A stretch of DNA of 64,000 nucleotides from assembly GCA_013297885.1 (NCBI GenBank), contig JAAFIR010000011.1, positions 62,001 through 126,000 of the forward strand, read 5' to 3'. Source of the DNA: Leptospirales bacterium (GTDB taxonomy: Bacteria > Spirochaetota > Leptospiria > Leptospirales > Leptospiraceae). Below, piece after piece: positions 1-64,000 of this stretch. How positions within the stretch are numbered: position 1 is the first letter of the stretch; the number at the start of each line of letters is the position of its first letter. Both the position numbers and the translations under genes were made by a program. The notes beneath the pieces are model-generated. The model was not told the DNA's origin, did no database searches, and saw only the letters and a program-made list of their open reading frames with translations.

Positions 1-1
1 A

Positions 2-628
2 AAAAAAATCAGAGACAAGTTAACTCAAAAATCAAAATCAATTTATGAAAATGTTTTTGTAAATGAAATTTATAATGAAGAAGCTACAAAAGAAAATGTT
101 TTTAAACTCTTTAAAAAAAATAAAAAAATTTCCTCAAATGATTCGGTGATTTTTTTCTTTTCCGGACATGGAACTGTTAAAGAAAAAAATTACTATTTTT
201 TGATGAGTGATTTTGATTCCAATTTTTCTAAAACCGCTATTTCATCAGAAGAGATAACTGATTTAATTTCTGAAATTGACGTATTTCATAAATTGGTTTT
301 ATTTGATACTTGTGAATCTGGTGGTGCTTGGATTAACCAAGTGGATTCAACTGATTTTTCACTTGGATTAATTTCCAAAAAAACAGGTGTTTCAGTTTTT
401 GCTTCAAGTATGGAAAAAGAATTTTCTTATGAATCCAAAAAAATTGGCTCTGGACTTTTAGCAAAATCTTTTCTTGATGCTCTAGATGAAAAAGGTGATG
501 TTTATACAGCAAACCTTGTTCCAATTCTTTCTAAAAAAATTCCTGAGTTAGCAAATTTGATTTTGAAAAAAGATCAAAACCCATCTATATTTTTTAGAGG
601 AAAAAGTTTTAAACTTGCAGAGAATTAA
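2..628 (+). CDS. Caspase-like (peptidase C14 family) protein, 5' end outside the window
   Basis: The frame is open to the left edge, so this is the 3' part of a longer gene; the GTG at 146 is internal. It shows the two catalytic motifs of the caspase/metacaspase fold: SGHG with the catalytic His at 167-169, after a hydrophobic strand (VIFFF), and DTCESGG with the catalytic Cys at 311-313, after the strand LVLF. Both dyad residues are present, so an active cysteine peptidase is likely. Bacterial proteins of this kind often carry further domains (TPR, WD40, formylglycine) or act in stress and defence signalling; any such N-terminal domain would lie outside the window. The gene ends 5 nt before the convergent tRNA-Arg. 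Family assignment is firm; substrate and role cannot be seen. Confidence 0.8.
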   Translation, partial: KKIRDKLTQKSKSIYENVFVNEIYNEEATKENVFKLFKKNKKISSNDSVIFFFSGHGTVKEKNYYFLMSDFDSNFSKTAISSEEITDLISEIDVFHKLVLFDTCESGGAWINQVDSTDFSLGLISKKTGVSVFASSMEKEFSYESKKIGSGLLAKSFLDALDEKGDVYTANLVPILSKKIPELANLILKKDQNPSIFFRGKSFKLAEN

Positions 629-633
629 ATTTA

Positions 634-705
634 TGCCTCGAGAGGGAATCGAACCCCCACTAACAGTTCCGAAGACTGTAGTTCTATCCGTTGAACTATC
701 GAGGC
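634..705 (-). tRNA. tRNA-Arg (anticodon UCG)
   Basis: The reverse strand folds as a full cloverleaf. The 7-bp acceptor stem is GCCTCGA/TCGAGGC with discriminator A at 634. The D arm is GTTC...GAAC. The anticodon arm is ACAGT-CTTCGGA-ACTGT, giving U33 and anticodon UCG for Arg CGA/CGN codons. The T arm contains GGTTCGATTCC. No CCA is encoded. Confidence 0.93.
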
Positions 706-781
706 TTAATTCTATTTGAAAAAAAAGGACATTGTAGTCTATAATAAAAAGATGATATGGTATTCATTTTTTTATATAACA

Positions 782-827
782 GCTACCGAAAGTAAATACC
801 CATTATTTTTGTTAGCTTGAATGTCCC
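782..827 (+). repeat. Short hairpin repeat, copy 1 of family B
   Basis: This 46-nt segment starting GCTACCGAAAGTAAATACC and ending GCTTGAATGTCCC matches the minus strand at 14283-14329 at about 39 of 46 positions by hand alignment. The 14.3-kb copy forms a near-perfect hairpin; this copy is more degenerate. Function unknown. Confidence 0.5.
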
Positions 828-898
828 AATTTAATTTTTGTTGTTTAAAATAGCTAGTTATTATTGTCAATCGTTATAGATGATATTTTATCTTTACT

Positions 899-1033
899 AT
901 GCAAAAGGGATTGACTCGGTGTCAAAAAATTTTTTTTTAAAATTTTTTGACAAAAGAGGAAAGCCCAGTTTTTTCTCACTTAATAAAATTAATTTTTACG
1001 AATAATCAATGTTAAGTGAGAAAAAATTTGCCC
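899..1033 (-). repeat. Dispersed two-hairpin element (family A), copy 1
   Basis: On the minus strand the order is GGGCAAATTTTTT, a hairpin with CTCACTTAA/TTAAGTGAG arms, AAAAAACTGGGCTTTCC, a hairpin with GTCAAAAAATTT/AATTTTTTGAC arms, then ACCGAGTCAATCCCTTTTGCA. It fills most of the 706-1059 spacer downstream of ftsZ. The core matches the other copies while the hairpin sequences are private to this copy. Confidence 0.75.
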
Positions 1034-1059
1034 TTTAAAAAACTAAACTACTAAAAAAA

Positions 1060-2232
1060 CTAATCCCGATTTCCTCTTCTTAAATAAGCTGGGATATCAT
1101 AATCTTCTTGGTAATTGTATTCAGCATTTGATTTAACAGGAGTTTTGATTGTTCGCGGAGCTTCGAGTTCTGAATCTGTTAAAGTTAATTTTGGTTTAGA
1201 TTGAATAGTTTCTTTTTGTTGTACAATTACTTGTTCAGGTTTTAAATCTTTTTTTTGTTGAAAAGTATGTGGAAGTCTTGAACGAAAACCAGTTGCAATC
1301 ACAGTAACTCGAATTCTATCTTTTAAAGATTCATCTTCATTTAAACCAATAATGATATTTGCATTTGTATCAACTTGAGTTGTGATGATTTGAGAAACTT
1401 CGTTCCATTCATGAAGTGTCATATCTTCACCACCAGTTACATTGATTAAAAGTGAACTTGCTCCTTGAATTGAATTTTCTTCAAGTAATGCATTATGAAT
1501 TGCTTGGTCAACGGCATCTGCAACTCGATTTTCACCAATACCTTCACCCATTCCCATAATTGCATCCCCAGTGTCTTTCATTACAGATTTAACATCAGCA
1601 AAATCTACATTGATCACACCTGGTTTATTAATGATGTCTGATAAACCTTTTACTGCATTAAGTAAAATATCATCAATCACTCGAAAAGCTGCATCATATG
1701 GAGTTCGTTTATCAATTAATTTAAATATAGAATCATTTCTTATGATGATCAAAGTATCCACGTTTTTTCTAAGTTCGTTTAATCCCTGTTTTGCGAGTTC
1801 ATTTCTTCTTTTACCTTCAAAACTAAACGGCAAAGTTACAACACCCACAACAAGACATTTTAATTCTTTTGCAACCTCTGCTATGACAGGAGCTGCACCT
1901 GTTCCAGTTCCACCACCCATGCCAGCTGTTACAAAAACCATATCAGCACCTTTTAGTGCATCAGCAATAATACCTTTATCTTCAACAGCAGATTTATTTC
2001 CCATTTCAGGATCTCCGCCAGCACCCATTCCACGAGTGAGCTTATTACCAAGTTGAACTTTATTTTCTACAATCGATTTTGATAAAACTTGTTCGTCTGT
2101 GTTCATTACAATAAAATCAACACCTCTAAAATTATCATTTGACATGCGGCTAACAGCATTCATCCCACCGCCACCAACACCCACAACTTTGATACTTACT
2201 GGACTAGTTTTTTGTTCTTCCATATAGTGCAT
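1060..2232 (-). CDS. ftsZ: Cell division GTPase FtsZ
   Basis: FtsZ polymerises on GTP into the cytokinetic Z ring under the membrane. The 390-aa protein has the nucleotide-binding glycine loop (VGVGGGGMN, about 17-25), the tubulin signature [10 protein letters not shown] at 106-115, the T7-loop region, and a linker ending in the conserved tail [12 protein letters not shown] (379-390), which binds FtsA and other partners. The start at MHYMEEQ is supported by AGGAG 7 nt upstream. It is the last gene of ftsQ-ftsA-ftsZ, 9 nt after ftsA, so it is very probably co-transcribed. The length is normal for a spirochaete FtsZ. Confidence 0.98.
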
Positions 2233-2241
2233 AAAATTCTC

Positions 2242-3498
2242 CTATAAATTCTTTTGGATCCAACCCCAAACTTTTTTGATTACTTCGCCAGAACCAACTT
2301 TGGAAAGTTCTCTATCTTCTTCATATTCACCCTCTTCCATTGCAATGTATTTGATCATACCCACTGCTGTTGAAAATTCTGGAGAAGAAACTTTTTCATA
2401 AAGACCAGAAAGTGAATTTGGTTTTGCAACTGTTACTGTTAGGCCAAAAATTTCTTCAGCAATCAATTCAATTCCTGGTAAAAGAGCTGTTCCACCTGTT
2501 AAAATGACTCCACCAGTTAAGAGAGATTTTTTTTCTGTTTTTTCTAGTTCAGTATTTACCATTTCTAAAATTTCTCGAACTCTTGGTTCAATAATATTAA
2601 CTAAGTTTTGTCTTGGAACTGATTGAGATGGTCTCCCACCCACTGAGGGTAATTCTATTTTACCAGTTGGTGAAATTTCATCGATTAAACAATGACCAAA
2701 TTTTTTCTTAATCTCTTCAGCAATTGGAAGTGGAGTTTTGAGACCAGTTGAAATATCTTGAGAAATACTTTTTCCACCAAGTGGAATATAACCTGAATAA
2801 CAAATCCCACCTTCTTCATACATAATTATATCTGTTATTCCATCACCAATGTCAACAACAGCTACACCAAAATCTTTTTCACCAGAAGTGAGAACTGCTT
2901 CAGCGGATGCAAAACTAGAAATGATTTTTTTATCAGCTGGAATTCCAATTGTTTCAAAACATTTTTCTAAATTTGTTAAGGAAGTAATTCCTGTTGTAAC
3001 AATATGAACATCTGCTTGTAGTCTTACACCTGTCATACCAGTTGGGTCTTTGATATTGGTTTGGTCATCAACTGAAAAATCTTTTGGAAAAATATGTAAA
3101 ATTTTTTCATTTGAAGAAAGTCTTGGTTCAGCAGCATCAATCACACGCTGAATATCTTCATCATAGACAATTCTTTCTTTATTAGTGATTGCAACTACAG
3201 ATTTAAAATTTTTTGAATAAATGGATTTACCACTTACATTTACAATAATATCTTTCACTTCCATTCCAGCAGTTAGCTCTGCTAAATTAATTGCTTCATG
3301 AATGGATCTAATTGTAGCATCTATATTTATGATAGCTCCACTTTTAATTCCTGGACTTGGAGCAGTTCCAACACCAATAATTTCTATATCATCAGGATTA
3401 TTAATTCTTGCAATTACAACTTTGATTTGAGATGAACCTAAATCAATAGCAGTAATACTTTTTTCATATTCTTCCATACTTTCACTGATAAACTGCAT
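2242..3498 (-). CDS. ftsA: Cell division protein FtsA
   Basis: FtsA is an actin-fold ATPase that tethers FtsZ to the membrane. The 418-aa protein shows AIDLGSSQIKVVIA (phosphate 1), a SHS2/1C region, VVDIGDGITDI (phosphate 2), LTGGVILTGGTALLPG (adenosine motif) and a C-terminal amphipathic end (KKVWGWIQKNL) fitting membrane binding. The chosen ATG follows GAGGGGAAG closely and overlaps the ftsQ end by 17 nt. A second ATG seven codons later (MEEYEKS, 3477) would remove the overlap but has a weaker ribosome site. It lies between ftsQ and ftsZ. Confidence 0.96.
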   Translation of the reverse strand: MQFISESMEEYEKSITAIDLGSSQIKVVIARINNPDDIEIIGVGTAPSPGIKSGAIINIDATIRSIHEAINLAELTAGMEVKDIIVNVSGKSIYSKNFKSVVAITNKERIVYDEDIQRVIDAAEPRLSSNEKILHIFPKDFSVDDQTNIKDPTGMTGVRLQADVHIVTTGITSLTNLEKCFETIGIPADKKIISSFASAEAVLTSGEKDFGVAVVDIGDGITDIIMYEEGGICYSGYIPLGGKSISQDISTGLKTPLPIAEEIKKKFGHCLIDEISPTGKIELPSVGGRPSQSVPRQNLVNIIEPRVREILEMVNTELEKTEKKSLLTGGVILTGGTALLPGIELIAEEIFGLTVTVAKPNSLSGLYEKVSSPEFSTAVGMIKYIAMEEGEYEEDRELSKVGSGEVIKKVWGWIQKNL

Positions 3499-4219
3499 CT
3501 TCCCCTCTTAAATCTAATAATTTTAAGTTTACTGATCTGTTTTCAAAAAAAGCAAGACTTGAATAAATTTTTCTAACTTGTAAATTTTCTAATTTTGTTC
3601 CAACAAATATTTTAATTTTTTTTGGAGAAGAAGTAAAAACAGTAATTTCACCTTCATCATTTAAGTGAACTTCTGAAATTCTATCTTTTAATTTTGGGTA
3701 AGTTTCAAACATTTCAATAGTTTGGCTAGCAAAGTCTTTTAGTTTTTTTTGATTTCTATTTTCCAAAGAAAATTCCCCGCTTAAAATTGGTAAAGTTTCT
3801 TCTCTCACATCATTTGTTGAAATTGGTTTTAAATCTTCATTAAGTTCATAAAGATTGGAATGAGTATTTAAAATAAATTTTGCTTTTTGCTCAATTATTG
3901 AAATCAAAAGTTGGTCTTTGGCTCTTCTAGAAATGCTAGCTGATTTAATTCTTGGATGTGAATTTATTTTTTTTTCTAAATCTTTTATATCAGCTTTATC
4001 AATTGAGAACTCATCATTAATTTCTAAAATTTTTGCAATTTCTTCTTTTTTTAATTTATCATGTCCGTTTATAATTAATTTACTGATTCCATTTAGATTT
4101 TTTGTTTTTCCAAAAAAACCATAATCATAAATTATAATTGCAGAACTTAATAAAATTAAAAAAAAAGCAAAATACTTTACATAATTTTTTTTCTGATTTT
4201 GAGATTCTAATTCTTGCAT
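3482..4219 (-). CDS. ftsQ: Cell division protein FtsQ/DivIB (POTRA domain)
   Basis: This is a bitopic inner-membrane divisome protein. The 245-aa sequence has a short cytoplasmic Lys-rich N-terminus, one transmembrane helix (about 15-33, YFAFFLILLSSAIIIYDYG), then a POTRA domain (about 42-112: KLIINGHDKLKKEEIAKIL, with KKINSHPRIKSASI) and a FtsQ beta domain (RISEVHLNDEGEITVF). AGGA lies 5 nt before the ATG. No mur or ddl genes precede it here. The family is divergent, but position directly upstream of ftsA makes the call secure. Confidence 0.9.
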   Translation of the reverse strand: MQELESQNQKKNYVKYFAFFLILLSSAIIIYDYGFFGKTKNLNGISKLIINGHDKLKKEEIAKILEINDEFSIDKADIKDLEKKINSHPRIKSASISRRAKDQLLISIIEQKAKFILNTHSNLYELNEDLKPISTNDVREETLPILSGEFSLENRNQKKLKDFASQTIEMFETYPKLKDRISEVHLNDEGEITVFTSSPKKIKIFVGTKLENLQVRKIYSSLAFFENRSVNLKLLDLRGEDAVYQ

Positions 4220-4384
4220 TTTTTCCTAAAGCTGTTATTAAAATTATCGGTAAGACATAATTTTTTTAAAAAAAAGTTTATTTTTATAGCAAAAAAAAAA
4301 CTAAGCACAACTCGATGAGACATAATAATATTATAAAACCAGTTTGTCAAGTTTTAAATTGGAATTCAATTTATTTCATTTTTT

Positions 4385-4554
4385 GGCAAATTTTTTTGTG
4401 AATTTTATTATGTTTAAAAAATATTCACTTAAAACCACAAAAAAACCGAGCTCTCAACTCCCATCAAAAAATTGTATAGCTTGGCTCGGTGCTTCAAAGA
4501 AGCAAAGAGGACAATTTTTTGATGCCGTTTTGATCTCTTTTGCATTGTGTTTAT
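4385..4554 (+). repeat. Dispersed two-hairpin element (family A), copy 2, with nested partial copy
   Basis: The element runs GGCAAATTTTTTTGTG...CACAAAAAAACCGAGCTCTCAACTCCC, then ATCAAAAAATTGT...ACAATTTTTTGAT, then GCCGTTTTGATCTCTTTTGCA. The loop of the second hairpin (about 4475-4511) itself holds core-like pieces (GGCTCGGTGCTTC and GAAGCAAAGAGG). With the promoter below it explains the whole 4220-4599 spacer. Confidence 0.7.
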
Positions 4555-4565
4555 TTAAAATTATC

Positions 4566-4593
4566 TTGACTTTACAAATATTTTGGATAGAAT
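4566..4593 (+). promoter_or_regulatory. Promoter of the beta-helix lipoprotein gene
   Basis: TTGACT (4566-4571), 16-bp spacer, TAGAAT (4588-4593). The -10 box ends only 6 nt before the GTG start at 4600, so transcription would begin at or next to the start codon (leaderless mRNA). Confidence 0.5.
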
Positions 4594-4599
4594 ATTTTC

Positions 4600-7500
4600 G
4601 TGAAAATAATTTCCTTAATATATTTGTTTATTTTAATTCAATCATGTAAGTCTCCAGTGAATGCAAATAAATTTTGTGATTATAAATCTATTGGATACAA
4701 ATTAGAATTAGCTAGAAGAATTAGTGTAAATGACAATTCAGCTTATTGCCAATTCAGTGCAAGAAATTTAGTAGGTCAAGGTACCTCAAGTGGCACAGCT
4801 ACTGGAACAAATCAAACCTCAACAAATATAACTTCTGATTTTGCATCTCTCACTTCGTTAGCACCAATTTTAATTGCAAAAGATAGAATTCTAAGCTTCA
4901 CCAATACTGAAGAAATGGGAAACGTTTGCCAAGTAAAATTAAATACATCAGTAATAAGTCCAACTGTGACTTTGTCCACAGATAAAAAAACAATTTCATT
5001 AACTCCTCCTTTAACTGGATGGACTTTAGATGTAGAAAATATAATCACTTTACAATTACAAAATTGTAAAACTGCTTCAGGAATTGATGTTCAATTTACA
5101 GGTGCTGGACTTTCACTTTATATTGCTGAAAAAGTAATTTATGTAGATTCTGTTTCTGGTTCAGACACAAATGCAGGAACAACAACAGCACCAATGAAAT
5201 CAATTTTAGCTGCTTTAACTTCTGCTTCTACTGGTTGTACAGATCGTTGTGCCATCGGAGTTAAAGGTGGAACATATTTAATAAACGGAAGCATAACTAT
5301 ACCTAAAAATACTAGCATCTTTGGTGGATTTGATCCGTCTGATTGGACAAAAAGAAGAGCAGACAAAACTTTACTATCACCATACGATACTATACTAACA
5401 GATAGTTCTTCAAGTGTAACTGCAACAAATAATGCTGATCCTTATTCCACTCTAAAGTATGTAAATTATACAGGTGAAAAAAGTAAAACAGTTTTAGATG
5501 GTATTCTTGTAAATGGGCCAGTTTCAGCAACAACTGGAACTTATATAGGAGTTATTGGCTCTGTTGGTCTTCAAGCTAGTGCTGGTTTTATAATTCGAAA
5601 TACAATAACTAACGATTTAACATCTTCAAATACTGTCATCTCAGCAGGATTTTCTTCTATCAATAATTCTGGGAGTATAAACTTAACTAACTCTGCATTT
5701 TTTGGTTCCACATTTATTGCTACAGCGACAACACGACTAGGAGTTGTGTATTCTATTTCTGCTCCTTCTTCTTCAATTAGTATTACTGATTCATTAATCA
5801 ATGCAGGAACTTCAGCTCTACATAATGTGGGTTTTTATATGGCGAATACAAACAACGGAACAATTTCTTTAAGTAAAAATACCATTATCGCTGGAAATTC
5901 TGGCCAAAACTCAGTCGGAGTTCAAGCAAATTTTGCAACTCCAAACGGTATGAAAATTTCTGAAAATACTATTACTACTGGTACTAGTGGAGCAATTTCA
6001 AATGGAATAGAATGTTCAGCAGGAACAGGACTTGTTGCAGATAAAAATATCATTACAGTCGGCACAGGAACTAGCGGTTCGGGTGGCATCTTAACCTCCT
6101 CTTCCATTTCAGCACCTGTTTTTTCCAACAATACAATTACCGGCGGATCTTGTTCGAATGTAAGTTGTGTTTCAGCATCGGTATTGGTATCTAATCCAAC
6201 GAATACTTCAATAACAGATAATATACTATCACTAGGGAGTTGTACTGGAGCAACTTGTTTTACAGCTGGTTTGCATTTTAACTCAGTTGGAACACATACT
6301 ATTTCAGGAAACGTTATCAATGCTACAGGTTCTTGTAATACTAATAACTGTTCAGCAGCAGGAATTTATAATGTAAATACAACAGGTGTCAATACGTTTA
6401 ACATTTCCAATAACACTATTAAATCAGGCTCTTGCAGTGGAACTAGTTGTAGAACTGTCGGTGTTGGTAATGTACTTCAAGTTTCTTCAAGTGGAATCCA
6501 TAATTGGACATTGACAAACAACAATATTAGTTCTGGAACTTGTAATGGTTTAAGCTGTTCTGCTTCCGGATTTTTTACAAACGACCATCACGCCAATGGT
6601 TCCGATTTTAGTTTTAACAACAATATTATTAGCTCAGGCGATTGCACTGGAGCATCTTGTAAAACATTCGGATTTAGTTCAACTGCCATATCCAATAGAA
6701 CTGCTTCAGTATCATTGATTGGAAATACAATTTCAGCTGGCAATACTCTTTCTGGTGTAGGTACCGAAAGTACGGGCTTCAATTTGACGTACAATAATGC
6801 CACAGTCTTTATGGACAATAATACAATTACAAGTGGGACTGCTAACACAACTTGGGGTGCAAATATTTCTTTTCTTGTTGGAATCACAGTCACAAACAAT
6901 ACAATTACTGTCGGGACTAGTGCTAGTACACAAATTGGCTACAGGCAAGCGAACGCAACTTTAACTTTGACAGGCAATACAATTAGTTCGGGGATTCCTT
7001 CTGGGACAACTACATCAAGAATTGCATTTAATCTGGAAAATGCTTCTGGTACTCCGAGCATTCAACGAAATACATTTAAAAATGAATCGGGTACTGGAGT
7101 CCCAATTGCAGCAAATATTGCATGGAATGGAGCATTACAATTTTGTAGCAATGTTTTGATCGGCGGATCAGGAACTCATCCGATTTCGATTGCTACTTTA
7201 AATCTAGCAGTTTTGTTAAACTCAGGTGCAAGGTTTATGGGCAACACGATTATCGGACCCACAAACACCGGTGCGGGAACCGCAAATCCTGTTCTATTTA
7301 CTACAACTGGAGCACACACAAATTTGAAACTCGACCAAAATCTTTTTGTGGGTAACTCACCAGCAACGAACTGTGTCAATGAGGCAGTGGCGGGTATTTC
7401 CTATGCTACGTTAGTCAAAAATAATTTTTCTTCATGTTCAACAACTTTTTACAAGCGATTTGGAGTTGCTGATTTTAATCAATTTTGTAGCGGAAATTTT

Positions 7501-7743
7501 GGACAAAGTGGTATGTGTGCAACTCTACTAATGGGTGTTAGCTCAACGGCGAATGAGGTTCAAACTCCTACTTTTACAAATTTTGCAGGCGGTGATTTTC
7601 ATTTGATCACGCCCACACCTGCTGCTGTGCTCAATGGCATGTTAACCGGAGATATTACTCCGTTTAATGCAGCCTGTGGCAACTCGTTTGATCGAGATGG
7701 AGCGACTAGAACAAATGGAACGGCACTCGGTGCGTATAAATAA
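4600..7743 (+). CDS. DUF1565 beta-helix lipoprotein with repeated Cys motifs
   Basis: The 1047-aa protein begins with a lipoprotein signal (MKIISLIYLFILIQSC; lipidation at Cys16), so it is probably anchored in the outer membrane. Residues about 178-260 (VIYVDSVSGSDTNAGT... then MKSILAALTSA) match the start of DUF1565, a family of parallel beta-helix surface proteins. The rest, to about 950, is a Ser/Thr/Asn-rich repeat with recurring N-N-x-I-(T/S)-x-G turns, typical of a right-handed beta-helix. Between about 515 and 690, six successive coils carry CxxxxC (CSNVSC, CTGATC, CNTNNC, CSGTSC, CNGLSC, CTGASC). The GTG start is required to keep the signal peptide; no clear Shine-Dalgarno is present. 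Likely an adhesin or surface protein; the ligand is unknown. Confidence 0.85.
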   Translation: MKIISLIYLFILIQSCKSPVNANKFCDYKSIGYKLELARRISVNDNSAYCQFSARNLVGQGTSSGTATGTNQTSTNITSDFASLTSLAPILIAKDRILSFTNTEEMGNVCQVKLNTSVISPTVTLSTDKKTISLTPPLTGWTLDVENIITLQLQNCKTASGIDVQFTGAGLSLYIAEKVIYVDSVSGSDTNAGTTTAPMKSILAALTSASTGCTDRCAIGVKGGTYLINGSITIPKNTSIFGGFDPSDWTKRRADKTLLSPYDTILTDSSSSVTATNNADPYSTLKYVNYTGEKSKTVLDGILVNGPVSATTGTYIGVIGSVGLQASAGFIIRNTITNDLTSSNTVISAGFSSINNSGSINLTNSAFFGSTFIATATTRLGVVYSISAPSSSISITDSLINAGTSALHNVGFYMANTNNGTISLSKNTIIAGNSGQNSVGVQANFATPNGMKISENTITTGTSGAISNGIECSAGTGLVADKNIITVGTGTSGSGGILTSSSISAPVFSNNTITGGSCSNVSCVSASVLVSNPTNTSITDNILSLGSCTGATCFTAGLHFNSVGTHTISGNVINATGSCNTNNCSAAGIYNVNTTGVNTFNISNNTIKSGSCSGTSCRTVGVGNVLQVSSSGIHNWTLTNNNISSGTCNGLSCSASGFFTNDHHANGSDFSFNNNIISSGDCTGASCKTFGFSSTAISNRTASVSLIGNTISAGNTLSGVGTESTGFNLTYNNATVFMDNNTITSGTANTTWGANISFLVGITVTNNTITVGTSASTQIGYRQANATLTLTGNTISSGIPSGTTTSRIAFNLENASGTPSIQRNTFKNESGTGVPIAANIAWNGALQFCSNVLIGGSGTHPISIATLNLAVLLNSGARFMGNTIIGPTNTGAGTANPVLFTTTGAHTNLKLDQNLFVGNSPATNCVNEAVAGISYATLVKNNFSSCSTTFYKRFGVADFNQFCSGNFGQSGMCATLLMGVSSTANEVQTPTFTNFAGGDFHLITPTPAAVLNGMLTGDITPFNAACGNSFDRDGATRTNGTALGAYK

Positions 7744-7772
7744 ATATTATTTCAAACACAAAAAAAAAATTT

Positions 7773-8987
7773 TTAGGTTAGATCTTTTTTTGAAATTAGA
7801 AAATACATTTCTAGCTCACCTTTATTTTTAGCAGAAATTTTTCCTCTGTTTTCAAAATGAAAATAATTTTTTACTAAATTGAACGTGGCTTCACTTATAT
7901 TGATTTTTCCAACTTCACCAGAAGACTCCATTCTACTTGCAAGATTTACTGTATCTCCCCAAACATCGTAAGCAAATTTTTTATCACCAATTACGCCAGC
8001 TACCAATGGTCCAGAATGAATTCCTATTCGGATATTAAAACAAGCCAAACCTTTTTCTTTTTTTGCACAAAAATCTTTATCCATTAATTCTATGATTTCT
8101 AATGCCGCATAACAAGTATTAACCGCATGTTCAGAAAATTTTTCTGGAACACCTGCCACACACATATAAGAATCACCAATAGTTTTAATTTTTTCTAAAT
8201 TGTATTTGGAAATGATTAAATCAAATTTTTTAAATGCAAAATCTAATTCATTCACAAGTTCTTCTGGGCTCATATTTTCAGAAATTTTTGTAAATCCCTG
8301 AAAATCTGTAAACAGAACAGTTGCTTCTGAAAAATATTCTGGTTTAGTAAAACCATTTTGTTTTAATTCATCAGCAATTTTTTTTGGTAAAATATTTAAA
8401 AGTAAATCATCTGATTTTTTTAAAGCAGATTTTAATAAAGTATCAAAATGAGCATAAGCAGTTTCTGTATAAAATTCATTTTGTTCCAGAATTAATTTCC
8501 ATGCTTCTTTAAAATCAATTTCTTCATGCTCTAAGAATAAAATGCGGATTGATTCTTTCATTTTACTTTCTGCTTGAAATAAAATTCCAAAAGTAAAATC
8601 TTTTCCATATGATTTTCCAACACCCAAAAGCCTAAATAATTTTTCTTTTAAATTTTCTCGGGATGTGATTGAACCATATTTTAAATCTAAAACCCTTGCA
8701 TAAAAAACTTGATTAAACATCTTAAATGTAGTATTAGGATAAGTTTTCACATCAGAATTATTTCGACTATCATGCCATTTTTGAAAAAAATTGTACTTTG
8801 TAATTGTTTTATCCATTTTAGGAAATTCATTTTTTATATTCTCGATCATTTCTAAAATTACTTCTTTAAAACTAATTCCTTCTATTGTTATTGCTTCAAC
8901 CAATTCTTTTTTTTTCAAAATTTCTTCTTCCAAATGAACCAAAAAATAACTGGCTAAAAGATTTGATAATTTTTCTCTAATTTCCAT
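7773..8987 (-). CDS. Class III adenylate cyclase with N-terminal regulatory region
   Basis: Makes cAMP from ATP. The C-terminal half (about 225-400) is a complete class III catalytic domain: FTDFQGF (first metal Asp), KTIGDSYMC (substrate Lys and second metal Asp), HSGPLVAGVIG, and YDVWGDTVNLASRMES with the adenine-selecting Asp and the transition-state Asn and Arg. The Lys/Asp pair indicates ATP rather than GTP. The N-terminal about 200 residues resemble no domain I recognise; they are helical and no transmembrane segment is evident. I start at the ATG at 8987; a TTG four codons earlier (8999) is also open. It converges on the beta-helix lipoprotein gene, 29 nt apart. Confidence 0.88.
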   Translation of the reverse strand: MEIREKLSNLLASYFLVHLEEEILKKKELVEAITIEGISFKEVILEMIENIKNEFPKMDKTITKYNFFQKWHDSRNNSDVKTYPNTTFKMFNQVFYARVLDLKYGSITSRENLKEKLFRLLGVGKSYGKDFTFGILFQAESKMKESIRILFLEHEEIDFKEAWKLILEQNEFYTETAYAHFDTLLKSALKKSDDLLLNILPKKIADELKQNGFTKPEYFSEATVLFTDFQGFTKISENMSPEELVNELDFAFKKFDLIISKYNLEKIKTIGDSYMCVAGVPEKFSEHAVNTCYAALEIIELMDKDFCAKKEKGLACFNIRIGIHSGPLVAGVIGDKKFAYDVWGDTVNLASRMESSGEVGKINISEATFNLVKNYFHFENRGKISAKNKGELEMYFLISKKDLT

Positions 8988-9040
8988 AACTAAATTCAAT
9001 TTTTATATTCTATACCATTTATCAATTGAAAGCGGAGCTT

Positions 9041-9166
9041 GGAAAGTGATTGAAGCGGAAATACTTTTGCTTGGGCAAAAGATTGTAGCAAAAAGCACGG
9101 TTTTTTTGTGAGGAAAAAACAGTCTTTTTAATCAATACAAACAACTCTCACAAAAAAATTCCACCA
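9041..9166 (-). repeat. Dispersed two-hairpin element (family A), copy 3
   Basis: On the minus strand: TGGAATTTTTTTGTGAG...CTCACAAAAAAACCGTGCTTTTTGCTACAATC, a short hairpin TTTTGCCCAAGCAAAA, then CGCTTCAATCACTTTCC. Same core as the other copies with private hairpin arms. It occupies the spacer between the cyclase and the PYP unit. Confidence 0.72.
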
Positions 9167-9242
9167 TTTTTAGAGAATATAGAAAGAATTTATGTTTTAA
9201 AATACTATTTTCATTTTAGCTTTTCTCATTGAAAAATAAAAA

Positions 9243-9273
9243 TTGAACTTATTTATTTTAATTTTTGTCTAAT
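9243..9273 (+). promoter_or_regulatory. Possible promoter of the PYP operon
   Basis: TTGAAC (9243-9248) and TCTAAT (9268-9273), with a 19-bp spacer that is longer than usual. It precedes the GAGGTG ribosome site (9285-9290) of the first gene. Weak evidence. Confidence 0.3.
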
Positions 9274-9295
9274 AAATGTTTTAACGAGGTGTAGT

Positions 9296-9706
9296 ATGGT
9301 TTTTACAAATAAAGAGCTGGAAAAGAACTTTCCTCTTGAAGATAGATTAAATATCGAAAAATCCAAAGCTCAAAATTCACCAATTTATTGGATAAATGAA
9401 TACATTCATTCACATATTCCAACAGCAACAGATGTAATTGGTGTTGTTCAATATTCAAAAAATATTACCGAGCAATTGGAATCATTGTACTCTGATATTG
9501 AACCTTTTTTATCAAAAGTTTCTAATATCCAGGATTTAGTTTCTTACATCAAATCATTAGAAGATCAAGTTGAAGATTTATATTCAGATAGAGAAGAAGC
9601 TTTAAAGGCATTTGATGGTGTACATTCCGTAACTGAATTAGTGAATCTCACTAAGGGTATGGAAGATCAATTGAAAAGTTTTTATAATCAAATCGAGAAC
9701 GGTTAA
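9296..9706 (+). CDS. Small coiled-coil repeat protein, first gene of the PYP unit
   Basis: A 136-aa protein of unrecognised family. After a 50-residue head (PIYWINEYIHSHIPTATDVI), residues 54-136 form about two and a half copies of a roughly 34-residue helical repeat with the shape LEDQ(L/V)xxLYSD(I/R)E...V.S(V/I).ELV (near 58-85, 88-119, 122-134). This predicts a coiled-coil or helical-bundle, cytoplasmic protein. GAGGTG lies 5 nt before the ATG. The PYP gene follows 13 nt later and a third small gene follows that one directly, so the three are likely one transcript. It is a plausible partner or transducer for the photoreceptor, but only by position. Confidence 0.75.
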   Translation: MVFTNKELEKNFPLEDRLNIEKSKAQNSPIYWINEYIHSHIPTATDVIGVVQYSKNITEQLESLYSDIEPFLSKVSNIQDLVSYIKSLEDQVEDLYSDREEALKAFDGVHSVTELVNLTKGMEDQLKSFYNQIENG

Positions 9707-9719
9707 GGAATAGTTATTA

Positions 9720-10097
9720 ATGGACGCATTTAAAACAGAAGTAGCAGATATATTAGGAAATTTAGGAAGTATTTCTAGAGAAATAGCAGATAGCAAAGAT
9801 TTTGGAATAGTAAAAGTTGATGAATCTGGAATAATTCAATTGTACAATAAATATGAATCAGAATTAGCTGGAGTTCCAGTTGCAAATGCAGAAGGTAAAA
9901 ACTTTTTCACACAAGTAGCTATTTGTACTAACAATAGATTATTTTTTGGTAAGTTTAAAGAAGGTGTTGCAAAAAAACAACTTGATGCAACTTTTTATTA
10001 TGTTTTCACATACAAAATGAAACCAACTAACGTAGTCATTCGTCTTTATAGAGATCCATCTGACCACACTAATTGGATTTTCATCAAAAAAAGATAA
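9720..10097 (+). CDS. pyp: Photoactive yellow protein (PAS-fold blue-light receptor)
   Basis: PYP binds p-coumarate as a thioester and enters a photocycle in blue light. This 125-aa protein has the same length and collinear numbering as the classical Halorhodospira halophila protein. Tyr42 and Glu46 (hydrogen bonds to the chromophore) and Cys69 (thioester attachment, in VAICTNN) are all present, as are the PAS landmarks GKNFF, GKFKEGVA, Phe96 and Met100 (YKM) and the C-terminal strand NWIFIKKR. Differences are Ala50 in place of Thr50 and Val52 in place of Arg52, both in the chromophore pocket, so absorption and photocycle speed may differ. No tyrosine ammonia-lyase for making p-coumarate lies in the window; an acyl-CoA ligase occurs 40 kb away in a lipid cluster and is not evidently linked. 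AAGGA precedes the start. Confidence 0.9.
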   Translation: MDAFKTEVADILGNLGSISREIADSKDFGIVKVDESGIIQLYNKYESELAGVPVANAEGKNFFTQVAICTNNRLFFGKFKEGVAKKQLDATFYYVFTYKMKPTNVVIRLYRDPSDHTNWIFIKKR

Positions 10098-10523
10098 GTG
10101 ATGGTAATACCAGCTAAATTAAATAGACTTTACGAAGTCTATTTAAAATATAAAGACAATTTACAAATATCAGACTTTGCTAATGATTATGGAAGTGTTC
10201 CAGAAAATAAATTACCAAGGCTAAAGTGTTTGTCTAAATTAAAAATTCGAGCATTGGGTTCAATTATTAAAATTAATCTAGATTCTGATGAAGAAGAAAT
10301 TAGATCATCAATTATCAACTTCTGGTTTGAGCTACGGGCTGAATGGATTCGTCACAACACTGTAAATAATTACAATATGGTATTAAACGGAATTTCAGAC
10401 CCTGTATCAGTTGTTTTATCAGCATTTATATCTTCTATGATTGATGATGTTGAAAATTTATTAACACCTGATGAAATAACTCAAATGAATGAAATTATGG
10501 TGAATGTTCAAAACGGATTTTAA
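10098..10523 (+). CDS. Unrecognised 141-aa protein, third gene of the PYP unit
   Basis: The GTG start at 10098 follows the PYP stop with no gap (an ATG is the next codon, 10101), so translation is probably coupled. The protein is mostly helical and cytoplasmic, with no signal peptide, no transmembrane helix and no motif I know. The most distinctive part is the central FWFELRAEWIRHNTVNN followed by an acidic helical end (SMIDDVENLLTPDEITQMNEI). Its 3' end overlaps the convergent thioredoxin gene by 4 nt. Being in the same unit as PYP, it may be a downstream effector or binding partner; this rests on context only. Confidence 0.7.
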   Translation: MMVIPAKLNRLYEVYLKYKDNLQISDFANDYGSVPENKLPRLKCLSKLKIRALGSIIKINLDSDEEEIRSSIINFWFELRAEWIRHNTVNNYNMVLNGISDPVSVVLSAFISSMIDDVENLLTPDEITQMNEIMVNVQNGF

Positions 10524-11320
10524 AGCATCTCTAAAAATTCATTGATTCGATTTAAATGTTCATTTGATTTTGTGTATTCTTTTGCTTTAAGTAAATTTTC
10601 TTTTGCTTCAGGATTTTTACCTAATCTAAAATAGGAAACTCCAATTAGATAATACACTTTATCTAATTTTGAGTTTGGGTATTTTTGGTTGTAAAATTGA
10701 AAAATTTGATTTGATTCACTGTATTTTTCTTGTTGAATCAAACTTATTCCAAGTAAATAAACTGAATCTGATTTTTGTTCAGTTGGTTCTTCTTCTTCTA
10801 GATTTGCTATTGTTCTAAAAACTTCTTCAGATTTTTTAAAATTATGATTTTTAAAATAAAATAGTCCAAGTGAATAATTTGGTAAAATTTTTTTTGGAGA
10901 ATTATTTTTTGCTAAAATTAAATTTTGTTCTAAATCTTTTTTTGAAATGGCATCTTCAATTTTTTTTAAAACTAATTCTTTACTTGGACTGCCAATAAGA
11001 TGTTCTATAATATTTTCATTTTTATCAAAAAATAAAATTGTGGGATATGCTTTTACATCATATCTACGAACAAAATCAGGATTTTTATCTCCATCTATTT
11101 TTAATAAAATCATTTTTTCTAATTCAATTGAAACTTCCTCAATTGGAAAAATTGTTTTTTCTAATTTTCTACAATAAGTACACCAAGAAGCTTGAAAATA
11201 AACCATCAAAACTTTATCTTCTTTTTTTGATAAAATTTGAGCTTTGGAATAGTCATCTAACCAATTTATTTCTGAAAAAAGGAAACTTAAACTTAATAAA
11301 AATAGAATTAAAAATTTCAT
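10520..11320 (-). CDS. Exported thioredoxin-like protein with TPR repeats
   Basis: A 266-aa protein with an N-terminal signal peptide (MKFLILFLLSLSFLFS), then a thioredoxin fold (about 22-125) with the redox motif WCTYC (Cys47/Cys50) and the cis-Pro segment AYPTILFF. The C-terminal half (about 135-265) has TPR-like helical pairs (YSLGLFYFKNHNFKKSEEVF; YLIGVSYFRLGKNPEAKENL). This architecture suggests a periplasmic disulfide reductase or isomerase that docks on other proteins through the TPRs. The gene converges with the PYP unit and stands 35 nt downstream of hisE on the same strand. Confidence 0.85.
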   Translation of the reverse strand: MKFLILFLLSLSFLFSEINWLDDYSKAQILSKKEDKVLMVYFQASWCTYCRKLEKTIFPIEEVSIELEKMILLKIDGDKNPDFVRRYDVKAYPTILFFDKNENIIEHLIGSPSKELVLKKIEDAISKKDLEQNLILAKNNSPKKILPNYSLGLFYFKNHNFKKSEEVFRTIANLEEEEPTEQKSDSVYLLGISLIQQEKYSESNQIFQFYNQKYPNSKLDKVYYLIGVSYFRLGKNPEAKENLLKAKEYTKSNEHLNRINEFLEML

Positions 11321-11355
11321 GTAAATAAATTATTTATAATATAAATTTATACAAG

Positions 11356-11637
11356 TCATTTTTTATGTCTTTGAATTAATTCTTGTTCAATTTTTGTGAT
11401 AGAAATATTTTTTTCTACCATCAATACTTGAAGGTGAAAAATTAAATCTGAAATTTCATGTACTAATTCTTTTTCGTCTTGGTTTTTTGAAGCGATAATT
11501 ACTTCACCTGCTTCTTCACCAACTTTTTTTAAAATTCGATCTAAACCTTTCTTAAATAAATCTGATGTATATGAATTTTCTGGTAAATCTTTTTTTCTTA
11601 GAATGAGTATTTCTTCTAGTTCTTTAAAAAATTGCAT
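11356..11637 (-). CDS. hisE: Phosphoribosyl-ATP pyrophosphohydrolase HisE
   Basis: Catalyses the second step of histidine synthesis, hydrolysing phosphoribosyl-ATP to phosphoribosyl-AMP and pyrophosphate. The 93-aa length is typical of free-standing HisE (not fused to HisI). It carries the MazG-like metal-binding motif [14 protein letters not shown] (about 37-50) and [13 protein letters not shown] with the conserved Glu/Asp residues. No other his genes are nearby. Confidence 0.93.
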
Positions 11638-11703
11638 CTTGTTCCTTTTAATATATTTTTTTTGAGTAATTTATAAATTCAAGAAATAAATTGAATTGAA
11701 TTG

Positions 11704-11811
11704 TTATAATTTTTTTTGATTAAATCTCTCTTTTCTTCGAGGATCATTATATTTAACTGTATCAGTACTGACTTTGGTCTTTTTGAGATTTTCTTTTTTT
11801 TTATTCTTCAT
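11704..11811 (-). CDS. Possible small basic protein (35 aa)
   Basis: An open frame starting MKNKKKENLKKTKVS and containing YNDPRRKERFNQ, very rich in Lys/Arg. No convincing ribosome site is present. It lies in the spacer between hisE and the divergent fusion gene. It may be a real small conserved protein or chance; there is no family recognition. Confidence 0.3.
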   Translation of the reverse strand: MKNKKKENLKKTKVSTDTVKYNDPRRKERFNQKKL

Positions 11812-11849
11812 TTTTAATTCATAGAAAAATTATTCAATTGAAAAATCTA

Positions 11850-11879
11850 TTGACAAACTAAGATTCTATACCTTAGTAA
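11850..11879 (+). promoter_or_regulatory. Promoter of the ferredoxin-cyclase-peroxidase gene
   Basis: Perfect TTGACA at 11850-11855, with a weak -10 (TTAGTA/TAGTAA, 11873-11879) 17-18 bp on. The ATG is at 11884, 34 nt after the first base of the -35 box, with no Shine-Dalgarno, suggesting a leaderless transcript. Confidence 0.4.
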
Positions 11880-11883
11880 AAAT

Positions 11884-13485
11884 ATGCCTGAAGTAAATTT
11901 CCTTGAAGAAAAAATCGTTAGTGAAGAAGACACAAATAAAACAGTTTTAGAGATATCCTTAAAGAATGAAATCCCTCATGTTTATGCATGTGGTGGTCAT
12001 GCAAGATGTTCAACTTGTAGAGTTTTGATTTTGGAAGGAATGGAAAATATTCTTCCTAGGAATGAATTAGAATTTTCATTAGCTCAAAAAAAAAGTTTGG
12101 AAGAAAATATCCGTATTGCATGCCAAACAAAAATTAGAGGAAATGTAAAACTCAAAAGACTTGTTATTGACTCAGAAGATATTGAAATTGCTGTCAAACA
12201 TAATGGAAGTTCAGGACGTGAAGAAAAAATTGCAATTATGTTTACTGATGTGAGAGGGTTTACAAATTTTAGTGAAAAAACATTACCCTACGATGTAATT
12301 CATATTTTAAATCGTTACTTTCATAAAATGGGATCTGCCGTTTTAGCAAATAAAGGGTATATAGATAAATATATGGGTGATGGAATGATGTGTTTATTTG
12401 GAATTGAAAATCAAAATAAAGAAGAAATTGCAATTGGGGCTATTAAAGCTGCTTTTAAAATGATTGAAGAATTAGATACTTTGAATTTGTATTTAGAAAA
12501 AAACTTTCATGTGAAATTTGAAATTGGAATTGGAATTCATTTTGGTTCAGTGATACTTGGTGAGATTGGTCATCCTGAAAAAAAAGATTTTACTGCTATA
12601 GGTGATAATGTAAATTTTGCAAGTAGAATTGAAAGCACTACAAAAAAAGCTGGTGCAAAGATTTTGATCTCTGATGAATTTTACCAAATTATAAAAAATA
12701 GAATTGAAAAAGGTAGATCCTTTGTTACAAATCTAAAAGGTAAAACTGGAAAATTTAAACTTCACGAAATAATTCATTTTTCAAAAAAACATAATTCTCT
12801 AGAAGTTCTAGAAAGTTTTTTAAACGAAAAAATTCCTATCACAGACGGACCGGGATATTTGAGACTAGCTTTTCATGATGCAAGTAATTATGATTATAGA
12901 TCAGAAAAAGGCGGTTTAAATGGATCCATTCAATTTGAATTAGATCGAGATGAAAATAGAGGATTAAGAAAATTTGTTGAAAATTTAATTCTATTTCAAA
13001 AAAATCTTTCTGAAAAAAATATTGTTATCAGTTTACCTGATTTAATTGCATATGCCGCAAAAATTTCTTTGGAAAAATTAGGTGGACCCAAAATAGAACT
13101 GACTCTAGGAAGAAAAGAAGCTACAAATGAAGGTCCAAAAATCCACACACCACATGAACATTTTACAGTAGAAGGTTTAATTTCAGAATTTGAAAAAATG
13201 AAATTTACAGTTAAAGATTTAGTTGTTTTATCTGGAGCTCATTCTGTAGGTAAGCAAAATGAAATTGCTTTTACAGAAAATCCTTATCAGTTTGATAATT
13301 CTTATTTTAAAAAATTATCTGAAACACCTTTTGATAGCTCTTTTCTAGAAACAGATAAAACTCTACTAAATCATCCTGACACAAAAAAATTTGTAGAATT
13401 ATTTTCACATGATAATCAATTTTTTTTAAAAGAATTTAAAATTTCTTTTGAAAAATTACTAAATCTTGGGTTTCATAAATATTAA
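11884..13485 (+). CDS. Ferredoxin / adenylate cyclase / haem peroxidase three-domain fusion
   Basis: The 533-aa protein joins three complete domains. Residues 1-95 are a plant-type 2Fe-2S ferredoxin with ligands Cys36, Cys42, Cys45 and Cys80 (CGGHARCSTC...ACQT). Residues about 114-298 are a class III cyclase: metal ligands Asp122 and Asp166, Lys162 and Thr237 in the purine-selecting positions, Asn244 and Arg248 for the transition state; all are kept, so cAMP synthesis is expected. Residues about 318-533 are a class I (ascorbate/cytochrome c type) haem peroxidase: distal Arg327, Phe330 (Trp in cytochrome c peroxidase) and His331 in RLAFHDAS, proximal His453 in LSGAHSVGK, Asp491, and FDNSYFKKL. 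The proximal Trp of the family appears to be Phe463. There is no signal peptide, so it is cytoplasmic. A cyclase gated by redox state or peroxide is the natural inference. The reading frame is uninterrupted throughout. Confidence 0.92.
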   Translation: MPEVNFLEEKIVSEEDTNKTVLEISLKNEIPHVYACGGHARCSTCRVLILEGMENILPRNELEFSLAQKKSLEENIRIACQTKIRGNVKLKRLVIDSEDIEIAVKHNGSSGREEKIAIMFTDVRGFTNFSEKTLPYDVIHILNRYFHKMGSAVLANKGYIDKYMGDGMMCLFGIENQNKEEIAIGAIKAAFKMIEELDTLNLYLEKNFHVKFEIGIGIHFGSVILGEIGHPEKKDFTAIGDNVNFASRIESTTKKAGAKILISDEFYQIIKNRIEKGRSFVTNLKGKTGKFKLHEIIHFSKKHNSLEVLESFLNEKIPITDGPGYLRLAFHDASNYDYRSEKGGLNGSIQFELDRDENRGLRKFVENLILFQKNLSEKNIVISLPDLIAYAAKISLEKLGGPKIELTLGRKEATNEGPKIHTPHEHFTVEGLISEFEKMKFTVKDLVVLSGAHSVGKQNEIAFTENPYQFDNSYFKKLSETPFDSSFLETDKTLLNHPDTKKFVELFSHDNQFFLKEFKISFEKLLNLGFHKY

Positions 13486-14126
13486 ATTATTAAATCTAAA
13501 TTTTGACCTAAGTTTGATGCATTGCCTACTTTAAAAAGATTTTCACTAAAACTTCTATTTGTTAAAAGAATTTCTTCTAAATCTTCTTTAAGGTCTATCA
13601 CTAATTCTTCATATTTTAATGCTTCAAGTTCCAATTCAAGTTTCTCTTTTAAAACATTTAAACGAATTTTTTTTGGATTAAAACTATATTGATTTAGATT
13701 TTCATTTGGATCTTCTTTTAAAAAATTTTCGTATACAAATGATTTTAAATCTGATTGTACTTCATTTAATTTATTTTCAATTTTTTCGGACTTTTGTATT
13801 TTTTGTTCTAATGGATTTTGTTTTAAATCAAACAGACTTAAATAAGAATCATTAAATTCATCTTTTTTCTTTGGCAAATAAGTTGCTTCAGTTTCACCAG
13901 CAACCGCAACTAGTTTTCCATTTTTTAGTTCATAATGAACATGAACTTGCAAATCTGAAATGTCCATTCCGAGTTTATTAGCTTCTGATTTAAATTCAGA
14001 AACATGACCCATTTCGTGTGCAATTACATGAAGAGTTGAGAAATTTTCTGGTGAAGATTCCAATTGACCATGACCAATATAATGTACGTTATGATTTTTA
14101 TAAATTTCTTCTGGATTGATTTTCAT
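13482..14126 (-). CDS. HExxH motif protein, putative zinc metallopeptidase
   Basis: A 214-aa protein with HVIAHEMGHVSEF (HExxH at His37-His41), the zinc-binding motif of many metallopeptidases; Glu43 or Glu44 may be close to a third ligand position. It is followed by a short beta-rich segment (VHVHYELKNGKLVAVAGETEA) and a long charged helical tail (about 105-200). No signal peptide is present. Some small bacterial proteins share such an N-terminal HEMGH with a coiled tail, but I do not recognise the family. AGGAGG lies 5 nt before the ATG. It overlaps the convergent fusion gene by 4 nt. Confidence 0.7.
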   Translation of the reverse strand: MKINPEEIYKNHNVHYIGHGQLESSPENFSTLHVIAHEMGHVSEFKSEANKLGMDISDLQVHVHYELKNGKLVAVAGETEATYLPKKKDEFNDSYLSLFDLKQNPLEQKIQKSEKIENKLNEVQSDLKSFVYENFLKEDPNENLNQYSFNPKKIRLNVLKEKLELELEALKYEELVIDLKEDLEEILLTNRSFSENLFKVGNASNLGQNLDLII

Positions 14127-14167
14127 AGAACCTCCTAAAATAAATAATTAATTTTAATATAGTATAA

Positions 14168-14190
14168 TTTTTCCTGCCTTTATAACAGGA
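14168..14190. other. Hairpin upstream of the HExxH gene
   Basis: Inverted repeat TTTCCTG...CAGGAAA with a 9-nt loop. It lies on the 5' side of the 13482-14126 gene and could be an operator or a weak terminator for the pseudogene above it; it has no good T-run. Confidence 0.3.
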
Positions 14191-14282
14191 AATGAAAATC
14201 TGTAAACAAGTAATTAGATCGGAGTTTCCACATTTACTGATTGACAACAAAAATTATCTATTTTAAACAATAAAATTCTATC

Positions 14283-14334
14283 GGGACATTCAAGCGACCA
14301 AAAGTAATAGGTAATTACTTTTGGCAGCTTGAAT
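14283..14334 (-). repeat. Short hairpin repeat, copy 2 of family B
   Basis: Near-perfect two-step palindrome: outer arms ATTCAAGC/GCTTGAAT, inner arms CCAAAAGTAAT/ATTACTTTTGG, 5-nt loop. Its minus strand aligns with 782-827. No T-run follows, so it is not a typical terminator. Apart from this and the hairpin at 14168-14190, nothing is seen in 14127-14409. Confidence 0.55.
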
Positions 14335-14409
14335 AAAATTTTATTTATAAATGGAAAGTTAAATTAAAAACTAAAATTTTTTTGGAATTACTAACAAATA
14401 TTTTAGAAT

Positions 14410-16307
14410 TTAGTTTCCTCTTACGATAACTCCACCATTACCTACTGCAAAACACTGAGTAGCAGAAGTACAAACAGCATTATTTAATTGAGAAGTAATA
14501 TTTGTAAAATGAGGCGCCCAAACTGTTCCAAGGGTTGAATAAACTATTGATCCAGTTGATCCAGCAAAAATACAAGTTGTAGTCCCACTAATACAATTTC
14601 CATTTTTTTTAGCTAGTGTTTCTCCAAATCTTAGATTATTATAACTAGTTCCACCATTAGAAGTAATTGCTCCAAATGAACCACTAGAGTCAGAAGCAAA
14701 ATAACAATTGTTTAGGCTGGAACAAGCTATACCACCACTTGTGCTAATACTAGTTGTGGCTGTAGCAGACCAATTTGCACCTCCATCAGTTGTTTTTCGG
14801 AGTACTAGAAGAATTTGAAACATAACAATTATTTGTATCTAGACAAGTAATTTGATTTAAATTATTTGCCCCTGCACCAGAAGTCTGAGCTGTCCAGTTT
14901 GTCCCTCCATCAGTAGTTTTAATAATTGTTCCACTTGCACCAGATGCATAACAAATATTAGTATTTAAACAACTAACTGAAAGGAGATTGTTTCCATTTG
15001 AGAATTTTGAGTAGACCAATTTGAACCACCGTCAGTGGTTCTACGAATTGTTCCTCCAACTCCTACTGCTGTGCAAGTATTAGCATCAACACAAGAAACA
15101 CTATTCAAATTATTTGCTGTCCCTGAAGTTTGAGTAGCCTAAGTTGTCCCAGCATTTATAGTTTTTAAAATTATTCCACTACCTCCCACTGCATAACAAG
15201 TATTTGAATCTGAACAATAGATACCAAATAAATTATTTACTGTTCCAGACGTTTGGGAAGTATAAGTTAAAGATTCTGTTACTCGAATAGCAAATGTACC
15301 ATTTCTACCTTGAACGCGAATTGTCAGATTTTCGCTAGCAGTAGGAGTAATTCTGGCATGGTTGGTAAATCCAGAATCAATTTCGTTAAGGATTGTTGTT
15401 GTACCATCTGCTCGAAAAACAGTAACATATATATCACTAGTATAAGTACCTGATCCATTAAAATAGTCATCCCAAGATAAATAATAATTTTTTCCAGTTA
15501 CTACTTGAACTGAATAATAATCAATTCCAGAACTTAAAGCAGTTGCAGAAAAGTAATTTGCATTTAGTATTAATGGGTTTGGTTACTTAGAGTAAAGTTT
15601 GTTGAACTAGTCACTGTATTTGAACCAACTGTCACTGATATTGGACCTGTTGTCGTTCCAACAGTAACTACAACATTTAATATACCAAATCCACCTGAAG
15701 TAACTGTTGCAGTAATACCATTAAATCTGACTATATTTTGTGATGTTGTTGAAGAAAAATTTCTTCCACCAATTGTTACTGTTGTACCTACAATTCCTGA
15801 AGCAGGTGAAAAAGAAGTTATTATTGGCGTTAATGAATTCCCAGAGCCTGTTCCACTTCCTGTTCCTATACCAATTCCACCTGAGCCATCACCAAAAAAT
15901 AATAATGCAGCAAGAGCATTATTGACTTTTGCTTTTGCCCCAGCAAAAATATTAATTGGACCGATGTCTATAAAACTAGCTTCTTTTACATTACATGATA
16001 TTTGTGCTGAAGCTCCACCAAGAATTAAACCTTGAATGGAGTTAATTTTACTTGCACAGTCTTCAACAGATTTTTTGTCATAATACTTAGAAGGACTTAT
16101 GCTCTGTACAGCTGGCACAGCTATAGTATTAACTGCATTTACGATTGTTTGAATTATCGGCGATGGTCCAAAAACTAAAGTTAAACTTAATCGGTCTATG
16201 CTATTTGCAGCTTTTAAAATTTTTTCTTTTGCTTCGGTTCCTTTGATTGTGTCAATTCCAGGAATACCATTACAAAACGAAAACCCTATTGTTAGAATAT
16301 TTTTCAT
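14410..16307 (-). pseudogene. Decayed exported protein gene with IPT/TIG domain and BNR/Ycf48-like repeats
   Basis: The first piece (15570-16307, 245 aa) has a possible lipoprotein signal (MKNILTIGFSFC) and an IPT/TIG domain (PIITSFSPASGIVGTTVTIG). The coding sense continues in a second frame to 15139 (YYSVQVVTGKNYYLSWDD), then through four or more repeats of the type SVSCLNTNICYA..GGTIxKTTDGGTNW. The lesions are a frameshift near 15570, a TAG at 15139-15141 where TGG is expected (TTWATQTSG), a frameshift near 15005 and another near 14805. Only short fragments are open (14786-15019 and 14410-14823). The repeats between lesions are still well preserved, so the decay is recent, unless these are assembly errors. 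The intact form would be an extracellular repeat protein. Confidence 0.8.
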
Positions 16308-16312
16308 TTTTC

Positions 16313-16341
16313 TGTGTTAATGTTTAATTTTTAACTGTCAA
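16313..16341 (-). promoter_or_regulatory. Promoter-like -35 box of the decayed gene
   Basis: TTGACA on the minus strand (16341-16336), 34 nt before the ATG at 16307; the -10 (TTAACA region) is poor. It follows the same spacing as the other leaderless candidates. Confidence 0.3.
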
Positions 16342-16510
16342 ATCTTTTTTTAAGCAAAATCGTGGAAAACACCAGTCAAAAAATTACATATTACACTGAT
16401 TTTTTCATTAAAGAATAGATTCTCTAGATTTTTTTGTGGAATTAATTTCAAATTGAAAATTTCATATTGAAAAAAATTCTTTTACAAAACACCAACCTCA
16501 AACTACACAA

Positions 16511-16536
16511 TTAGCACTCTTTCATTTTAGTGCTAG
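16511..16536 (+). promoter_or_regulatory. CIRCE-like HrcA operator 1
   Basis: TTAGCACT-N10-AGTGCTAG, an inverted repeat matching the CIRCE operator (TTAGCACTC-N9-GAGTGCTAA) but one base shorter between the arms. It lies 250 nt upstream of groES. HrcA binding represses groESL until heat shock. Confidence 0.8.
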
Positions 16537-16572
16537 ACAATTTTTGCTATACCTAGAAAATGGTAAAAAAAA

Positions 16573-16598
16573 TTAGCACTGTTAAAAATGAGTGCTAA
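16573..16598 (+). promoter_or_regulatory. CIRCE-like HrcA operator 2
   Basis: TTAGCACT-N10-AGTGCTAA with perfect 8-bp arms and the same 10-nt spacing as the first copy, 62 bp downstream (about six helical turns). Both lie in the groES leader region. Confidence 0.88.
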
Positions 16599-16610
16599 TA
16601 TACAAGCAAA

Positions 16611-16732
16611 TTGAAGCGAGAAGGATGCGTAGGGTGCGAAGCAGTCTGAATAGCTTGGGGTTTTAACCCCATGGTAGAAGACCGTTAGCCCGAAGCAGCC
16701 TGACACCCCATTAGTTTAGGGGTGGCTCGCCC
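16611..16732 (-). repeat. Divergent, GC-richer relative of the family A element in the groES leader
   Basis: On the minus strand it begins GGGCGAGCCACCCCT and ends TCTCGCTTCAA, resembling the ends of the family A core, with CGGGCT inside. It contains hairpins CCACCCCT/AGGGGTGG and GGGGTT/AACCCC. It lies between the second CIRCE and the groES ribosome site, so it would form part of the groES 5' untranslated RNA. Membership in family A is uncertain. Confidence 0.45.
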
Positions 16733-16763
16733 AAAAAATGATTATTGTATAAAGGAGAATCTT

Positions 16764-17048
16764 ATGGCAATTAAACCACTCGGAGACAGAGTATTAATTG
16801 AGACTAAATCAGAAGGTGAAGAAAAAATCGGGAGCTTATATGTTCCTGATACTGCAAAAGAAAAACCACAAGAAGGCAAAGTGGTTGAAGTTGGTAGCGG
16901 TCGTTACGAAGACGGTAAACTAGTTCCTCTTGAAGTGAAAGTTGGGGACGTAGTTCTTTACGGAAAATATTCCGGAACAGAAGTAAAACAAGCTGGGAAA
17001 GAATATCTTATCGTTCGTGAATCTGACATCCTAGCAGTGATTAAATAA
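16764..17048 (+). CDS. groES: Co-chaperonin GroES
   Basis: Heptameric lid of the GroEL folding chamber. The 94-aa protein starts [14 protein letters not shown], after AAGGAG at 16752-16757; an in-frame upstream extension to 16722 lacks a ribosome site and family similarity. It has the family elements GDRVLIE, a mobile loop with [15 protein letters not shown], and [14 protein letters not shown]. It is 10 nt upstream of groEL and controlled by two CIRCE operators. Codon choice is less AT-biased than in the neighbours, fitting high expression. Confidence 0.98.
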
Positions 17049-17058
17049 GGAGATCTAA

Positions 17059-18711
<1,653 letters not shown>

Positions 18712-18732
18712 AAATCTTCCCCTTTGCTTTTG

Positions 18733-18810
18733 GGTGTTGCGGTTACCCGCCACGCTCTCAGCTACTGTCATTAAATTTTATACAAAATTTAATGACACCG
18801 CTTCCATCGT
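18733..18810 (+). repeat. Dispersed element (family A), shortened or divergent copy
   Basis: The order is GGTGTTGCGGTTACCCGCCACGCTCTCAGCTAC, the hairpin TGTCATTAAATTTT-ATAC-AAAATTTAATGACA, then CCGCTTCCATCG. The second half has the same architecture as other copies (GTC...GAC hairpin followed by ACCG-TTCC), while the first hairpin is reduced. It lies between groEL and its terminator. Confidence 0.5.
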
Positions 18811-18817
18811 TAACACA

Positions 18818-18847
18818 AACCTCATCGATTTCGGTGAGGTTTTTTTT
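18818..18847 (+). terminator. Rho-independent terminator of groESL
   Basis: A 10-bp stem AACCTCATCG/CGGTGAGGTT (one G-U pair) with an ATTT loop, followed by eight T residues. Confidence 0.9.
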
Positions 18848-18910
18848 GGTAAAAAAAAAGATTATGTCACAGATTAATAATAGGAAATTTTTTATAAAGG
18901 AGAAAAAATT

Positions 18911-18991
18911 ATGAATTTTAAATTAAATGAAAGTGAAAGGGGATTTTTATTTAAACAAAACCCTGCAACAAAAGGTAATGGAGGTTGGTGA
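18911..18991 (+). CDS. Small ORF (26 aa), possibly the truncated start of a longer gene
   Basis: MNFKLNESERGFLFKQ, then NPATKGNGGW and a TGA stop. A strong ribosome site (AAGGAG, 8 nt before the ATG) suggests it was or is translated. The NPxTxGxGGW pattern resembles the beginning of a small bacterial protein family in which GG(W/F)Q leads into a longer domain. The gene may have been cut here by rearrangement at the edge of the accessory region. The following 18992-19030 holds nothing recognisable. Confidence 0.4.
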   Translation: MNFKLNESERGFLFKQNPATKGNGGW

Positions 18992-19030
18992 AATGATTCA
19001 GCTACATTTAGTCTGTGCAGAATATTTTTT

Positions 19031-22000
19031 TTAAATTTTATCTGATTCAATTAGCAAAGATAATTTCAAAAACTTATTAAAACTCTTATATAGTTTTTCA
19101 TAATCTTCATGTACATCTAAATCCAATAAAAATTTTGGAAGATTTCCAATGAAATATTTAAGCAAACCAAACTTTTCGATTTTTCTGATTTTTGCAATAG
19201 TAGAAATATATAAAATTGCTCGAATATTTTTTGTTAAATCCTCTTTAGGATATAAGCTAAAAATCTCTAATTCCGCAAAAACATTATAATTTCCATCTGT
19301 AAAACCTGAAATCTCTAATAGAGAAATATTATTCTCCTCAATAAAATCAATATCCTTATTGGTCAATATACCATCATTATATCTGGAAATACTTGAATCA
19401 TTACTATTTTCTTCTTTGTTTTTTAAAATTTCTAAAGGAAGATTAAGTTTCTTTAATTCATTGATCATAGGACTTGACTCAGAAATTTTTATAATATAAT
19501 GCATAAATTCTAAGTTTCTTAAAAGTTCATTTTTATATTTAGATTCAAAAACATTTTTTATTTCTTCATAATCAATTTGCTTATTGTAACTTCCATAATT
19601 TATTAATTTATTTAATTCAATTTTAAACAATTCTTCTGGAATCGAATCAATAAAATTAGCTGGTAAATCCAACCATTGGATTTGTAAATCATTCATTCTG
19701 TATAGACTCAAAATTTTATCAATTATTTTTGGATTATGAAGTTTAATGTAACTAGTTAGTAAATGTCTAATTCCCTTTTCAGACATGTTCTGTGTAAATT
19801 TTATAATTTCGATTGATTCTTCTTCTGTGATTAGCTTCTTATCTTCAAATGTTTTCAGAGCAACATCAATATTGACTACTGAATAATCTTTTCTTTCTTC
19901 ATACATTAACCAAAATAAAGAAATACTTCCTAAGTCAATTTTTCTATTATCTTCAATTGATAATCGTAAATAATTTAAAATTTGAACCCACATTGAAAAA
20001 TAACCGATATCTCTATTCTTTAAAATAAACTCTTCCAAATTAAAATCTCGGTATTTACTGGATTCTTTTCCAAATCCTAAAGACTCTATCATTATTTTTG
20101 AATCTCTTAGGTAGTATTCAACGCTATGACTATTCCTCCTGCCAGTTTTTTTTGAAATATCATTGTTCAAAATTGAATAGGCTGAATTTATATTTCCTTT
20201 CATATACTCGTGAATTGATTTTTGAAATTCTATTAACTCCTCGTCCTTTGTTGTGTGAATGTATAAATTTGCTAAAATAACAGGAATACTTTCCATCAAA
20301 TCAAAATTTACATGATTATTTAAAATTTCACTTAAACTATATTTTAGTTCAATAGGTTGATAATGATTCGAAAAATAATTTTTTTCAGATTCAATTTCAG
20401 CATTTAATTTCTCCTCAAAATTCTGGATATTTTCATGTTCATTTCCAAATTGGCGGTTTAAATAAATTAAATCATTTGTTTTCAAAAAATAAAACATTCC
20501 ATATAAATACTTTGAACTTGTAATATCTTCTTCAGTGAAGCCATTGAATAATAAACATTTTGCATAAGTATTAAGGAACTTTTCAATTTTTAATGCAAGG
20601 TCTCTCCCTAAGCAATTTTTAATCAAAGCAAATTCATAATAATTGTGAATAGATAAATCTTCAGGACTAAGTTCTTGAATAGCTTCTCTAATTTGATTAT
20701 AAAAAGAATCTATTGCTTCAATATCGATTGCATCTTTCCTCAGATTCTCAAATTCATCTATTGAGCAATACTTTTGGATAATTTTTAATTTCATTTCTTT
20801 GGTTAAAGAAAAATTGCTAAACCTCGAAAGAAATTTTTTCTCCCCATTTAATATCGATTGAAATACTATTTCGTTAATTCTTTCTATTATTTTAGAGTTA
20901 TCAATACTTTGCTTTCTTAAATAAGTATTAAAACTATCATGAAAAAGACATATGCGATTTAATTGTATTTCAAATAAATAAGGATAAGTAGCGATATATT
21001 CTTTAACATAATCTACTGAATCATTTAAAAATAAATTGAGTTCAGATTCCATAAAAAAAGAAGTAGCTGAAATAAATAGTGTAAGGTGATTTCGTAAATC
21101 TACATTGTTAAGAATTGAATCATAAAAATCCTCTAAACTTTTTAATTCAGGAACATCTGGGATAATATTAAACTTCAGAAAATTTTCAGAGAAATAATGA
21201 ACTAAAATTGGATAACCATCAGTTTTTTTGAAAATTTCAGATTTGATAGAATAATCAATTATTTTATATCCCTGTTCAAGATAACTAAAAGTTTCCACTT
21301 CATTCCAGTTTTGTAGGATTTGTTTTTTCCAATCCAATTTAATCTTTAAGGGGCGAGATAATACAATTACTTTGCATCTTACTTTTAATTTTTCTATAAA
21401 AGTTATGAATAAATTTAATTCATCCTTTGCATAATTCTCAACATGATCTAATCCATCAATGATCAATACTTGATTATGATTTATGATATTTTGTATGATA
21501 TTGTCTTCTGAATGAAAAAGTTGGTCACCAAATAATTTTTTAGAAATATCAAAAAGAAACTTTTGAAAGTTTAAGCGATCGTTGTAATTTTGATCTTGAT
21601 TGGAAACCCAAAACCGATACAATATATGATTTGGATATTCACCTGCTAAAGTTTTAACTAAATGACTTTTACCAACACCAGGTTTGCCTTCAATATGAAG
21701 TAAATTATTAAACTCTAAATTTTTTTTTCCGATAATGATAGTTAATTCTAAAAGTTCTGTTCCAAAATAATTAATTTTAGGTAAATCACCTCTTATAAAT
21801 TTTAGCTTATTTTTACGATTGTCTAGATTTCTTTTGAAATATTTATCTATAACTAAAATTCGATTTTCATTTTGAAAATAAAGCTTTTCTAGTTCAGTAG
21901 CAATAGTTTCACGCGATGAAGATATTATATATAAATTTTCATGATTGTATGCTGGTAGACCGAATATTTCAGAGTTATTATCCACTTGAATTTCTTTGAA

Positions 22001-22294
22001 GAAAAGAAGATTAATTCCAGTCGATAATTTATGCTCTTTCCTTTGAATAAAAATGGATTTTTTTGTTATTTTTAAATCATTGAAAGAAATGTTTTCTATA
22101 TCTTTCATTTGGAAAAAGTGTTCCTTACCTTTCAAAATGATTTTTGCATCATCAAATTTATGGTCAACTGTAACTTCCATTTCAATAGATTCAATTTCTC
22201 GTTCAACATCCATTTTAGCTAATAAGAAGAACGTTATATTCTCTTGGTAAGTATATCCGTAAAGTGCGTTTTTTGATGGTTTAATGTTAGACAT
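19031..22294 (-). CDS. STAND-type NTPase with N-terminal PD-(D/E)xK-like nuclease domain (putative defence)
   Basis: 1087 aa. The N-terminus has the GYxYQ signature (LYGYTYQ, 12-18), with FDDAKI (Asp49) and FQMKD (Gln62, Lys64), the pattern of DUF4297/Cap4-like nucleases. A P-loop NTPase follows: Walker A GKPGVGKS (203-210), Walker B VLIIDGLD (276-283) and a sensor-like VIVLSRPL. The remaining about 700 residues are helical, without a motif I can name, as expected for a sensing or repeat region. This nuclease plus STAND arrangement is seen in antiphage systems of the Avs type, where phage protein binding triggers oligomerisation and DNA cleavage. The gene stands alone on its strand among toxin and restriction relics. 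Phage role is inferred. Confidence 0.75.
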   Translation of the reverse strand: MSNIKPSKNALYGYTYQENITFFLLAKMDVEREIESIEMEVTVDHKFDDAKIILKGKEHFFQMKDIENISFNDLKITKKSIFIQRKEHKLSTGINLLFFKEIQVDNNSEIFGLPAYNHENLYIISSSRETIATELEKLYFQNENRILVIDKYFKRNLDNRKNKLKFIRGDLPKINYFGTELLELTIIIGKKNLEFNNLLHIEGKPGVGKSHLVKTLAGEYPNHILYRFWVSNQDQNYNDRLNFQKFLFDISKKLFGDQLFHSEDNIIQNIINHNQVLIIDGLDHVENYAKDELNLFITFIEKLKVRCKVIVLSRPLKIKLDWKKQILQNWNEVETFSYLEQGYKIIDYSIKSEIFKKTDGYPILVHYFSENFLKFNIIPDVPELKSLEDFYDSILNNVDLRNHLTLFISATSFFMESELNLFLNDSVDYVKEYIATYPYLFEIQLNRICLFHDSFNTYLRKQSIDNSKIIERINEIVFQSILNGEKKFLSRFSNFSLTKEMKLKIIQKYCSIDEFENLRKDAIDIEAIDSFYNQIREAIQELSPEDLSIHNYYEFALIKNCLGRDLALKIEKFLNTYAKCLLFNGFTEEDITSSKYLYGMFYFLKTNDLIYLNRQFGNEHENIQNFEEKLNAEIESEKNYFSNHYQPIELKYSLSEILNNHVNFDLMESIPVILANLYIHTTKDEELIEFQKSIHEYMKGNINSAYSILNNDISKKTGRRNSHSVEYYLRDSKIMIESLGFGKESSKYRDFNLEEFILKNRDIGYFSMWVQILNYLRLSIEDNRKIDLGSISLFWLMYEERKDYSVVNIDVALKTFEDKKLITEEESIEIIKFTQNMSEKGIRHLLTSYIKLHNPKIIDKILSLYRMNDLQIQWLDLPANFIDSIPEELFKIELNKLINYGSYNKQIDYEEIKNVFESKYKNELLRNLEFMHYIIKISESSPMINELKKLNLPLEILKNKEENSNDSSISRYNDGILTNKDIDFIEENNISLLEISGFTDGNYNVFAELEIFSLYPKEDLTKNIRAILYISTIAKIRKIEKFGLLKYFIGNLPKFLLDLDVHEDYEKLYKSFNKFLKLSLLIESDKI

Positions 22295-22328
22295 GTTTCT
22301 TTGATTTATTTTAAATAACTTAATTAAA

Positions 22329-22739
22329 TCAATCCTTATTTGAAACTAATAAAGATGATTCAACTGCATTCTGTGTTAGCTTGACCGAATAAGAAGGCTT
22401 TTCAAATTCATCATCAAAATGTAAACAGGCGTCTATTAACTTTTCAATTTTATCTGTTCTTTTTGGCTCAATGGATTTAGAAATTAAGTATGCTTTCAAA
22501 AATTATTCGACGCCTTGTTGTGCATTAAAACAAGTTGTTTCTCCAATAATATATTCTAAATTGATTTGAAGTTTTATATTCTCAGGATCATTCTCTGCTT
22601 TTTTTACCAACGATTTATTTCATTTTTTAGGTTTTCTTCCAAAGCCTATTTCCTTTCATTGCGATTGTTTTAAAATTTTAGGAAAAGTTTTCTCAATTTC
22701 ATATTCGTTTCTAGCGGAATCCCATCTATAATTTGCCAT
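22329..22739 (-). pseudogene. HEPN-domain protein relic
   Basis: One frame reads MANYRWDSARNEYEIEKTF..., then LVKKAENDPENIKLQ, CFNAQQGVE, FLKAYLISKSIEPKRTDKIE and DACLHFDDEF, the hallmarks of HEPN proteins that pair with MNT nucleotidyltransferases as toxin-antitoxin modules. It is broken by three in-frame stops: a TGA after KQSQ, a TGA after RKPKK (family Trp) and a TAA in GVE-stop-FLKAYL (family Lys). No intact MNT gene is adjacent. Confidence 0.65.
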
Positions 22740-22742
22740 TAA

Positions 22743-23123
22743 ATCCCAAACTATTTTTTTCTTTTCCAGATAAGTGCTGTTGAAACCGTCAAAACAATCA
22801 TAAATGGTTCAGGAAAATTTTTATACGAAAATTATACTAAAGATGGTGAGTTTAAAAAATTATCTATCCATTTTGATATCATTGTAGAAAAATTAAAACT
22901 CATAAAACCATTCGAGGAACAAGGAATTGATTTCACTCAAGTAGATGAAAGTCTAAGAAAATCGTTGTTAATAATAGTTCGTCAAATCGAAGAAAATTTG
23001 AAATACCAATATAAGATTGAGGTCAATGGAAATGAATGTAAAATTGTTCCTGATGATAAAAGAATTCTTTTAACTTACCAGCCAAAATTAATTGAGTATC
23101 CGTCAGTAGATATAACAGTTTGA
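22743..23123 (+). pseudogene. 5'-truncated gene remnant
   Basis: A 126-codon open frame without a usable start codon, reading ...SAVETVKTIINGSGKF, KKLSIHFDIIVEKLKLIKP, IRQIEE-like helices and RILLTYQPKLIEYPSVDITV before TGA. Coding character is good (mixed hydrophobic periodicity, no stops), so it is probably the 3' end of a gene whose beginning was lost at the junction with the HEPN relic near 22740-22770. Family unknown. Confidence 0.45.
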
Positions 23124-23187
23124 TAATGAAGGTAAAAGATTCTGAACTCGAAGACTGTCGTTCAAAAATTGATATGCAACATTTTTT

Positions 23188-23613
23188 ATGAGAATAGACA
23201 AACTAAAATTATTAGATTTCAAATTCGTTGATAGGTTTGATAAATATCTATTTTTCTTCGAAAAATATCTCCCAGAGGATACTCACTTAACTTTTCATTC
23301 AGGTGGAGATTCTGGATATATGGATGTACACTTAACTCATCAAAAGTCTGAAAATCGAATCACTCTTTTTATAATGAAAATAATTGAATCAACTGCTATT
23401 TTTGATTTGATACTTAAAAAACTTTTCATTGAATTATCAAATATTTATCAAATAAAAACTCCAGAAGAGTTAAAATCTGAAATAGATAAATTTTTGGATA
23501 TGGGTTTAAATCCTGAAATTGAAACTTTATTTGAAAAACACATTGAAACTAAAATTAAAAAAAACGAATTAAGAATTTTAGAACAAGATTTAACTAATGA
23601 TAAATTTTTTTAA
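23188..23613 (+). CDS. Unrecognised 141-aa protein
   Basis: The N-terminal half has alternating strands (THLTFHSGGDSGYMDVHLTH; RITLFIMKI) and the C-terminal half is charged helix (FLDMGLNPEIETLFEKHIETKIKKNELRI). There is no signal peptide and no recognised motif. It overlaps the next gene by 17 nt, so the two form a pair. No clear ribosome site lies before the ATG at 23188. It sits in the accessory region between toxin and restriction relics, but nothing in the sequence shows a defence role. Confidence 0.5.
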   Translation: MRIDKLKLLDFKFVDRFDKYLFFFEKYLPEDTHLTFHSGGDSGYMDVHLTHQKSENRITLFIMKIIESTAIFDLILKKLFIELSNIYQIKTPEELKSEIDKFLDMGLNPEIETLFEKHIETKIKKNELRILEQDLTNDKFF

Positions 23614-23926
23614 TAGTAGAAAATTTTTAAAATTAGTATTAAAAAGAATTCATAAATCTGCGGTTTTTAAAACTGTTCTTCCAGAAATTGGATTAGCTTT
23701 TAAAGAGTCTGAAATTAAACTGTTTATTTATGAAAAAAATATGGGTAAGTATTTAATAATCAATGTTAAAGATTTTGAACCTTTTATGAGAAGTTTACTA
23801 ATTAAAATTTTGGGGAAAGTTTTATTCAAAAAAATGGTTAAAACATTTTTAACTGCCACTAAAAATATAAATTTAGAAAATCCAAAATCCAATCCATTGA
23901 GAATTTTTATTAAGAAGAATTCTTAA
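23597..23926 (+). CDS. Unrecognised 109-aa basic protein, partner of the preceding gene
   Basis: Basic, mixed alpha/beta, starting MINFFNSRKFLKLVLKRIHK and containing LFIYEKNMGKYLIINVKDFE and a hydrophobic stretch FMRSLLIKILGKVLF that may be amphipathic or membrane-associated. It overlaps the upstream gene by 17 nt (frame +1), indicating coupled expression. Function unknown. Confidence 0.5.
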   Translation: MINFFNSRKFLKLVLKRIHKSAVFKTVLPEIGLAFKESEIKLFIYEKNMGKYLIINVKDFEPFMRSLLIKILGKVLFKKMVKTFLTATKNINLENPKSNPLRIFIKKNS

Positions 23927-24044
23927 TTTTCTTTTTTTTGTAAAAGTTTCATGATGTCATGGGATTTTAAAGATAAATTAATTTATTGAAGAATTTCTAA
24001 CTCAACATAATAAAGGTATTAAACTAAAAATAACGAGTTTAATT

Positions 24045-24305
24045 ATGCAGAAAGAAAATTACGAATTATCCAATCATGCTAAAGAAGTAATGGAAGAAAG
24101 AAATATCTCTTATGAAATTCTTGAAAGAACATTATTTGACCCTATGTTAATTGAAAAAGATAAATTTGATTCTGATTTAGAGCATCGATTAAGCTCAATA
24201 CCTGAAAATGAAAATAGAGTATTAAGAATAATTATAAATATATTAACCATTCCAATAAAAGTAGTAACTTTATTTTATGATAGAAGAATGAGAGGCAAAC
24301 TATGA
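24045..24305 (+). CDS. DUF4258 family protein (toxin-like)
   Basis: An 86-aa protein with the DUF4258 pattern: SNHAKEVMEERNISYEILERTLFDPMLIE, then EHRLSS, a central strand RVLRIIINI, and the end VVTLFYDRRMRGKL. DUF4258 proteins resemble small RelE-like toxins and are regularly encoded just before a DUF2283 gene. Here the stop overlaps the DUF2283 start by 4 nt (ATGA), the usual arrangement. A toxin-antitoxin function is suggested for such pairs but not shown here. Confidence 0.72.
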   Translation: MQKENYELSNHAKEVMEERNISYEILERTLFDPMLIEKDKFDSDLEHRLSSIPENENRVLRIIINILTIPIKVVTLFYDRRMRGKL

Positions 24306-24514
24306 AACTTAAAATTGATGAAAAAGCTGATGCTTTATTTTTTAAATTAGATGATTCTGAAATAATTGAATCTGAAGAAGTTTCTCCTGGAATCATTTTT
24401 GATTTTAATGAATTTGGTCAAATTATTGGAATTGAAATTTTAAATTTATCAAAAAGAAGTAAAAAAATAAATTTCAAAAGTTTGTTATTTGAATATTCAG
24501 AAAGTGCGAGTTAG
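24302..24514 (+). CDS. DUF2283 family protein
   Basis: A 70-aa protein with the DUF2283 core KLKIDEKADALFFKLDDSE...EEVSPGIIFDFNEFGQIIGIEIL. It is translationally coupled to the DUF4258 gene by an ATGA overlap. It is probably the antitoxin or partner of that protein. It has a slightly longer C-terminus (SKKINFKSLLFEYSESAS) than the minimal domain. Confidence 0.8.
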   Translation: MKLKIDEKADALFFKLDDSEIIESEEVSPGIIFDFNEFGQIIGIEILNLSKRSKKINFKSLLFEYSESAS

Positions 24515-24565
24515 AAAATTTGTTGTTTTGTTTTGAGAAAGCATCATAAAGCTTAAAAAATCAGC

Positions 24566-24593
24566 TTGACTGAATGAATTAATCAATTAATAT
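24566..24593 (+). promoter_or_regulatory. Promoter of the orphan antitoxin-like gene
   Basis: TTGACT (24566-24571), 16 bp, TAATAT (24588-24593). The ATG at 24601 is 7 nt beyond the -10 box and has no Shine-Dalgarno: a leaderless arrangement. Confidence 0.45.
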
Positions 24594-24600
24594 ATTTAAC

Positions 24601-24936
24601 ATGGAAAAAATTTTTTCAACATCAATTATTGTAGAAAATGAAATCATATATAAAAATGATAAGCCTTATATTATACTTGCTTTAAAAGAATATGAAAAAT
24701 TAATTCACACTTCAAAAAAAAATCATTCTACAAAAACTAAAAAAGAATTTATTCAAATGAATAATGTAACTCTTGTTAGAAATGGAAAAGGTATTACTGG
24801 AAAAGAATTATCAAAATTGAAACTTGCTGGTATTTGGGAAGATAGAAAAGAAATTTCTGATAGTGTTCTATTCGTTCAAAATTTAAGAAAAACATTACCA
24901 ACATATTCCAAAATTAAAAACGATTCAACCTTATAA
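24601..24936 (+). CDS. Antitoxin-like protein without an adjacent toxin
   Basis: A 111-aa protein. The N-terminal part (KNDKPYIILALKEYEKLIH) resembles the Phd-like segment with xYVVLPLEEYExLL, and the C-terminal part (LAGIWEDRKEISDSVLFVQNLRK) matches the W-(K/E)-D-R-x-x-I-x-D-S tail common in antitoxins of PIN-toxin modules. No toxin gene follows; the next gene is convergent. It may be a solitary remnant of a toxin-antitoxin module. Confidence 0.55.
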   Translation: MEKIFSTSIIVENEIIYKNDKPYIILALKEYEKLIHTSKKNHSTKTKKEFIQMNNVTLVRNGKGITGKELSKLKLAGIWEDRKEISDSVLFVQNLRKTLPTYSKIKNDSTL

Positions 24937-25009
24937 AAAATAAATTTCATTAACAAATCTATGCTTCGCAAGAATTATTCGCATCTTGTATAAAAGTCAT
25001 TTTAACAAC

Positions 25010-26407
25010 CTAGTCAATTATTAAACTAAAAATTTTTTCATAAACTGTATTACTAAGAGCTGATTTTTCTTTCTCGTAACCTTCTAAAAAAGAATTATAA
25101 AAAAGTTCTTTAGAAAGTTTTTTTAATTCAGACTTTGGAATAGAAGAATTTTTTTTAGGATCTAAAATAGCATAAGCCATTTCAATGTAGTAATCAGTTT
25201 CAACAAAAGGAATATCCTTATATTTTGAAATTTTTTCTGTTTTTTCTAGATTTAGAATTGTTTTTTTAATTTTTTTTTCTGGGTCTGGATTTGGAATTGT
25301 TTTTTTAATTTTTTGAGATTTTACAAATTTCAAAATTGCAACTCTGTTATCTTTATTGATTTGGTTTAGGTTAAGCTCTTTTGTCATTTCCTTTTTGTAA
25401 GAATGAAGCAAAATTTTTTCATATTCAGTTACAATATTAAAATCTATTTTAAAAAAATTTCTCATGGCTAAAATAAAAAAGAAAGTTAGATCAATTTCAG
25501 TAATTTCATCATCAAAGCTAAGATGAGAAATAGTATTTCTTAAATTTTTCATTATCCAAAGATTTGTAATTTGAATTATTTTATCTTTCTCAGATTGATC
25601 ACATTCTATTTCATAAACTGGTTTTCCTTTTTGTATAAAAGTTCTTTCCCATTCAGAAGAAAGTAATTGTAAAAATATTTTGTACTTCTGATTTTTTTCA
25701 TCTTTATCTAAAATAAAATCATTCAAAAAAAATCCTTTTAAAATATTTAAATAATTTTTCGCATATTCAAATTCAATTTCTTCTTCATCTGTTTTTCTAT
25801 CATTGTTAAATAATATTTCACGTTCTGTTTTACTTAAATAACCACAAGCGTCCAAAATTCCTCGGCGAAGTTGAATATAGGAATCTTCAGATTTTTTTTG
25901 AAGCCAGTTGCGGAAAGCGATGTAACCTGATTCTGATTTATTAAATAAATTCTCTTTCTTTAAAAAGATTATATTTGCGTTTTTACAATGTTCAATAAAT
26001 TCTTCAGCATCTTTTCCATTTCCAGTAACAAAAGCTAAATGGTCTTCTGGAATGCCAAGTCTTGTTAATTCATTCCAAATGGTAAATCCAGCCTTTTTTA
26101 AAAATTTATCCCTTTCAACATCAATTGGTATTTTAGAATCTTTTGGTTCTTTCTTTGTGAGGTCTATATCAATAATAAAAACATCATAATTCAAAAAATT
26201 TTGTTTTTCGACTCTACTAAATTCATCATAACTTCTACAAATTTTTATTTCATGAATTGAATTTTTTTTAAAAACTTTATCTAATTCTTTTTGAATATCT
26301 AGATCAGTATCAAATTCTTCAAAGTTTTCTAAACCTAATAATCCTTTAAATAAATTACTTGCAAGTCCTTTTGTTTCTGGTTGGTCTTCTATCCATAATA
26401 TTCTCAT
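25010..26407 (-). CDS. Receiver-domain protein with long C-terminal effector region
   Basis: A 465-aa protein. The N-terminal receiver (about 1-155) has the phosphorylation site: acidic pair Glu7/Asp8 (LWIEDQ), Asp80 or Asp82 after YDVFII, Thr128 (LAFVTGN) and Lys150/151 (IIFLKKE). A long charged insert (about 25-95) lies between the first strand and the phospho-acceptor. The remaining about 300 residues are helical, with no DNA-binding motif I can recognise, so this is not an ordinary transcription factor. It is the last gene of a four-gene operon, 10 nt after the TPR histidine kinase, its presumed phosphodonor. Confidence 0.75.
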   Translation of the reverse strand: MRILWIEDQPETKGLASNLFKGLLGLENFEEFDTDLDIQKELDKVFKKNSIHEIKICRSYDEFSRVEKQNFLNYDVFIIDIDLTKKEPKDSKIPIDVERDKFLKKAGFTIWNELTRLGIPEDHLAFVTGNGKDAEEFIEHCKNANIIFLKKENLFNKSESGYIAFRNWLQKKSEDSYIQLRRGILDACGYLSKTEREILFNNDRKTDEEEIEFEYAKNYLNILKGFFLNDFILDKDEKNQKYKIFLQLLSSEWERTFIQKGKPVYEIECDQSEKDKIIQITNLWIMKNLRNTISHLSFDDEITEIDLTFFFILAMRNFFKIDFNIVTEYEKILLHSYKKEMTKELNLNQINKDNRVAILKFVKSQKIKKTIPNPDPEKKIKKTILNLEKTEKISKYKDIPFVETDYYIEMAYAILDPKKNSSIPKSELKKLSKELFYNSFLEGYEKEKSALSNTVYEKIFSLIID

Positions 26408-26417
26408 AAGTTTTCCT

Positions 26418-28199
26418 TCATATATTAGAGATTTCTAATATATTTTTAAATTTTGTATTTTCAATTCTTCTTTCAAATAAAATATCTTTATCAATTTTCT
26501 TTATTAAATATTCTATAAATTGTAAACCACTTTTACTATCAGAATATTTTGTACTTTCCTCAGAGAAATGATTTGTACATTCAAACTTAATTTTAGCACC
26601 TTCTCTATTCCAATTAATGAATATTGGTTCTGAGGCATCAGAATACTTGATTGAATTAAAAATAGTTTCGCTAATAATTGAATATATTAAAAGAAAATGA
26701 ACACCTTTTTTATTTAAACCAGTAATTTTATCATTAATTTCTATTTCAATACAACTAAGATTTGAGTTTACCCAGTCGATAATTTTTTCAGGCTCTAATA
26801 ATTCAAAATCTTCTGTTAGTATTTCAATCAAAAAAGATTTTCTTAAATTCATCAATCTCACTATAGAGAAGTTTGGAATCAATTTTTCTCTTTCTTCTTT
26901 TAAATTTTCTGAAAATAAAAATCTAGAAATATTTTGTTTCAAACTCAGGGCAAATAAATAATTTATAGATTTATCTCCATAAACTTTTTTATTCCATTGT
27001 TCTAATAAAGTTTTTTCATCTCGAACAAATAGTTGAAAATGATCTAACTGCGTTTCTACTAATGCAAAAGTAGAATATAACCCTGCTAAATTATTAAACG
27101 CTTTATAAGCTAATTTATCTTCATAATCTTTATCCAAAGCTTTTTTTGCCAAAGACAAGGTTTCTCTTACAATTTCCGGTCCATTGGAAAGTGAGTTTCG
27201 AAACGAATGGGAGATGAAGGATAGAACTTCTTTTTGAGTTTCGATTTTGATTTTTTCTTCACTAACTCTTTGTTTTTCCAAACGTTCTTCATTTTCAAAC
27301 TTTATAGCTTTATTTATTAATTCATTTCCTTTCTCAATTTCATTATTAATTATATAAGCATGTCCTATTTTCCATAAAATTGATGAATTTTTAGGTTCAA
27401 TCTCTAACAATTTTTGGTTTATTTCTATCGACTTGGTATAATCTTTATTTTGAAAATAAGCACTACCTAAGTTACTTAAAAAGATTTTATTCTGAGGTTC
27501 AATCTCTAATAGTTTTAAGTAAGTTATTATTGCTTTATCAAACTTATTTAAAAATGAATAGGAAGAACCTAAACTACTCAAAACAGAAGTATTTTCAGGT
27601 TCAATTTCTAATGACTGATTATATGATTTTATTGCTTCAATGAAATCACTGACAAAAAAATAAGTATTACCTAACGATTGCCAATTTTTTGCATTCTTGG
27701 GATTGATCTTTAGTGCTTGCTTGAACTCAATTATAGCAAATTGGTAATTTTCATTTTTTAATGAGTTAGTTGCTTTTAATTCCCAAAATTCTTCTTTGTT
27801 TATATCTACAAAATTAGTATTTTCAAAAGCACCAATAACTATAAATAAAATTTTATATTCTTCATTAAGGCTATCAAAATATTTTGTATCCCAAATTTCT
27901 TTTTTCATTTTTGTTAAGACTGATCCTATTTCTGTGGGAATATTTTTAATTTCTCCACTTGAAGGATTAATCTGCTTAAGCTTTAATGCTTCAAAAATAG
28001 CTTCCATTGCTTGATTGTATTCTTTGATTATAATATAAATTATTCCTAATTTAAACCATGAATCGTATGAAGTATTATCCAACTCTAACGCTTTTTTATA
28101 AAGTTCAATTGCTTCATGATACATTTTTTTCATTACAAAATCATTTGCCTGAAGTTTTAAAGATTCAATTTGTTCGTTAATGTTATTTTTAGTGTCCAT
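26418..28199 (-). CDS. TPR-containing soluble histidine kinase
   Basis: A 593-aa protein. TPR pairs occur at about 20-75 and 145-300 (KNWQSLGNTYFFVSDFIEAI and similar units with IEP(E/Q/K)N turns). A coiled linker leads to a phosphotransfer helix with His331 in FISHSFRNSL. The ATP-binding domain at about 490-590 shows an N box (SETIFNSIKYSD; Glu511, Asn515) and a small G region (SKSGLQFIEYLI); it is degenerate compared with classical kinases. No transmembrane helix is seen, so it senses in the cytoplasm through the TPRs. The ATG overlaps the vWA gene stop by one base (TAATG), and the receiver gene follows 10 nt downstream. Confidence 0.8.
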   Translation of the reverse strand: MDTKNNINEQIESLKLQANDFVMKKMYHEAIELYKKALELDNTSYDSWFKLGIIYIIIKEYNQAMEAIFEALKLKQINPSSGEIKNIPTEIGSVLTKMKKEIWDTKYFDSLNEEYKILFIVIGAFENTNFVDINKEEFWELKATNSLKNENYQFAIIEFKQALKINPKNAKNWQSLGNTYFFVSDFIEAIKSYNQSLEIEPENTSVLSSLGSSYSFLNKFDKAIITYLKLLEIEPQNKIFLSNLGSAYFQNKDYTKSIEINQKLLEIEPKNSSILWKIGHAYIINNEIEKGNELINKAIKFENEERLEKQRVSEEKIKIETQKEVLSFISHSFRNSLSNGPEIVRETLSLAKKALDKDYEDKLAYKAFNNLAGLYSTFALVETQLDHFQLFVRDEKTLLEQWNKKVYGDKSINYLFALSLKQNISRFLFSENLKEEREKLIPNFSIVRLMNLRKSFLIEILTEDFELLEPEKIIDWVNSNLSCIEIEINDKITGLNKKGVHFLLIYSIISETIFNSIKYSDASEPIFINWNREGAKIKFECTNHFSEESTKYSDSKSGLQFIEYLIKKIDKDILFERRIENTKFKNILEISNI

Positions 28200-29137
28200 T
28201 ATTCTAACCTCAAAGTTTTTTTGTTTGCTAGAGATTTTCTAGCTGATGCTTTTTTGCTTATTTCGATTAGCTCTAATTTTTTTGGATTGGATTTCTTTTT
28301 CATACTTGATTCATATTCGTCCATCATACCTGCATCTTTAGCAGCACTAGCTTTAATGATTTCTAATAAATCAGAAATTTCATCTATTCCAATTATCAAA
28401 CCACCTGTCACGTTTGCAAGCCAAGAGAAAAAATTTGGATGATTTGGGTATTCAAATTTTTTTGAAAAATTTCCAATTTCTACCGGTTCTAGACTTTGTA
28501 GAAGATTTGCTGAATAACCTCTTCTGCAAAATACTGAATTGATTGTTACTTTTTTTTCATACAGAGATTTTGTAATTTCAAAGTAGCTAAGTTGTTTTGG
28601 ACACTCTGAAGGCTCTTTGCCACTTGCATCTCCAAAAAGAACAATTGAGCGATTTACTTTGGGTCTCCAATTTAATTCCAAAGCATCATTTAAGGCATCT
28701 TCCACTGCTTCCTTAACATCTTCACCAGTTCCTGTTGGTGTTCTTCTAATAAAAGATTCTATACTTTGAACATCTGATGAAAGTTGATGTACGGTTGTTA
28801 AGTATGGATCATTTTTTCCATGATCGATGTAAAATATAACTCCAATTTGCAAATCTGGAATTAAATTAAATAATTCATGTGAAAGATTTGTAAATTCTTT
28901 TTTTAATACATCATGGTAATGTGTCATTGAACCTGTTAAGTCACCGATTAAAACTAAATCCAAAGAGCCTTTTTTAAATTCAGAAAATTGTTCTTTCAAA
29001 TTTTCTGTTTTGCTATTTAAAATTAGTTCAATTTCTTTTTTCGGATTTGATTTAAAAGCTGGAACTAAATTTTTTGTTACTTTTTTTATTTCGTTATTTG
29101 TTTTTTTTATTACTGGCAAGTTTAAGCTATTATTCAT
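28199..29137 (-). CDS. von Willebrand A (MIDAS) domain protein
   Basis: A 312-aa protein. After a 55-residue head it has a vWA fold with a metal site in variant form: Asp66-Leu-Thr-Gly-Ser70-Met (DLTGSM, for DxSxS), a Thr in TPTGTGED (133-140) and Asp170 (LFGDASG). It is cytoplasmic and ends in a Lys-rich tail (SMKKKSNPKKLELIEISKKA). vWA proteins of bacterial conflict and stress systems usually bind a partner through Mg2+. It is coupled on both sides by TAATG one-base overlaps to the J-domain gene above and the TPR kinase below, so the four are one translational unit. Confidence 0.85.
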   Translation of the reverse strand: MNNSLNLPVIKKTNNEIKKVTKNLVPAFKSNPKKEIELILNSKTENLKEQFSEFKKGSLDLVLIGDLTGSMTHYHDVLKKEFTNLSHELFNLIPDLQIGVIFYIDHGKNDPYLTTVHQLSSDVQSIESFIRRTPTGTGEDVKEAVEDALNDALELNWRPKVNRSIVLFGDASGKEPSECPKQLSYFEITKSLYEKKVTINSVFCRRGYSANLLQSLEPVEIGNFSKKFEYPNHPNFFSWLANVTGGLIIGIDEISDLLEIIKASAAKDAGMMDEYESSMKKKSNPKKLELIEISKKASARKSLANKKTLRLE

Positions 29138-30555
29138 TATTTTGATTCTCCTTTTTTTCTAGTTTTATCATATTCCTTTCTTGAATCTTCATCACTAAGT
29201 ACTTCATACGCTTTTTGGATGGAATGAAATTTGTTTAAATTTTCAGATTTTTCTTCTTCAGTTAAATTTTGATTTGCAACATCAGGATGGTATTTTTTTG
29301 CTAAATCTTTATAGGCTTTTTTTATTTCTTCTAAAGTAGCATCTTCATGAACTCCTAAATCTTGGTAGTAATCGTTTGCTTCTTCTGTTTCATCCTTTTG
29401 AAAAGTATCCTCACTTGAATTCTCCCAATCATTTAATGTTTTTAAAAAAATTTCAAAACTTTTACAGAATGTAATTCCCTCGATAGAGAATTGATACGAA
29501 TTTGGAAAATCCCAAAGTTCTTTTGATTCATTTGCTTTTTTTAATCTAGTTTCAATTTCATAAATGAAATGATTTAAAGGCATATGAGGATTTTTTTCTG
29601 AATAATCATAAATATCTTTTAAATAATTTTTTAATTCTTCTAGCTTATTTACAATTTCATCTAAAGGAATTGCAAATCCTTTAAAAGTTCCATTACAATA
29701 TTTTTCTTCTAATTCTTCTGCTCTGGAAAGTGAATCTTTTAAAATTTTTTGTAACTGACGAATTGTTTCTTGAACAACTAATTTCCCTTTTTTTCCTTCT
29801 TCAGTTTTATCTTTCTCAAAAAAATCAACTGTTTCTTTTAGATGATCAATTTCTGCTAGCTTAATTTCGTATTCTTTAATTCTAGATTCTAATTTTTCAA
29901 GAAGTTCTATTTTTTCTTTTTCAAACAAACTTTTTTCATCTTCGAAAGCATTTGAATCTTTCTCAAATGAAGAAACTTGTTTTTCAAAATTAATTTTTTC
30001 GAGATTGATTTTACTTTCTAAACTAGTTAGTTCTTCTTCTTGATTAATTAAATCTTTCTCTTTTTGATTTAATTCTTGTTCTAAATTTTCTAAGTCAAAA
30101 ATTCTTTCTTCATAAGTTGATTCTTTCTCTAAAACTTGAGATTCAATTTTTGTAAACTCTTGAAATTTTTTTGAAAAATCAGCTTTTTTTGTTTCAAACA
30201 AGATTTCTTCTTTTCTTAAAGTTGTAAATCTTTCATCAAGAATTGTTTTTCTATTTTCAACTTCATTTATTTTATTTTCTAAATTTCTTTTTTCATTATT
30301 TAATTCTGAGAAAAGATTTTGAAATACTAAATTAAAAGATTCAGCTGAATTATTTAATTTACAAAATAAATCTGAAATTTGTGAAGAATAATAAACAAAA
30401 TTTTTAGATATCTTTTTTGAATCATTTAATAATTTAAAAACTTTATTCAATAATAGAAGAGAATTTCTTCTTAAGAATAGTTTTGTAAAAAAACTCTTTT
30501 TAAAAGAAAAAAAACGTTTTGTATAAACATTTTTTTTTGTGGTATTTAAGCTCAT
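29137..30555 (-). CDS. Long coiled-coil protein with C-terminal J domain
   Basis: A 472-aa protein. Residues about 60-270 are almost continuous coiled coil (Glu/Lys/Leu heptads such as [20 protein letters not shown]). A middle helical region follows, and a complete J domain lies at 395-465 ([20 protein letters not shown], with HPD at 423-425), which would stimulate DnaK/Hsp70 ATPase. J domains are usually N-terminal, so its place at the end of a long rod is notable. It is the first gene of the operon; no clear Shine-Dalgarno precedes the ATG at 30555. Confidence 0.85.
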
Positions 30556-30724
30556 AATGTGGGGAGCTAGGTAATACAGTTATTTTATATTAAAAAAAAT
30601 GTCAAGCTATTTACTAAAAAAAAATTCCTCTACTTTCTTCAAAAATAAAAAAAATTCCACTCTTTAATAATTGGAAACTCACCTAACAAAACGTCATAGC
30701 TGAATTTGATAAATCGTTTTGTTC

Positions 30725-31198
30725 ATGATTCAAAAACAAAAAAGCTTTGTTGAATTTAGTGAATGATTTGGTGAAAAAAAACAAGAGGCTTTGATTCAAA
30801 AAGTAATTGCTACTGCGGCAAAATCTGACTTAGTAACCTTTGAAGAAATGTTATTTGCACAAGGCACTATAGGCACTAAAGAAGAATTTATAAAAGTTTA
30901 CGGTGAACAACCTTTGGGGAAATTCATCCGAAGTATTCTTGGTTTGGAAGTGCAAGCAGCAAAACTAGCCTTTGCAGAAATTCTAAACAATCAAACTCTA
31001 AACTCAGTTCAAATTCGTTTTATGGATACGATTATTAATTTCCTAAATGTAAAAGGAATTATAGAGCCGTCTATGTTATTTGAAACTCCATTTATAGATA
31101 TTAATTCAAATGGAGTCGCCGGGTTATTTGAAGATCAGATTGCATCCAAAATTATTTCACTAATTGAAACAATAAATCATAACGCTGAAGCAGCTTAA
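30725..31198 (+). pseudogene. C-terminal relic of a type I restriction HsdR subunit
   Basis: The frame from 30767 to the stop matches the C-terminal domain of EcoEI-type HsdR proteins: VTFEEMLFAQGTIGTKEEF, YGEQPLGKFIRSILGLEVQA, QIRFMDTIINFL and PFIDINSNGVAGLFEDQ. The motor and nuclease parts are absent. A TGA at 30764-30766 separates it from a short in-frame lead (MIQKQKSFVEFSE) starting at ATG 30725; otherwise only TTG 30791 could start it. No hsdM or hsdS is present. It is a relic of a lost restriction system. Confidence 0.8.
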
Positions 31199-31274
31199 AT
31201 ATTTCTATTTATTTTCATTATTTAAAATATTCTTATAAAAATTATAGATATTTGTATTACTCAGTAAAAATCAA

Positions 31275-31302
31275 TTGACTATTTTTAGAAATTAAATTTT
31301 AT
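31275..31302 (+). promoter_or_regulatory. Promoter-like -35 box before the 31311 gene
   Basis: TTGACT at 31275-31280, 36 nt before the ATG; the -10 region (TTTTAT/TTTATT) is poor. No ribosome site is seen. Leaderless-type spacing. Confidence 0.3.
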
Positions 31303-31310
31303 TTCAAACT

Positions 31311-32162
31311 ATGAAAAACCTTCAATTTATTTCAAAAACTAAAGATGGCTTAAAGGAATACCATTTAGCAGCAACAGAAGAAAAATGGTTAGAAAAAACA
31401 ATCTGGAAAAACAAAAAAGATTTTTATCAAACTCTTTTGATAAATTCATATGCAGACAAAACCCAATACCAACATCTATTATTAAACTTTGGTTATAATA
31501 ATAATTCATACGAAGAAAATATTTTTATTTATGAAAGTTTAATTTGGGATTTAATCAAAGATAAAAAAATCTATGTAATAATAAATTTTAGAGCAGCTAC
31601 TTTTTTAAATGATAATGAATTAAAATATGATAAAGTGGATTGGGAATACCAAATTCTACACCAAATAAATTTAGATAATAATAAAACTTTATTTTTTGAT
31701 AATGGATTTGTAGAAGCAGAAACTGGTCCAATCAAACCACCAACTCCAAGATGGAACAACAAAGACGAAGACAAAACTGCTCTTTTGGAAATTAGAGATT
31801 TAAAAACTTTCCTTAGAGTAATTGCTTCTTTAATAATGGATGATTTTTCATCAATTAATCTATTTTGTTTTTCAGAAAATCAAAAAGAAAAATTAGTTTC
31901 TATTTTACAAGACGAAGAAGAACCAGAGCTAAATGAAATTTTGGATGAGGGAGATTTATTTATCAATTTATTTCTTGGAGCAGATGAAGGTTATAAAGAT
32001 TATATTTTAATCAAAACGAAATCTGATTTATCCGAGAAGTTAAATCAAATTACAAACAAACTAAATCAAGCTGGAAAATTTTATGAAGAGGAACTAGATG
32101 ATATTGATTCATTTGAAAAATTTATGAGTTTGATTCAAAATATTTTTAGATTAGAAGTCTAA
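31311..32162 (+). CDS. Unrecognised 283-aa acidic protein
   Basis: Cytoplasmic, without signal peptide or transmembrane helix. Features seen are a central strand pair (KIYVIINFRAATFL), a Pro-rich loop (GPIKPPTPRW) and acidic stretches (LQDEEEPELNEILDEGDLF; YEEELDDIDSFE). It is flanked by the HsdR relic and the MORN protein gene. It could be an immunity-type or accessory protein, but no family is recognised. Confidence 0.6.
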   Translation: MKNLQFISKTKDGLKEYHLAATEEKWLEKTIWKNKKDFYQTLLINSYADKTQYQHLLLNFGYNNNSYEENIFIYESLIWDLIKDKKIYVIINFRAATFLNDNELKYDKVDWEYQILHQINLDNNKTLFFDNGFVEAETGPIKPPTPRWNNKDEDKTALLEIRDLKTFLRVIASLIMDDFSSINLFCFSENQKEKLVSILQDEEEPELNEILDEGDLFINLFLGADEGYKDYILIKTKSDLSEKLNQITNKLNQAGKFYEEELDDIDSFEKFMSLIQNIFRLEV

Positions 32163-32264
32163 ATTATGTCCCAATCTGAAAATGAAATTTTTTTTATTAA
32201 GATTTTTTTGTTGAAAATAATTAAGATAGTATTAAAATTATACTAAAAAATCAACTAGGTAAGT

Positions 32265-32816
32265 ATGAAAAAAATAATTCTAATTTTTTACTTCATTTCG
32301 ATTTCAAAAATATTCTCAGCTGATTGTATCAGTGGAGACTGTTTTAACGGACAAGGTGTAATGCAATATCCGAATGGAGATAAATATGTAGGTCAGTTTC
32401 AAGCAGAAAAACAATCAGGATATGGAACTTATTTTTTTGCAAATGGAGACAAATACGAAGGAGACTTCAGAGAAAATCAGCCAGAAGGATTTGGAAAAGC
32501 CTATTTGGCAAATGGAAATCGTTATGAAGGTGAGTTCAAAAAAAATTTTCCGAATGGGAAAGGCACAATGTATTACCACAGTGGGGATGTTTATAATGGT
32601 GAATGGAAACATGGTGTAAAAGATGGTTATGGAAGTATGAGTTACCAAAACGGTAATAAATATGTGGGAGAATGGAAACAAGGTAGGAAGTTTGGACAAG
32701 GGACTTTTACACAAAATAATTCAGCTTCCATCACTGGTGAAGTTAAAAAACCACAAAAACCACTTCAACCAAATCCAATGAATGAAAAAAAGAATACACC
32801 ATTTTGGTCATCATAG
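32265..32816 (+). CDS. Exported MORN-repeat protein
   Basis: A 183-aa protein. A signal peptide (MKKIILIFYFISISKIFSA) is followed by six MORN repeats (about 28-160) of the form YxGxFxxGxxxGxGxxxxxNGDxYEG, e.g. YVGQFQAEKQSGYGTYFFAN. The C-terminus is short, Pro/Lys-rich and disordered. MORN repeats make elongated beta-hairpin rods that bind lipid or protein; an envelope role is likely. Its 3' end overlaps the convergent 32811 gene by 6 nt. Confidence 0.88.
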   Translation: MKKIILIFYFISISKIFSADCISGDCFNGQGVMQYPNGDKYVGQFQAEKQSGYGTYFFANGDKYEGDFRENQPEGFGKAYLANGNRYEGEFKKNFPNGKGTMYYHSGDVYNGEWKHGVKDGYGSMSYQNGNKYVGEWKQGRKFGQGTFTQNNSASITGEVKKPQKPLQPNPMNEKKNTPFWSS

Positions 32817-33506
32817 TTTTTTTATAAATTTAGAAAAAGTATACTTCTTTGCTTTATCATTTGGGCAAGAATATTCATTCTCTTTATCTAAATAAAGTTT
32901 ATCTTTTTTTAAATTTAATTTTTTTTGTATCAAATAAAAATGTAATAGTTTTGAAAATTTTATTTTTCCTGAAGTGATTTTTTTTTCAGATTTGAAATAA
33001 TATTTTTTTAATTCAGTTAGATATTCTTCTCTTTTTAATTTTACAAATCTTCCATTTTTGAAATCAAAAATTTCTGGAAAACCGAAATTGGATTCTATTT
33101 TTTTATTTTGACAAATGTAATTTTCATACTTCCAATGTTTATAATGATGGACAAAAAGTTTTTTTGATTTTTTTTTCACAGAAAAACTGGGAACTGATTC
33201 GATTAGCCCTTGGTTTAGATGTCCATTTTCAAAAATAAAATAATGTAAATTTTCAGCAGAAAATCCTTCACCTGTTGTTTCTACTTGTAAAAACAAAATA
33301 GATTTATTCTCTAAAGTTTTGATTTTCTTTTTTTTAATTTGGTTAAATCCAAGAAGAGATTCATATAATATTTTTTTATTTTTATCAAATAGTTTTAATT
33401 CAGAAGCAAAACTAGAAACAGTTTTTACTTGAACAATTTTATCATCCCACTTAAATTCTTCTGAAAAAATAGAAAATATAAAAATAAAAAATATACTAAA
33501 CTTCAA
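32811..33506 (-). CDS. Exported protein of unknown function (231 aa)
   Basis: N-terminal signal peptide (MKFSIFFIFIFSIFS), then a beta-rich region (IVQVKTVSSFASELKLFD...) and a Lys-rich C-terminal half. Two Cys (in NYICQNK and YSCPNDK) could form a disulfide in the periplasm. The gene overlaps the end of the upstream 33496 gene by 11 nt, so the two are co-expressed. No family is recognised. Confidence 0.6.
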   Translation of the reverse strand: MKFSIFFIFIFSIFSEEFKWDDKIVQVKTVSSFASELKLFDKNKKILYESLLGFNQIKKKKIKTLENKSILFLQVETTGEGFSAENLHYFIFENGHLNQGLIESVPSFSVKKKSKKLFVHHYKHWKYENYICQNKKIESNFGFPEIFDFKNGRFVKLKREEYLTELKKYYFKSEKKITSGKIKFSKLLHFYLIQKKLNLKKDKLYLDKENEYSCPNDKAKKYTFSKFIKKL

Positions 33507-34149
33507 AATGGGACTCTACTTTGTTATCTGAAATTAAAATCGGATAACTACAAGTAGAAAAATACTCAAAAAGAATATCTATTAATTCTTCTTCAATTTC
33601 TGAAAATTTTACAAAATGCTCCACTGAAATGAAGTTTTTTTCAATATAAATAGAATTAATTTTTTCAATTTCTAAAATTTTTTTTAAATACAAAGGCAAA
33701 ATTTGGAATTGGTTTTTTTCAATTCCAATAAATTTATAAATTGATTTTTCTGAGATAAAATTTCTGTTTAGATAAATTCTTGTAAAATTTTTACGAATAG
33801 AATCAATTTGAACTTCAATATTTGGGTGAATATAAAATTGTTGTTCTTTTTCATCAAATTCTAAACTAGAACCAAGTAAAAAAATTTCATCTTTTTCTGA
33901 GATGATTAATTTAGTTGGATATTGAAATTTTGTTTCTGTATAAAATTTGGAATCATCAAATCCAACATTACATTGGTAAACATTTTTTCTTTTTATTACT
34001 TCAATTTTAAAACAAGATCTAAAATTTAATTTTTCTAAATGAGTTTTAATTTTATTTATAGCTGATTCAGAAATTTCCAAAGGACAAAAATTTGCCTGTA
34101 AAATTTCTTTTTTTTTAAATAAAGATTTAAAAATAGAAAAAAAACTCAT
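33496..34149 (-). CDS. Degenerate HesB/IscA-like plus Nfu N-terminal-like protein
   Basis: A 217-aa protein. Residues about 22-112 follow the HesB/IscA pattern (PLEISESAINKIKTHLEKL; strand SCFKIEVI; DEIFLLGSSLEFD; FYIHPNIEV), but the Cys ligands of real A-type carriers are missing. Residues about 140-205 resemble the Nfu N-terminal domain (FQILPLYLKKIL; INSIYIEKNFISVEHF; EELIDILFEYF). It is probably an accessory or inactive relative of iron-sulfur scaffold proteins. It is coupled to the exported protein downstream by an 11-nt overlap. Domain calls rest on pattern memory and are moderate. Confidence 0.45.
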   Translation of the reverse strand: MSFFSIFKSLFKKKEILQANFCPLEISESAINKIKTHLEKLNFRSCFKIEVIKRKNVYQCNVGFDDSKFYTETKFQYPTKLIISEKDEIFLLGSSLEFDEKEQQFYIHPNIEVQIDSIRKNFTRIYLNRNFISEKSIYKFIGIEKNQFQILPLYLKKILEIEKINSIYIEKNFISVEHFVKFSEIEEELIDILFEYFSTCSYPILISDNKVESHFEV

Positions 34150-34185
34150 CTATATCTTTGACTTGATTTTGAGCTTAGAATTAGG

Positions 34186-34833
34186 TTAAAAAGTGATTTT
34201 TTTTGGAATAGAGAATTTTGTTTTTAAAGAACTGTTTACATCTATGATATTTTCATGAATTACAAGAAAGTTTTCTTTTTTATTCTCCATATTTGATTTT
34301 TGCTCTTTTACAAAATTTGTAATATCTTGAATGGATTGAATAAACATATTATTAAATTTTTTTAAAGCATCATTTTTTATTCCGATTTGAACTGCTCTAC
34401 GTTTTAATTTATTTCCTTTAAAGTCGTGGTCAGGATCCCATTGAATTCTAACAGAACTAGAATTTAGTTTTTCTTTCCATGTTTTTTCATTCCCAAATAA
34501 ATTGTCATAACTTGTTAAAACTCCTTCTGTTAAAAGTTCTTCAAAACCTTGAAATGAAATTTCAATTGCTAAAATTCTATTTTGGTTAATATCTTTTTCT
34601 GCCCAACCACTTCTATACATCATCCACAAAAAATTTGGTTTTATCCAAGTCATTCTATTGAAGCTATAATCTGGTCCTCCAAAATTTTGATTTTTAATAG
34701 CGTAGTCAGCTATTCTGTCATTAAATGCTTGGTATACAAAAATATTATTTTCATTTCTTTGTCCAAGAATAAAGTTCCCTTCTTTCGGAAGTCCATTTTC
34801 GTAACTATGATATTGAATTGTTTTTAAGTTCAT
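34186..34833 (-). CDS. DUF4291 family protein
   Basis: A 215-aa protein carrying the DUF4291 hallmarks: IFVYQAFNDRIADYAIKNQ, FNRMTWIKPNFLWMMYRSGW, RILAIEISFQGFEELL, VRIQWDPDHDFKG and RRAVQIGIKND. The family is widespread in bacteria and fungi and biochemically uncharacterised. The C-terminal about 40 residues are a variable extension. It is monocistronic, upstream of a 555-nt spacer with two family A elements. Confidence 0.88.
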   Translation of the reverse strand: MNLKTIQYHSYENGLPKEGNFILGQRNENNIFVYQAFNDRIADYAIKNQNFGGPDYSFNRMTWIKPNFLWMMYRSGWAEKDINQNRILAIEISFQGFEELLTEGVLTSYDNLFGNEKTWKEKLNSSSVRIQWDPDHDFKGNKLKRRAVQIGIKNDALKKFNNMFIQSIQDITNFVKEQKSNMENKKENFLVIHENIIDVNSSLKTKFSIPKKITF

Positions 34834-34868
34834 TTTTAGGTTATACTCTAGAGCTTTGGTTTTAAAAT

Positions 34869-34890
34869 TTTAGTCAATGTAAATTTAATT
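34869..34890 (+). repeat. 22-bp direct repeat, left copy
   Basis: TTTAGTCAATGTAAATTTAA plus TT, identical to 35042-35063. The two copies bracket the family A element at 34903-35001. Confidence 0.85.
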
Positions 34891-34902
34891 TTTAAAATAA
34901 TT

Positions 34903-35001
34903 GGGCGAATTTTTGCTAAAGCAAAAACCGTGCTTTTCGCTACTTCCATAGACAGTGGGTTGCAACCCACTGTCTATGGAAACGCTACAATCACTTTCGC
35001 A
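34903..35001 (+). repeat. Dispersed two-hairpin element (family A), copy with a perfect palindrome
   Basis: GGGCGAATTTTTGCTAAAGC, then AAAAACCGTGCTTTTCGCTAC, then a perfect 38-bp palindrome (34944-34981, half TTCCATAGACAGTGGGTTG), then GCTACAATCACTTTCGCA. The first hairpin is minimal (TTTTTGCT-AA-AGCAAAAA). Part of the 34834-35388 spacer. Confidence 0.85.
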
Positions 35002-35041
35002 TTTTATTTCCGAAAACTAATTTGGTTTGAGAATATAAAAA

Positions 35042-35063
35042 TTTAGTCAATGTAAATTTAATT
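35042..35063 (+). repeat. 22-bp direct repeat, right copy
   Basis: Identical to 34869-34890, 173 bp apart. Between this and the next element (35064-35234) I see nothing but AT-rich sequence. Confidence 0.85.
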
Positions 35064-35234
35064 ATTAGTTTGATTTAATGTATAAATGTAAAATTGAGCC
35101 CAAAGAAAATTTTTTTTTTGATGATTGTGAAAATTTTAAAATTCTATTTTTGTTTAACTTTATAAACTTTCAACATTGATTGTATTCTGTTCTAATAAAT
35201 TTAATTTTTCAAATAAAAAAATTTATCAATACTA

Positions 35235-35340
35235 TGCGAAAGAGATTGACTCGGTGTCAAAATTTTTTGTATAAAAAATTTTGACAGAAGAGGAAAGCTC
35301 GGTTTTTGCAGCCCTGAGGGCGTTAGCAAAAATTCGTCCA
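35235..35340 (-). repeat. Dispersed two-hairpin element (family A), copy upstream of the 35.4-kb operon
   Basis: On the minus strand: TGGACGAATTTTTGCTAACGCC, CTCAGGGCTGCAAAAACCGAGCTTTCC, the hairpin GTCAAAATTTTTT-ATAC-AAAAAATTTTGAC, then ACCGAGTCAATCTCTTTCGCA. Opposite in orientation to the copy 230 bp upstream. Confidence 0.8.
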
Positions 35341-35400
35341 AAATAAAAACATAAATTTGAATTGGAAACTAGGACTGAATTATGAATTGTGAAAAATTAT

Positions 35401-36381
35401 ATGAAAAAAGTATTAATTTTATTTTTAGTTTTGTTTTATTGCAAGCAAAAAGAAATTGAATTATCATTTTATTTTTGGAAAAGTAATTTTTATTTATCTG
35501 AAATCGAAAAGAAAACTTTGATTGAACTTAATTCAAAAAAAATATTTATCAAATTTTTTGATGTGGATAAAGAATCAGAAGAAATTATTCCAAAAGCAAT
35601 TTTAACAAGTTTTGATAAATTAGAAAATAATTTTCAATTTGTTCCAGTGATTTATATTACAAATAGAACTTGGAATAATTTAGAAAAAGAAAAAATCAAA
35701 GATCTTTGTGAAAAAATTTATAAAAAAATTCATTTGATTGCAAAAGAAAAAAAATTTAATGAAATACAATTTGATTCTGATTGGTCAAAAAAAACAAAAG
35801 ATAATTTTTTTTATTTTTTGGAAGAGTTTAAAAAATTTAATTCAAACTATAAAATTTCAACAACGATTCGGTTACACCAAGTAAAGTATTTTCATATCAC
35901 AGGAATTCCACCGGTTAATGAAGGTTATTTGATGTTTTACAACATGGGAAAATTAAATCTTAGTTCTAATTCCATTTTAAATGAAACAGATTATTTAAAT
36001 TACACTGATAGTCTAAAAAAATATCCATTAAAATTAAATTTGATTTTGCCAATTTATTCTTGGCTCATTCACACTAGAAATGATAAAATCGAAAATTTGA
36101 TTAGATGGCAAAATGTTTTGGAATTGTACAAAGAAAATTTTGTCCAAGACAAAAATAATTTTGAAGTTAAAAAAGATTTTATTTATGAAGGGATTTTTTT
36201 TAAAGAGAGAGATGTTTTAAAATTGGAAAGTATAAATGAGATTGATTTATTAAAAGCCTGTGAGGTTCTAACAAAAAAGATTAGAAATTGGAATCAAATT
36301 TTATTTTTTGATTTAGATGAATCCAATTTGAATAGGTTAAATTATGATAAAATTATCAAAATTCGGAATTGTTTTATGTAG
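35401..36381 (+). CDS. Lipoprotein of a conserved but uncharacterised family
   Basis: A lipoprotein signal MKKVLILFLVLFYC gives Cys14 as the lipidation site (from the ATG at 35401; a GTG at 35389 adds four residues). The mature part begins ELSFYFWKSNFYLSE and contains NEIQFDSDWSKKTKDNFFYF, STTIRLHQVKYF and GIPPVNEGYLMFYNMG, which read like a TIM-barrel, glycosidase-like scaffold (strand-end Asp and Gln residues, YNMG). I believe similar proteins precede a large lipoprotein in other genomes, as here. Enzymatic function is not established. It overlaps the next gene by 38 nt. Confidence 0.7.
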   Translation: MKKVLILFLVLFYCKQKEIELSFYFWKSNFYLSEIEKKTLIELNSKKIFIKFFDVDKESEEIIPKAILTSFDKLENNFQFVPVIYITNRTWNNLEKEKIKDLCEKIYKKIHLIAKEKKFNEIQFDSDWSKKTKDNFFYFLEEFKKFNSNYKISTTIRLHQVKYFHITGIPPVNEGYLMFYNMGKLNLSSNSILNETDYLNYTDSLKKYPLKLNLILPIYSWLIHTRNDKIENLIRWQNVLELYKENFVQDKNNFEVKKDFIYEGIFFKERDVLKLESINEIDLLKACEVLTKKIRNWNQILFFDLDESNLNRLNYDKIIKIRNCFM

Positions 36382-38554
36382 TGTGCTGTTATCAGTTTCA
36401 GCAATTCTTGCATGCGGTTATTATTTAGAATATCCCTTTTCACTATTTATTCCGGAAATTATAGAAAAAAAACAGCAAGAAAAGTTTTTTTATTCAAATA
36501 ATACAACACTTTATACTGGGAGAGTTGAAAATCATATTTCTGCATTTAATGAACAAAATATTTTAGAATGGGAATCTTATTTTAATAAAAAAATTTCCAA
36601 ACAAACAATTGAATTTTGGTTGTACAAATCAAATTTGAATCAAATTGATGAAATGATTTTTTTCATTCGAGATAAAAAGGCACTTCAAGATAAAACATTA
36701 GAAAATTCTAATATATCAAAATCTGTTCCAAAAGAAGAAAGTATTCCGTTCCTGTTTTATCTGGGTTTTGCTTTAAGAAATGAAAAGTTAACTACAAAGC
36801 CTATTTTTTCATGGGAAGAAGAGCCAAAAAAAGAATCCACTGACGAAATCAAAAAACAAATTGAAGGTGGATTAAAACTATTTGTAAATGAAAAAAATAC
36901 TTTTTTAAAAGAAAGATATATTTTTCAATTGGTGAGACTTTATTATTTTAATAAAGAATATTCTGAGACAATTCAGTTTTATGAAAAAAATAAATCTGAA
37001 TTTAAAACAAAAAATTCAATGGAACTTCGTACATTAAGTTATTTTGCAGGTGCTTTAAAAAAGAACAAAGAATTTTCAAAAGCAAATTATTTATTTTCCA
37101 AAATTTTTACTGAAAGTAAAATTATGCAGGAGATTGCTTTTGTTTCTTTTGAAATTAAAGATGATAAAGATTGGAATAAAACTCTTGAACTAGCAAAAAA
37201 TTTAAATGAAAAAATTAATCTTTGGTATTTATTTGGTTTAAAACTAGACGGCACAAAAGCAATTAAAGAAATTTCAAAATTAAATCCAGATTCAGAATTT
37301 TTAGATGTATTATTAACAAGAGAAATTAATAAAAATGAACATTATTTTTTGGGATATGATCCTAAATATTATGATACAAAAAAAATGAAAAAAGATATGG
37401 AGGAATTAGCAAATATTATCACAAATTTAACAATTAAAAAAAATAATTTTGCTTGGAATATTTCTGCTTCATATCTAAATTTTTACATTGGAAAAGTAAA
37501 AATTGCTGATGAATTTTTAAATAAATCAAAATCTCAAATTAATTCCAAAGAATTAAACCAAGCTCAATATTATCTCACTCATTTATATGGAAAAATCGTT
37601 TCAAATGAAAAAATTAGTTTAGAATTGGAAGAAGAAATTTTACCTGATATAGAATTTATATTTTCTAAAAAAACTGAAAAAATTCCTAGTATAAGAATTG
37701 ATTATGCAAAATTTAACTGGGTAAGATCTGAGCTTGCAAGAAAATTTTTAAAACAAAATGAATTTGAAAAAGCGGAACTAATTAATGCTGGGATTATTGA
37801 AAATCATTTTGCTAAACTAGAAAACACAGATAAAATGATAAAATTTCTTGATAAAAAAAATCCTACAAAACTCGAAAAATTTTTTATAACGAATTCACAA
37901 ATTTCCAAAAAAGAGTACATTCGATTGTTAGCTCTTCAATTTATTTATAAAGATGATTTGGATTCTGCATTAAAAACTTTAAAACAAATTCCTCAGAAAG
38001 AAATTTCTAAAGTTCCAACAGATCCATTTCAAATCAGAAAAATTGATACTGTGGAAAAAGACATATTAAAATCTTCAAAATACAATGAAATTTCATTAAT
38101 TGAAAAAATGATCGAGTTAAAAAAACAAATTTCTGAAAAAAAGAATGTATCTGAAAATTATTTTTTACTTGCAAATGCATTTTATAATATTAGCTATTTT
38201 GGAACAAGCAGACTGTACCAAAACTCAGTTCAAAATTATTATAACTTTTGGGATGATTCGATTAAATATACTAAACCAGATAAAAATCATTTTAAAGAAT
38301 TGGATAATTTAATTGCACTAAAATACTATATTTTAGCTGAAGAAAATTCAAAAGACAAAGAATTTAAAGCAAAGTCAATTTTTATGTCAGCTAAATGTGA
38401 ACAAAATGAAACTTTTCTAAAAGGGCTAAAAGAGAATGAGGACTTTAAAGCAGGATTTCATTTTAAAAATTTAAAAGAAAATTTTAGCCAAACAAATTAT
38501 TATAAAGAAATTATTCAGGAATGTGGCTACTTTAGAAAATATGTTGGAAAATAA
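36344..38554 (+). CDS. Large lipoprotein with helical, TPR-like repeats
   Basis: A 736-aa protein. N-terminal lipoprotein signal (SVLLSVSAILAC, Cys24), then GYYLEYPFSLFIPEI, resembling the start of a lipoprotein family found next to the 35.4-kb type of gene. The rest is helical with repeat pairs (YFAGALKKNKEFSKANYLFS; ALQFIYKDDLDSALKTLKQI) that look like degenerate TPRs, probably a protein-binding scaffold in the envelope. It starts inside the previous gene (38-nt overlap), so the two products likely work together. Confidence 0.7.
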   Translation: MIKLSKFGIVLCSVLLSVSAILACGYYLEYPFSLFIPEIIEKKQQEKFFYSNNTTLYTGRVENHISAFNEQNILEWESYFNKKISKQTIEFWLYKSNLNQIDEMIFFIRDKKALQDKTLENSNISKSVPKEESIPFLFYLGFALRNEKLTTKPIFSWEEEPKKESTDEIKKQIEGGLKLFVNEKNTFLKERYIFQLVRLYYFNKEYSETIQFYEKNKSEFKTKNSMELRTLSYFAGALKKNKEFSKANYLFSKIFTESKIMQEIAFVSFEIKDDKDWNKTLELAKNLNEKINLWYLFGLKLDGTKAIKEISKLNPDSEFLDVLLTREINKNEHYFLGYDPKYYDTKKMKKDMEELANIITNLTIKKNNFAWNISASYLNFYIGKVKIADEFLNKSKSQINSKELNQAQYYLTHLYGKIVSNEKISLELEEEILPDIEFIFSKKTEKIPSIRIDYAKFNWVRSELARKFLKQNEFEKAELINAGIIENHFAKLENTDKMIKFLDKKNPTKLEKFFITNSQISKKEYIRLLALQFIYKDDLDSALKTLKQIPQKEISKVPTDPFQIRKIDTVEKDILKSSKYNEISLIEKMIELKKQISEKKNVSENYFLLANAFYNISYFGTSRLYQNSVQNYYNFWDDSIKYTKPDKNHFKELDNLIALKYYILAEENSKDKEFKAKSIFMSAKCEQNETFLKGLKENEDFKAGFHFKNLKENFSQTNYYKEIIQECGYFRKYVGK

Positions 38555-38567
38555 ATTTCATTTTTAA

Positions 38568-40592
38568 TTATTTATTTTTTAAAATGATGATTTTAAAAAT
38601 TGTATATTCATTTAGTTTTGAATCAATTTCTAAATCTGCACCTATTGAATTTAATAAGGCTTTATGAATCAAAATCCCAGAACCAGATCCTTTTGGATCT
38701 TGGGGTTTTGAAATACCGACACCATTATCTTTTAGAATAAAATAAATTTTATTTTCGTCTTCAGAAATTTGAAAATTGATTTCTAGAACTTCATTTTCTT
38801 TTTTTGCATATCTTGAAATATTTCTAACAAATTCTTTAAACGCATAGTATAAAATTTCTAATTCCTGAGAACTTAAAAAATCAAAATTGGAATTTAAAAT
38901 ATTTTCAAAATGAATTTTCGCTGAAGGATTTTCTCTTTGAATTAAATTTTGTATTTCAAATAAAAAATTTTCTGACTTAAGTTCAGATTTGGAATCAGGA
39001 ATTTGTTTTAATAATTTAGAAATGTTTTTGTGAATAAGAGTTAGTTTATGAATCAACTCAGAATTGTTTTTTTTAGAATCTTCTTCAATTAAAATAGCTT
39101 GAATTTCAGGTAAAATTTCATCATGTAAAATTCTTCTACTTAAATGATCAAATAAACGATTTTCATTAATTTGATCTTTTTTTAATCCAATTAAAGTTTT
39201 TGATAATAAAATCAATTCAAATAATTCAATTAAATTTTTTAAACCAAATTTAGCGATTTCTAATTCTTCTTCAGTGTAAAGTTGGTGATTTTTTTTTGCT
39301 CCAAGAAATAAAAATCCTTTTTCAGAGGAAGAAGGATTTCCAAGTTTTATACAAATAAAAAAATCTTTAGAGACCGATTCTTTTAAATAAATTAAATCTT
39401 CATTTTGAGATTTTACAAATTGAATTAAATTAAAATCAATTTCCAAATATTTTTCTGGATAGGTGAAAATTTCGTTTTCTAGCTTAATTGGATGAATCAA
39501 AATTAAAATGGATTTTTCTGTTTCTAAATAATTTTCTGCTAGATCAAAAAAACTTTCATTTAAATTGAGAGAAATATTTTCTTCAAACAAAATTTTTCTC
39601 AAATTTTCCCTAAAGAAAAATGGGTTTAAAATTTTTTTATGTTTGGAGTCTAATTTTTTTTGAAATTCTTTGTAGTAAAAAATAAAAATAAAAAATGTTA
39701 ATGAAAGAAAAATTTCTTTGTAATCAAGATAATTTTTAAAATAGATTCCAAGAGTTTGTATTGAAGAAATGATAAAAATCAATTTTAAAATTAAATTATA
39801 ATTTTCACCAGCAGATTTTAGTAAAACTATTGAACCAGTAAAAATTTGGTAATTCATAATTCCTTTTCCAATTATGATTAAAATTAAAAAGATCAAAAAA
39901 ATGGAAATAAAATCAAATAAGAATAATTTTTTTGGAATCAGAGAATCTAATTTTTCCACTTCCAAAATTAGATCTATTTTATAAAAACTAATACCAAAAG
40001 AAACAACCAATGCCAGAAAAAGAAGTAACACAGAACAAATTAAAATTCGATAAAAAGATTTATTTTTAGCTAAACTTGACAGAGAATCTTTTTCCAATTT
40101 TGTTTCTAAAATATAAATAATCGAAAATATTGGAGAACATAAAATAGATATTTGAAATAAAATTAAATTATTTTGGGGAATGGAATCTAAATTGGATAAA
40201 AATTGATTTTTATTAAAATGTTGGATTATGGAAATTAAACTCATTGCATTCAAAAGAAACGAAATAAAAGAATAAATTTTTTGATTTGAAATTTTGCTAA
40301 AATATTTTTTTTCCTTAAAAAAGAAAAATACTAATAACATCCAACTTAAAGGTAAAAAATGAATTAATAATATAGATGGTAAAATGATTGTTGAGAATAA
40401 ATTCAACACTGGAACAAAATTTTTCTGAACTGCAAATGAATGCCCGATAAAAAAAATACTTGCAAATAAAAAAGTTATACTAGAAAGAATTGCTTCTTTT
40501 TCTTTTCTTTTGGATTGAAAAAAAATACTAAATGCAAAATAGAAGCAAAGATAAATATTGATTTGTGAAATAAAAAATGAAGCTAGTTTCAA
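38568..40592 (-). CDS. Membrane sensor histidine kinase
   Basis: A 674-aa protein. The N-terminal about 310 residues hold about eight to ten transmembrane helices. A cytoplasmic GAF-like or linker region (about 320-470) follows, then a HisKA_3-like helix with RILHDEILPEIQ and an ATPase domain with N box FKEFVRNISRYAKK, G1 DNGVGIS and G2 GSGSGILIHKAL. This is the type that pairs with NarL/FixJ regulators, and such a gene lies directly upstream (4-nt overlap). The many helices suggest a membrane or lipid-related signal, but the ligand is unknown. Confidence 0.85.
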   Translation of the reverse strand: MKLASFFISQINIYLCFYFAFSIFFQSKRKEKEAILSSITFLFASIFFIGHSFAVQKNFVPVLNLFSTIILPSILLIHFLPLSWMLLVFFFFKEKKYFSKISNQKIYSFISFLLNAMSLISIIQHFNKNQFLSNLDSIPQNNLILFQISILCSPIFSIIYILETKLEKDSLSSLAKNKSFYRILICSVLLLFLALVVSFGISFYKIDLILEVEKLDSLIPKKLFLFDFISIFLIFLILIIIGKGIMNYQIFTGSIVLLKSAGENYNLILKLIFIISSIQTLGIYFKNYLDYKEIFLSLTFFIFIFYYKEFQKKLDSKHKKILNPFFFRENLRKILFEENISLNLNESFFDLAENYLETEKSILILIHPIKLENEIFTYPEKYLEIDFNLIQFVKSQNEDLIYLKESVSKDFFICIKLGNPSSSEKGFLFLGAKKNHQLYTEEELEIAKFGLKNLIELFELILLSKTLIGLKKDQINENRLFDHLSRRILHDEILPEIQAILIEEDSKKNNSELIHKLTLIHKNISKLLKQIPDSKSELKSENFLFEIQNLIQRENPSAKIHFENILNSNFDFLSSQELEILYYAFKEFVRNISRYAKKENEVLEINFQISEDENKIYFILKDNGVGISKPQDPKGSGSGILIHKALLNSIGADLEIDSKLNEYTIFKIIILKNK

Positions 40593-41332
40593 AATTGAAA
40601 TTCCACTTCTTCATTTTTTTCGTTGAAATAATAAATTTTTAAACCATCTTTCCAATATAAAAATTTATTTTCTCGAAAAATTAAACTAGCTCTAGTTCTT
40701 GCAACTTTTTCTTCACTAGAATTTTCATCCAATCCCCACAAAGAATAAATTTGACCGTTAATTCTAGAAACAGTTCTTTTGTCTTTTATATTTAAACTTT
40801 TTGCAATTTGTTCATTTGTAAATCCATAAGAAATAAGTTTTGCTACTTCTAATTCTCTTGGCTCTAGTAAAGCAAGAGGAGAATTTTCATCATAAAATTT
40901 TGTTTCTCGAACTCGGCTTTCAATTTCAGGATCAATAAAACTTTTTCCTGAATATGCATCCCGGATAATTGGTGTTAGTTGGCTTGGTAATAAATAATTT
41001 GATTTTTTCACAAAAGCATAATGACTTAAGATTCCAGAATTTCTAAATTCTCTAAAATAGGAATCATCATCTTGAATCGAATAAAATAAAATCGGAAGTC
41101 TTGGAAAATCTTTACGAATTGAAACTGCAGTTTTAATTCCGTTATCTCCTTTTATCTCCACATCTAGGATCACCAAATCAATTTCTTTTTTTTCTAAAAA
41201 TCGAATGCAAGTTTCCCCATTATCAGTGACCAACTCCAACAAAAATTTTCCAGTATCTTCAAGCCCTTTTTTTAATGCAGTTGAAAGTTTTACATTGTCT
41301 TCTACCAAAATTAGTTTTAAAATATCTTTCAA
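40589..41332 (-). CDS. NarL/FixJ-family response regulator
   Basis: A 247-aa protein. Receiver domain 1-125 with Glu11/Asp12, phospho-acceptor Asp57 (LVILDVEI), a Ser at the Thr position (LFYSIQ) and the Lys of FVKKSNY. A LuxR-type helix-turn-helix follows (LEPRELEVAKLISYGFTNEQ, IAKSLNIKDKRTVSRINGQI). The C-terminal about 40 residues form an extra extension. It is cognate to the downstream kinase (ATGA overlap). AGGAG lies just before the start. Target genes are unknown; it may control its neighbours. Confidence 0.9.
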   Translation of the reverse strand: MKDILKLILVEDNVKLSTALKKGLEDTGKFLLELVTDNGETCIRFLEKKEIDLVILDVEIKGDNGIKTAVSIRKDFPRLPILFYSIQDDDSYFREFRNSGILSHYAFVKKSNYLLPSQLTPIIRDAYSGKSFIDPEIESRVRETKFYDENSPLALLEPRELEVAKLISYGFTNEQIAKSLNIKDKRTVSRINGQIYSLWGLDENSSEEKVARTRASLIFRENKFLYWKDGLKIYYFNEKNEEVEFQF

Positions 41333-41405
41333 AAGATTCTCCTATTTTAAGAATATATTTTTTTTAATATTACTAAATTTTCTTACAATTTTTTTTGAGA
41401 TTATA

Positions 41406-41426
41406 AAAACCTATTTTGTAGGTTTT
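41406..41426 (-). terminator. Possible terminator of the COG3014 lipoprotein operon
   Basis: Stem AAAACCTA/TAGGTTTT with a 5-nt loop, continuing into TTTTT on the minus strand, about 165 nt after the 41593 gene. Weak G/C content. The rest of 41333-41592 shows nothing else. Confidence 0.35.
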
Positions 41427-41592
41427 AAGTTTATACAAAAGCAAAAAAATAGATGCTTTCATAATCAAGATATTAAAAAAATAAGTATCTAAATCAGTTT
41501 TTGTAAAACTATATTACTTAGGAAATTAATTAGCTATTATTCTAATCTAATTTGAGGTCTAGTTATAAATTAATATAGAACTTAACTAAAAA

Positions 41593-43011
41593 TTATAACG
41601 ATCTAAAATTAATATAAGTCGTTTTTCCTTTATCAACAGTTAAATTTTTAAAGTTTTTTTCTCCCATTGTTCTAGTTCCTGAAGATTGAAATTCAAATGA
41701 ATAAGTTCCCGGTTCAAGGAATATTCTTTTGATTTGAAAATTGGAAGGAAGAGTTCTCCAACATCTTAAATCTGGTTCTATTAAATTAGAAACAGTATAT
41801 CCAGTAATAATACTTCCAAATATTCTAATAACCATTTCAACTAAAGCGTCATTACCTTTACGATTATTGTTATTGGATCTGGATGCTTTTGCTAAAGTTT
41901 CAGTTGCTACAATTGCTGTAACAATTTTAGTTGCGATTGTTGCAATATGCTTTGTTACCATAGATGAATAGTTATCATTAAAATTAGCAATTGCAGTCTC
42001 AGAATAGTCGTTATAAATTTTGGTCTTACCAATTTTTTTGCTATTGATTAAAATTTCGATTGGGTTTGCAGAATTTTCTTCTCTTTTTTTATATTCAGGA
42101 ATTGGATTTTCAGCAAGTAAACCAACAGTTGCCATTATAGCAGTTGCTGTTAAACCTTCTTGAGCTTCACTCCTTAATGCAATTTCTACTGCTTTGAAAA
42201 GAGCACCTTGGATAATCGGTTCTTTAGCTAATTTACCTTTTGATTCTTTTGTTGCAGCTTTACCAGCTTCGTTGATGATTACAACTTCTGCTAAATTAGG
42301 ATTGTATTCAATTTGCGATAAAGAGGAGTTAAACGATAAAATATTTGATTTACCTTCAGCAAATTTTTGCTGGTCTTTTGTGTCCCCTTCTTTTACAGCA
42401 AGAACATAACGATCTGCTAAAATATCTTTGTTGTCGGGACTAATTTCTGAAATATTTTTATAACTCACACGTGCATCGTTATAATTTCCAACTTCTTCAG
42501 AAACAATTGCATCCAAATATCTTGCAAATAAGTTTTGTTTGTATTTAGCATCATTTACTTTCATGTCTCTAAGTTCATAGTCCACTTTTTTAAAATATCT
42601 TTTTGCATTAGGAACATCATGAAGCATCAGTGAATTCATTGCTAAATACTGCTTGATAATTACTCTTTCAAAACTTTCTCCGACAAATTTCGAATAAGTA
42701 TCATTTACAATAAAAGATAAAGTGTCACCTGTTACAGAGGTTTTTTCAGTATCCACAAATTCTTCAGCTTGTTTAAAAACTTTATTTGAAGTTTCATAAT
42801 CACCTTTTGAGTGAAATACAATTCCTGCTTCCATTAAGTACAAAAGCTTGTCTGTTGTAGAAGAATCTTCTGCTAAACTTCTGATTTTGGGGATAGCTGA
42901 ATCAAAATCTTCTTTATAAAAAGAGGATTCAATATCAGCTATTGTTTTATTATAACCAGTTGCACAAAATAGAATGAGGGTAATTAATACTACATATAGA
43001 TATTTCTTCAT
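41593..43011 (-). CDS. COG3014-type lipoprotein
   Basis: A 472-aa protein with a lipoprotein signal (MKKYLYVVLITLILFC, Cys16). Helical TPR-like N-terminal region (about 35-230: KGDYETSNKVFKQAEEF; YNDARVSYKNISEISP), then AKEPIIQGALFKAVEIALRS, a central Ala/Thr-rich segment (ATKIVTAIVATETLA) and a C-terminal beta domain (CWRTLPSNFQIKRIFLEPGTY). This matches COG3014, envelope lipoproteins of unknown function usually next to an LpoB-like gene, as here. Likely outer-membrane, perhaps linked to peptidoglycan synthesis or secretion. Confidence 0.8.
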   Translation of the reverse strand: MKKYLYVVLITLILFCATGYNKTIADIESSFYKEDFDSAIPKIRSLAEDSSTTDKLLYLMEAGIVFHSKGDYETSNKVFKQAEEFVDTEKTSVTGDTLSFIVNDTYSKFVGESFERVIIKQYLAMNSLMLHDVPNAKRYFKKVDYELRDMKVNDAKYKQNLFARYLDAIVSEEVGNYNDARVSYKNISEISPDNKDILADRYVLAVKEGDTKDQQKFAEGKSNILSFNSSLSQIEYNPNLAEVVIINEAGKAATKESKGKLAKEPIIQGALFKAVEIALRSEAQEGLTATAIMATVGLLAENPIPEYKKREENSANPIEILINSKKIGKTKIYNDYSETAIANFNDNYSSMVTKHIATIATKIVTAIVATETLAKASRSNNNNRKGNDALVEMVIRIFGSIITGYTVSNLIEPDLRCWRTLPSNFQIKRIFLEPGTYSFEFQSSGTRTMGEKNFKNLTVDKGKTTYINFRSL

Positions 43012-43020
43012 AAAAAGAAA

Positions 43021-43596
43021 TTACCAACCAAGCCCCTTGTTGCTTGCAGCTTGTTTTCTGTATGTTTCTTTATTGCTGAAATCAACTGACAAAGATTCAA
43101 CATTAATTAATTCAGTATTTAAAGTTTGCCCAACAATTTTATCACCACTTGATGAAAACATTTCTTCACTAATTACTGTTTTGATAAAATAGTTTGGTGA
43201 TTTTAAATTTGCAGAAGAAAGACCTGTTCCAAGTTGAAGTCCAAGTTTGATTTCTTTTAATTGTTCAGATCTTTTGTCTGTTCTTAAAGTGGTGATTTTA
43301 CCTATTAATAAAGTTTTTACAAGAGTCTCTTCAAATACATCAGTTGCAAGTTGTTCAGAAGTATCATTTTTAGTCTGTAAAATAGCTAAGGCAACACCGT
43401 TTGGATTTGGATTTTTCTTAAAATGAACAATAATATCTTTTCCAATTTTATCTGCAGCTTTAATTAACTCAAACTGAGAAAGACCTCCAGAATCTTTTAA
43501 CATTTCTGAAAGCGGATCTAATTTTTTAGCACCTGAAGAACAAGATACTAAAATGAAAAAAAAGAATGGAATTGTTAGAAATATTTTTTTTATCAT
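43021..43596 (-). CDS. LpoB-like lipoprotein
   Basis: A 191-aa protein with a clear lipoprotein signal (FFFFILVSC, Cys19). The body resembles the LpoB/COG3417 fold (IVHFKKNPNPNGVALAILQT; VFEETLVKTLLIGKITTLRT; SPNYFIKTVISEE). LpoB of enterobacteria activates penicillin-binding protein 1B; in other phyla the fold has other uses. It is 9 nt upstream of the COG3014 gene, a recurring pair. AAAGG precedes the ATG. Confidence 0.75.
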   Translation of the reverse strand: MIKKIFLTIPFFFFILVSCSSGAKKLDPLSEMLKDSGGLSQFELIKAADKIGKDIIVHFKKNPNPNGVALAILQTKNDTSEQLATDVFEETLVKTLLIGKITTLRTDKRSEQLKEIKLGLQLGTGLSSANLKSPNYFIKTVISEEMFSSSGDKIVGQTLNTELINVESLSVDFSNKETYRKQAASNKGLGW

Positions 43597-43695
43597 GTAA
43601 AACCTTTGTTAATAAATTTCTCATTTACATTTTACTAGATTCAAAATTAAAATCAAGCTTAATTTTGAGATTTTTTTTAAATTAAAAATTGTATA

Positions 43696-44615
43696 ATGAT
43701 ATTTTTTTGTTTTAAATATGTAAGTTTGACTAATGGGAAAAATAAATTGTTTCATTCTAAAATAAAAAATTACATCTCTTTATTGTTCATACTTATTTTT
43801 TTAAATTGTATTGGAATCACTTCAGGTCTTATGATTGGATTTCCAATTGATAAACTTAGAGAAGAATTTTTAAATAACCAAACTTGTAATTTTAAACAAA
43901 CTAGAGAAGCATTTGATAACTCCAGAAAAACTTTAATAAAAAATTTTAAATTGGGTTTTATAGCTGATATATTTTTAGGAATTTATTAAACAAAAATATA
44001 TTATCCAAACGGTATAAAACTTTGGGAGCTTTATATAATATTTCTATACCTAGTTATATTTTATATGAAATTTACAAAGATAAAGAATTAAATTCTAAAA
44101 CTGGTTGGCTTTTGTCTCGTGAAGGTTGTAATGATTATTCTGAAATTTATAGATATTCAGAAGAAGTTTCAATTGAATTAAATCCAAAAATAAAAGAAAA
44201 TTCTCAGCTAAATGAGACTACCTCAAAAGATATACTAGATCAAATTTGTTTAAATAAATCAAAAAATGCTGATGAACGAATTTATTTCAAATTAGTTGAA
44301 GAAATTATAAATTATTATAAACCTGATAAATCTTCTAGTCGTATTAGAAGAAATGAATCTGAATTTAAAAATTATAAAATGAAGAACAATAAAGAGAGAA
44401 ATCTTGAATTTGAAAAATTTGTTGTTCCAAATAGTTCCAATTTAGATTTGAGAATTATCAGCAATTCCCAAAATCAATATGAAACTAGTTCAATACTAAA
44501 TTGTCGTTTGGAATATTTTATCAAATATTCTGGGGGGGAGCTAAAATTTATAGAAGAGAATTTAGAAGAAGATCCTGATGATAGAAATAGACAAACTTCA
44601 AAGGAACTCCTTTAG
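43696..44615 (+). pseudogene. Broken paralogue of the 60.9-63.4 kb lipoprotein family
   Basis: The pieces 43696-43989 and 44022-44615 together match the three intact tandem paralogues: lipobox region IFLNCIGITSGLMIGFPIDK, then FLGIY, YYPNG, SIELNPKIKENSQLNETTSK and LNCRLEYFIKYSGGELKF. A TAA at 43987-43989 falls in the FLGIYG(x)YYPNG motif, and a frameshift follows near 44020. A TATAAT box (43692-43697) overlaps the first ATG, so the original start was probably a little downstream. Confidence 0.75.
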
Positions 44616-44637
44616 TATAGAAGTTCCTCAAAATCAA

Positions 44638-45546
44638 TCAACCCACAAGTGAAGTTTTTCTTTTAAGGAAATCGTGAATTCTTTTGCTTTTGAATTTAGA
44701 AATTTCATCACCTGTAATTTTACTCATAATTAATTTACCCATAGAAACATCTAGTGCATGTCCAGCTTTAGATGCTATAATATGTCCAACGATTGGTCTG
44801 CCAATTATAGAAAGGTCTCCAATTAAATCTAAAACTTTATGACGAATACATTCATTTTCAAAACGTAAATCTTGATTTAAATATCCATCTTCAGTTAATA
44901 CAATTGCGTTATCAAGTGAACCACCAAGAGCAAGTCCTCTAGCTTGAAGAGCTTCTACATCTCTTAAAAATCCAAATGTTCTAGCAGGTAAAATTTCTTT
45001 TGCTAATATTTCTTCGTTTAAGTCGATTGTTAAACTTTGTCCTTTTAATAGAGGATGTTTAAAATCAATATGATAGGTGACTTTGAGGGTTTCGCTTGGA
45101 AGGATCACCATATATTTTTCTCCATCTACAACCCAAATTGGATTTTGAATTTTGATTGGTTCAATCTCTTCTTCAAATTCTTTTGTCCCTATTGAATCAA
45201 TTACTTCTATAAAAATTTTGGAAGACCCATCTAAAATTGGAATTTCAGAAGAATCAATTTCTAAAATCAAATCTGAAATCCCTCTAGTATGAAGTGCAGC
45301 TAATAAATGTTCAACAGTCTGAACTATTCTAAAACCATCACCAAGAGTTACTGCATTTGAAGTATCTACAACATAATTTAAACTTACTGGAATGATAGAT
45401 TTTTTATTTTTCACATTATGTATAAATACTAAACCAGTATTTGCTTCAGCTGGTATCAATCTTAGATTAACTTCTTTACCAGAATGTAATCCAATACCTT
45501 TGATTAATGTTTCTTGTTTTAAAGTCTTTCTTTTTTGGGTGTTCAT
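44638..45546 (-). CDS. lpxC: UDP-3-O-acyl-N-acetylglucosamine deacetylase LpxC
   Basis: A zinc amidase that commits to lipid A synthesis, showing an LPS-bearing outer membrane. I choose the ATG at 45546 (MNTQKRKTLKQETL, 302 aa, usual length); a TTG ten codons upstream is also open but adds a non-family extension. Motifs are GIGLHSG, QTVEHLLAAL (zinc His), ILDGSS, FKHPLLKGQ, ARTFGFLRD, RHKVLDLIGDL (zinc His/Asp) and the catalytic-loop His in SKAGHALD. The preceding spacer (45577-45702) shows nothing certain. Confidence 0.97.
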   Translation of the reverse strand: MNTQKRKTLKQETLIKGIGLHSGKEVNLRLIPAEANTGLVFIHNVKNKKSIIPVSLNYVVDTSNAVTLGDGFRIVQTVEHLLAALHTRGISDLILEIDSSEIPILDGSSKIFIEVIDSIGTKEFEEEIEPIKIQNPIWVVDGEKYMVILPSETLKVTYHIDFKHPLLKGQSLTIDLNEEILAKEILPARTFGFLRDVEALQARGLALGGSLDNAIVLTEDGYLNQDLRFENECIRHKVLDLIGDLSIIGRPIVGHIIASKAGHALDVSMGKLIMSKITGDEISKFKSKRIHDFLKRKTSLVG

Positions 45547-45702
45547 TTGATAATAGATTTGCAAGCTATGTACCAAATATTTACACTAGTTTTTTGTCAA
45601 AAAAAAGAGTTTACAATGACAATTTTGACCTTCAAACGACATAATACCATTTTTTGATGTGGTAAAAATACAACAGTGTTTATATGAAACAACAAAAAAG
45701 AT

Positions 45703-46425
45703 TTATCTTTTTAATAAATCAATTATCCCTTTTTCACCATTTGGATAAGAAGCATATAGGACACATTTACAAGAATCATATTTTTTTAACTTGTCAGTTG
45801 GTACACATTCATAATAAAAACTTCTACCTTTTTCAGAAGTATTATATTTAATTAATTCTTCGCTGGTTTTCTTTTTATCTATTTCAACATTTGTAAGTTC
45901 CAGCTCATTTTTTGAAATAGTTTTTTCTATCATCATTTTATATAATTCAGGTTTACCTGAAAATACAACATTATTAATACAGCTACTTTTTTTGGAAGCT
46001 GGGACTTGTGTCTCTGCAACATAAGAATCTGTATTTGAAAACTGTTTATAAAAATAATCTTTTTTATCATTCTCACATAAAATTCCTGATTTAACTTTTT
46101 CAGGATTATAATACCAATTACCTTCAATAGATAATTCCCAAATATCTCTAAGTTCAGTACTAGGAAATTTTCCACATTGGTTTTCTTTTTTTTCTAAAAA
46201 TAATTCTGACTGTGAAAGTTTTGTTTCAGGAACTAGAACTTTTGTATCTGGAACTAAAATTCTTTTTTCAAGAACCAATTCTCTACAAACACCTATTCGG
46301 TTTTTTTCAAATGCAAATTTTTCTTTTTCAAAAGCGAGTTTTTCTTTTTCAAATTCTAATCGCTCTTTTTCTAAACTAGAACATTCTAAATTAAAAATTG
46401 TAAATAATAAAACTAATTTAAACAT
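45703..46425 (-). CDS. Lipoprotein with Glu/Lys heptad repeat
   Basis: A 240-aa protein with a lipoprotein signal (MFKLVLLFTIFNLEC, Cys15), then a perfect-looking heptad array made of four FEKEK(L/F)A units (about 20-42), then a globular part with six Cys (VCRELV, NQCGKF, ILCEND, SSCINN, YYECVP, DSCKCVL). The coiled segment probably spans periplasmic space or trimerises. No family is recognised. Confidence 0.65.
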   Translation of the reverse strand: MFKLVLLFTIFNLECSSLEKERLEFEKEKLAFEKEKFAFEKNRIGVCRELVLEKRILVPDTKVLVPETKLSQSELFLEKKENQCGKFPSTELRDIWELSIEGNWYYNPEKVKSGILCENDKKDYFYKQFSNTDSYVAETQVPASKKSSCINNVVFSGKPELYKMMIEKTISKNELELTNVEIDKKKTSEELIKYNTSEKGRSFYYECVPTDKLKKYDSCKCVLYASYPNGEKGIIDLLKR

Positions 46426-46519
46426 AATCTGACATTTCCTTGATTTTTAAATTCATCGGTAAAATTTTTATAAAAATTATAAATTTGAACTGAAATAAAT
46501 GATTATTGCTATATTTAAT

Positions 46520-46546
46520 TTGACAATAATAATTAATTTTTAAAAT
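46520..46546 (+). promoter_or_regulatory. Promoter of the 46554 gene
   Basis: TTGACA (46520-46525), about 15 bp, TAAAAT (46541-46546). The ATG at 46554 is 34 nt after the -35 start and 7 nt after the -10, with no Shine-Dalgarno: leaderless type. Confidence 0.4.
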
Positions 46547-46553
46547 TACGAAT

Positions 46554-46973
46554 ATGAGTCTTGATAAAATATTAGAGTTATTTGAAGTGATAAGGAATAA
46601 AAACAAAAATCCTTTTACTACAAAAGCGGATGTAAAAAAAATTTTAGAAGGCAATATTGTAAAAAAAAATATTTATATCCAAATCATTTCTGATTCAATT
46701 ATCAAAAATTCTGGATTAGAAACTTTTTTATTTGAATGTAAAAATGGAAAAATTTCTCTTGCAAAAGTAAAACATTGTTTTAAAGAAACAGGATTTTTAT
46801 CAGGATTAAAAATTTTACAAAAAGCAAATTCTCGTGCTAATTTGAATGAATTAGATTTGGAATATTATAAATTAGAATCTGATTTTGAAAAGAGTTTAGT
46901 TGGTTATGTTGAAGCAGAATTAAAAAATCCTGAATTTAAAGAATATTTAAAATCTATTCAATTTATAGAGTAA
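46554..46973 (+). CDS. Unrecognised 139-aa helical protein
   Basis: Cytoplasmic, mostly helical, acidic C-terminal end (YVEAELKNPEFKEYLKSIQF). The head (SLDKILELFEVIRNKNKNPF) and middle (GLETFLFECKNGKISLAKVK) have normal amphipathic patterns, so the gene is likely real. No motif is recognised. It is divergent from the 45703 lipoprotein. Confidence 0.55.
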   Translation: MSLDKILELFEVIRNKNKNPFTTKADVKKILEGNIVKKNIYIQIISDSIIKNSGLETFLFECKNGKISLAKVKHCFKETGFLSGLKILQKANSRANLNELDLEYYKLESDFEKSLVGYVEAELKNPEFKEYLKSIQFIE

Positions 46974-47075
46974 ATATTCTAATCCTTGAAAAAAAACATT
47001 TTTTTTAAGAGTAAATATTTTAAAAAAAGAATCCATAAACAGTTTTTTTTTTAAGAATCAGATTTCTCAATAATA

Positions 47076-47220
47076 GGGAAAGTGATTGAAGCGAAAATAC
47101 TTTTGCTTAACTATTTTAGTTGCTATACTTCATAAAATTCGCAAAAGATTGCAGCGTAAAGCACGGTTTTTATTAGTAAGAATTTTCCTTTCAAAATTCT
47201 TGCTAATAAAAATTCCTCCT
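47076..47220 (-). repeat. Dispersed two-hairpin element (family A), copy upstream of pckA
   Basis: On the minus strand: GGAATTTTTATTAGCAAGAA...TTCTTACTAATAAAAACCGTGCTTTACGCTGCAATC, an inner hairpin TTTTGCGAATTTTATGAAG..., then CGCTTCAATCACTTTCCC. The rest of the 46974-47315 spacer holds only AT-rich sequence and the AAGGAG of pckA. Confidence 0.75.
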
Positions 47221-47315
47221 CAATTACAATCATATAACAGCTAGAAAACGAAGTGAATCTAGTTGACTTTTTGTAAAGTTTGAAAAAAATAGAATGTGAG
47301 CAAAGGAGCTAGTCT

Positions 47316-48914
47316 ATGAGTACTGTCCAAAATAAACTCGCAGGGCTTTCAGAATTAAAAATCGAGCCGAGCGAAGTATTTCATAATTTAAGTTACGAAG
47401 AAATTTTTAAACACGAAGAAAAAAACAAAGAAGGCGTTTTATCTGATAATGGAACCATGATGGTTGACACTGGAATATTCACAGGTCGTTCTCCAAAAGA
47501 TAAATATTTTGTGGATGAGCCTTCTTCCAACGGGAATGTTTGGTGGGGTCCTGTAAACACAAAAGTATCTGAAGCAATTTTTAACGAACTCTACGACAAA
47601 GTTACTGGCTTTCTAAAAGAAAAACCTGTTTATGTATTTGATGGTTATGCTGGGGCAGAGCCTTCTTCTACAATGCCAATTCGTGTTGTAACTGAAAGAG
47701 CATGGCAACATCATTTCTGCACAAATATGTTTATTCGTCCTTCTAAAGATGAGCTCATCGGTTTCAAACCTGAGTTTACAATCATCAATGCATCTGGCTT
47801 AAAAAATGAAAAATGGAAAGAGCATGGACTCAATTCTGAAGTATTTGTGATTTTTAATTTAGCAAAAAAAATTGCTATCATCGGTGGAACTGAATACGGT
47901 GGAGAAATGAAAAAAGGAATTTTTTCAGTAATGAATTATTTTCTTCCTTTAAGAAATATTTTAACTATGCATTGTTCTGCAAACGTTGGAGAAAAAGGTG
48001 ACACTGCACTTTTTTTTGGACTTTCAGGAACAGGTAAAACAACTTTATCAACAGACCCAAATCGCAAATTGATTGGGGACGACGAACATGGTTGGGATGA
48101 TAATTGTATCTTCAACATCGAAGGTGGTTGTTATGCAAAAACAATCAATTTAGATCCATCAACAGAACCAGATATTTATGCTGCAATCAAAAGAGATGCA
48201 CTTCTTGAAAATGTTGTGTATGATCCAAACACAAAAAAAATTGATTATAGCTCAGCAGCAAAAACAGAAAACACTCGTGTATCTTACCCAATTTTTCATA
48301 TCAAAAATATCCAAATCCCTTCACGTGGTGCTCATCCAAACAAAATCATTTTCCTCACATATGATGCATTCGGTGTGTTCCCAGCAGTTTCAAAACTAAG
48401 CATTGAACAAGCGATGTATCATTTCCTTTCTGGTTACACCGCAAAAGTTGCAGGAACAGAGCGTGGTGTAAAAGAGCCATCTGCAACTTTCTCAGCTTGT
48501 TTTGGCCAAGCATTTATGACACTTCACCCAACTTATTACGCTAAACTACTTGGTGAAAAAATGAAAAAACACAACGCAAACGCATACCTTTTAAACACTG
48601 GTCTTGTGGGTGGTGTGTATGGTGTTGGAAAAAGAATGAGTCTTCCTGCAACTAGAAAAATCATTGATGAAATTTTATCTGGAAGCATCGAAAATTCTGA
48701 ATTTGAACTTCACCCAATTTTAAATGTGAGTTATCCAAAAACTCTAAACGGAGTTGACTCTCATTTATTAAACCCAAGAGAAGCTTGGAGCGACAAAAAT
48801 TCTTATGACGAAACTGCAAAAAAATTAGCAGGCATGTTCATTCAAAATTTTAAAAAATACATTGAAGGCGGTTCTAAAGAATACGACTTTTCTGCATTTG
48901 GTCCAAAAGCTTAA
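47316..48914 (+). CDS. pckA: Phosphoenolpyruvate carboxykinase (ATP)
   Basis: Interconverts oxaloacetate + ATP and phosphoenolpyruvate + CO2 + ADP, the gateway to gluconeogenesis, expected when growth is on fatty acids. The 532-aa length is standard. Motifs are [12 protein letters not shown] (substrate), kinase-1a P-loop [11 protein letters not shown] (235-245), kinase-2 LIGDDEHGW and the adenine-binding region NTGLVGG. AAGGAG stands 7 nt before the ATG. Codon usage is milder in AT bias, like groEL, consistent with high expression. A family A element abuts the stop codon. Confidence 0.98.
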
Positions 48915-49037
48915 GGGCGAATTTTTTTAAAGTAGAGAAAGAATACATTCTTCCTCTACTTTAAAAAAACCGGGCTTTCAACTCCTGTCAAAATTTTTTA
49001 TACAAAAAATTTTGACACCGTTTCAATCCCTTTTTGC
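48915..49037 (+). repeat. Dispersed two-hairpin element (family A), directly after the pckA stop
   Basis: GGGCGAATTTTTTT, hairpin AAAGTAGAG...CTCTACTTT, AAAAAAACCGGGCTTTCAACT, CC, hairpin GTCAAAATTTTTT-ATAC-AAAAAATTTTGAC, ACCGTTTCAATCCCTTTTTGC. It begins at the base after the stop codon; its first hairpin could serve as a pckA terminator. Confidence 0.85.
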
Positions 49038-49076
49038 TTATATAGAAAAATTACTATTTTGAAGTTTGGATTTTTT

Positions 49077-50570
49077 TTAAGTAAGATTTAAATTCCGAAG
49101 CTCTTTTCTCAAAATTTTTCCTGTTGGGTTTTTTGGGATTTCATCAATCAAAAATAATTTTCTTGGAATTTTATAACTAGAAAGATTTGGTTTTACAAAT
49201 TCTTTGAGCTCTTCTAAAGTCAAACTTTGATTTGGATTTAGCACAACAAAAGCAGTAACTTCTTCGCCAAATTCTTCAGAAGGTAAACCCACTACAGCCA
49301 CTTCTTTGATTTTTGGGTGAGTTTGTAAAATTCTTTCAATTTCAATTGGGTAAATATTTTCTGATTTTGATAAAATCATATCATTTTTTCTATCTAATAA
49401 AAATAAATTTCCATTTTCATCTAATTTACCAATATCCCCTGTATGAAAAAATCCATCTTCATCAAATTCAGAAATTGAAATATTGGAATATCCATTAAAA
49501 ACTGCTTCCCCTTTGATACATACTTCACCAATTTCATTTTCGTTTAACAATAAATTACCGTTTTTAATTTTGAGATTGATTTCTGAAATTGGTTTTCCCA
49601 CTGAAGACAATTTTATTTTATCATTTTCTAAAATTGCTTTTTTTTGAATATCAAATCTATTCAGTGTAGCAATCCCAGAAGTTTCTGTGAGTCCATAAGC
49701 CCCTGTAAATTCACATTTAAATTTATTTTTTGCTTTTACTAAAGTTTCAAATGAAATTGATGAGCCACCATGTTGGATATTTTTTAAACTAGAAAAATCA
49801 AAATTATCAATATTAGGTAAATCTAATATTGCTTGTATCATCGCAGGAACAAGTAGTGCGTTTGTAATTTTTTCATTTTGAATAGACATAGCAATTTTTT
49901 CTGGAATAAATTTTTTATGTAAAACTGCTTTTCCGCTGATAAAATAATTCAAATAAGAATACCCAACTCCACCAATATGAAAATAAGGTGCAGTAATTAA
50001 ATTTATAGAATCTGCTCCAAAACTTGGAAGTTCAGTTGATAAATTTTTAATTGTAGTGAGTAAATTTTTATTACTAAGTGGAACAGATTTAGGTAAACCT
50101 GTTGTTCCAGAAGTAAATAGCTCAACAAAAATATCATTTTCATTTGGTGAATAATTTGATTTTAAAATAAAATTTGATTCTAGTTCAATTTCAGTTAGTT
50201 TTATTTTTTTTAAATTGGTTTTTAGATTTAAAATTATTTCAGAAAATTCTTCTCCATAAAAAAATATATCTAGTTTTGAATTTTGTAGAATTGAGTCAAT
50301 CTCAGTGGAAACAAATCTCCAGTTAAATATAACAGGAATAGCTCCAATTAAATTTGTGGCTAATAATAAAAATTGTAATTCTAAAGTATTAAAATCTAAA
50401 ATTCCAAATTTCTCAGATTTTTTAATTCCAATTGAAGTTAAATAATTTGCATACTGAATTGATTTTTCAAATATTTCTTTATAAGTAAATTTTTGATCTT
50501 CAAATAAAAGAGCAATTTTTTCTGGATTTGTATTTTTTCTATAAATTAATAATTCTTTAAATGTTTTCAT
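49077..50570 (-). CDS. AMP-forming acyl-CoA synthetase (fatty-acid CoA ligase-like)
   Basis: Activates a carboxylic acid with ATP to acyl-AMP and then to a thioester. I start at the ATG at 50570 (MKTFKELLIYRKN), which has AGGGGA just upstream and overlaps the SDR stop by 4 nt; this gives 497 aa. Motifs are ELFTSGTTGLPKSVP (phosphate loop), GAYGLTETSG, HTGDIG, LDRKNDMILSKSENIYP and PKNPTGKILRKEL with the catalytic Lys. It is the last gene of a five-gene coupled operon with two KAS III-like enzymes and an SDR, so its acid is probably the primer or product of that pathway. Substrate unknown. Confidence 0.9.
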   Translation of the reverse strand: MKTFKELLIYRKNTNPEKIALLFEDQKFTYKEIFEKSIQYANYLTSIGIKKSEKFGILDFNTLELQFLLLATNLIGAIPVIFNWRFVSTEIDSILQNSKLDIFFYGEEFSEIILNLKTNLKKIKLTEIELESNFILKSNYSPNENDIFVELFTSGTTGLPKSVPLSNKNLLTTIKNLSTELPSFGADSINLITAPYFHIGGVGYSYLNYFISGKAVLHKKFIPEKIAMSIQNEKITNALLVPAMIQAILDLPNIDNFDFSSLKNIQHGGSSISFETLVKAKNKFKCEFTGAYGLTETSGIATLNRFDIQKKAILENDKIKLSSVGKPISEINLKIKNGNLLLNENEIGEVCIKGEAVFNGYSNISISEFDEDGFFHTGDIGKLDENGNLFLLDRKNDMILSKSENIYPIEIERILQTHPKIKEVAVVGLPSEEFGEEVTAFVVLNPNQSLTLEELKEFVKPNLSSYKIPRKLFLIDEIPKNPTGKILRKELRNLNLT

Positions 50571-51358
50571 AATTCCCCTTTTAAAAATAAATTTAATCCC
50601 CAATTTAAATCTAGTCCTGCACAAATAGGCAAATTGATTCCATTGATATATGAAGCAAGTGGACTAGATAAAAATGAAACAGCATGAGCAATTTCTTCTG
50701 GAGTTCCTGCTCTTTCAAGCAAATTCATTTTGGAATAAGTTTTGATTTGTTTTTCTGTTAAATTGGATTTAGTGTTTTCTGTGAGTATAAACCCAGGTGA
50801 AATAATATTAGATGTGATTCCATATTTTCCAACTTCAATTGCTAAAGTTTTTAAAATCGATTCTAATGAATTTTTTTGAATGGAATAAATTCCTTGCCCA
50901 TGTCCTCCAAGAAGAGAAATCATAGAGCTAATTCCAATCCATCTTCCAAATTTTTTTTCTTTTTGGTATGGTATACAAATTTGAATGAGTTTTAAAATTA
51001 AGGATGTTTCTTTAGTAATTAAATCTTCGTTTAATTTTAATTTGGTTAATTTTTCTGGTTTCGATTTATAATTCCAATTAATCAAAATGATTTCTGGTAT
51101 TCCAAAATTTTTTATTTCTTCAATTAATTTTTCTTGTTCAGTTTCAAAACCAAGATCTGCAGCAAAATATTTATGATTTTTTCCAGTTAAATTATTTTTT
51201 ACTTCGATTAATATTTTTTTGTTTCTTGCAACTAGTAAAATTTCAGCTCCTTGAGAAGCTAAAAATTCAGCAGAAGATTTTCCAATTCCAAAACTTGAAC
51301 CAAGCACCAAAGCTTTTTTGTTTTCTAAAGAATAGTTTTTAAAAAATTCATTTTTCAT
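50567..51358 (-). CDS. Short-chain dehydrogenase/reductase (FabG-like)
   Basis: A 263-aa NAD(P)H-dependent reductase: nucleotide loop LGSSFGIGKSSAEFLASQG, AADLG, and catalytic Ser (ISSMISLLGG) with Tyr-x-x-x-Lys (YSIQK). The usual NNAG motif is changed to NWNYK. End motifs ISPGFILTENTK and AGTPEEIAHAVSFL are normal. In this operon it would reduce a beta-keto intermediate made by the KAS III-like enzymes. Starts and stops overlap by 4 nt with both neighbours. Confidence 0.9.
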   Translation of the reverse strand: MKNEFFKNYSLENKKALVLGSSFGIGKSSAEFLASQGAEILLVARNKKILIEVKNNLTGKNHKYFAADLGFETEQEKLIEEIKNFGIPEIILINWNYKSKPEKLTKLKLNEDLITKETSLILKLIQICIPYQKEKKFGRWIGISSMISLLGGHGQGIYSIQKNSLESILKTLAIEVGKYGITSNIISPGFILTENTKSNLTEKQIKTYSKMNLLERAGTPEEIAHAVSFLSSPLASYINGINLPICAGLDLNWGLNLFLKGEL

Positions 51359-52371
51359 ATAACTTTATAAATATTTGCTCCAGCAGAATATCCACCACCA
51401 GCAGTTACAAATAATAAATTCATTCCTTTTTTAATTCTCCCTGTTTGAAAAGCAAAATCAAGTGAATATGGAATTGTAGCTGAAACAATATTTGCAGTGT
51501 GATCAATTGTGATAATTGTTTTTCCTATTGGAATAGATAAATTTTTTGCAATTAATTTCATAATACTTAAATTGGCTTGGTGAGGAATGAACAAATCTAT
51601 TTCAGAAATTTTTAAATTTGCTGTTTTCAAAACTTGTTTTGAAATTTCTGTCATCACCTCCACTGCATCGTTAAAAATTTCTTTTCCATCTATACCAATA
51701 TGAACTGAATGCAAATTTTTTTCCACAGTTTCAAAACTTGCTGGAAGTTCTGAGCCCCCAGCAGGTGTATAAATATGTTTAGCTTTTGAACCATCTGTCC
51801 AAAGTTCTATACAGAATAAGCCTACTTCATTTGATTTACTTAGTACGATAGCTCCAGCACCATCTGCAAAAATAGGAAGAAATCTTTTGTCTGATTTATT
51901 TACAAATCTAGATTTAATTTCAGATGCCACAACTAAAATATGATCTAATCCAGTTTCAATTAATCTAGCTGCATGGTCTAATCCAAATATAAAACTAGAA
52001 CAAGCAACTTGTTTATCCTCAGCAGGACAATCAGCACTTAGCAAGGACTGAATTCTTGAGGCTGTGGCTGGGCTAGTCCAATCACCAGTAGTACTACAAA
52101 ATAAAATTCTATCTAAATCTTTTGGATGTATATTAGCTTGTGCTAATGCTTTTTGGGAAGCTATAAAACCAAGTTCAGAAGCAGAAGTTTTTTCTTTTGC
52201 AAAATATCTTTTTTTAATTCCTAAATTTTCTTCAATCCAATTGGATGTTGTGTCAATATTGTATTTTTGAATTAAGTCTTGGTTTGAAATTTCAATTTCA
52301 CCAAGAGCAGAGCCTGTTCCTGAAATTTTTATTTGTTTAAAAATTTTTCCTCTTGATTTATTTTGAAACAT
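51355..52371 (-). CDS. Beta-ketoacyl-ACP synthase III-like enzyme with intact Cys-His-Asn triad
   Basis: A 338-aa FabH/OleA-like condensing enzyme. The catalytic Cys is in QVACSSFIFGLDHA, His in DLFIPHQANLSIM and Asn in TANIVSATIPYSLDFA, followed by a GGGYSAGA C-terminal loop. All three residues are kept, so it is active by sequence. It is followed by the SDR (4-nt overlap) and preceded with no spacing by a second KAS III-like gene that lacks the His. The pair probably forms a heterodimer. It initiates a dedicated lipid or secondary metabolite rather than bulk fatty acid synthesis, judging by context. Confidence 0.88.
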   Translation of the reverse strand: MFQNKSRGKIFKQIKISGTGSALGEIEISNQDLIQKYNIDTTSNWIEENLGIKKRYFAKEKTSASELGFIASQKALAQANIHPKDLDRILFCSTTGDWTSPATASRIQSLLSADCPAEDKQVACSSFIFGLDHAARLIETGLDHILVVASEIKSRFVNKSDKRFLPIFADGAGAIVLSKSNEVGLFCIELWTDGSKAKHIYTPAGGSELPASFETVEKNLHSVHIGIDGKEIFNDAVEVMTEISKQVLKTANLKISEIDLFIPHQANLSIMKLIAKNLSIPIGKTIITIDHTANIVSATIPYSLDFAFQTGRIKKGMNLLFVTAGGGYSAGANIYKVI

Positions 52372-53391
52372 TTAAACTCTCCATAAAATTCCACCCCAAG
52401 AAAGCCCACCTCCAACTGCTTGCATATAAATTGAATCTTTTTTAGAAAAATTTCTTTTCTTTAAAGCGAAATCAAGTGCAATTAAAAAACCAGTTTGACC
52501 AGTATTACCAAACTTGTTCACAAGATTTATTGTATTTGAAATAGAAATTCCAGTTTCAATTCTAGCAAGTTCAATTAATTCATTATTCACTTGGTTGGAA
52601 ATAAATGATTTTATTTTGGAAGAATCTAATTTCCTATTTTGAAAAATTTTTTTTGGAACATCTACCCATTTTTTTTTAATCACATTATAAATTGAAGAAT
52701 CTGAATGGAAAAAATAATTTCCTTCTTCCAAATCTTTTTTGTTTGGAGGTAAAATTCCTTTAACTCCCATTTTATCTGAATACGCTCCATCTGAATCTAG
52801 ATAAAATTTTTCAATTCCAGAATTTCCTTTTTCGTATCCAAGTAAAATTGCAGCTCCTGCATCTGAAGCATGATAATAAAATTTATCTTTAGCAATTTTG
52901 GACAAAGTTTCTCCTGATAAAATTAAAACATTTGATTTGGTAGAATTTACAAATTGAGAAGCAATTATCAGTGCTGAAATCAATGAAGCACAACCAGATT
53001 TGAGTTCTAGGGATGCAGATTTGATTCCAAGTTTCCCAGCTAAAATAGCTCCAAGGGAAGTTGTATATTTTGAAGAAGTTGTGCTAATACCAATCACCAA
53101 ATCAATTTTTGATCTATCAAATTTTTTTAGGATTTTTTTTCCAGCTTCATACATCAAATCCACAGAAGTAAAATCTTTTAATTTTTCTTTTCTTGGAAAA
53201 TTGATTAAATAACGATTTTTTAATCCCAAAAGATTTTCAAGTTTGTAAATTTTTTTTTTATCCAATTTGCTTTTCCAATTTATACCTAGTAACACTTCAT
53301 GAATCATTTCATTAGTAACCAAATATTCTTTTGGTAAAATAAAACGACTAGTGTTCAAAATTTTTACATTTAAAATATTTTTTCCAATCAT
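52372..53391 (-). CDS. Second KAS III-like protein lacking the catalytic His
   Basis: From the ATG at 53391 (MIGKNILNVKIL, 4-nt overlap with the SGNH gene stop) it is 339 aa; the frame is open further upstream but inside the neighbour. It has the nucleophile-type Cys (LELKSGCASLISA) and the Asn loop (FGNTGQTGFLIAL), but the His of the HQ(A)N motif is replaced in SFISNQVNNELI. A Cys without the His cannot run a normal decarboxylative condensation, so it may be an acyl-transfer or structural partner of the adjacent intact enzyme, as in PqsB/PqsC-like pairs. C-terminal loop GGGLSWGG. Confidence 0.85.
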   Translation of the reverse strand: MIGKNILNVKILNTSRFILPKEYLVTNEMIHEVLLGINWKSKLDKKKIYKLENLLGLKNRYLINFPRKEKLKDFTSVDLMYEAGKKILKKFDRSKIDLVIGISTTSSKYTTSLGAILAGKLGIKSASLELKSGCASLISALIIASQFVNSTKSNVLILSGETLSKIAKDKFYYHASDAGAAILLGYEKGNSGIEKFYLDSDGAYSDKMGVKGILPPNKKDLEEGNYFFHSDSSIYNVIKKKWVDVPKKIFQNRKLDSSKIKSFISNQVNNELIELARIETGISISNTINLVNKFGNTGQTGFLIALDFALKKRNFSKKDSIYMQAVGGGLSWGGILWRV

Positions 53392-54434
53392 AATCTTAAT
53401 TCTTTGATCAGTATAGGATACATTTTGATATAACAAGGAATTCCCATATGAAGTGGATCCATAAAATTAGTACAAAATTTATCCTGATTCAAATCATAAA
53501 AATTTTTTAATTTTTCTTTTTCTAAAAAACTTTTCCACTCAGTTGGAATTGATGTTTCTTGAATCACCTCATTTACTAATGGATGAACTGCGGTATGAAA
53601 ATAAAATACTGGAATCTGATTTTTATTTATAAGTTCAATAATTTTATGAAAATACAATATCATCTCAGGAGAAACTTTAAAATTTTTAAAATTTTCTTTA
53701 AAATTTTGAATCATGTATTGATTGGATAAATAAAAACCAAGTTTTTCCTCACCCACTTCAAAACTTTCAGGAATTTTTTTAATCTTCAATCCTAGATTCA
53801 TTACCATTCTGTATTGATTAAAAATTTGTTTTTGATTGGTCATTGAAAAATCTAATTTTAACTTGGACAAAAGAAAAAATTTTTTGAGAAAATTTTTTGA
53901 TATATGCTCTTTTGGAATCCAAGAAAAATTTTTTAAAATAAAACTAAACGTTAGGGACTCTGAGATTTCAGCTTCATAAAAAGAATTATTCGTATTAAAT
54001 GAACTCGCTGCTAGTTCTAACAAAATTAAATCAGGTTTATATCCTCTTTCTAAAATTTGTTCAAGTCGAACTAAATGAGAAATTACTGTTGCTCCAGCAT
54101 AAGAAAAATTAAAAATTTCAAATTGATTTAAGTTTTTTTTGTTCTTTAAATCCAAATTTTTTTGTAAAATGGAATTAAAATAATCTGACTCATTAAAATA
54201 AAATCCATAGGATGTTGATGAACCAAATATAAACACAATTTTCTTTTTGGACTGAATCGCTAATTTTAGTTTTTCTTCGTTTACTAAAATATTGTTTTTT
54301 ATCGATTCAAAAAATGAAATAGGTGAAACTATTGTAAAATAATTCTGAATAAATGGTATAGAAAATAATTTATCAAAAGTAAATATACTCAAAAATAATA
54401 AAATTAAAAAGTATTTTTTTATTAAATTCTCCAT
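53388..54434 (-). CDS. SGNH-like/DUF1574-type membrane-anchored protein
   Basis: A 348-aa protein with an N-terminal signal anchor (about 8-25, YFLILLFLSIFTFDKLF). SGNH hydrolase blocks are seen: GSSTSYGFYFNE (Ser block), NFSYAGATVISHL (Gly/Asn region) and NFMDPLHMGI (Asp-x-x-His at the end). It resembles DUF1574 proteins of Leptospira, which often work with MBOAT acyltransferases in O-acylation of surface polymers; an MBOAT gene lies 2.6 kb away. It is the first gene of the condensing-enzyme operon, with TTGACA upstream on the minus strand (54473-54468). An esterase or acyl-transfer role is inferred. Confidence 0.75.
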   Translation of the reverse strand: MENLIKKYFLILLFLSIFTFDKLFSIPFIQNYFTIVSPISFFESIKNNILVNEEKLKLAIQSKKKIVFIFGSSTSYGFYFNESDYFNSILQKNLDLKNKKNLNQFEIFNFSYAGATVISHLVRLEQILERGYKPDLILLELAASSFNTNNSFYEAEISESLTFSFILKNFSWIPKEHISKNFLKKFFLLSKLKLDFSMTNQKQIFNQYRMVMNLGLKIKKIPESFEVGEEKLGFYLSNQYMIQNFKENFKNFKVSPEMILYFHKIIELINKNQIPVFYFHTAVHPLVNEVIQETSIPTEWKSFLEKEKLKNFYDLNQDKFCTNFMDPLHMGIPCYIKMYPILIKELRL

Positions 54435-54519
54435 CTAACAAATATTAAACGACATGCTTGATTCATTTGTCAAACTATTCTTACCCTAGAAACGACTAGT
54501 TTACCTCCAAAAATTTAAC

Positions 54520-54548
54520 TTGACAGTTGCTAATACCTTAGTTAAAAA
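54520..54548 (+). promoter_or_regulatory. Promoter of the nidogen-like lipoprotein pair
   Basis: TTGACA (54520-54525), 17 bp, TAAAAA (54543-54548), then a short leader with GAAGGA before the ATG at 54570. Confidence 0.45.
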
Positions 54549-54569
54549 TTAATAACGAAGGAATCAAAT

Positions 54570-55790
54570 ATGAAAATTATCTTAACTTTTATAATAATTT
54601 TTTTTACATTAGAAAGTTGTTTTTTTGACATTTTTAAAACTGAAGAAAAGCTTACCCCACTTGAGAGAATGACAAAGGCGAACCCTATTTTTACAACTTG
54701 GTTCCCTAGACCAAATAATGATTATCCCGGAAATGGTAGTTCTACTTGTATCGGCTCGAATGAAACACTTGATCAGAATGCAACCTGCATAAATGCAAGA
54801 ATTGTCACTGCTACTTCTTGTTTTGAAAGAAGCATCAATAAAGGACAGGTGGCTTTTTTTAGATTTCAAAATCAAAGTGACTCTAATGTAAACTTAGAAA
54901 TAAAGTTAAATCGAAATTCTACCTATTCCAGCTGCTTACTTGCTTATAAAGAAAATCAGATGGTGACATATTCTTCCTCCGTTAGAAATATTGAAACAAA
55001 TCAAAGTTTAACAGCTTGTCAATCATCTACTACAGTTTCAACTTCTTCAAACTCATTTCGTTGTTTTTCAGTTTATAATAGTTGTGATGCAAATTTTACA
55101 TTTAGATCTTCTTCAGTTATTTCACCTTCTGAAACTCAAGTAACTTCCACAGGAATAGATAATTCTACTTTACCAACATGGTCAAGCCTTGCCCAAAATT
55201 ATATAGAGTTGAACCAATCTCCGACTAATTTAATTGGAAATGATAGTTTAATGCTGCTCCCAATCGGATTTAATTTTACTTATTTTGGAAGAACATTCAC
55301 AACTGTATTTGCAAATACAAATGGAGCATTAACTTTTTCAAATAGAAACATGTCTTCAAATGATTCAAAGCTTTTATTCCAACCTGCAAGCCAAGAAAAT
55401 ATACATTCAATCATTGCACCTTGGTGGACTGATTTGAATATGGATTGTGATTCTAGTTTACAATATCAAACTTCTGGAACTGCTCCAAATCGCATTTTCA
55501 CTGTTCAATGGAAAAATATTGGATATGTAGCAACATCCTCAACAAATAATTTTTACAAATTTAATTTTCAGGTTAAACTTTATGAAACTTCCAATAGAAT
55601 TGAATTTCATTATGGAAATTTGACAGGTGAAAATTCTTCGACACTTCCGAGAGTTGCACTTGGAATAAGCAATTCAGTCGGTGGAAATAATAATTTTATT
55701 AATGCCAGAAATGGCTCTAGTACTGATTCATCTCTTTATTTACCAAATATTTTTCCAACAGCAAATACAGTTTATCGTTTTCAACCATGA
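54570..55790 (+). CDS. Nidogen-like lipoprotein, copy 1
   Basis: A 406-aa lipoprotein (MKIILTFIIIFFTLESC, Cys17). A Cys-rich N-terminal half (pairs around CIGSNETLDQNATC, SLTACQSS, FRCFSVYNSC) precedes a nidogen-type beta domain (about 215-400) with IGFNFTYFGRTFTTVFANTNG, IIAPWWTDLNMDC, RIFTVQWKNI and FNFQVKLYETSNRIEFHYG. It is probably displayed on the cell surface. The gene is followed by a paralogue whose first in-frame ATG overlaps this stop. Confidence 0.8.
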   Translation: MKIILTFIIIFFTLESCFFDIFKTEEKLTPLERMTKANPIFTTWFPRPNNDYPGNGSSTCIGSNETLDQNATCINARIVTATSCFERSINKGQVAFFRFQNQSDSNVNLEIKLNRNSTYSSCLLAYKENQMVTYSSSVRNIETNQSLTACQSSTTVSTSSNSFRCFSVYNSCDANFTFRSSSVISPSETQVTSTGIDNSTLPTWSSLAQNYIELNQSPTNLIGNDSLMLLPIGFNFTYFGRTFTTVFANTNGALTFSNRNMSSNDSKLLFQPASQENIHSIIAPWWTDLNMDCDSSLQYQTSGTAPNRIFTVQWKNIGYVATSSTNNFYKFNFQVKLYETSNRIEFHYGNLTGENSSTLPRVALGISNSVGGNNNFINARNGSSTDSSLYLPNIFPTANTVYRFQP

Positions 55791-55798
55791 GGTGGTAT

Positions 55799-56983
55799 AT
55801 GAACAAAATTTTAATATTATTCATTCAAGTTTTATTATTTCAAAATTGTTTTGAAGAAGATAAGAGTGATGATCTTTTTAATACTATATCGGGACTTAAT
55901 CCTCTATTACAGTCTTCTAACAATAGAACTCCAACTTGTGATGCAAAAGTGAATCCAAATCTAGAACCTGCGACATGTGAAGGTGCAGAAATTTTACCAA
56001 AAAATACTTGCAAAAATTCAAAACTTAAAGGAGGAAATATTCAGTTTTATAGATATTTTGCTTCTGAAGCAGATACTTTACGAATGACAACTGGAAATAA
56101 TTTCCCAACTAATTTTGTAAACTGTGTCGTTGGTTTTAAAGAAAATAAAATTGTTAGCACAAACGGAATTACAAATGATTTAGAAACAAATCAAAGTAGA
56201 AGTTTTTGTCAATCATCAACAAACTTGAATATGACATCTGGAGCCTTTCGATGTATAGGCGTATATAGTATTTGTGATTCAACTTATGATTTAAAATTAT
56301 TCAGTAATCCAACTGCATTAGGAAATGTAACTCCTATTTCTGGCTTAAATAATTTAATTTTACCAACATGGAGTAAAATTCAAAGTACCTATGTTTATAT
56401 TTCTGGAATTCAATTGCCAATCATTGGAAATGATACTTATTGGACTGTACCTGTGGGTTTTAATTTTACTTTTTTTGGTCAAAGTTATAATACAATTTTT
56501 GTTTCATCAAATGGATTAATTAGTTTTGTTTCTATTGAACCAGCAGATCCAAACTCTGAAAATTTATTCAAAAATTCTGGTGATACTTCTAGTACAGGAC
56601 TCGCACCTTGGTGGACAGATTTAGCAATGGATTGTAATTCTAATATTGAATACACAACAACAGGAAGTGATAACCAAAAAGTCTTAACAATCCAATGGAG
56701 AGATATGATTTATCAAAATTATGATAACGATTCAGTTGGAATAAGTCTTAAAAGATATAATTTTCAAGTAAAACTTTATCAAAATACAAATCTAGTTGAA
56801 TTCATTTATGGTCCTTGGTTTGGACAAAAAAATTCTGCTTCATTAGCTTCAATTGGAATTAAAAATAAAAATGGAAATAATTTTGTTTTTCAAAACGGAG
56901 TTAATGGTTCTAATACTGATACAACTAGAATTAAAAATCTAAACTTTCCCGATTCTGGAACTATTTTTAGATTTTCTCCATAA
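55799..56983 (+). CDS. Nidogen-like lipoprotein, copy 2
   Basis: Paralogue of the preceding gene with the same plan: lipoprotein signal (MNKILILFIQVLLFQNC), Cys pairs (CQSSTNLNM, FRCIGVYSIC) and nidogen-type domain (VGFNFTFFGQSYNTIFVSSNG, GLAPWWTDLAMDC, FQVKLYQNTNLVEFIYG). I prefer the ATG at 55799, placed after GAGGTG, over that at 55787 (ATGA overlap), which adds MRWY before the signal peptide. It arose by tandem duplication but has diverged strongly outside the motifs. The MBOAT gene starts 3 nt after its stop. Confidence 0.8.
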   Translation: MNKILILFIQVLLFQNCFEEDKSDDLFNTISGLNPLLQSSNNRTPTCDAKVNPNLEPATCEGAEILPKNTCKNSKLKGGNIQFYRYFASEADTLRMTTGNNFPTNFVNCVVGFKENKIVSTNGITNDLETNQSRSFCQSSTNLNMTSGAFRCIGVYSICDSTYDLKLFSNPTALGNVTPISGLNNLILPTWSKIQSTYVYISGIQLPIIGNDTYWTVPVGFNFTFFGQSYNTIFVSSNGLISFVSIEPADPNSENLFKNSGDTSSTGLAPWWTDLAMDCNSNIEYTTTGSDNQKVLTIQWRDMIYQNYDNDSVGISLKRYNFQVKLYQNTNLVEFIYGPWFGQKNSASLASIGIKNKNGNNFVFQNGVNGSNTDTTRIKNLNFPDSGTIFRFSP

Positions 56984-56986
56984 CCC

Positions 56987-58414
56987 ATGCATTTTGTTAG
57001 TTTAGAATTTTTTTGTTTTGTAATAATTATTTATACAATTTATTGGAGTATCAATTCAAAATATAAATTAGATTTTTTATTAGTCTCATCAATTTTATTT
57101 TATGGTACTTGGAATATTTATTATACATTTCATTTTTTATTTTTGATAATTATCAATTATTATCTAATGGAATTTTATAAAAAAACTAAAAAAGATATTT
57201 TTTTTAATCTTAGCTTTTTTATCAATATAGGAAATTTAGCTTATTATAAATATTTTTATTTTTTATCAGAAAATATTACTCAAATTTTAAATCAAAATTT
57301 ATTTTTTGAAAATTCTATAAATTTATTTGGACCTGAAATTGTTTTACCTCTAGGGATAAGTTTTTATACATTTCAAATTATGGGTTATAATTTTGATATT
57401 AAAAGAAAAACTTACTCAATGAACCATTCTCTAAAAGAAGTAATTTTATTTATAAGTTTTTTTCCTCAGCTAATTGCAGGACCCATTCTTCGTGCATCAG
57501 AGTTATTTCCTTCCATTCAAAATTTAAAAAATTTAAAACTAGATGATTTGAAAATCGAAAAATTAAAATTTGGAACTTGGTACATTTTAATTGGTGTGTT
57601 TAAAAAAATTTTTATTTCAGATAAACTAGTTTTATTTATTCAAAATTTTAAACTAGTTTGGGCAAATGAAGTTCAATTTTTAGAAATTTGGATAATTTGT
57701 ATTGCTTTTATTTGTTTTTTGTATAATGATTTTTCAGCTTATTCAGATATAGCTCGTGGAATTGGATTTTATTTAGGTTTTGAAATTCCAGTTAATTTTA
57801 AAGCACCCTTTTTTATGCACTCTTTTACAGATCTTTTTAAAAGATGGCATTTGAGTTTTTCCAATTGGATTCGAGATTATATTTTTATTTCACTTGGGGG
57901 AAGCAGAACTAGTGAATGGAAAATTTATAGAAATTTACTAATCACTTTTAGTCTTGGTGGATTATGGCATGGAGCTTCCAATTCATTTTTGATGTGGGGA
58001 TTTTGTATGGGGATGTTTCTAAGTATTGAAGTATTTTTATCTAAAAGAGGAATTTCAGATTTACCAAAAAATTTATTTTTAAGAATATTTAGAATTTTTA
58101 TTGTTTGGGTTTTGTATTTATCTTCAGGAATATTTTTCTTTGCAAAAGATTTTACTTGGGGAGTTCAGATGATAAAGAAAATGTTTGATTTTGAAATTTA
58201 TCCTTTCGGATATTTAAAGTTAAACGATATTTATATAATTCTATATGCAGTATTTTTTACTTATTTTTTTCAATGGTTAGAGTTAAACGAAATGAATTTT
58301 TATAAAATTAGAAAAAAAGAAAATTTTGTTTTACCAGTTTTAATTTTATTTTTATATATTTTGATTACTCAGATTGAAAATACTAAAAAAGATTTTTTTT
58401 ATTTTCAGTTTTAA
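56987..58414 (+). CDS. MBOAT-family O-acyltransferase (AlgI/DltB-like)
   Basis: A 475-aa polytopic protein, about ten to twelve transmembrane helices. MBOAT signatures are LPLGISFYTFQIMGY, FFPQLIAGPILRASELFP, FKRWHLSFSNWIRDYIFI and LGGLWHGASNSFLMWG with the catalytic His. Such proteins transfer acyl groups across the membrane to an extracytoplasmic acceptor (alginate, teichoic acid, LPS sugars), usually with an SGNH partner; the DUF1574-like gene at 53388-54434 is a candidate. Its 3' end overlaps the convergent desaturase gene by 32 nt. Confidence 0.93.
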   Translation: MHFVSLEFFCFVIIIYTIYWSINSKYKLDFLLVSSILFYGTWNIYYTFHFLFLIIINYYLMEFYKKTKKDIFFNLSFFINIGNLAYYKYFYFLSENITQILNQNLFFENSINLFGPEIVLPLGISFYTFQIMGYNFDIKRKTYSMNHSLKEVILFISFFPQLIAGPILRASELFPSIQNLKNLKLDDLKIEKLKFGTWYILIGVFKKIFISDKLVLFIQNFKLVWANEVQFLEIWIICIAFICFLYNDFSAYSDIARGIGFYLGFEIPVNFKAPFFMHSFTDLFKRWHLSFSNWIRDYIFISLGGSRTSEWKIYRNLLITFSLGGLWHGASNSFLMWGFCMGMFLSIEVFLSKRGISDLPKNLFLRIFRIFIVWVLYLSSGIFFFAKDFTWGVQMIKKMFDFEIYPFGYLKLNDIYIILYAVFFTYFFQWLELNEMNFYKIRKKENFVLPVLILFLYILITQIENTKKDFFYFQF

Positions 58415-59408
58415 AATTCACCCAATAGTTTTTTTCAGTGTCAATTAATTTACATTTTGAAGTTGTATAAAAATAATCTTTCCAAAAATTTTTGGATTCA
58501 TAAATTCCAACTACAAAATATTTTTTTATTTCTGAATAAGCTTTAGGCAAATGATAAAACGGGATCTTAGTATGAACATGATGAGGAATATGGATTAAAA
58601 TATTATGAAGAAAAAAATTCACCCAATTTGGAACCTGATAAACTGTAGTTCCAAAAACTTGTCCAAAAATAGGAGTCCAAGAATCTTCTTTTTTCCAAAT
58701 AATTTTTTCGTTTATATGGTGCATATATACAATAATTCCAATTGTATAATTCCAAATTAAAAATGGGAAAAATAGTAGTTTAAAAAAATACCATATAAAT
58801 TTATAAAACTCAAAATGAACCAAATAGAATAAAAGTAAACTTACAAAAATTGCAAAAATTATATTTAGAAAAATATCAAATTTTGCTTTTTTATTTGGTG
58901 CTGGATTTAGTATCAAACCTTGAAGCCACATTTTATTCAAATAATAAATCCCTGTTCCATACCAAGACCAATAAATTTTATGAAAAAATTTATCCATTTT
59001 ATTCATTTTATTATATCGATCTAGAGTTCTTGGATGCCAAGCTAAATCAAATTTTAGTTTTGAAGTATTTCCATGGTGAATTTGGTTATGACCAAAAACC
59101 CATTGGTGATATGGATGAAGAGTTGGTAAAAAACAAATTTGACCCAAGATATAAGAAATTTTTTTATTTCTAAATAAAGCTCCATGTGCTAGGTCGTGAC
59201 CTAGTTGAAAAAGAGCAAGAATGCTTAGAGCATGAAAAAACCAAAGTGGAATTAAAAAATAAATTTCATTTGTTCTATAAATCAAATAAGAAAAAAAACT
59301 AAATAAAAATAAATCTCTAAAGATATAATAAAAATTTTTTATATAAGAAATTTGAAATACTTCTCTGGGAAGTTTTTTTCTAAGTTCAGTTAGATTTTTG
59401 ATTTCCAA
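58383..59408 (-). CDS. Membrane fatty-acid desaturase
   Basis: A 341-aa di-iron desaturase with the three His boxes HDLAHG, HNQIHH and HIPHHVH, and about four membrane helices in two pairs. The spacing matches acyl-lipid desaturases (delta-12/omega-3 type). It introduces a double bond in membrane acyl chains, using ferredoxin or cytochrome. The start is a TTG at 59408 inside the 3' end of the crotonyl-CoA reductase gene (23-nt overlap); no ATG is available before the first His box. Translation coupling with the upstream gene is likely. Confidence 0.9.
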   Translation of the reverse strand: MEIKNLTELRKKLPREVFQISYIKNFYYIFRDLFLFSFFSYLIYRTNEIYFLIPLWFFHALSILALFQLGHDLAHGALFRNKKISYILGQICFLPTLHPYHQWVFGHNQIHHGNTSKLKFDLAWHPRTLDRYNKMNKMDKFFHKIYWSWYGTGIYYLNKMWLQGLILNPAPNKKAKFDIFLNIIFAIFVSLLLFYLVHFEFYKFIWYFFKLLFFPFLIWNYTIGIIVYMHHINEKIIWKKEDSWTPIFGQVFGTTVYQVPNWVNFFLHNILIHIPHHVHTKIPFYHLPKAYSEIKKYFVVGIYESKNFWKDYFYTTSKCKLIDTEKNYWVNFKTENKKNLF

Positions 59409-60594
59409 TTCTAATTACCATATTCCCGGGTTTGTGTTGGTTTTTGTACATGATTGAATGAGCAAGTCCTGTTTCTTCAAAATTAAAAATTTCAGAAATC
59501 ACAGGTCTAATTTTTTTTTGATCCATTAAAGAATTAAATTCCATACATTGTTCTAAATTTGCATAATGAGAGCCTTGGATTCTTTTTTGAAACATCCAAA
59601 GATGCCTCAAATCAAAACTTCCAAGATAGCCTGAGGTTGCTCCACATGTTACAACTAGTCCACCTTTTTTACAAATTTGAAGAGAAGTGGGAAGAGTCAT
59701 TTCTCCAGGATGCTCCAAAACAATTGAAGGAAAAATTCCATTTGCAATTTCCAAAAATTTTTTTTCAAATTTTCTATATTCAGCTCTTCTATTTTTTTCG
59801 TTTATGTTTGCTTGATTTAAACTTCCCCAATGAGAAAAATCATCTCGAATGATTCCAGCTTTTGCACCAAGACTCAAACAAAATTCTAATTTCTCTTTCG
59901 AGTTTACAACAACAATTGGAACACCACCAAGAAGATTTACAACTTGAATTGCATATACTCCTAGTCCACCAGATCCACCCCAAATCAAAACGACTTCTTT
60001 TTCTTTTAAATGATTTGGTTTCCAATTTGTGAGCATTCTAAAAACAGTTGCACCAGATAACATATAAACTGAAGATTCTTCCCAACTCAAATTTTTTGAT
60101 TTTTTTAAACATTGGTGAGATTTTACTTTTGTATATTCTGCAAATGAACCAAAATTTGTTTCATAACCCCAAGCCTGACATGTATCAGAAAGAATTGGAT
60201 CACCACCATTAAGAACCCAAGGATCAGATTCAGACCAAAATCCAGCATGGATCACAACTTCATCACCTAACATTACATTATCCGCAAGTTTTCCTTTTTT
60301 GACAACAATCCCCGAAGCATCTGAACCACCAATATGAAAATTATCACTACTTCCTTTTTGTTTTCTGTATGCAATTACATCAATTGGTTTACCAAGTGCA
60401 GCCCAAACATTATTATAATTTAAACCAGCACAAATAACTTTTACTAAAACTTCATCTTCTTCAATTTCAGGAACATTTATTTCTTCCATTTGAAATGCTT
60501 TAATTGGATCACCAAGACGATTCTGTCTAATTACTTGTGCTAACATTTTTTTTGGAACTTCAAAATTTGATTGCTTGCTCTCTTGATTTAACAT
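59386..60594 (-). CDS. ccr: Crotonyl-CoA carboxylase/reductase
   Basis: A 402-aa medium-chain dehydrogenase fold. Distinctive stretches for this family are VKVICAGLNYNNVWAALGKP, FHIGGSDASGIV, GDPILSDTCQAWGYETNFGS, FAEYTKVKSHQCL, LIWGGSGGLGVYAIQ and KRIQGSHYANLEQC. The enzyme reduces crotonyl-CoA with NADPH, with CO2 to ethylmalonyl-CoA, in the ethylmalonyl-CoA pathway or to supply unusual extender units; without CO2 it gives butyryl-CoA. No other ethylmalonyl pathway genes are visible. Its coupling to a desaturase and closeness to a KAS III operon point to lipid or polyketide-like synthesis. Confidence 0.9.
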   Translation of the reverse strand: MLNQESKQSNFEVPKKMLAQVIRQNRLGDPIKAFQMEEINVPEIEEDEVLVKVICAGLNYNNVWAALGKPIDVIAYRKQKGSSDNFHIGGSDASGIVVKKGKLADNVMLGDEVVIHAGFWSESDPWVLNGGDPILSDTCQAWGYETNFGSFAEYTKVKSHQCLKKSKNLSWEESSVYMLSGATVFRMLTNWKPNHLKEKEVVLIWGGSGGLGVYAIQVVNLLGGVPIVVVNSKEKLEFCLSLGAKAGIIRDDFSHWGSLNQANINEKNRRAEYRKFEKKFLEIANGIFPSIVLEHPGEMTLPTSLQICKKGGLVVTCGATSGYLGSFDLRHLWMFQKRIQGSHYANLEQCMEFNSLMDQKKIRPVISEIFNFEETGLAHSIMYKNQHKPGNMVIRIGNQKSN

Positions 60595-60697
60595 CTAGAA
60601 TAAATATTATTTCTTTAATTAAATTAAGCAACTCATTTCGGATATTTCAAGAGGAGAGTTTTTATGATTCAATTTATAAAATCTTCGAGGATTATTT

Positions 60698-60821
60698 GGG
60701 CGAATTTTTTTGTTGTAGAGACGTTGCATGCAACGCCTCTACAACAAAAAAACCGTGCTTTCAACTCCCGTTAATAAATTTTATAAAAAAATTTATTAAC
60801 GCCGTTTCAATCACTTTCGCA
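60698..60821 (+). repeat. Dispersed two-hairpin element (family A), best-formed copy
   Basis: GGGCGAATTTTTTT, hairpin GTTGTAGAGACGTTGCATG/CAACGCCTCTACAAC, AAAAAAACCGTGCTTTCAAC, TCCC, hairpin GTTAATAAATTTT/AAATTTATTAAC, GCCGTTTCAATCACTTTCGCA. The ends GCGAA and TTCGC are complementary, so the RNA could close into a three-way junction. It fills the 60595-60868 spacer. Confidence 0.88.
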
Positions 60822-60868
60822 CTCCACCAAACTTTAATTGTATTATTCTATATTATAAAATAAAAATT

Positions 60869-61696
60869 CTATTTCGTTTCTTCAAAATGATCTTTTACAA
60901 ATTGATTTTTTCCACCTTTGTATTCTATAATATAGTTAAAGTAGCAGGATAATCGATAAAATGTTCTATATCCACCTTTAAATTTATCAGAATATTCTCC
61001 ACTTGAATAAATTTTTGAACTCATTAAATATTTTTCGAAGTTCAATTTTTTATTTTTTTCTTTTTTTAAAATAAATTCTGAAGGTTTGAAATAATTATTC
61101 ATTCTTAATTCAAGAGTTGTTTCTTTTACCAAAATTGAAAAAATAGTATCATCCAATTGTTTTGATTTTAAAAGACAAGCTTTGTCTAAAATTTCTTTTG
61201 AAGTATTTTCATTCAGCTTAATTTCTTCATTTAAGGGATTTAATTCAGATGAAATATCTCCATAATAAATATAAAAATCTTCTTCATTGCCACAAATTTT
61301 TGATTCAGTTTTGATCCATTGATTACTCAAATAGGAATAAGTAGAAGCTCTAGGATCAGCTTTATCATTCCTTCTATGAAAGTTTAAAAGTATATGTGAA
61401 ACAGCTCCATAAATAAAAGAAAGACCCATATACAACCCGTTTGGATAAGTTGCATAAACGCCAAATAATCCTAAGAAAAAATCACCACCATTTGAAAATT
61501 TATCCCCTAATTTATTTCTATATTCTTCCTCGATAAATTTACTATTTTTAATTTCTTTAATTGTACAATTTTCTTTTCTAAAAATTTTTTCTTTAACATA
61601 ATCAATTTTACCACCAATAAAAGAGCCTGTCAAAGCTACACATTTTGATAAACTGAATACCCATAGCAATATCAATAAAGTTTTAAATTTAAACAC
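60869..61696 (-). CDS. Tandem-family lipoprotein, copy 3
   Basis: A 275-aa lipoprotein (FKTLLILLWVFSLSKC, Cys19). Shared family marks are GGKIDYVKEKIFRKENC, FFLGLFGVYATYPNG, a hydrophobic segment after it (LYMGLSFIYGAVSHILL), ELNPLNEEIKLNENTSKEIL and a C-terminal CYFNYIIEYKGGKNQF. One transmembrane or membrane-inserted helix is likely in the middle. The GTG start follows AGGATT in a linker identical to that before copy 2. The family is unknown to me. Confidence 0.75.
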   Translation of the reverse strand: MFKFKTLLILLWVFSLSKCVALTGSFIGGKIDYVKEKIFRKENCTIKEIKNSKFIEEEYRNKLGDKFSNGGDFFLGLFGVYATYPNGLYMGLSFIYGAVSHILLNFHRRNDKADPRASTYSYLSNQWIKTESKICGNEEDFYIYYGDISSELNPLNEEIKLNENTSKEILDKACLLKSKQLDDTIFSILVKETTLELRMNNYFKPSEFILKKEKNKKLNFEKYLMSSKIYSSGEYSDKFKGGYRTFYRLSCYFNYIIEYKGGKNQFVKDHFEETK

Positions 61697-61700
61697 AATC

Positions 61701-62540
61701 CTATTTCACTTCTTCAAAATTGTCCCAAAAAAATTGGATAGAGCCATATTTGTATTCAACAATGTATTCTAGTTCGCAACTTAAATGATTCACAGATTTA
61801 TTTTCAAAATTATATTTGGAATTTTTTTGTAATTTAGACTGAACATTAAATTCTGAATTCAAAACATATTTTTTAAAATTAAGTTTAGTATTAGGATTTT
61901 TTTTCTTTTTGTATTTTTTATAATACCATTCTTTTTCATAAAATTTTTCGTAAGAATATTCTTTTTTTACACTTTCTTCTACTTTTGAAAAAAGTTTTTC
62001 ATCAAACTCTTTCGTTTTATCTATACAAAATTGATTTAAAATTTCCTTGGAAGTATTTTTGCTTAGTTGAGTATTTTCTTGAATTGAAGGATTTAATTCT
62101 ATTTTAAAATATTCGTAATGAATATAAAAATTTTTAACATTTTCACAAACTTCATTTTGAGATGAATGAAGCCATTCTGGACTTGTTCTAAATTCGATTT
62201 CTTTTTTATCACCAAACCTTTCACCATGTAAAACTAAACCTGATAATGTAGCATAAAAAAAAGAAAATACCATATAAAGCCCATTTGGATAAGTTGCATA
62301 AATTCCATACAATCCGAGAACCATATCTCCTTTTCCACCATATTCTTTAAATAAATTAGAATATTTAGTAGGACTATAATATAAATTATTTTTTATTTCT
62401 TCAAAATTGCAGTTTTTCTTTTTGAGAATTTTTTCTCTAGCGTAGTCAATTGGTTTACCAAAATAACTACCGACAGAACCAATACAATTTGATTTAGAGA
62501 ATAAAATTAACAATATCAATAAAGTTTTAAATTTAAACAC
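61701..62540 (-). CDS. Tandem-family lipoprotein, copy 2
   Basis: A 279-aa lipoprotein (FKTLLILLILFSKSNC, Cys19), same plan as its neighbours: GKPIDYAREKILKKKNC, MVLGLYGIYATYPNG, ELNPSIQENTQLSKNTSKEI and LSCELEYIVEYKYGSIQFF. Its nucleotides 61815-62058 are identical to 62659-62902 in copy 1, while the 5' halves differ clearly. It starts with GTG after an AGGATT linker, 4 nt after the upstream stop, so the three copies form one operon. Confidence 0.75.
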   Translation of the reverse strand: MFKFKTLLILLILFSKSNCIGSVGSYFGKPIDYAREKILKKKNCNFEEIKNNLYYSPTKYSNLFKEYGGKGDMVLGLYGIYATYPNGLYMVFSFFYATLSGLVLHGERFGDKKEIEFRTSPEWLHSSQNEVCENVKNFYIHYEYFKIELNPSIQENTQLSKNTSKEILNQFCIDKTKEFDEKLFSKVEESVKKEYSYEKFYEKEWYYKKYKKKKNPNTKLNFKKYVLNSEFNVQSKLQKNSKYNFENKSVNHLSCELEYIVEYKYGSIQFFWDNFEEVK

Positions 62541-62544
62541 AATC

Positions 62545-63375
62545 CTATTTCACTTCTTCAAAATTGTCCCAAAAAAATTGAATACTTCCACCTTTGTATT
62601 CAATAATATATTCTAGTTCGCAACTTAAATGATTAACAGATTGATTTTCAAAATTATTTTTGGAATTTTTTTGTAATTTAGACTGAACATTAAATTCTGA
62701 ATTCAAAACATATTTTTTAAAATTAAGTTTAGTATTAGGATTTTTTTTCTTTTTGTATTTTTTATAATACCATTCTTTTTCATAAAATTTTTCGTAAGAA
62801 TATTCTTTTTTTACACTTTCTTCTACTTTTGAAAAAAGTTTTTCATCAAACTCTTTCGTTTTATCTATACAAAATTGATTTAAAATTTCCTTGGAAGTAT
62901 TTGTGCTTAGTTGGTTATTTTCTTGAAGAGTTGGATTTAATTCTATTTCAACTAATTCATGATGAATAAAAAAATGATGAGAATTTTTACAAATTTTATT
63001 TTGTGATAGCCACCCATTTTCGTTTTTTTGAGATATAAAGTCAACTTGGTCTCCATGGTTAGTAACAACAGGTGCAATAATTCCATATAGAAATGATCCA
63101 AACATTAATAGCCCATTTGGATAGGTTGCATAGACTCCATACATTCCAAGAAAAAAATCTCCAAAACTACCAACTCTTTTTAAAGTATAAAAATATTTTT
63201 TAGATTCATAATTTAAACTATTTTTTATATCATCAAAACCACAAACTTCTTTTCTAAAAATTCTCTCTCTTGTTGAATCAACTTTATCACCAATGAAAGC
63301 ACTTGGAATGCCAATACAGTTTAAATTTAATACCAAGAGCAAGAAGGAAAAAAGTTTTGCTCTTGGAAGTTTCAT
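62545..63375 (-). CDS. Tandem-family lipoprotein, copy 1
   Basis: A 276-aa lipoprotein (FLLLVLNLNC, Cys20). Family marks are GDKVDSTRERIFRKEVC, FFLGMYGVYATYPNG, LFMFGSFLYGIIAPVV-like hydrophobic stretch, ELNPTLQENNQLSTNTSKEI and LSCELEYIIEYKGGSIQFF. It begins with ATG directly after the 63376-63720 gene stop, making a four-gene unit. The Lys/Tyr-rich block YYKKYKKKKNPNTKLNFKKY is shared exactly with copy 2. Function unknown. Confidence 0.75.
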   Translation of the reverse strand: MKLPRAKLFSFLLLVLNLNCIGIPSAFIGDKVDSTRERIFRKEVCGFDDIKNSLNYESKKYFYTLKRVGSFGDFFLGMYGVYATYPNGLLMFGSFLYGIIAPVVTNHGDQVDFISQKNENGWLSQNKICKNSHHFFIHHELVEIELNPTLQENNQLSTNTSKEILNQFCIDKTKEFDEKLFSKVEESVKKEYSYEKFYEKEWYYKKYKKKKNPNTKLNFKKYVLNSEFNVQSKLQKNSKNNFENQSVNHLSCELEYIIEYKGGSIQFFWDNFEEVK

Positions 63376-63720
63376 TTATTTATTACAAGAAAGTTTTGCT
63401 TCTTGGAATTTGTCTTTAGCTTGGTTGTTACATTCTTTTTTTTCGTCTTTCTTTTTATCTTTACAAACATCCATTGCAGTTTTTTTCTCTGCTTTAGCTT
63501 TTTCCATACATTCAGTTTTTACTTTTTTACATTCTAAATTTGCTGCTTTTAATTTTGCAACTGCTGGTTCAATACAAGCTTTTTTTTCATCACCTTTTTT
63601 ATCTGCACATGCTACTTTTTCAGTTTCAAAAACTTCTTTGTTTTTTTTGTTACACTCACTTGGATCTGCAAAATTAGCTAAGCTGTAAAAAGCAAAACCT
63701 AAAATAATTAATTTGTTCAT
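63376..63720 (-). CDS. Exported Cys/Lys-rich repeat protein
   Basis: From the ATG at 63720 (AAGGAG 6 nt upstream) it has 114 aa: signal peptide MNKLIILGFAFYSLANFA, then a helical array with Cys regularly spaced by charged residues (SECNKK, VACADKKGDEKKACIE, LECKKVKTECMEKAKAEKK, DVCKDKKKDEKKECNNQ, LSCNK). The spacing suggests helical hairpins cross-linked by disulfides in the periplasm. An upstream in-frame extension to 63765 lacks a ribosome site. It is the first gene of the tandem lipoprotein operon. No family is recognised. Confidence 0.75.
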   Translation of the reverse strand: MNKLIILGFAFYSLANFADPSECNKKNKEVFETEKVACADKKGDEKKACIEPAVAKLKAANLECKKVKTECMEKAKAEKKTAMDVCKDKKKDEKKECNNQAKDKFQEAKLSCNK

Positions 63721-63789
63721 AAATTCTCCTTTTATAGAACTTTTAGAATCATCGGTAAAATTCAATTTTAGTCAATAAATTTCTTATTT

Positions 63790-64000
63790 TTATTCAAATT
63801 CAAATAATAAAAACATAGAATCATCAGTAAAATCTTTGTTTTCAAAATGACTCATAACTAATTTTAAAATTTTTTTACGAAGTTCTGATAATTCCAAATC
63901 TCTGTTCTCGTTTAAAAATTTGAGTAAATCATTTGATTCCAAAAAAGTTTTTTTTGAGTTTGAATTTTCAATTAAACCATCAGTATATAAAAAAAATCTA
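63790..64000 (-). CDS. C-terminal end of a PP2C/SpoIIE-type protein phosphatase, cut by the window edge
   Basis: The last 70 codons of a gene running in from the right: RFFLYTDGLIENSNSKKTF, a helical stretch (DLLKFLNENRDLELSELRKK), then FTDDSMFLLFEFE and TAA. YTDG(L/I)xE and the final DD(S/I)(M/T)xL strand are the metal-binding end of SpoIIE/RsbU phosphatases, which act on anti-anti-sigma factors. N-terminal sensor domains are outside the window. Confidence 0.8.
   Translation of the reverse strand, partial: RFFLYTDGLIENSNSKKTFLESNDLLKFLNENRDLELSELRKKILKLVMSHFENKDFTDDSMFLLFEFE

Follow-up and report, generated by a model that had tools for sequence, protein, structure and literature searches.

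A ferredoxin, class III cyclase and haem peroxidase in one chain: a candidate link between hydrogen peroxide and cAMP in Leptospirales

What might a single polypeptide do that joins an iron-sulphur electron carrier, a nucleotide cyclase and a haem peroxidase? The question is raised by an open reading frame in the window (the whole stretch of 64,000 nucleotides of Leptospirales DNA analyzed here), which runs on the forward strand from 11884 to 13485, from ATG to stop without interruption over 533 codons; the complementary frame on the reverse strand of this interval holds many stops. The original prediction had read a ferredoxin, a class III cyclase and a class I haem peroxidase in this one frame, and that architecture is borne out by three Pfam domains, each above its curated cut-off: Fer2 at residues 13-84 (E 5e-9), Guanylate_cyc (PF00211) at 112-290 (E 3e-26) and peroxidase (PF00141) at 321-509 (E 1e-34). 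Accordingly, we delimit a [2Fe-2S] ferredoxin domain at residues 1-92 (11884..12159; Fer2, PF00111), a class IIIb nucleotide cyclase domain at residues 112-299 (12217..12780) and a class I haem peroxidase domain at residues 303-530 (12790..13473), all on the forward strand. The ferredoxin and the cyclase are connected by a short and conserved linker of about 19 residues (93-111; 12160..12216), and in this region R92, L93, D96, D99 and G111 are at least 90% conserved across 30 aligned rows. This is the site where class III cyclases can bear a transducer element, a role that the linker may share. Only a few residues lie at the junction of cyclase and peroxidase. No transmembrane-like segment emerged from the hydropathy of the fusion protein, and a scan for promoter and terminator at the gene gave no signal above that of shuffled sequence.

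The iron-sulphur, cyclase and haem-site residues named in the original prediction are all found in the fusion. The ferredoxin cysteines Cys36, 42, 45 and 80 follow the CX5CX2C spacing of the adrenodoxin/ISC type, a profile search of the PDB matched, among others, E. coli Fdx (1i7h), and the four cluster cysteines are kept in every one of the 29 aligned ferredoxin-cyclases that extend over this region. In the cyclase, Asp122 and Asp166 (metal), Lys162, and Asn244 and Arg248 (transition state) are in place, and to these we add Thr237 at the second adenine-contact position, which was absent from the earlier residue list. Together Lys162 and Thr237 make up a K/T substrate pair, which we take to indicate class IIIb, and the residues point to ATP as the probable substrate and cAMP as the product. 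The cyclase residues are not intact everywhere. In the peroxidase fusion at L014:550-2163 the lysine is replaced by Gln and the transition-state arginine by Lys, so an active cyclase is not required in every copy; to judge from these replacements, the L014 cyclase is probably dead or altered.

Structure prediction of the full chain agrees with the assignment of both larger domains. With the ten known fusions as alignment, AlphaFold2 reached a mean pLDDT of 78 and a pTM of 0.47, and with 30 rows (ferredoxin-cyclase relatives and two peroxidases included) 87.7 and 0.61, in models in which cofactors are absent and the relative placement of the domains is unreliable. In Foldseek searches CyaC of S. 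platensis (1wc3/1wc1) was matched by the cyclase region, with TM 0.81-0.88 on target, and ascorbate peroxidases (APX) by the C-terminal region, with TM 0.77-0.79.

The active site of the peroxidase domain bears on how the three parts might work together. By sequence, this domain is closest to APX among PDB entries (E ~1e-20), and it shares with APX and cytochrome c peroxidase (CcP) the fold, the distal Arg/His/Asn and the proximal His/Asp. Distal Arg327, Phe330 and His331 and proximal His453 are invariant in the ten fusion domains, and proximal Asp491 is present in all nine copies that reach that position. Asn358, not in the earlier residue list, aligns with the catalytic Asn71 of APX and is kept in nine of the ten fusions, with His in its place in L063. 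We considered whether the distal asparagine had been lost in the g6 lineage and rejected the idea: only a GGxNGS loop on the distal side is degenerate, being lost in the g6/g10 lineage, and the residue that matches APX Asn71 is the conserved N358. Unlike APX and CcP, the fusion carries Phe in place of both the distal and the proximal Trp, as had been predicted, lacks the Arg172 loop and is joined to a cyclase. The distal Trp of class I (W41 in APX, W51 in CcP) corresponds to Phe330 in 10/10 fusions and in both Oligoflexales relatives discussed below, and the proximal Trp191 of CcP corresponds to Phe463 here and to Phe, Met or Tyr in relatives. Since the distal Trp is missing but overall similarity is greatest to class I, "class I-like" is the safe wording for this domain. 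A six-residue deletion spans APX Arg172 and the position of APX Lys30 is occupied by Ile319; with the proximal Trp also replaced, both the ascorbate site and the Trp191 route are absent. The domain can thus be expected, from its residues, to cleave peroxide, yet it is without the known points of electron entry. The missing ascorbate-site Arg and CcP electron-entry Trp make the ferredoxin fused to the same protein a plausible donor to the peroxidase haem. The proposal that the ferredoxin serves as donor, one of two options in the original prediction, gains support in this way, although the electron transfer itself is something that we infer. Class I peroxidases of the Trp type that are followed by ankyrin-like repeats were also found, in Planctomycetota and Myxococcales (L035, L036, L039-L041).

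The same features may be interpreted without any relay of electrons. The peroxidase domain could bind haem and a ligand (H2O2, NO, CO or O2) and shift the cyclase conformationally, with the ferredoxin as a separate redox input. Such a sensor would fit the very short link, the peroxidase beginning a few residues after the cyclase ends, and also the quick divergence of this domain, in which the distal loop of g6/g10 is partly lost and the haem ligands stay. However, the full acid-base set (Arg, His, Asn) is retained, for which a simple sensor of gases or ligands would have no use, and we consider this scenario rather unlikely, if the most serious of the competing ones.

How widespread is the fusion? 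A search with the peroxidase domain matched 10 of 393 genomes of the phylum, all in the order of the Leptospiraceae, and each match shares its frame with a cyclase and, save for one broken copy, with a ferredoxin. The three-domain protein is thereby present in 10 of 30 genomes of the order, from four genera and two families: all four genomes of its own genus, all four of genus g6, and one each of g10 and g15. A scan of genome contigs with the peroxidase sequence of the fusion alone returned zero matches; the alignment-based scan succeeded, and recovered fusions only in bacterial MAGs, either labelled as Leptospiraceae or without a taxon name. The broken copy, at L063:9458-10955 (genome G179), is split by frame shifts, which are either sequencing errors of a MAG or the mark of a decaying gene. 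The original prediction had left room for a mis-assembly of separate genes. The same joins recur in nine other genomes, in separate assemblies and at 28-63% identity depending on the region, and so a mis-assembly is ruled out.

Identity to the reference fusion is 28-43% in the peroxidase domain and 44-63% in the ferredoxin-cyclase part, the former thus diverging faster. Comparison within a genus shows purifying selection on the peroxidase domain: in two pairs from genus g1 its dN/dS is 0.07-0.08, next to 0.04-0.17 for the ferredoxin and cyclase domains in pairs from that genus; with greater distance between the members of a pair, dN/dS rises to 0.10-0.30 or is saturated. In the tree of peroxidase domains all fusions fall in one clade (support 86/84), and their nearest relatives among the sequences found are free-standing peroxidases of Oligoflexales MAGs (L032, L034). 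This pattern suggests a single capture of the peroxidase by the fusion lineage, with moderate support only because of the long branches in the tree. The ferredoxin-cyclase tree is poorly resolved, and one clade each for the peroxidase and the reductase types (see below) is not rejected (AU p 0.24 and 0.23).

To place the fusion within its family, 30 genomes of the order and 393 of the phylum were searched under strict cut-offs with a profile of the ferredoxin-cyclase part (A3), which matched in 24 and 37 of them, respectively. The 44 ferredoxin-cyclase proteins were sorted by architecture, three being left unclassified (two at contig ends, plus that of genome G007). The peroxidase is the partner in ten. 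In 12 others a C-terminal FAD/NAD-binding reductase replaces it (L064, L066-L075, L089), with NAD_binding_1 in 12 of 12 and a weaker match to the FAD-binding domain. Seven more have a membrane domain of several helices at the N-terminus (L081, L082, L094, L095, L097-L099), assigned by hydropathy and, for L095, by eye; three have no further domain (L065, L096, L101) and one has a single transmembrane segment (L076). Two smaller groups were also observed: four proteins with a C-terminal YceI partner (L077-L080, in genomes G179, G055, G164 and G080), assigned by Pfam in three cases and by eye in L080, and four that belong to other families of spirochaetes and carry a Cys-rich DUF2769 at the N-terminus (L090-L093; L093 below the cut-off). 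YceI binds quinone-like isoprenoids. More than one version may occur in the same genome, since G190 holds the peroxidase and the reductase versions, and three g6 genomes the peroxidase and the YceI versions. Elsewhere, longer ferredoxin-cyclases with extra N-terminal sequence are found on plasmids of R. indicum and Phyllobacterium, and a bare ferredoxin-cyclase in Hymenobacter. An R. etli plasmid, pRsp8C3c, encodes a ferredoxin-cyclase-Rieske protein (L085:2986-4380), in which two different [2Fe-2S] domains flank the cyclase.

The reductase- and YceI-type sisters share with our fusion a common core, the order of domains and a C-terminal partner of comparable size, and differ from it in bearing a reductase or YceI, not a peroxidase. 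Most annotated partners of the core are electron-moving or redox-cofactor-binding domains. With the partner swapped among relatives and the core constant, the ferredoxin seems to be a common hub for electrons, one that sets the cyclase and can be joined to one partner or another.

This comparison also bears on two further readings of the fusion. The peroxidase might serve as local protection, scavenging H2O2 and so shielding a peroxide-sensitive cluster, and the cyclase would then report a state of the ferredoxin that is set by other reductants of the cell. Its catalytic residues are indeed intact, and it is the sole PF00141 peroxidase of the host genome, although one catalase is present. A scavenger, however, depends on an efficient donor of electrons, and this domain has neither an ascorbate site nor the CcP Trp; moreover, the partners found in the sister proteins are not scavengers. 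We therefore regard a protective function as improbable. Even less probable, in our judgement, is that the domains are fused without functional coupling, the junction being a tether or an evolutionary leftover, as the damaged cyclase site of L014 and the frame shifts of L063 might suggest. Against this, the fusion is kept across four genera and two families, its active sites are preserved, pairs from within a genus show purifying selection, and the core has been repeatedly paired with redox domains.

Known systems provide a framework for the reading that we prefer, in which electrons pass between ferredoxin and haem. The soluble class IIIb CyaC of Arthrospira/Spirulina platensis (PDB 1wc0-1wc6) resembles the fusion in its cyclase fold and K/T pair and differs from it in its regulatory domains. 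The class III cyclase CyaC of S. meliloti bears two haem B within its 6TM domain, and its activity shifts with the redox state of quinones (PMC10463352); in a cluster of class IIIb cyclases described by Beltz et al., a ferredoxin follows an SDH-like haem anchor and precedes the catalytic domain (PMC4821796). The fusion resembles the former, and the haem-anchored cluster at large, as a class III cyclase with a redox centre as input, and the latter in that a ferredoxin directly precedes a class IIIb cyclase; the layout of that cluster, membrane domain, ferredoxin and cyclase, is itself found in the same spirochaete order (L081, L082). Purified S. meliloti CyaC reportedly contains a binuclear iron-sulphur cluster as well. 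Unlike these 6TM haem-anchored enzymes, the fusion is predicted to be soluble, lacks an N-terminal dihaem anchor and has a haem peroxidase attached after the cyclase. Class IIIb cyclases linked to a ferredoxin have been described, as has a haem-anchored cyclase under redox control, and it is the haem peroxidase that appears to be new as a partner: in the open-licence literature we found no report of a ferredoxin-cyclase-peroxidase fusion, nor any description of the reductase or YceI versions.

The genomic surroundings say little about the pathway that the fusion serves. No neighbour is common with other fusion loci except through cross-matches of cyclase domains, and no pathway is indicated. 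A second class III cyclase lies 2.9 kb away on the reverse strand (7773-8999; 408 aa, its N-terminal half outside the cyclase part). It adjoins, together with small ORFs, a homologue of photoactive yellow protein (9720-10097 on the forward strand; PDB 1gsv, E 1e-21) in which the chromophore Cys is present. Such proteins are known in Leptospira, where they have been reported to adjoin chemoreceptors (PMC9664959). Across the host genome, 47 class III cyclase matches and 26 cNMP-binding stretches were counted.

We put forward that the redox state of the cluster sets a class IIIb adenylate cyclase and that the C-terminal peroxidase makes this state dependent on H2O2, a reading to which we assign a probability of roughly 60%. 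The protein would be a soluble, probably homodimeric cyclase whose activity depends on whether the [2Fe-2S] ferredoxin at its N-terminus is reduced or oxidized. Oxidation of the peroxidase haem by H2O2 would yield compound I, which could draw electrons from the reduced cluster within the chain or of the dimer partner; as the ferredoxin passes from reduced to oxidized, the cAMP output of the cyclase would change, to be read by the many cyclic-nucleotide-binding proteins of the cell. We infer the loading of the cofactors, the transfer of electrons from cluster to haem, the coupling to the cyclase, the use of ATP and the direction of the response. The original prediction of a cytosolic redox or peroxide gauge that sets cAMP thereby gains comparative support, from a core paired with redox domains and from the redox regulation of S. 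meliloti CyaC (PMC10463352), and the coupling remains its conjectural part.

A broader proposal, to which we give an even chance, is that the ferredoxin-cyclase core acts as a general receiver from redox state to cAMP, in which the electron occupancy of the ferredoxin is the signal and the attached domain picks the input. The core of the sister proteins would be driven by a FAD/NAD-binding reductase, YceI, a membrane anchor that probably holds haem, or a Rieske domain, and the inputs might accordingly be pyridine nucleotides through the reductase, quinones through the membrane anchor and perhaps YceI, and another iron-sulphur chain through the Rieske domain. With H2O2 as the input of the peroxidase, the fusion would be a single-chain converter in which a real flow of electrons from cluster to haem turns H2O2 into cAMP. 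Known H2O2 sensors rely mostly on thiols or on metal oxidation in transcription factors. If our proposal holds, the fusion would, in contrast, link peroxide catalytically to a second messenger by way of a haem peroxidase, an iron-sulphur cluster and a cyclase. The set of partners, namely reductase, peroxidase, YceI, membrane anchor and Rieske domain, offers a ready comparison of one output domain under varied redox inputs, through which ferredoxin control of a class III cyclase becomes directly testable.
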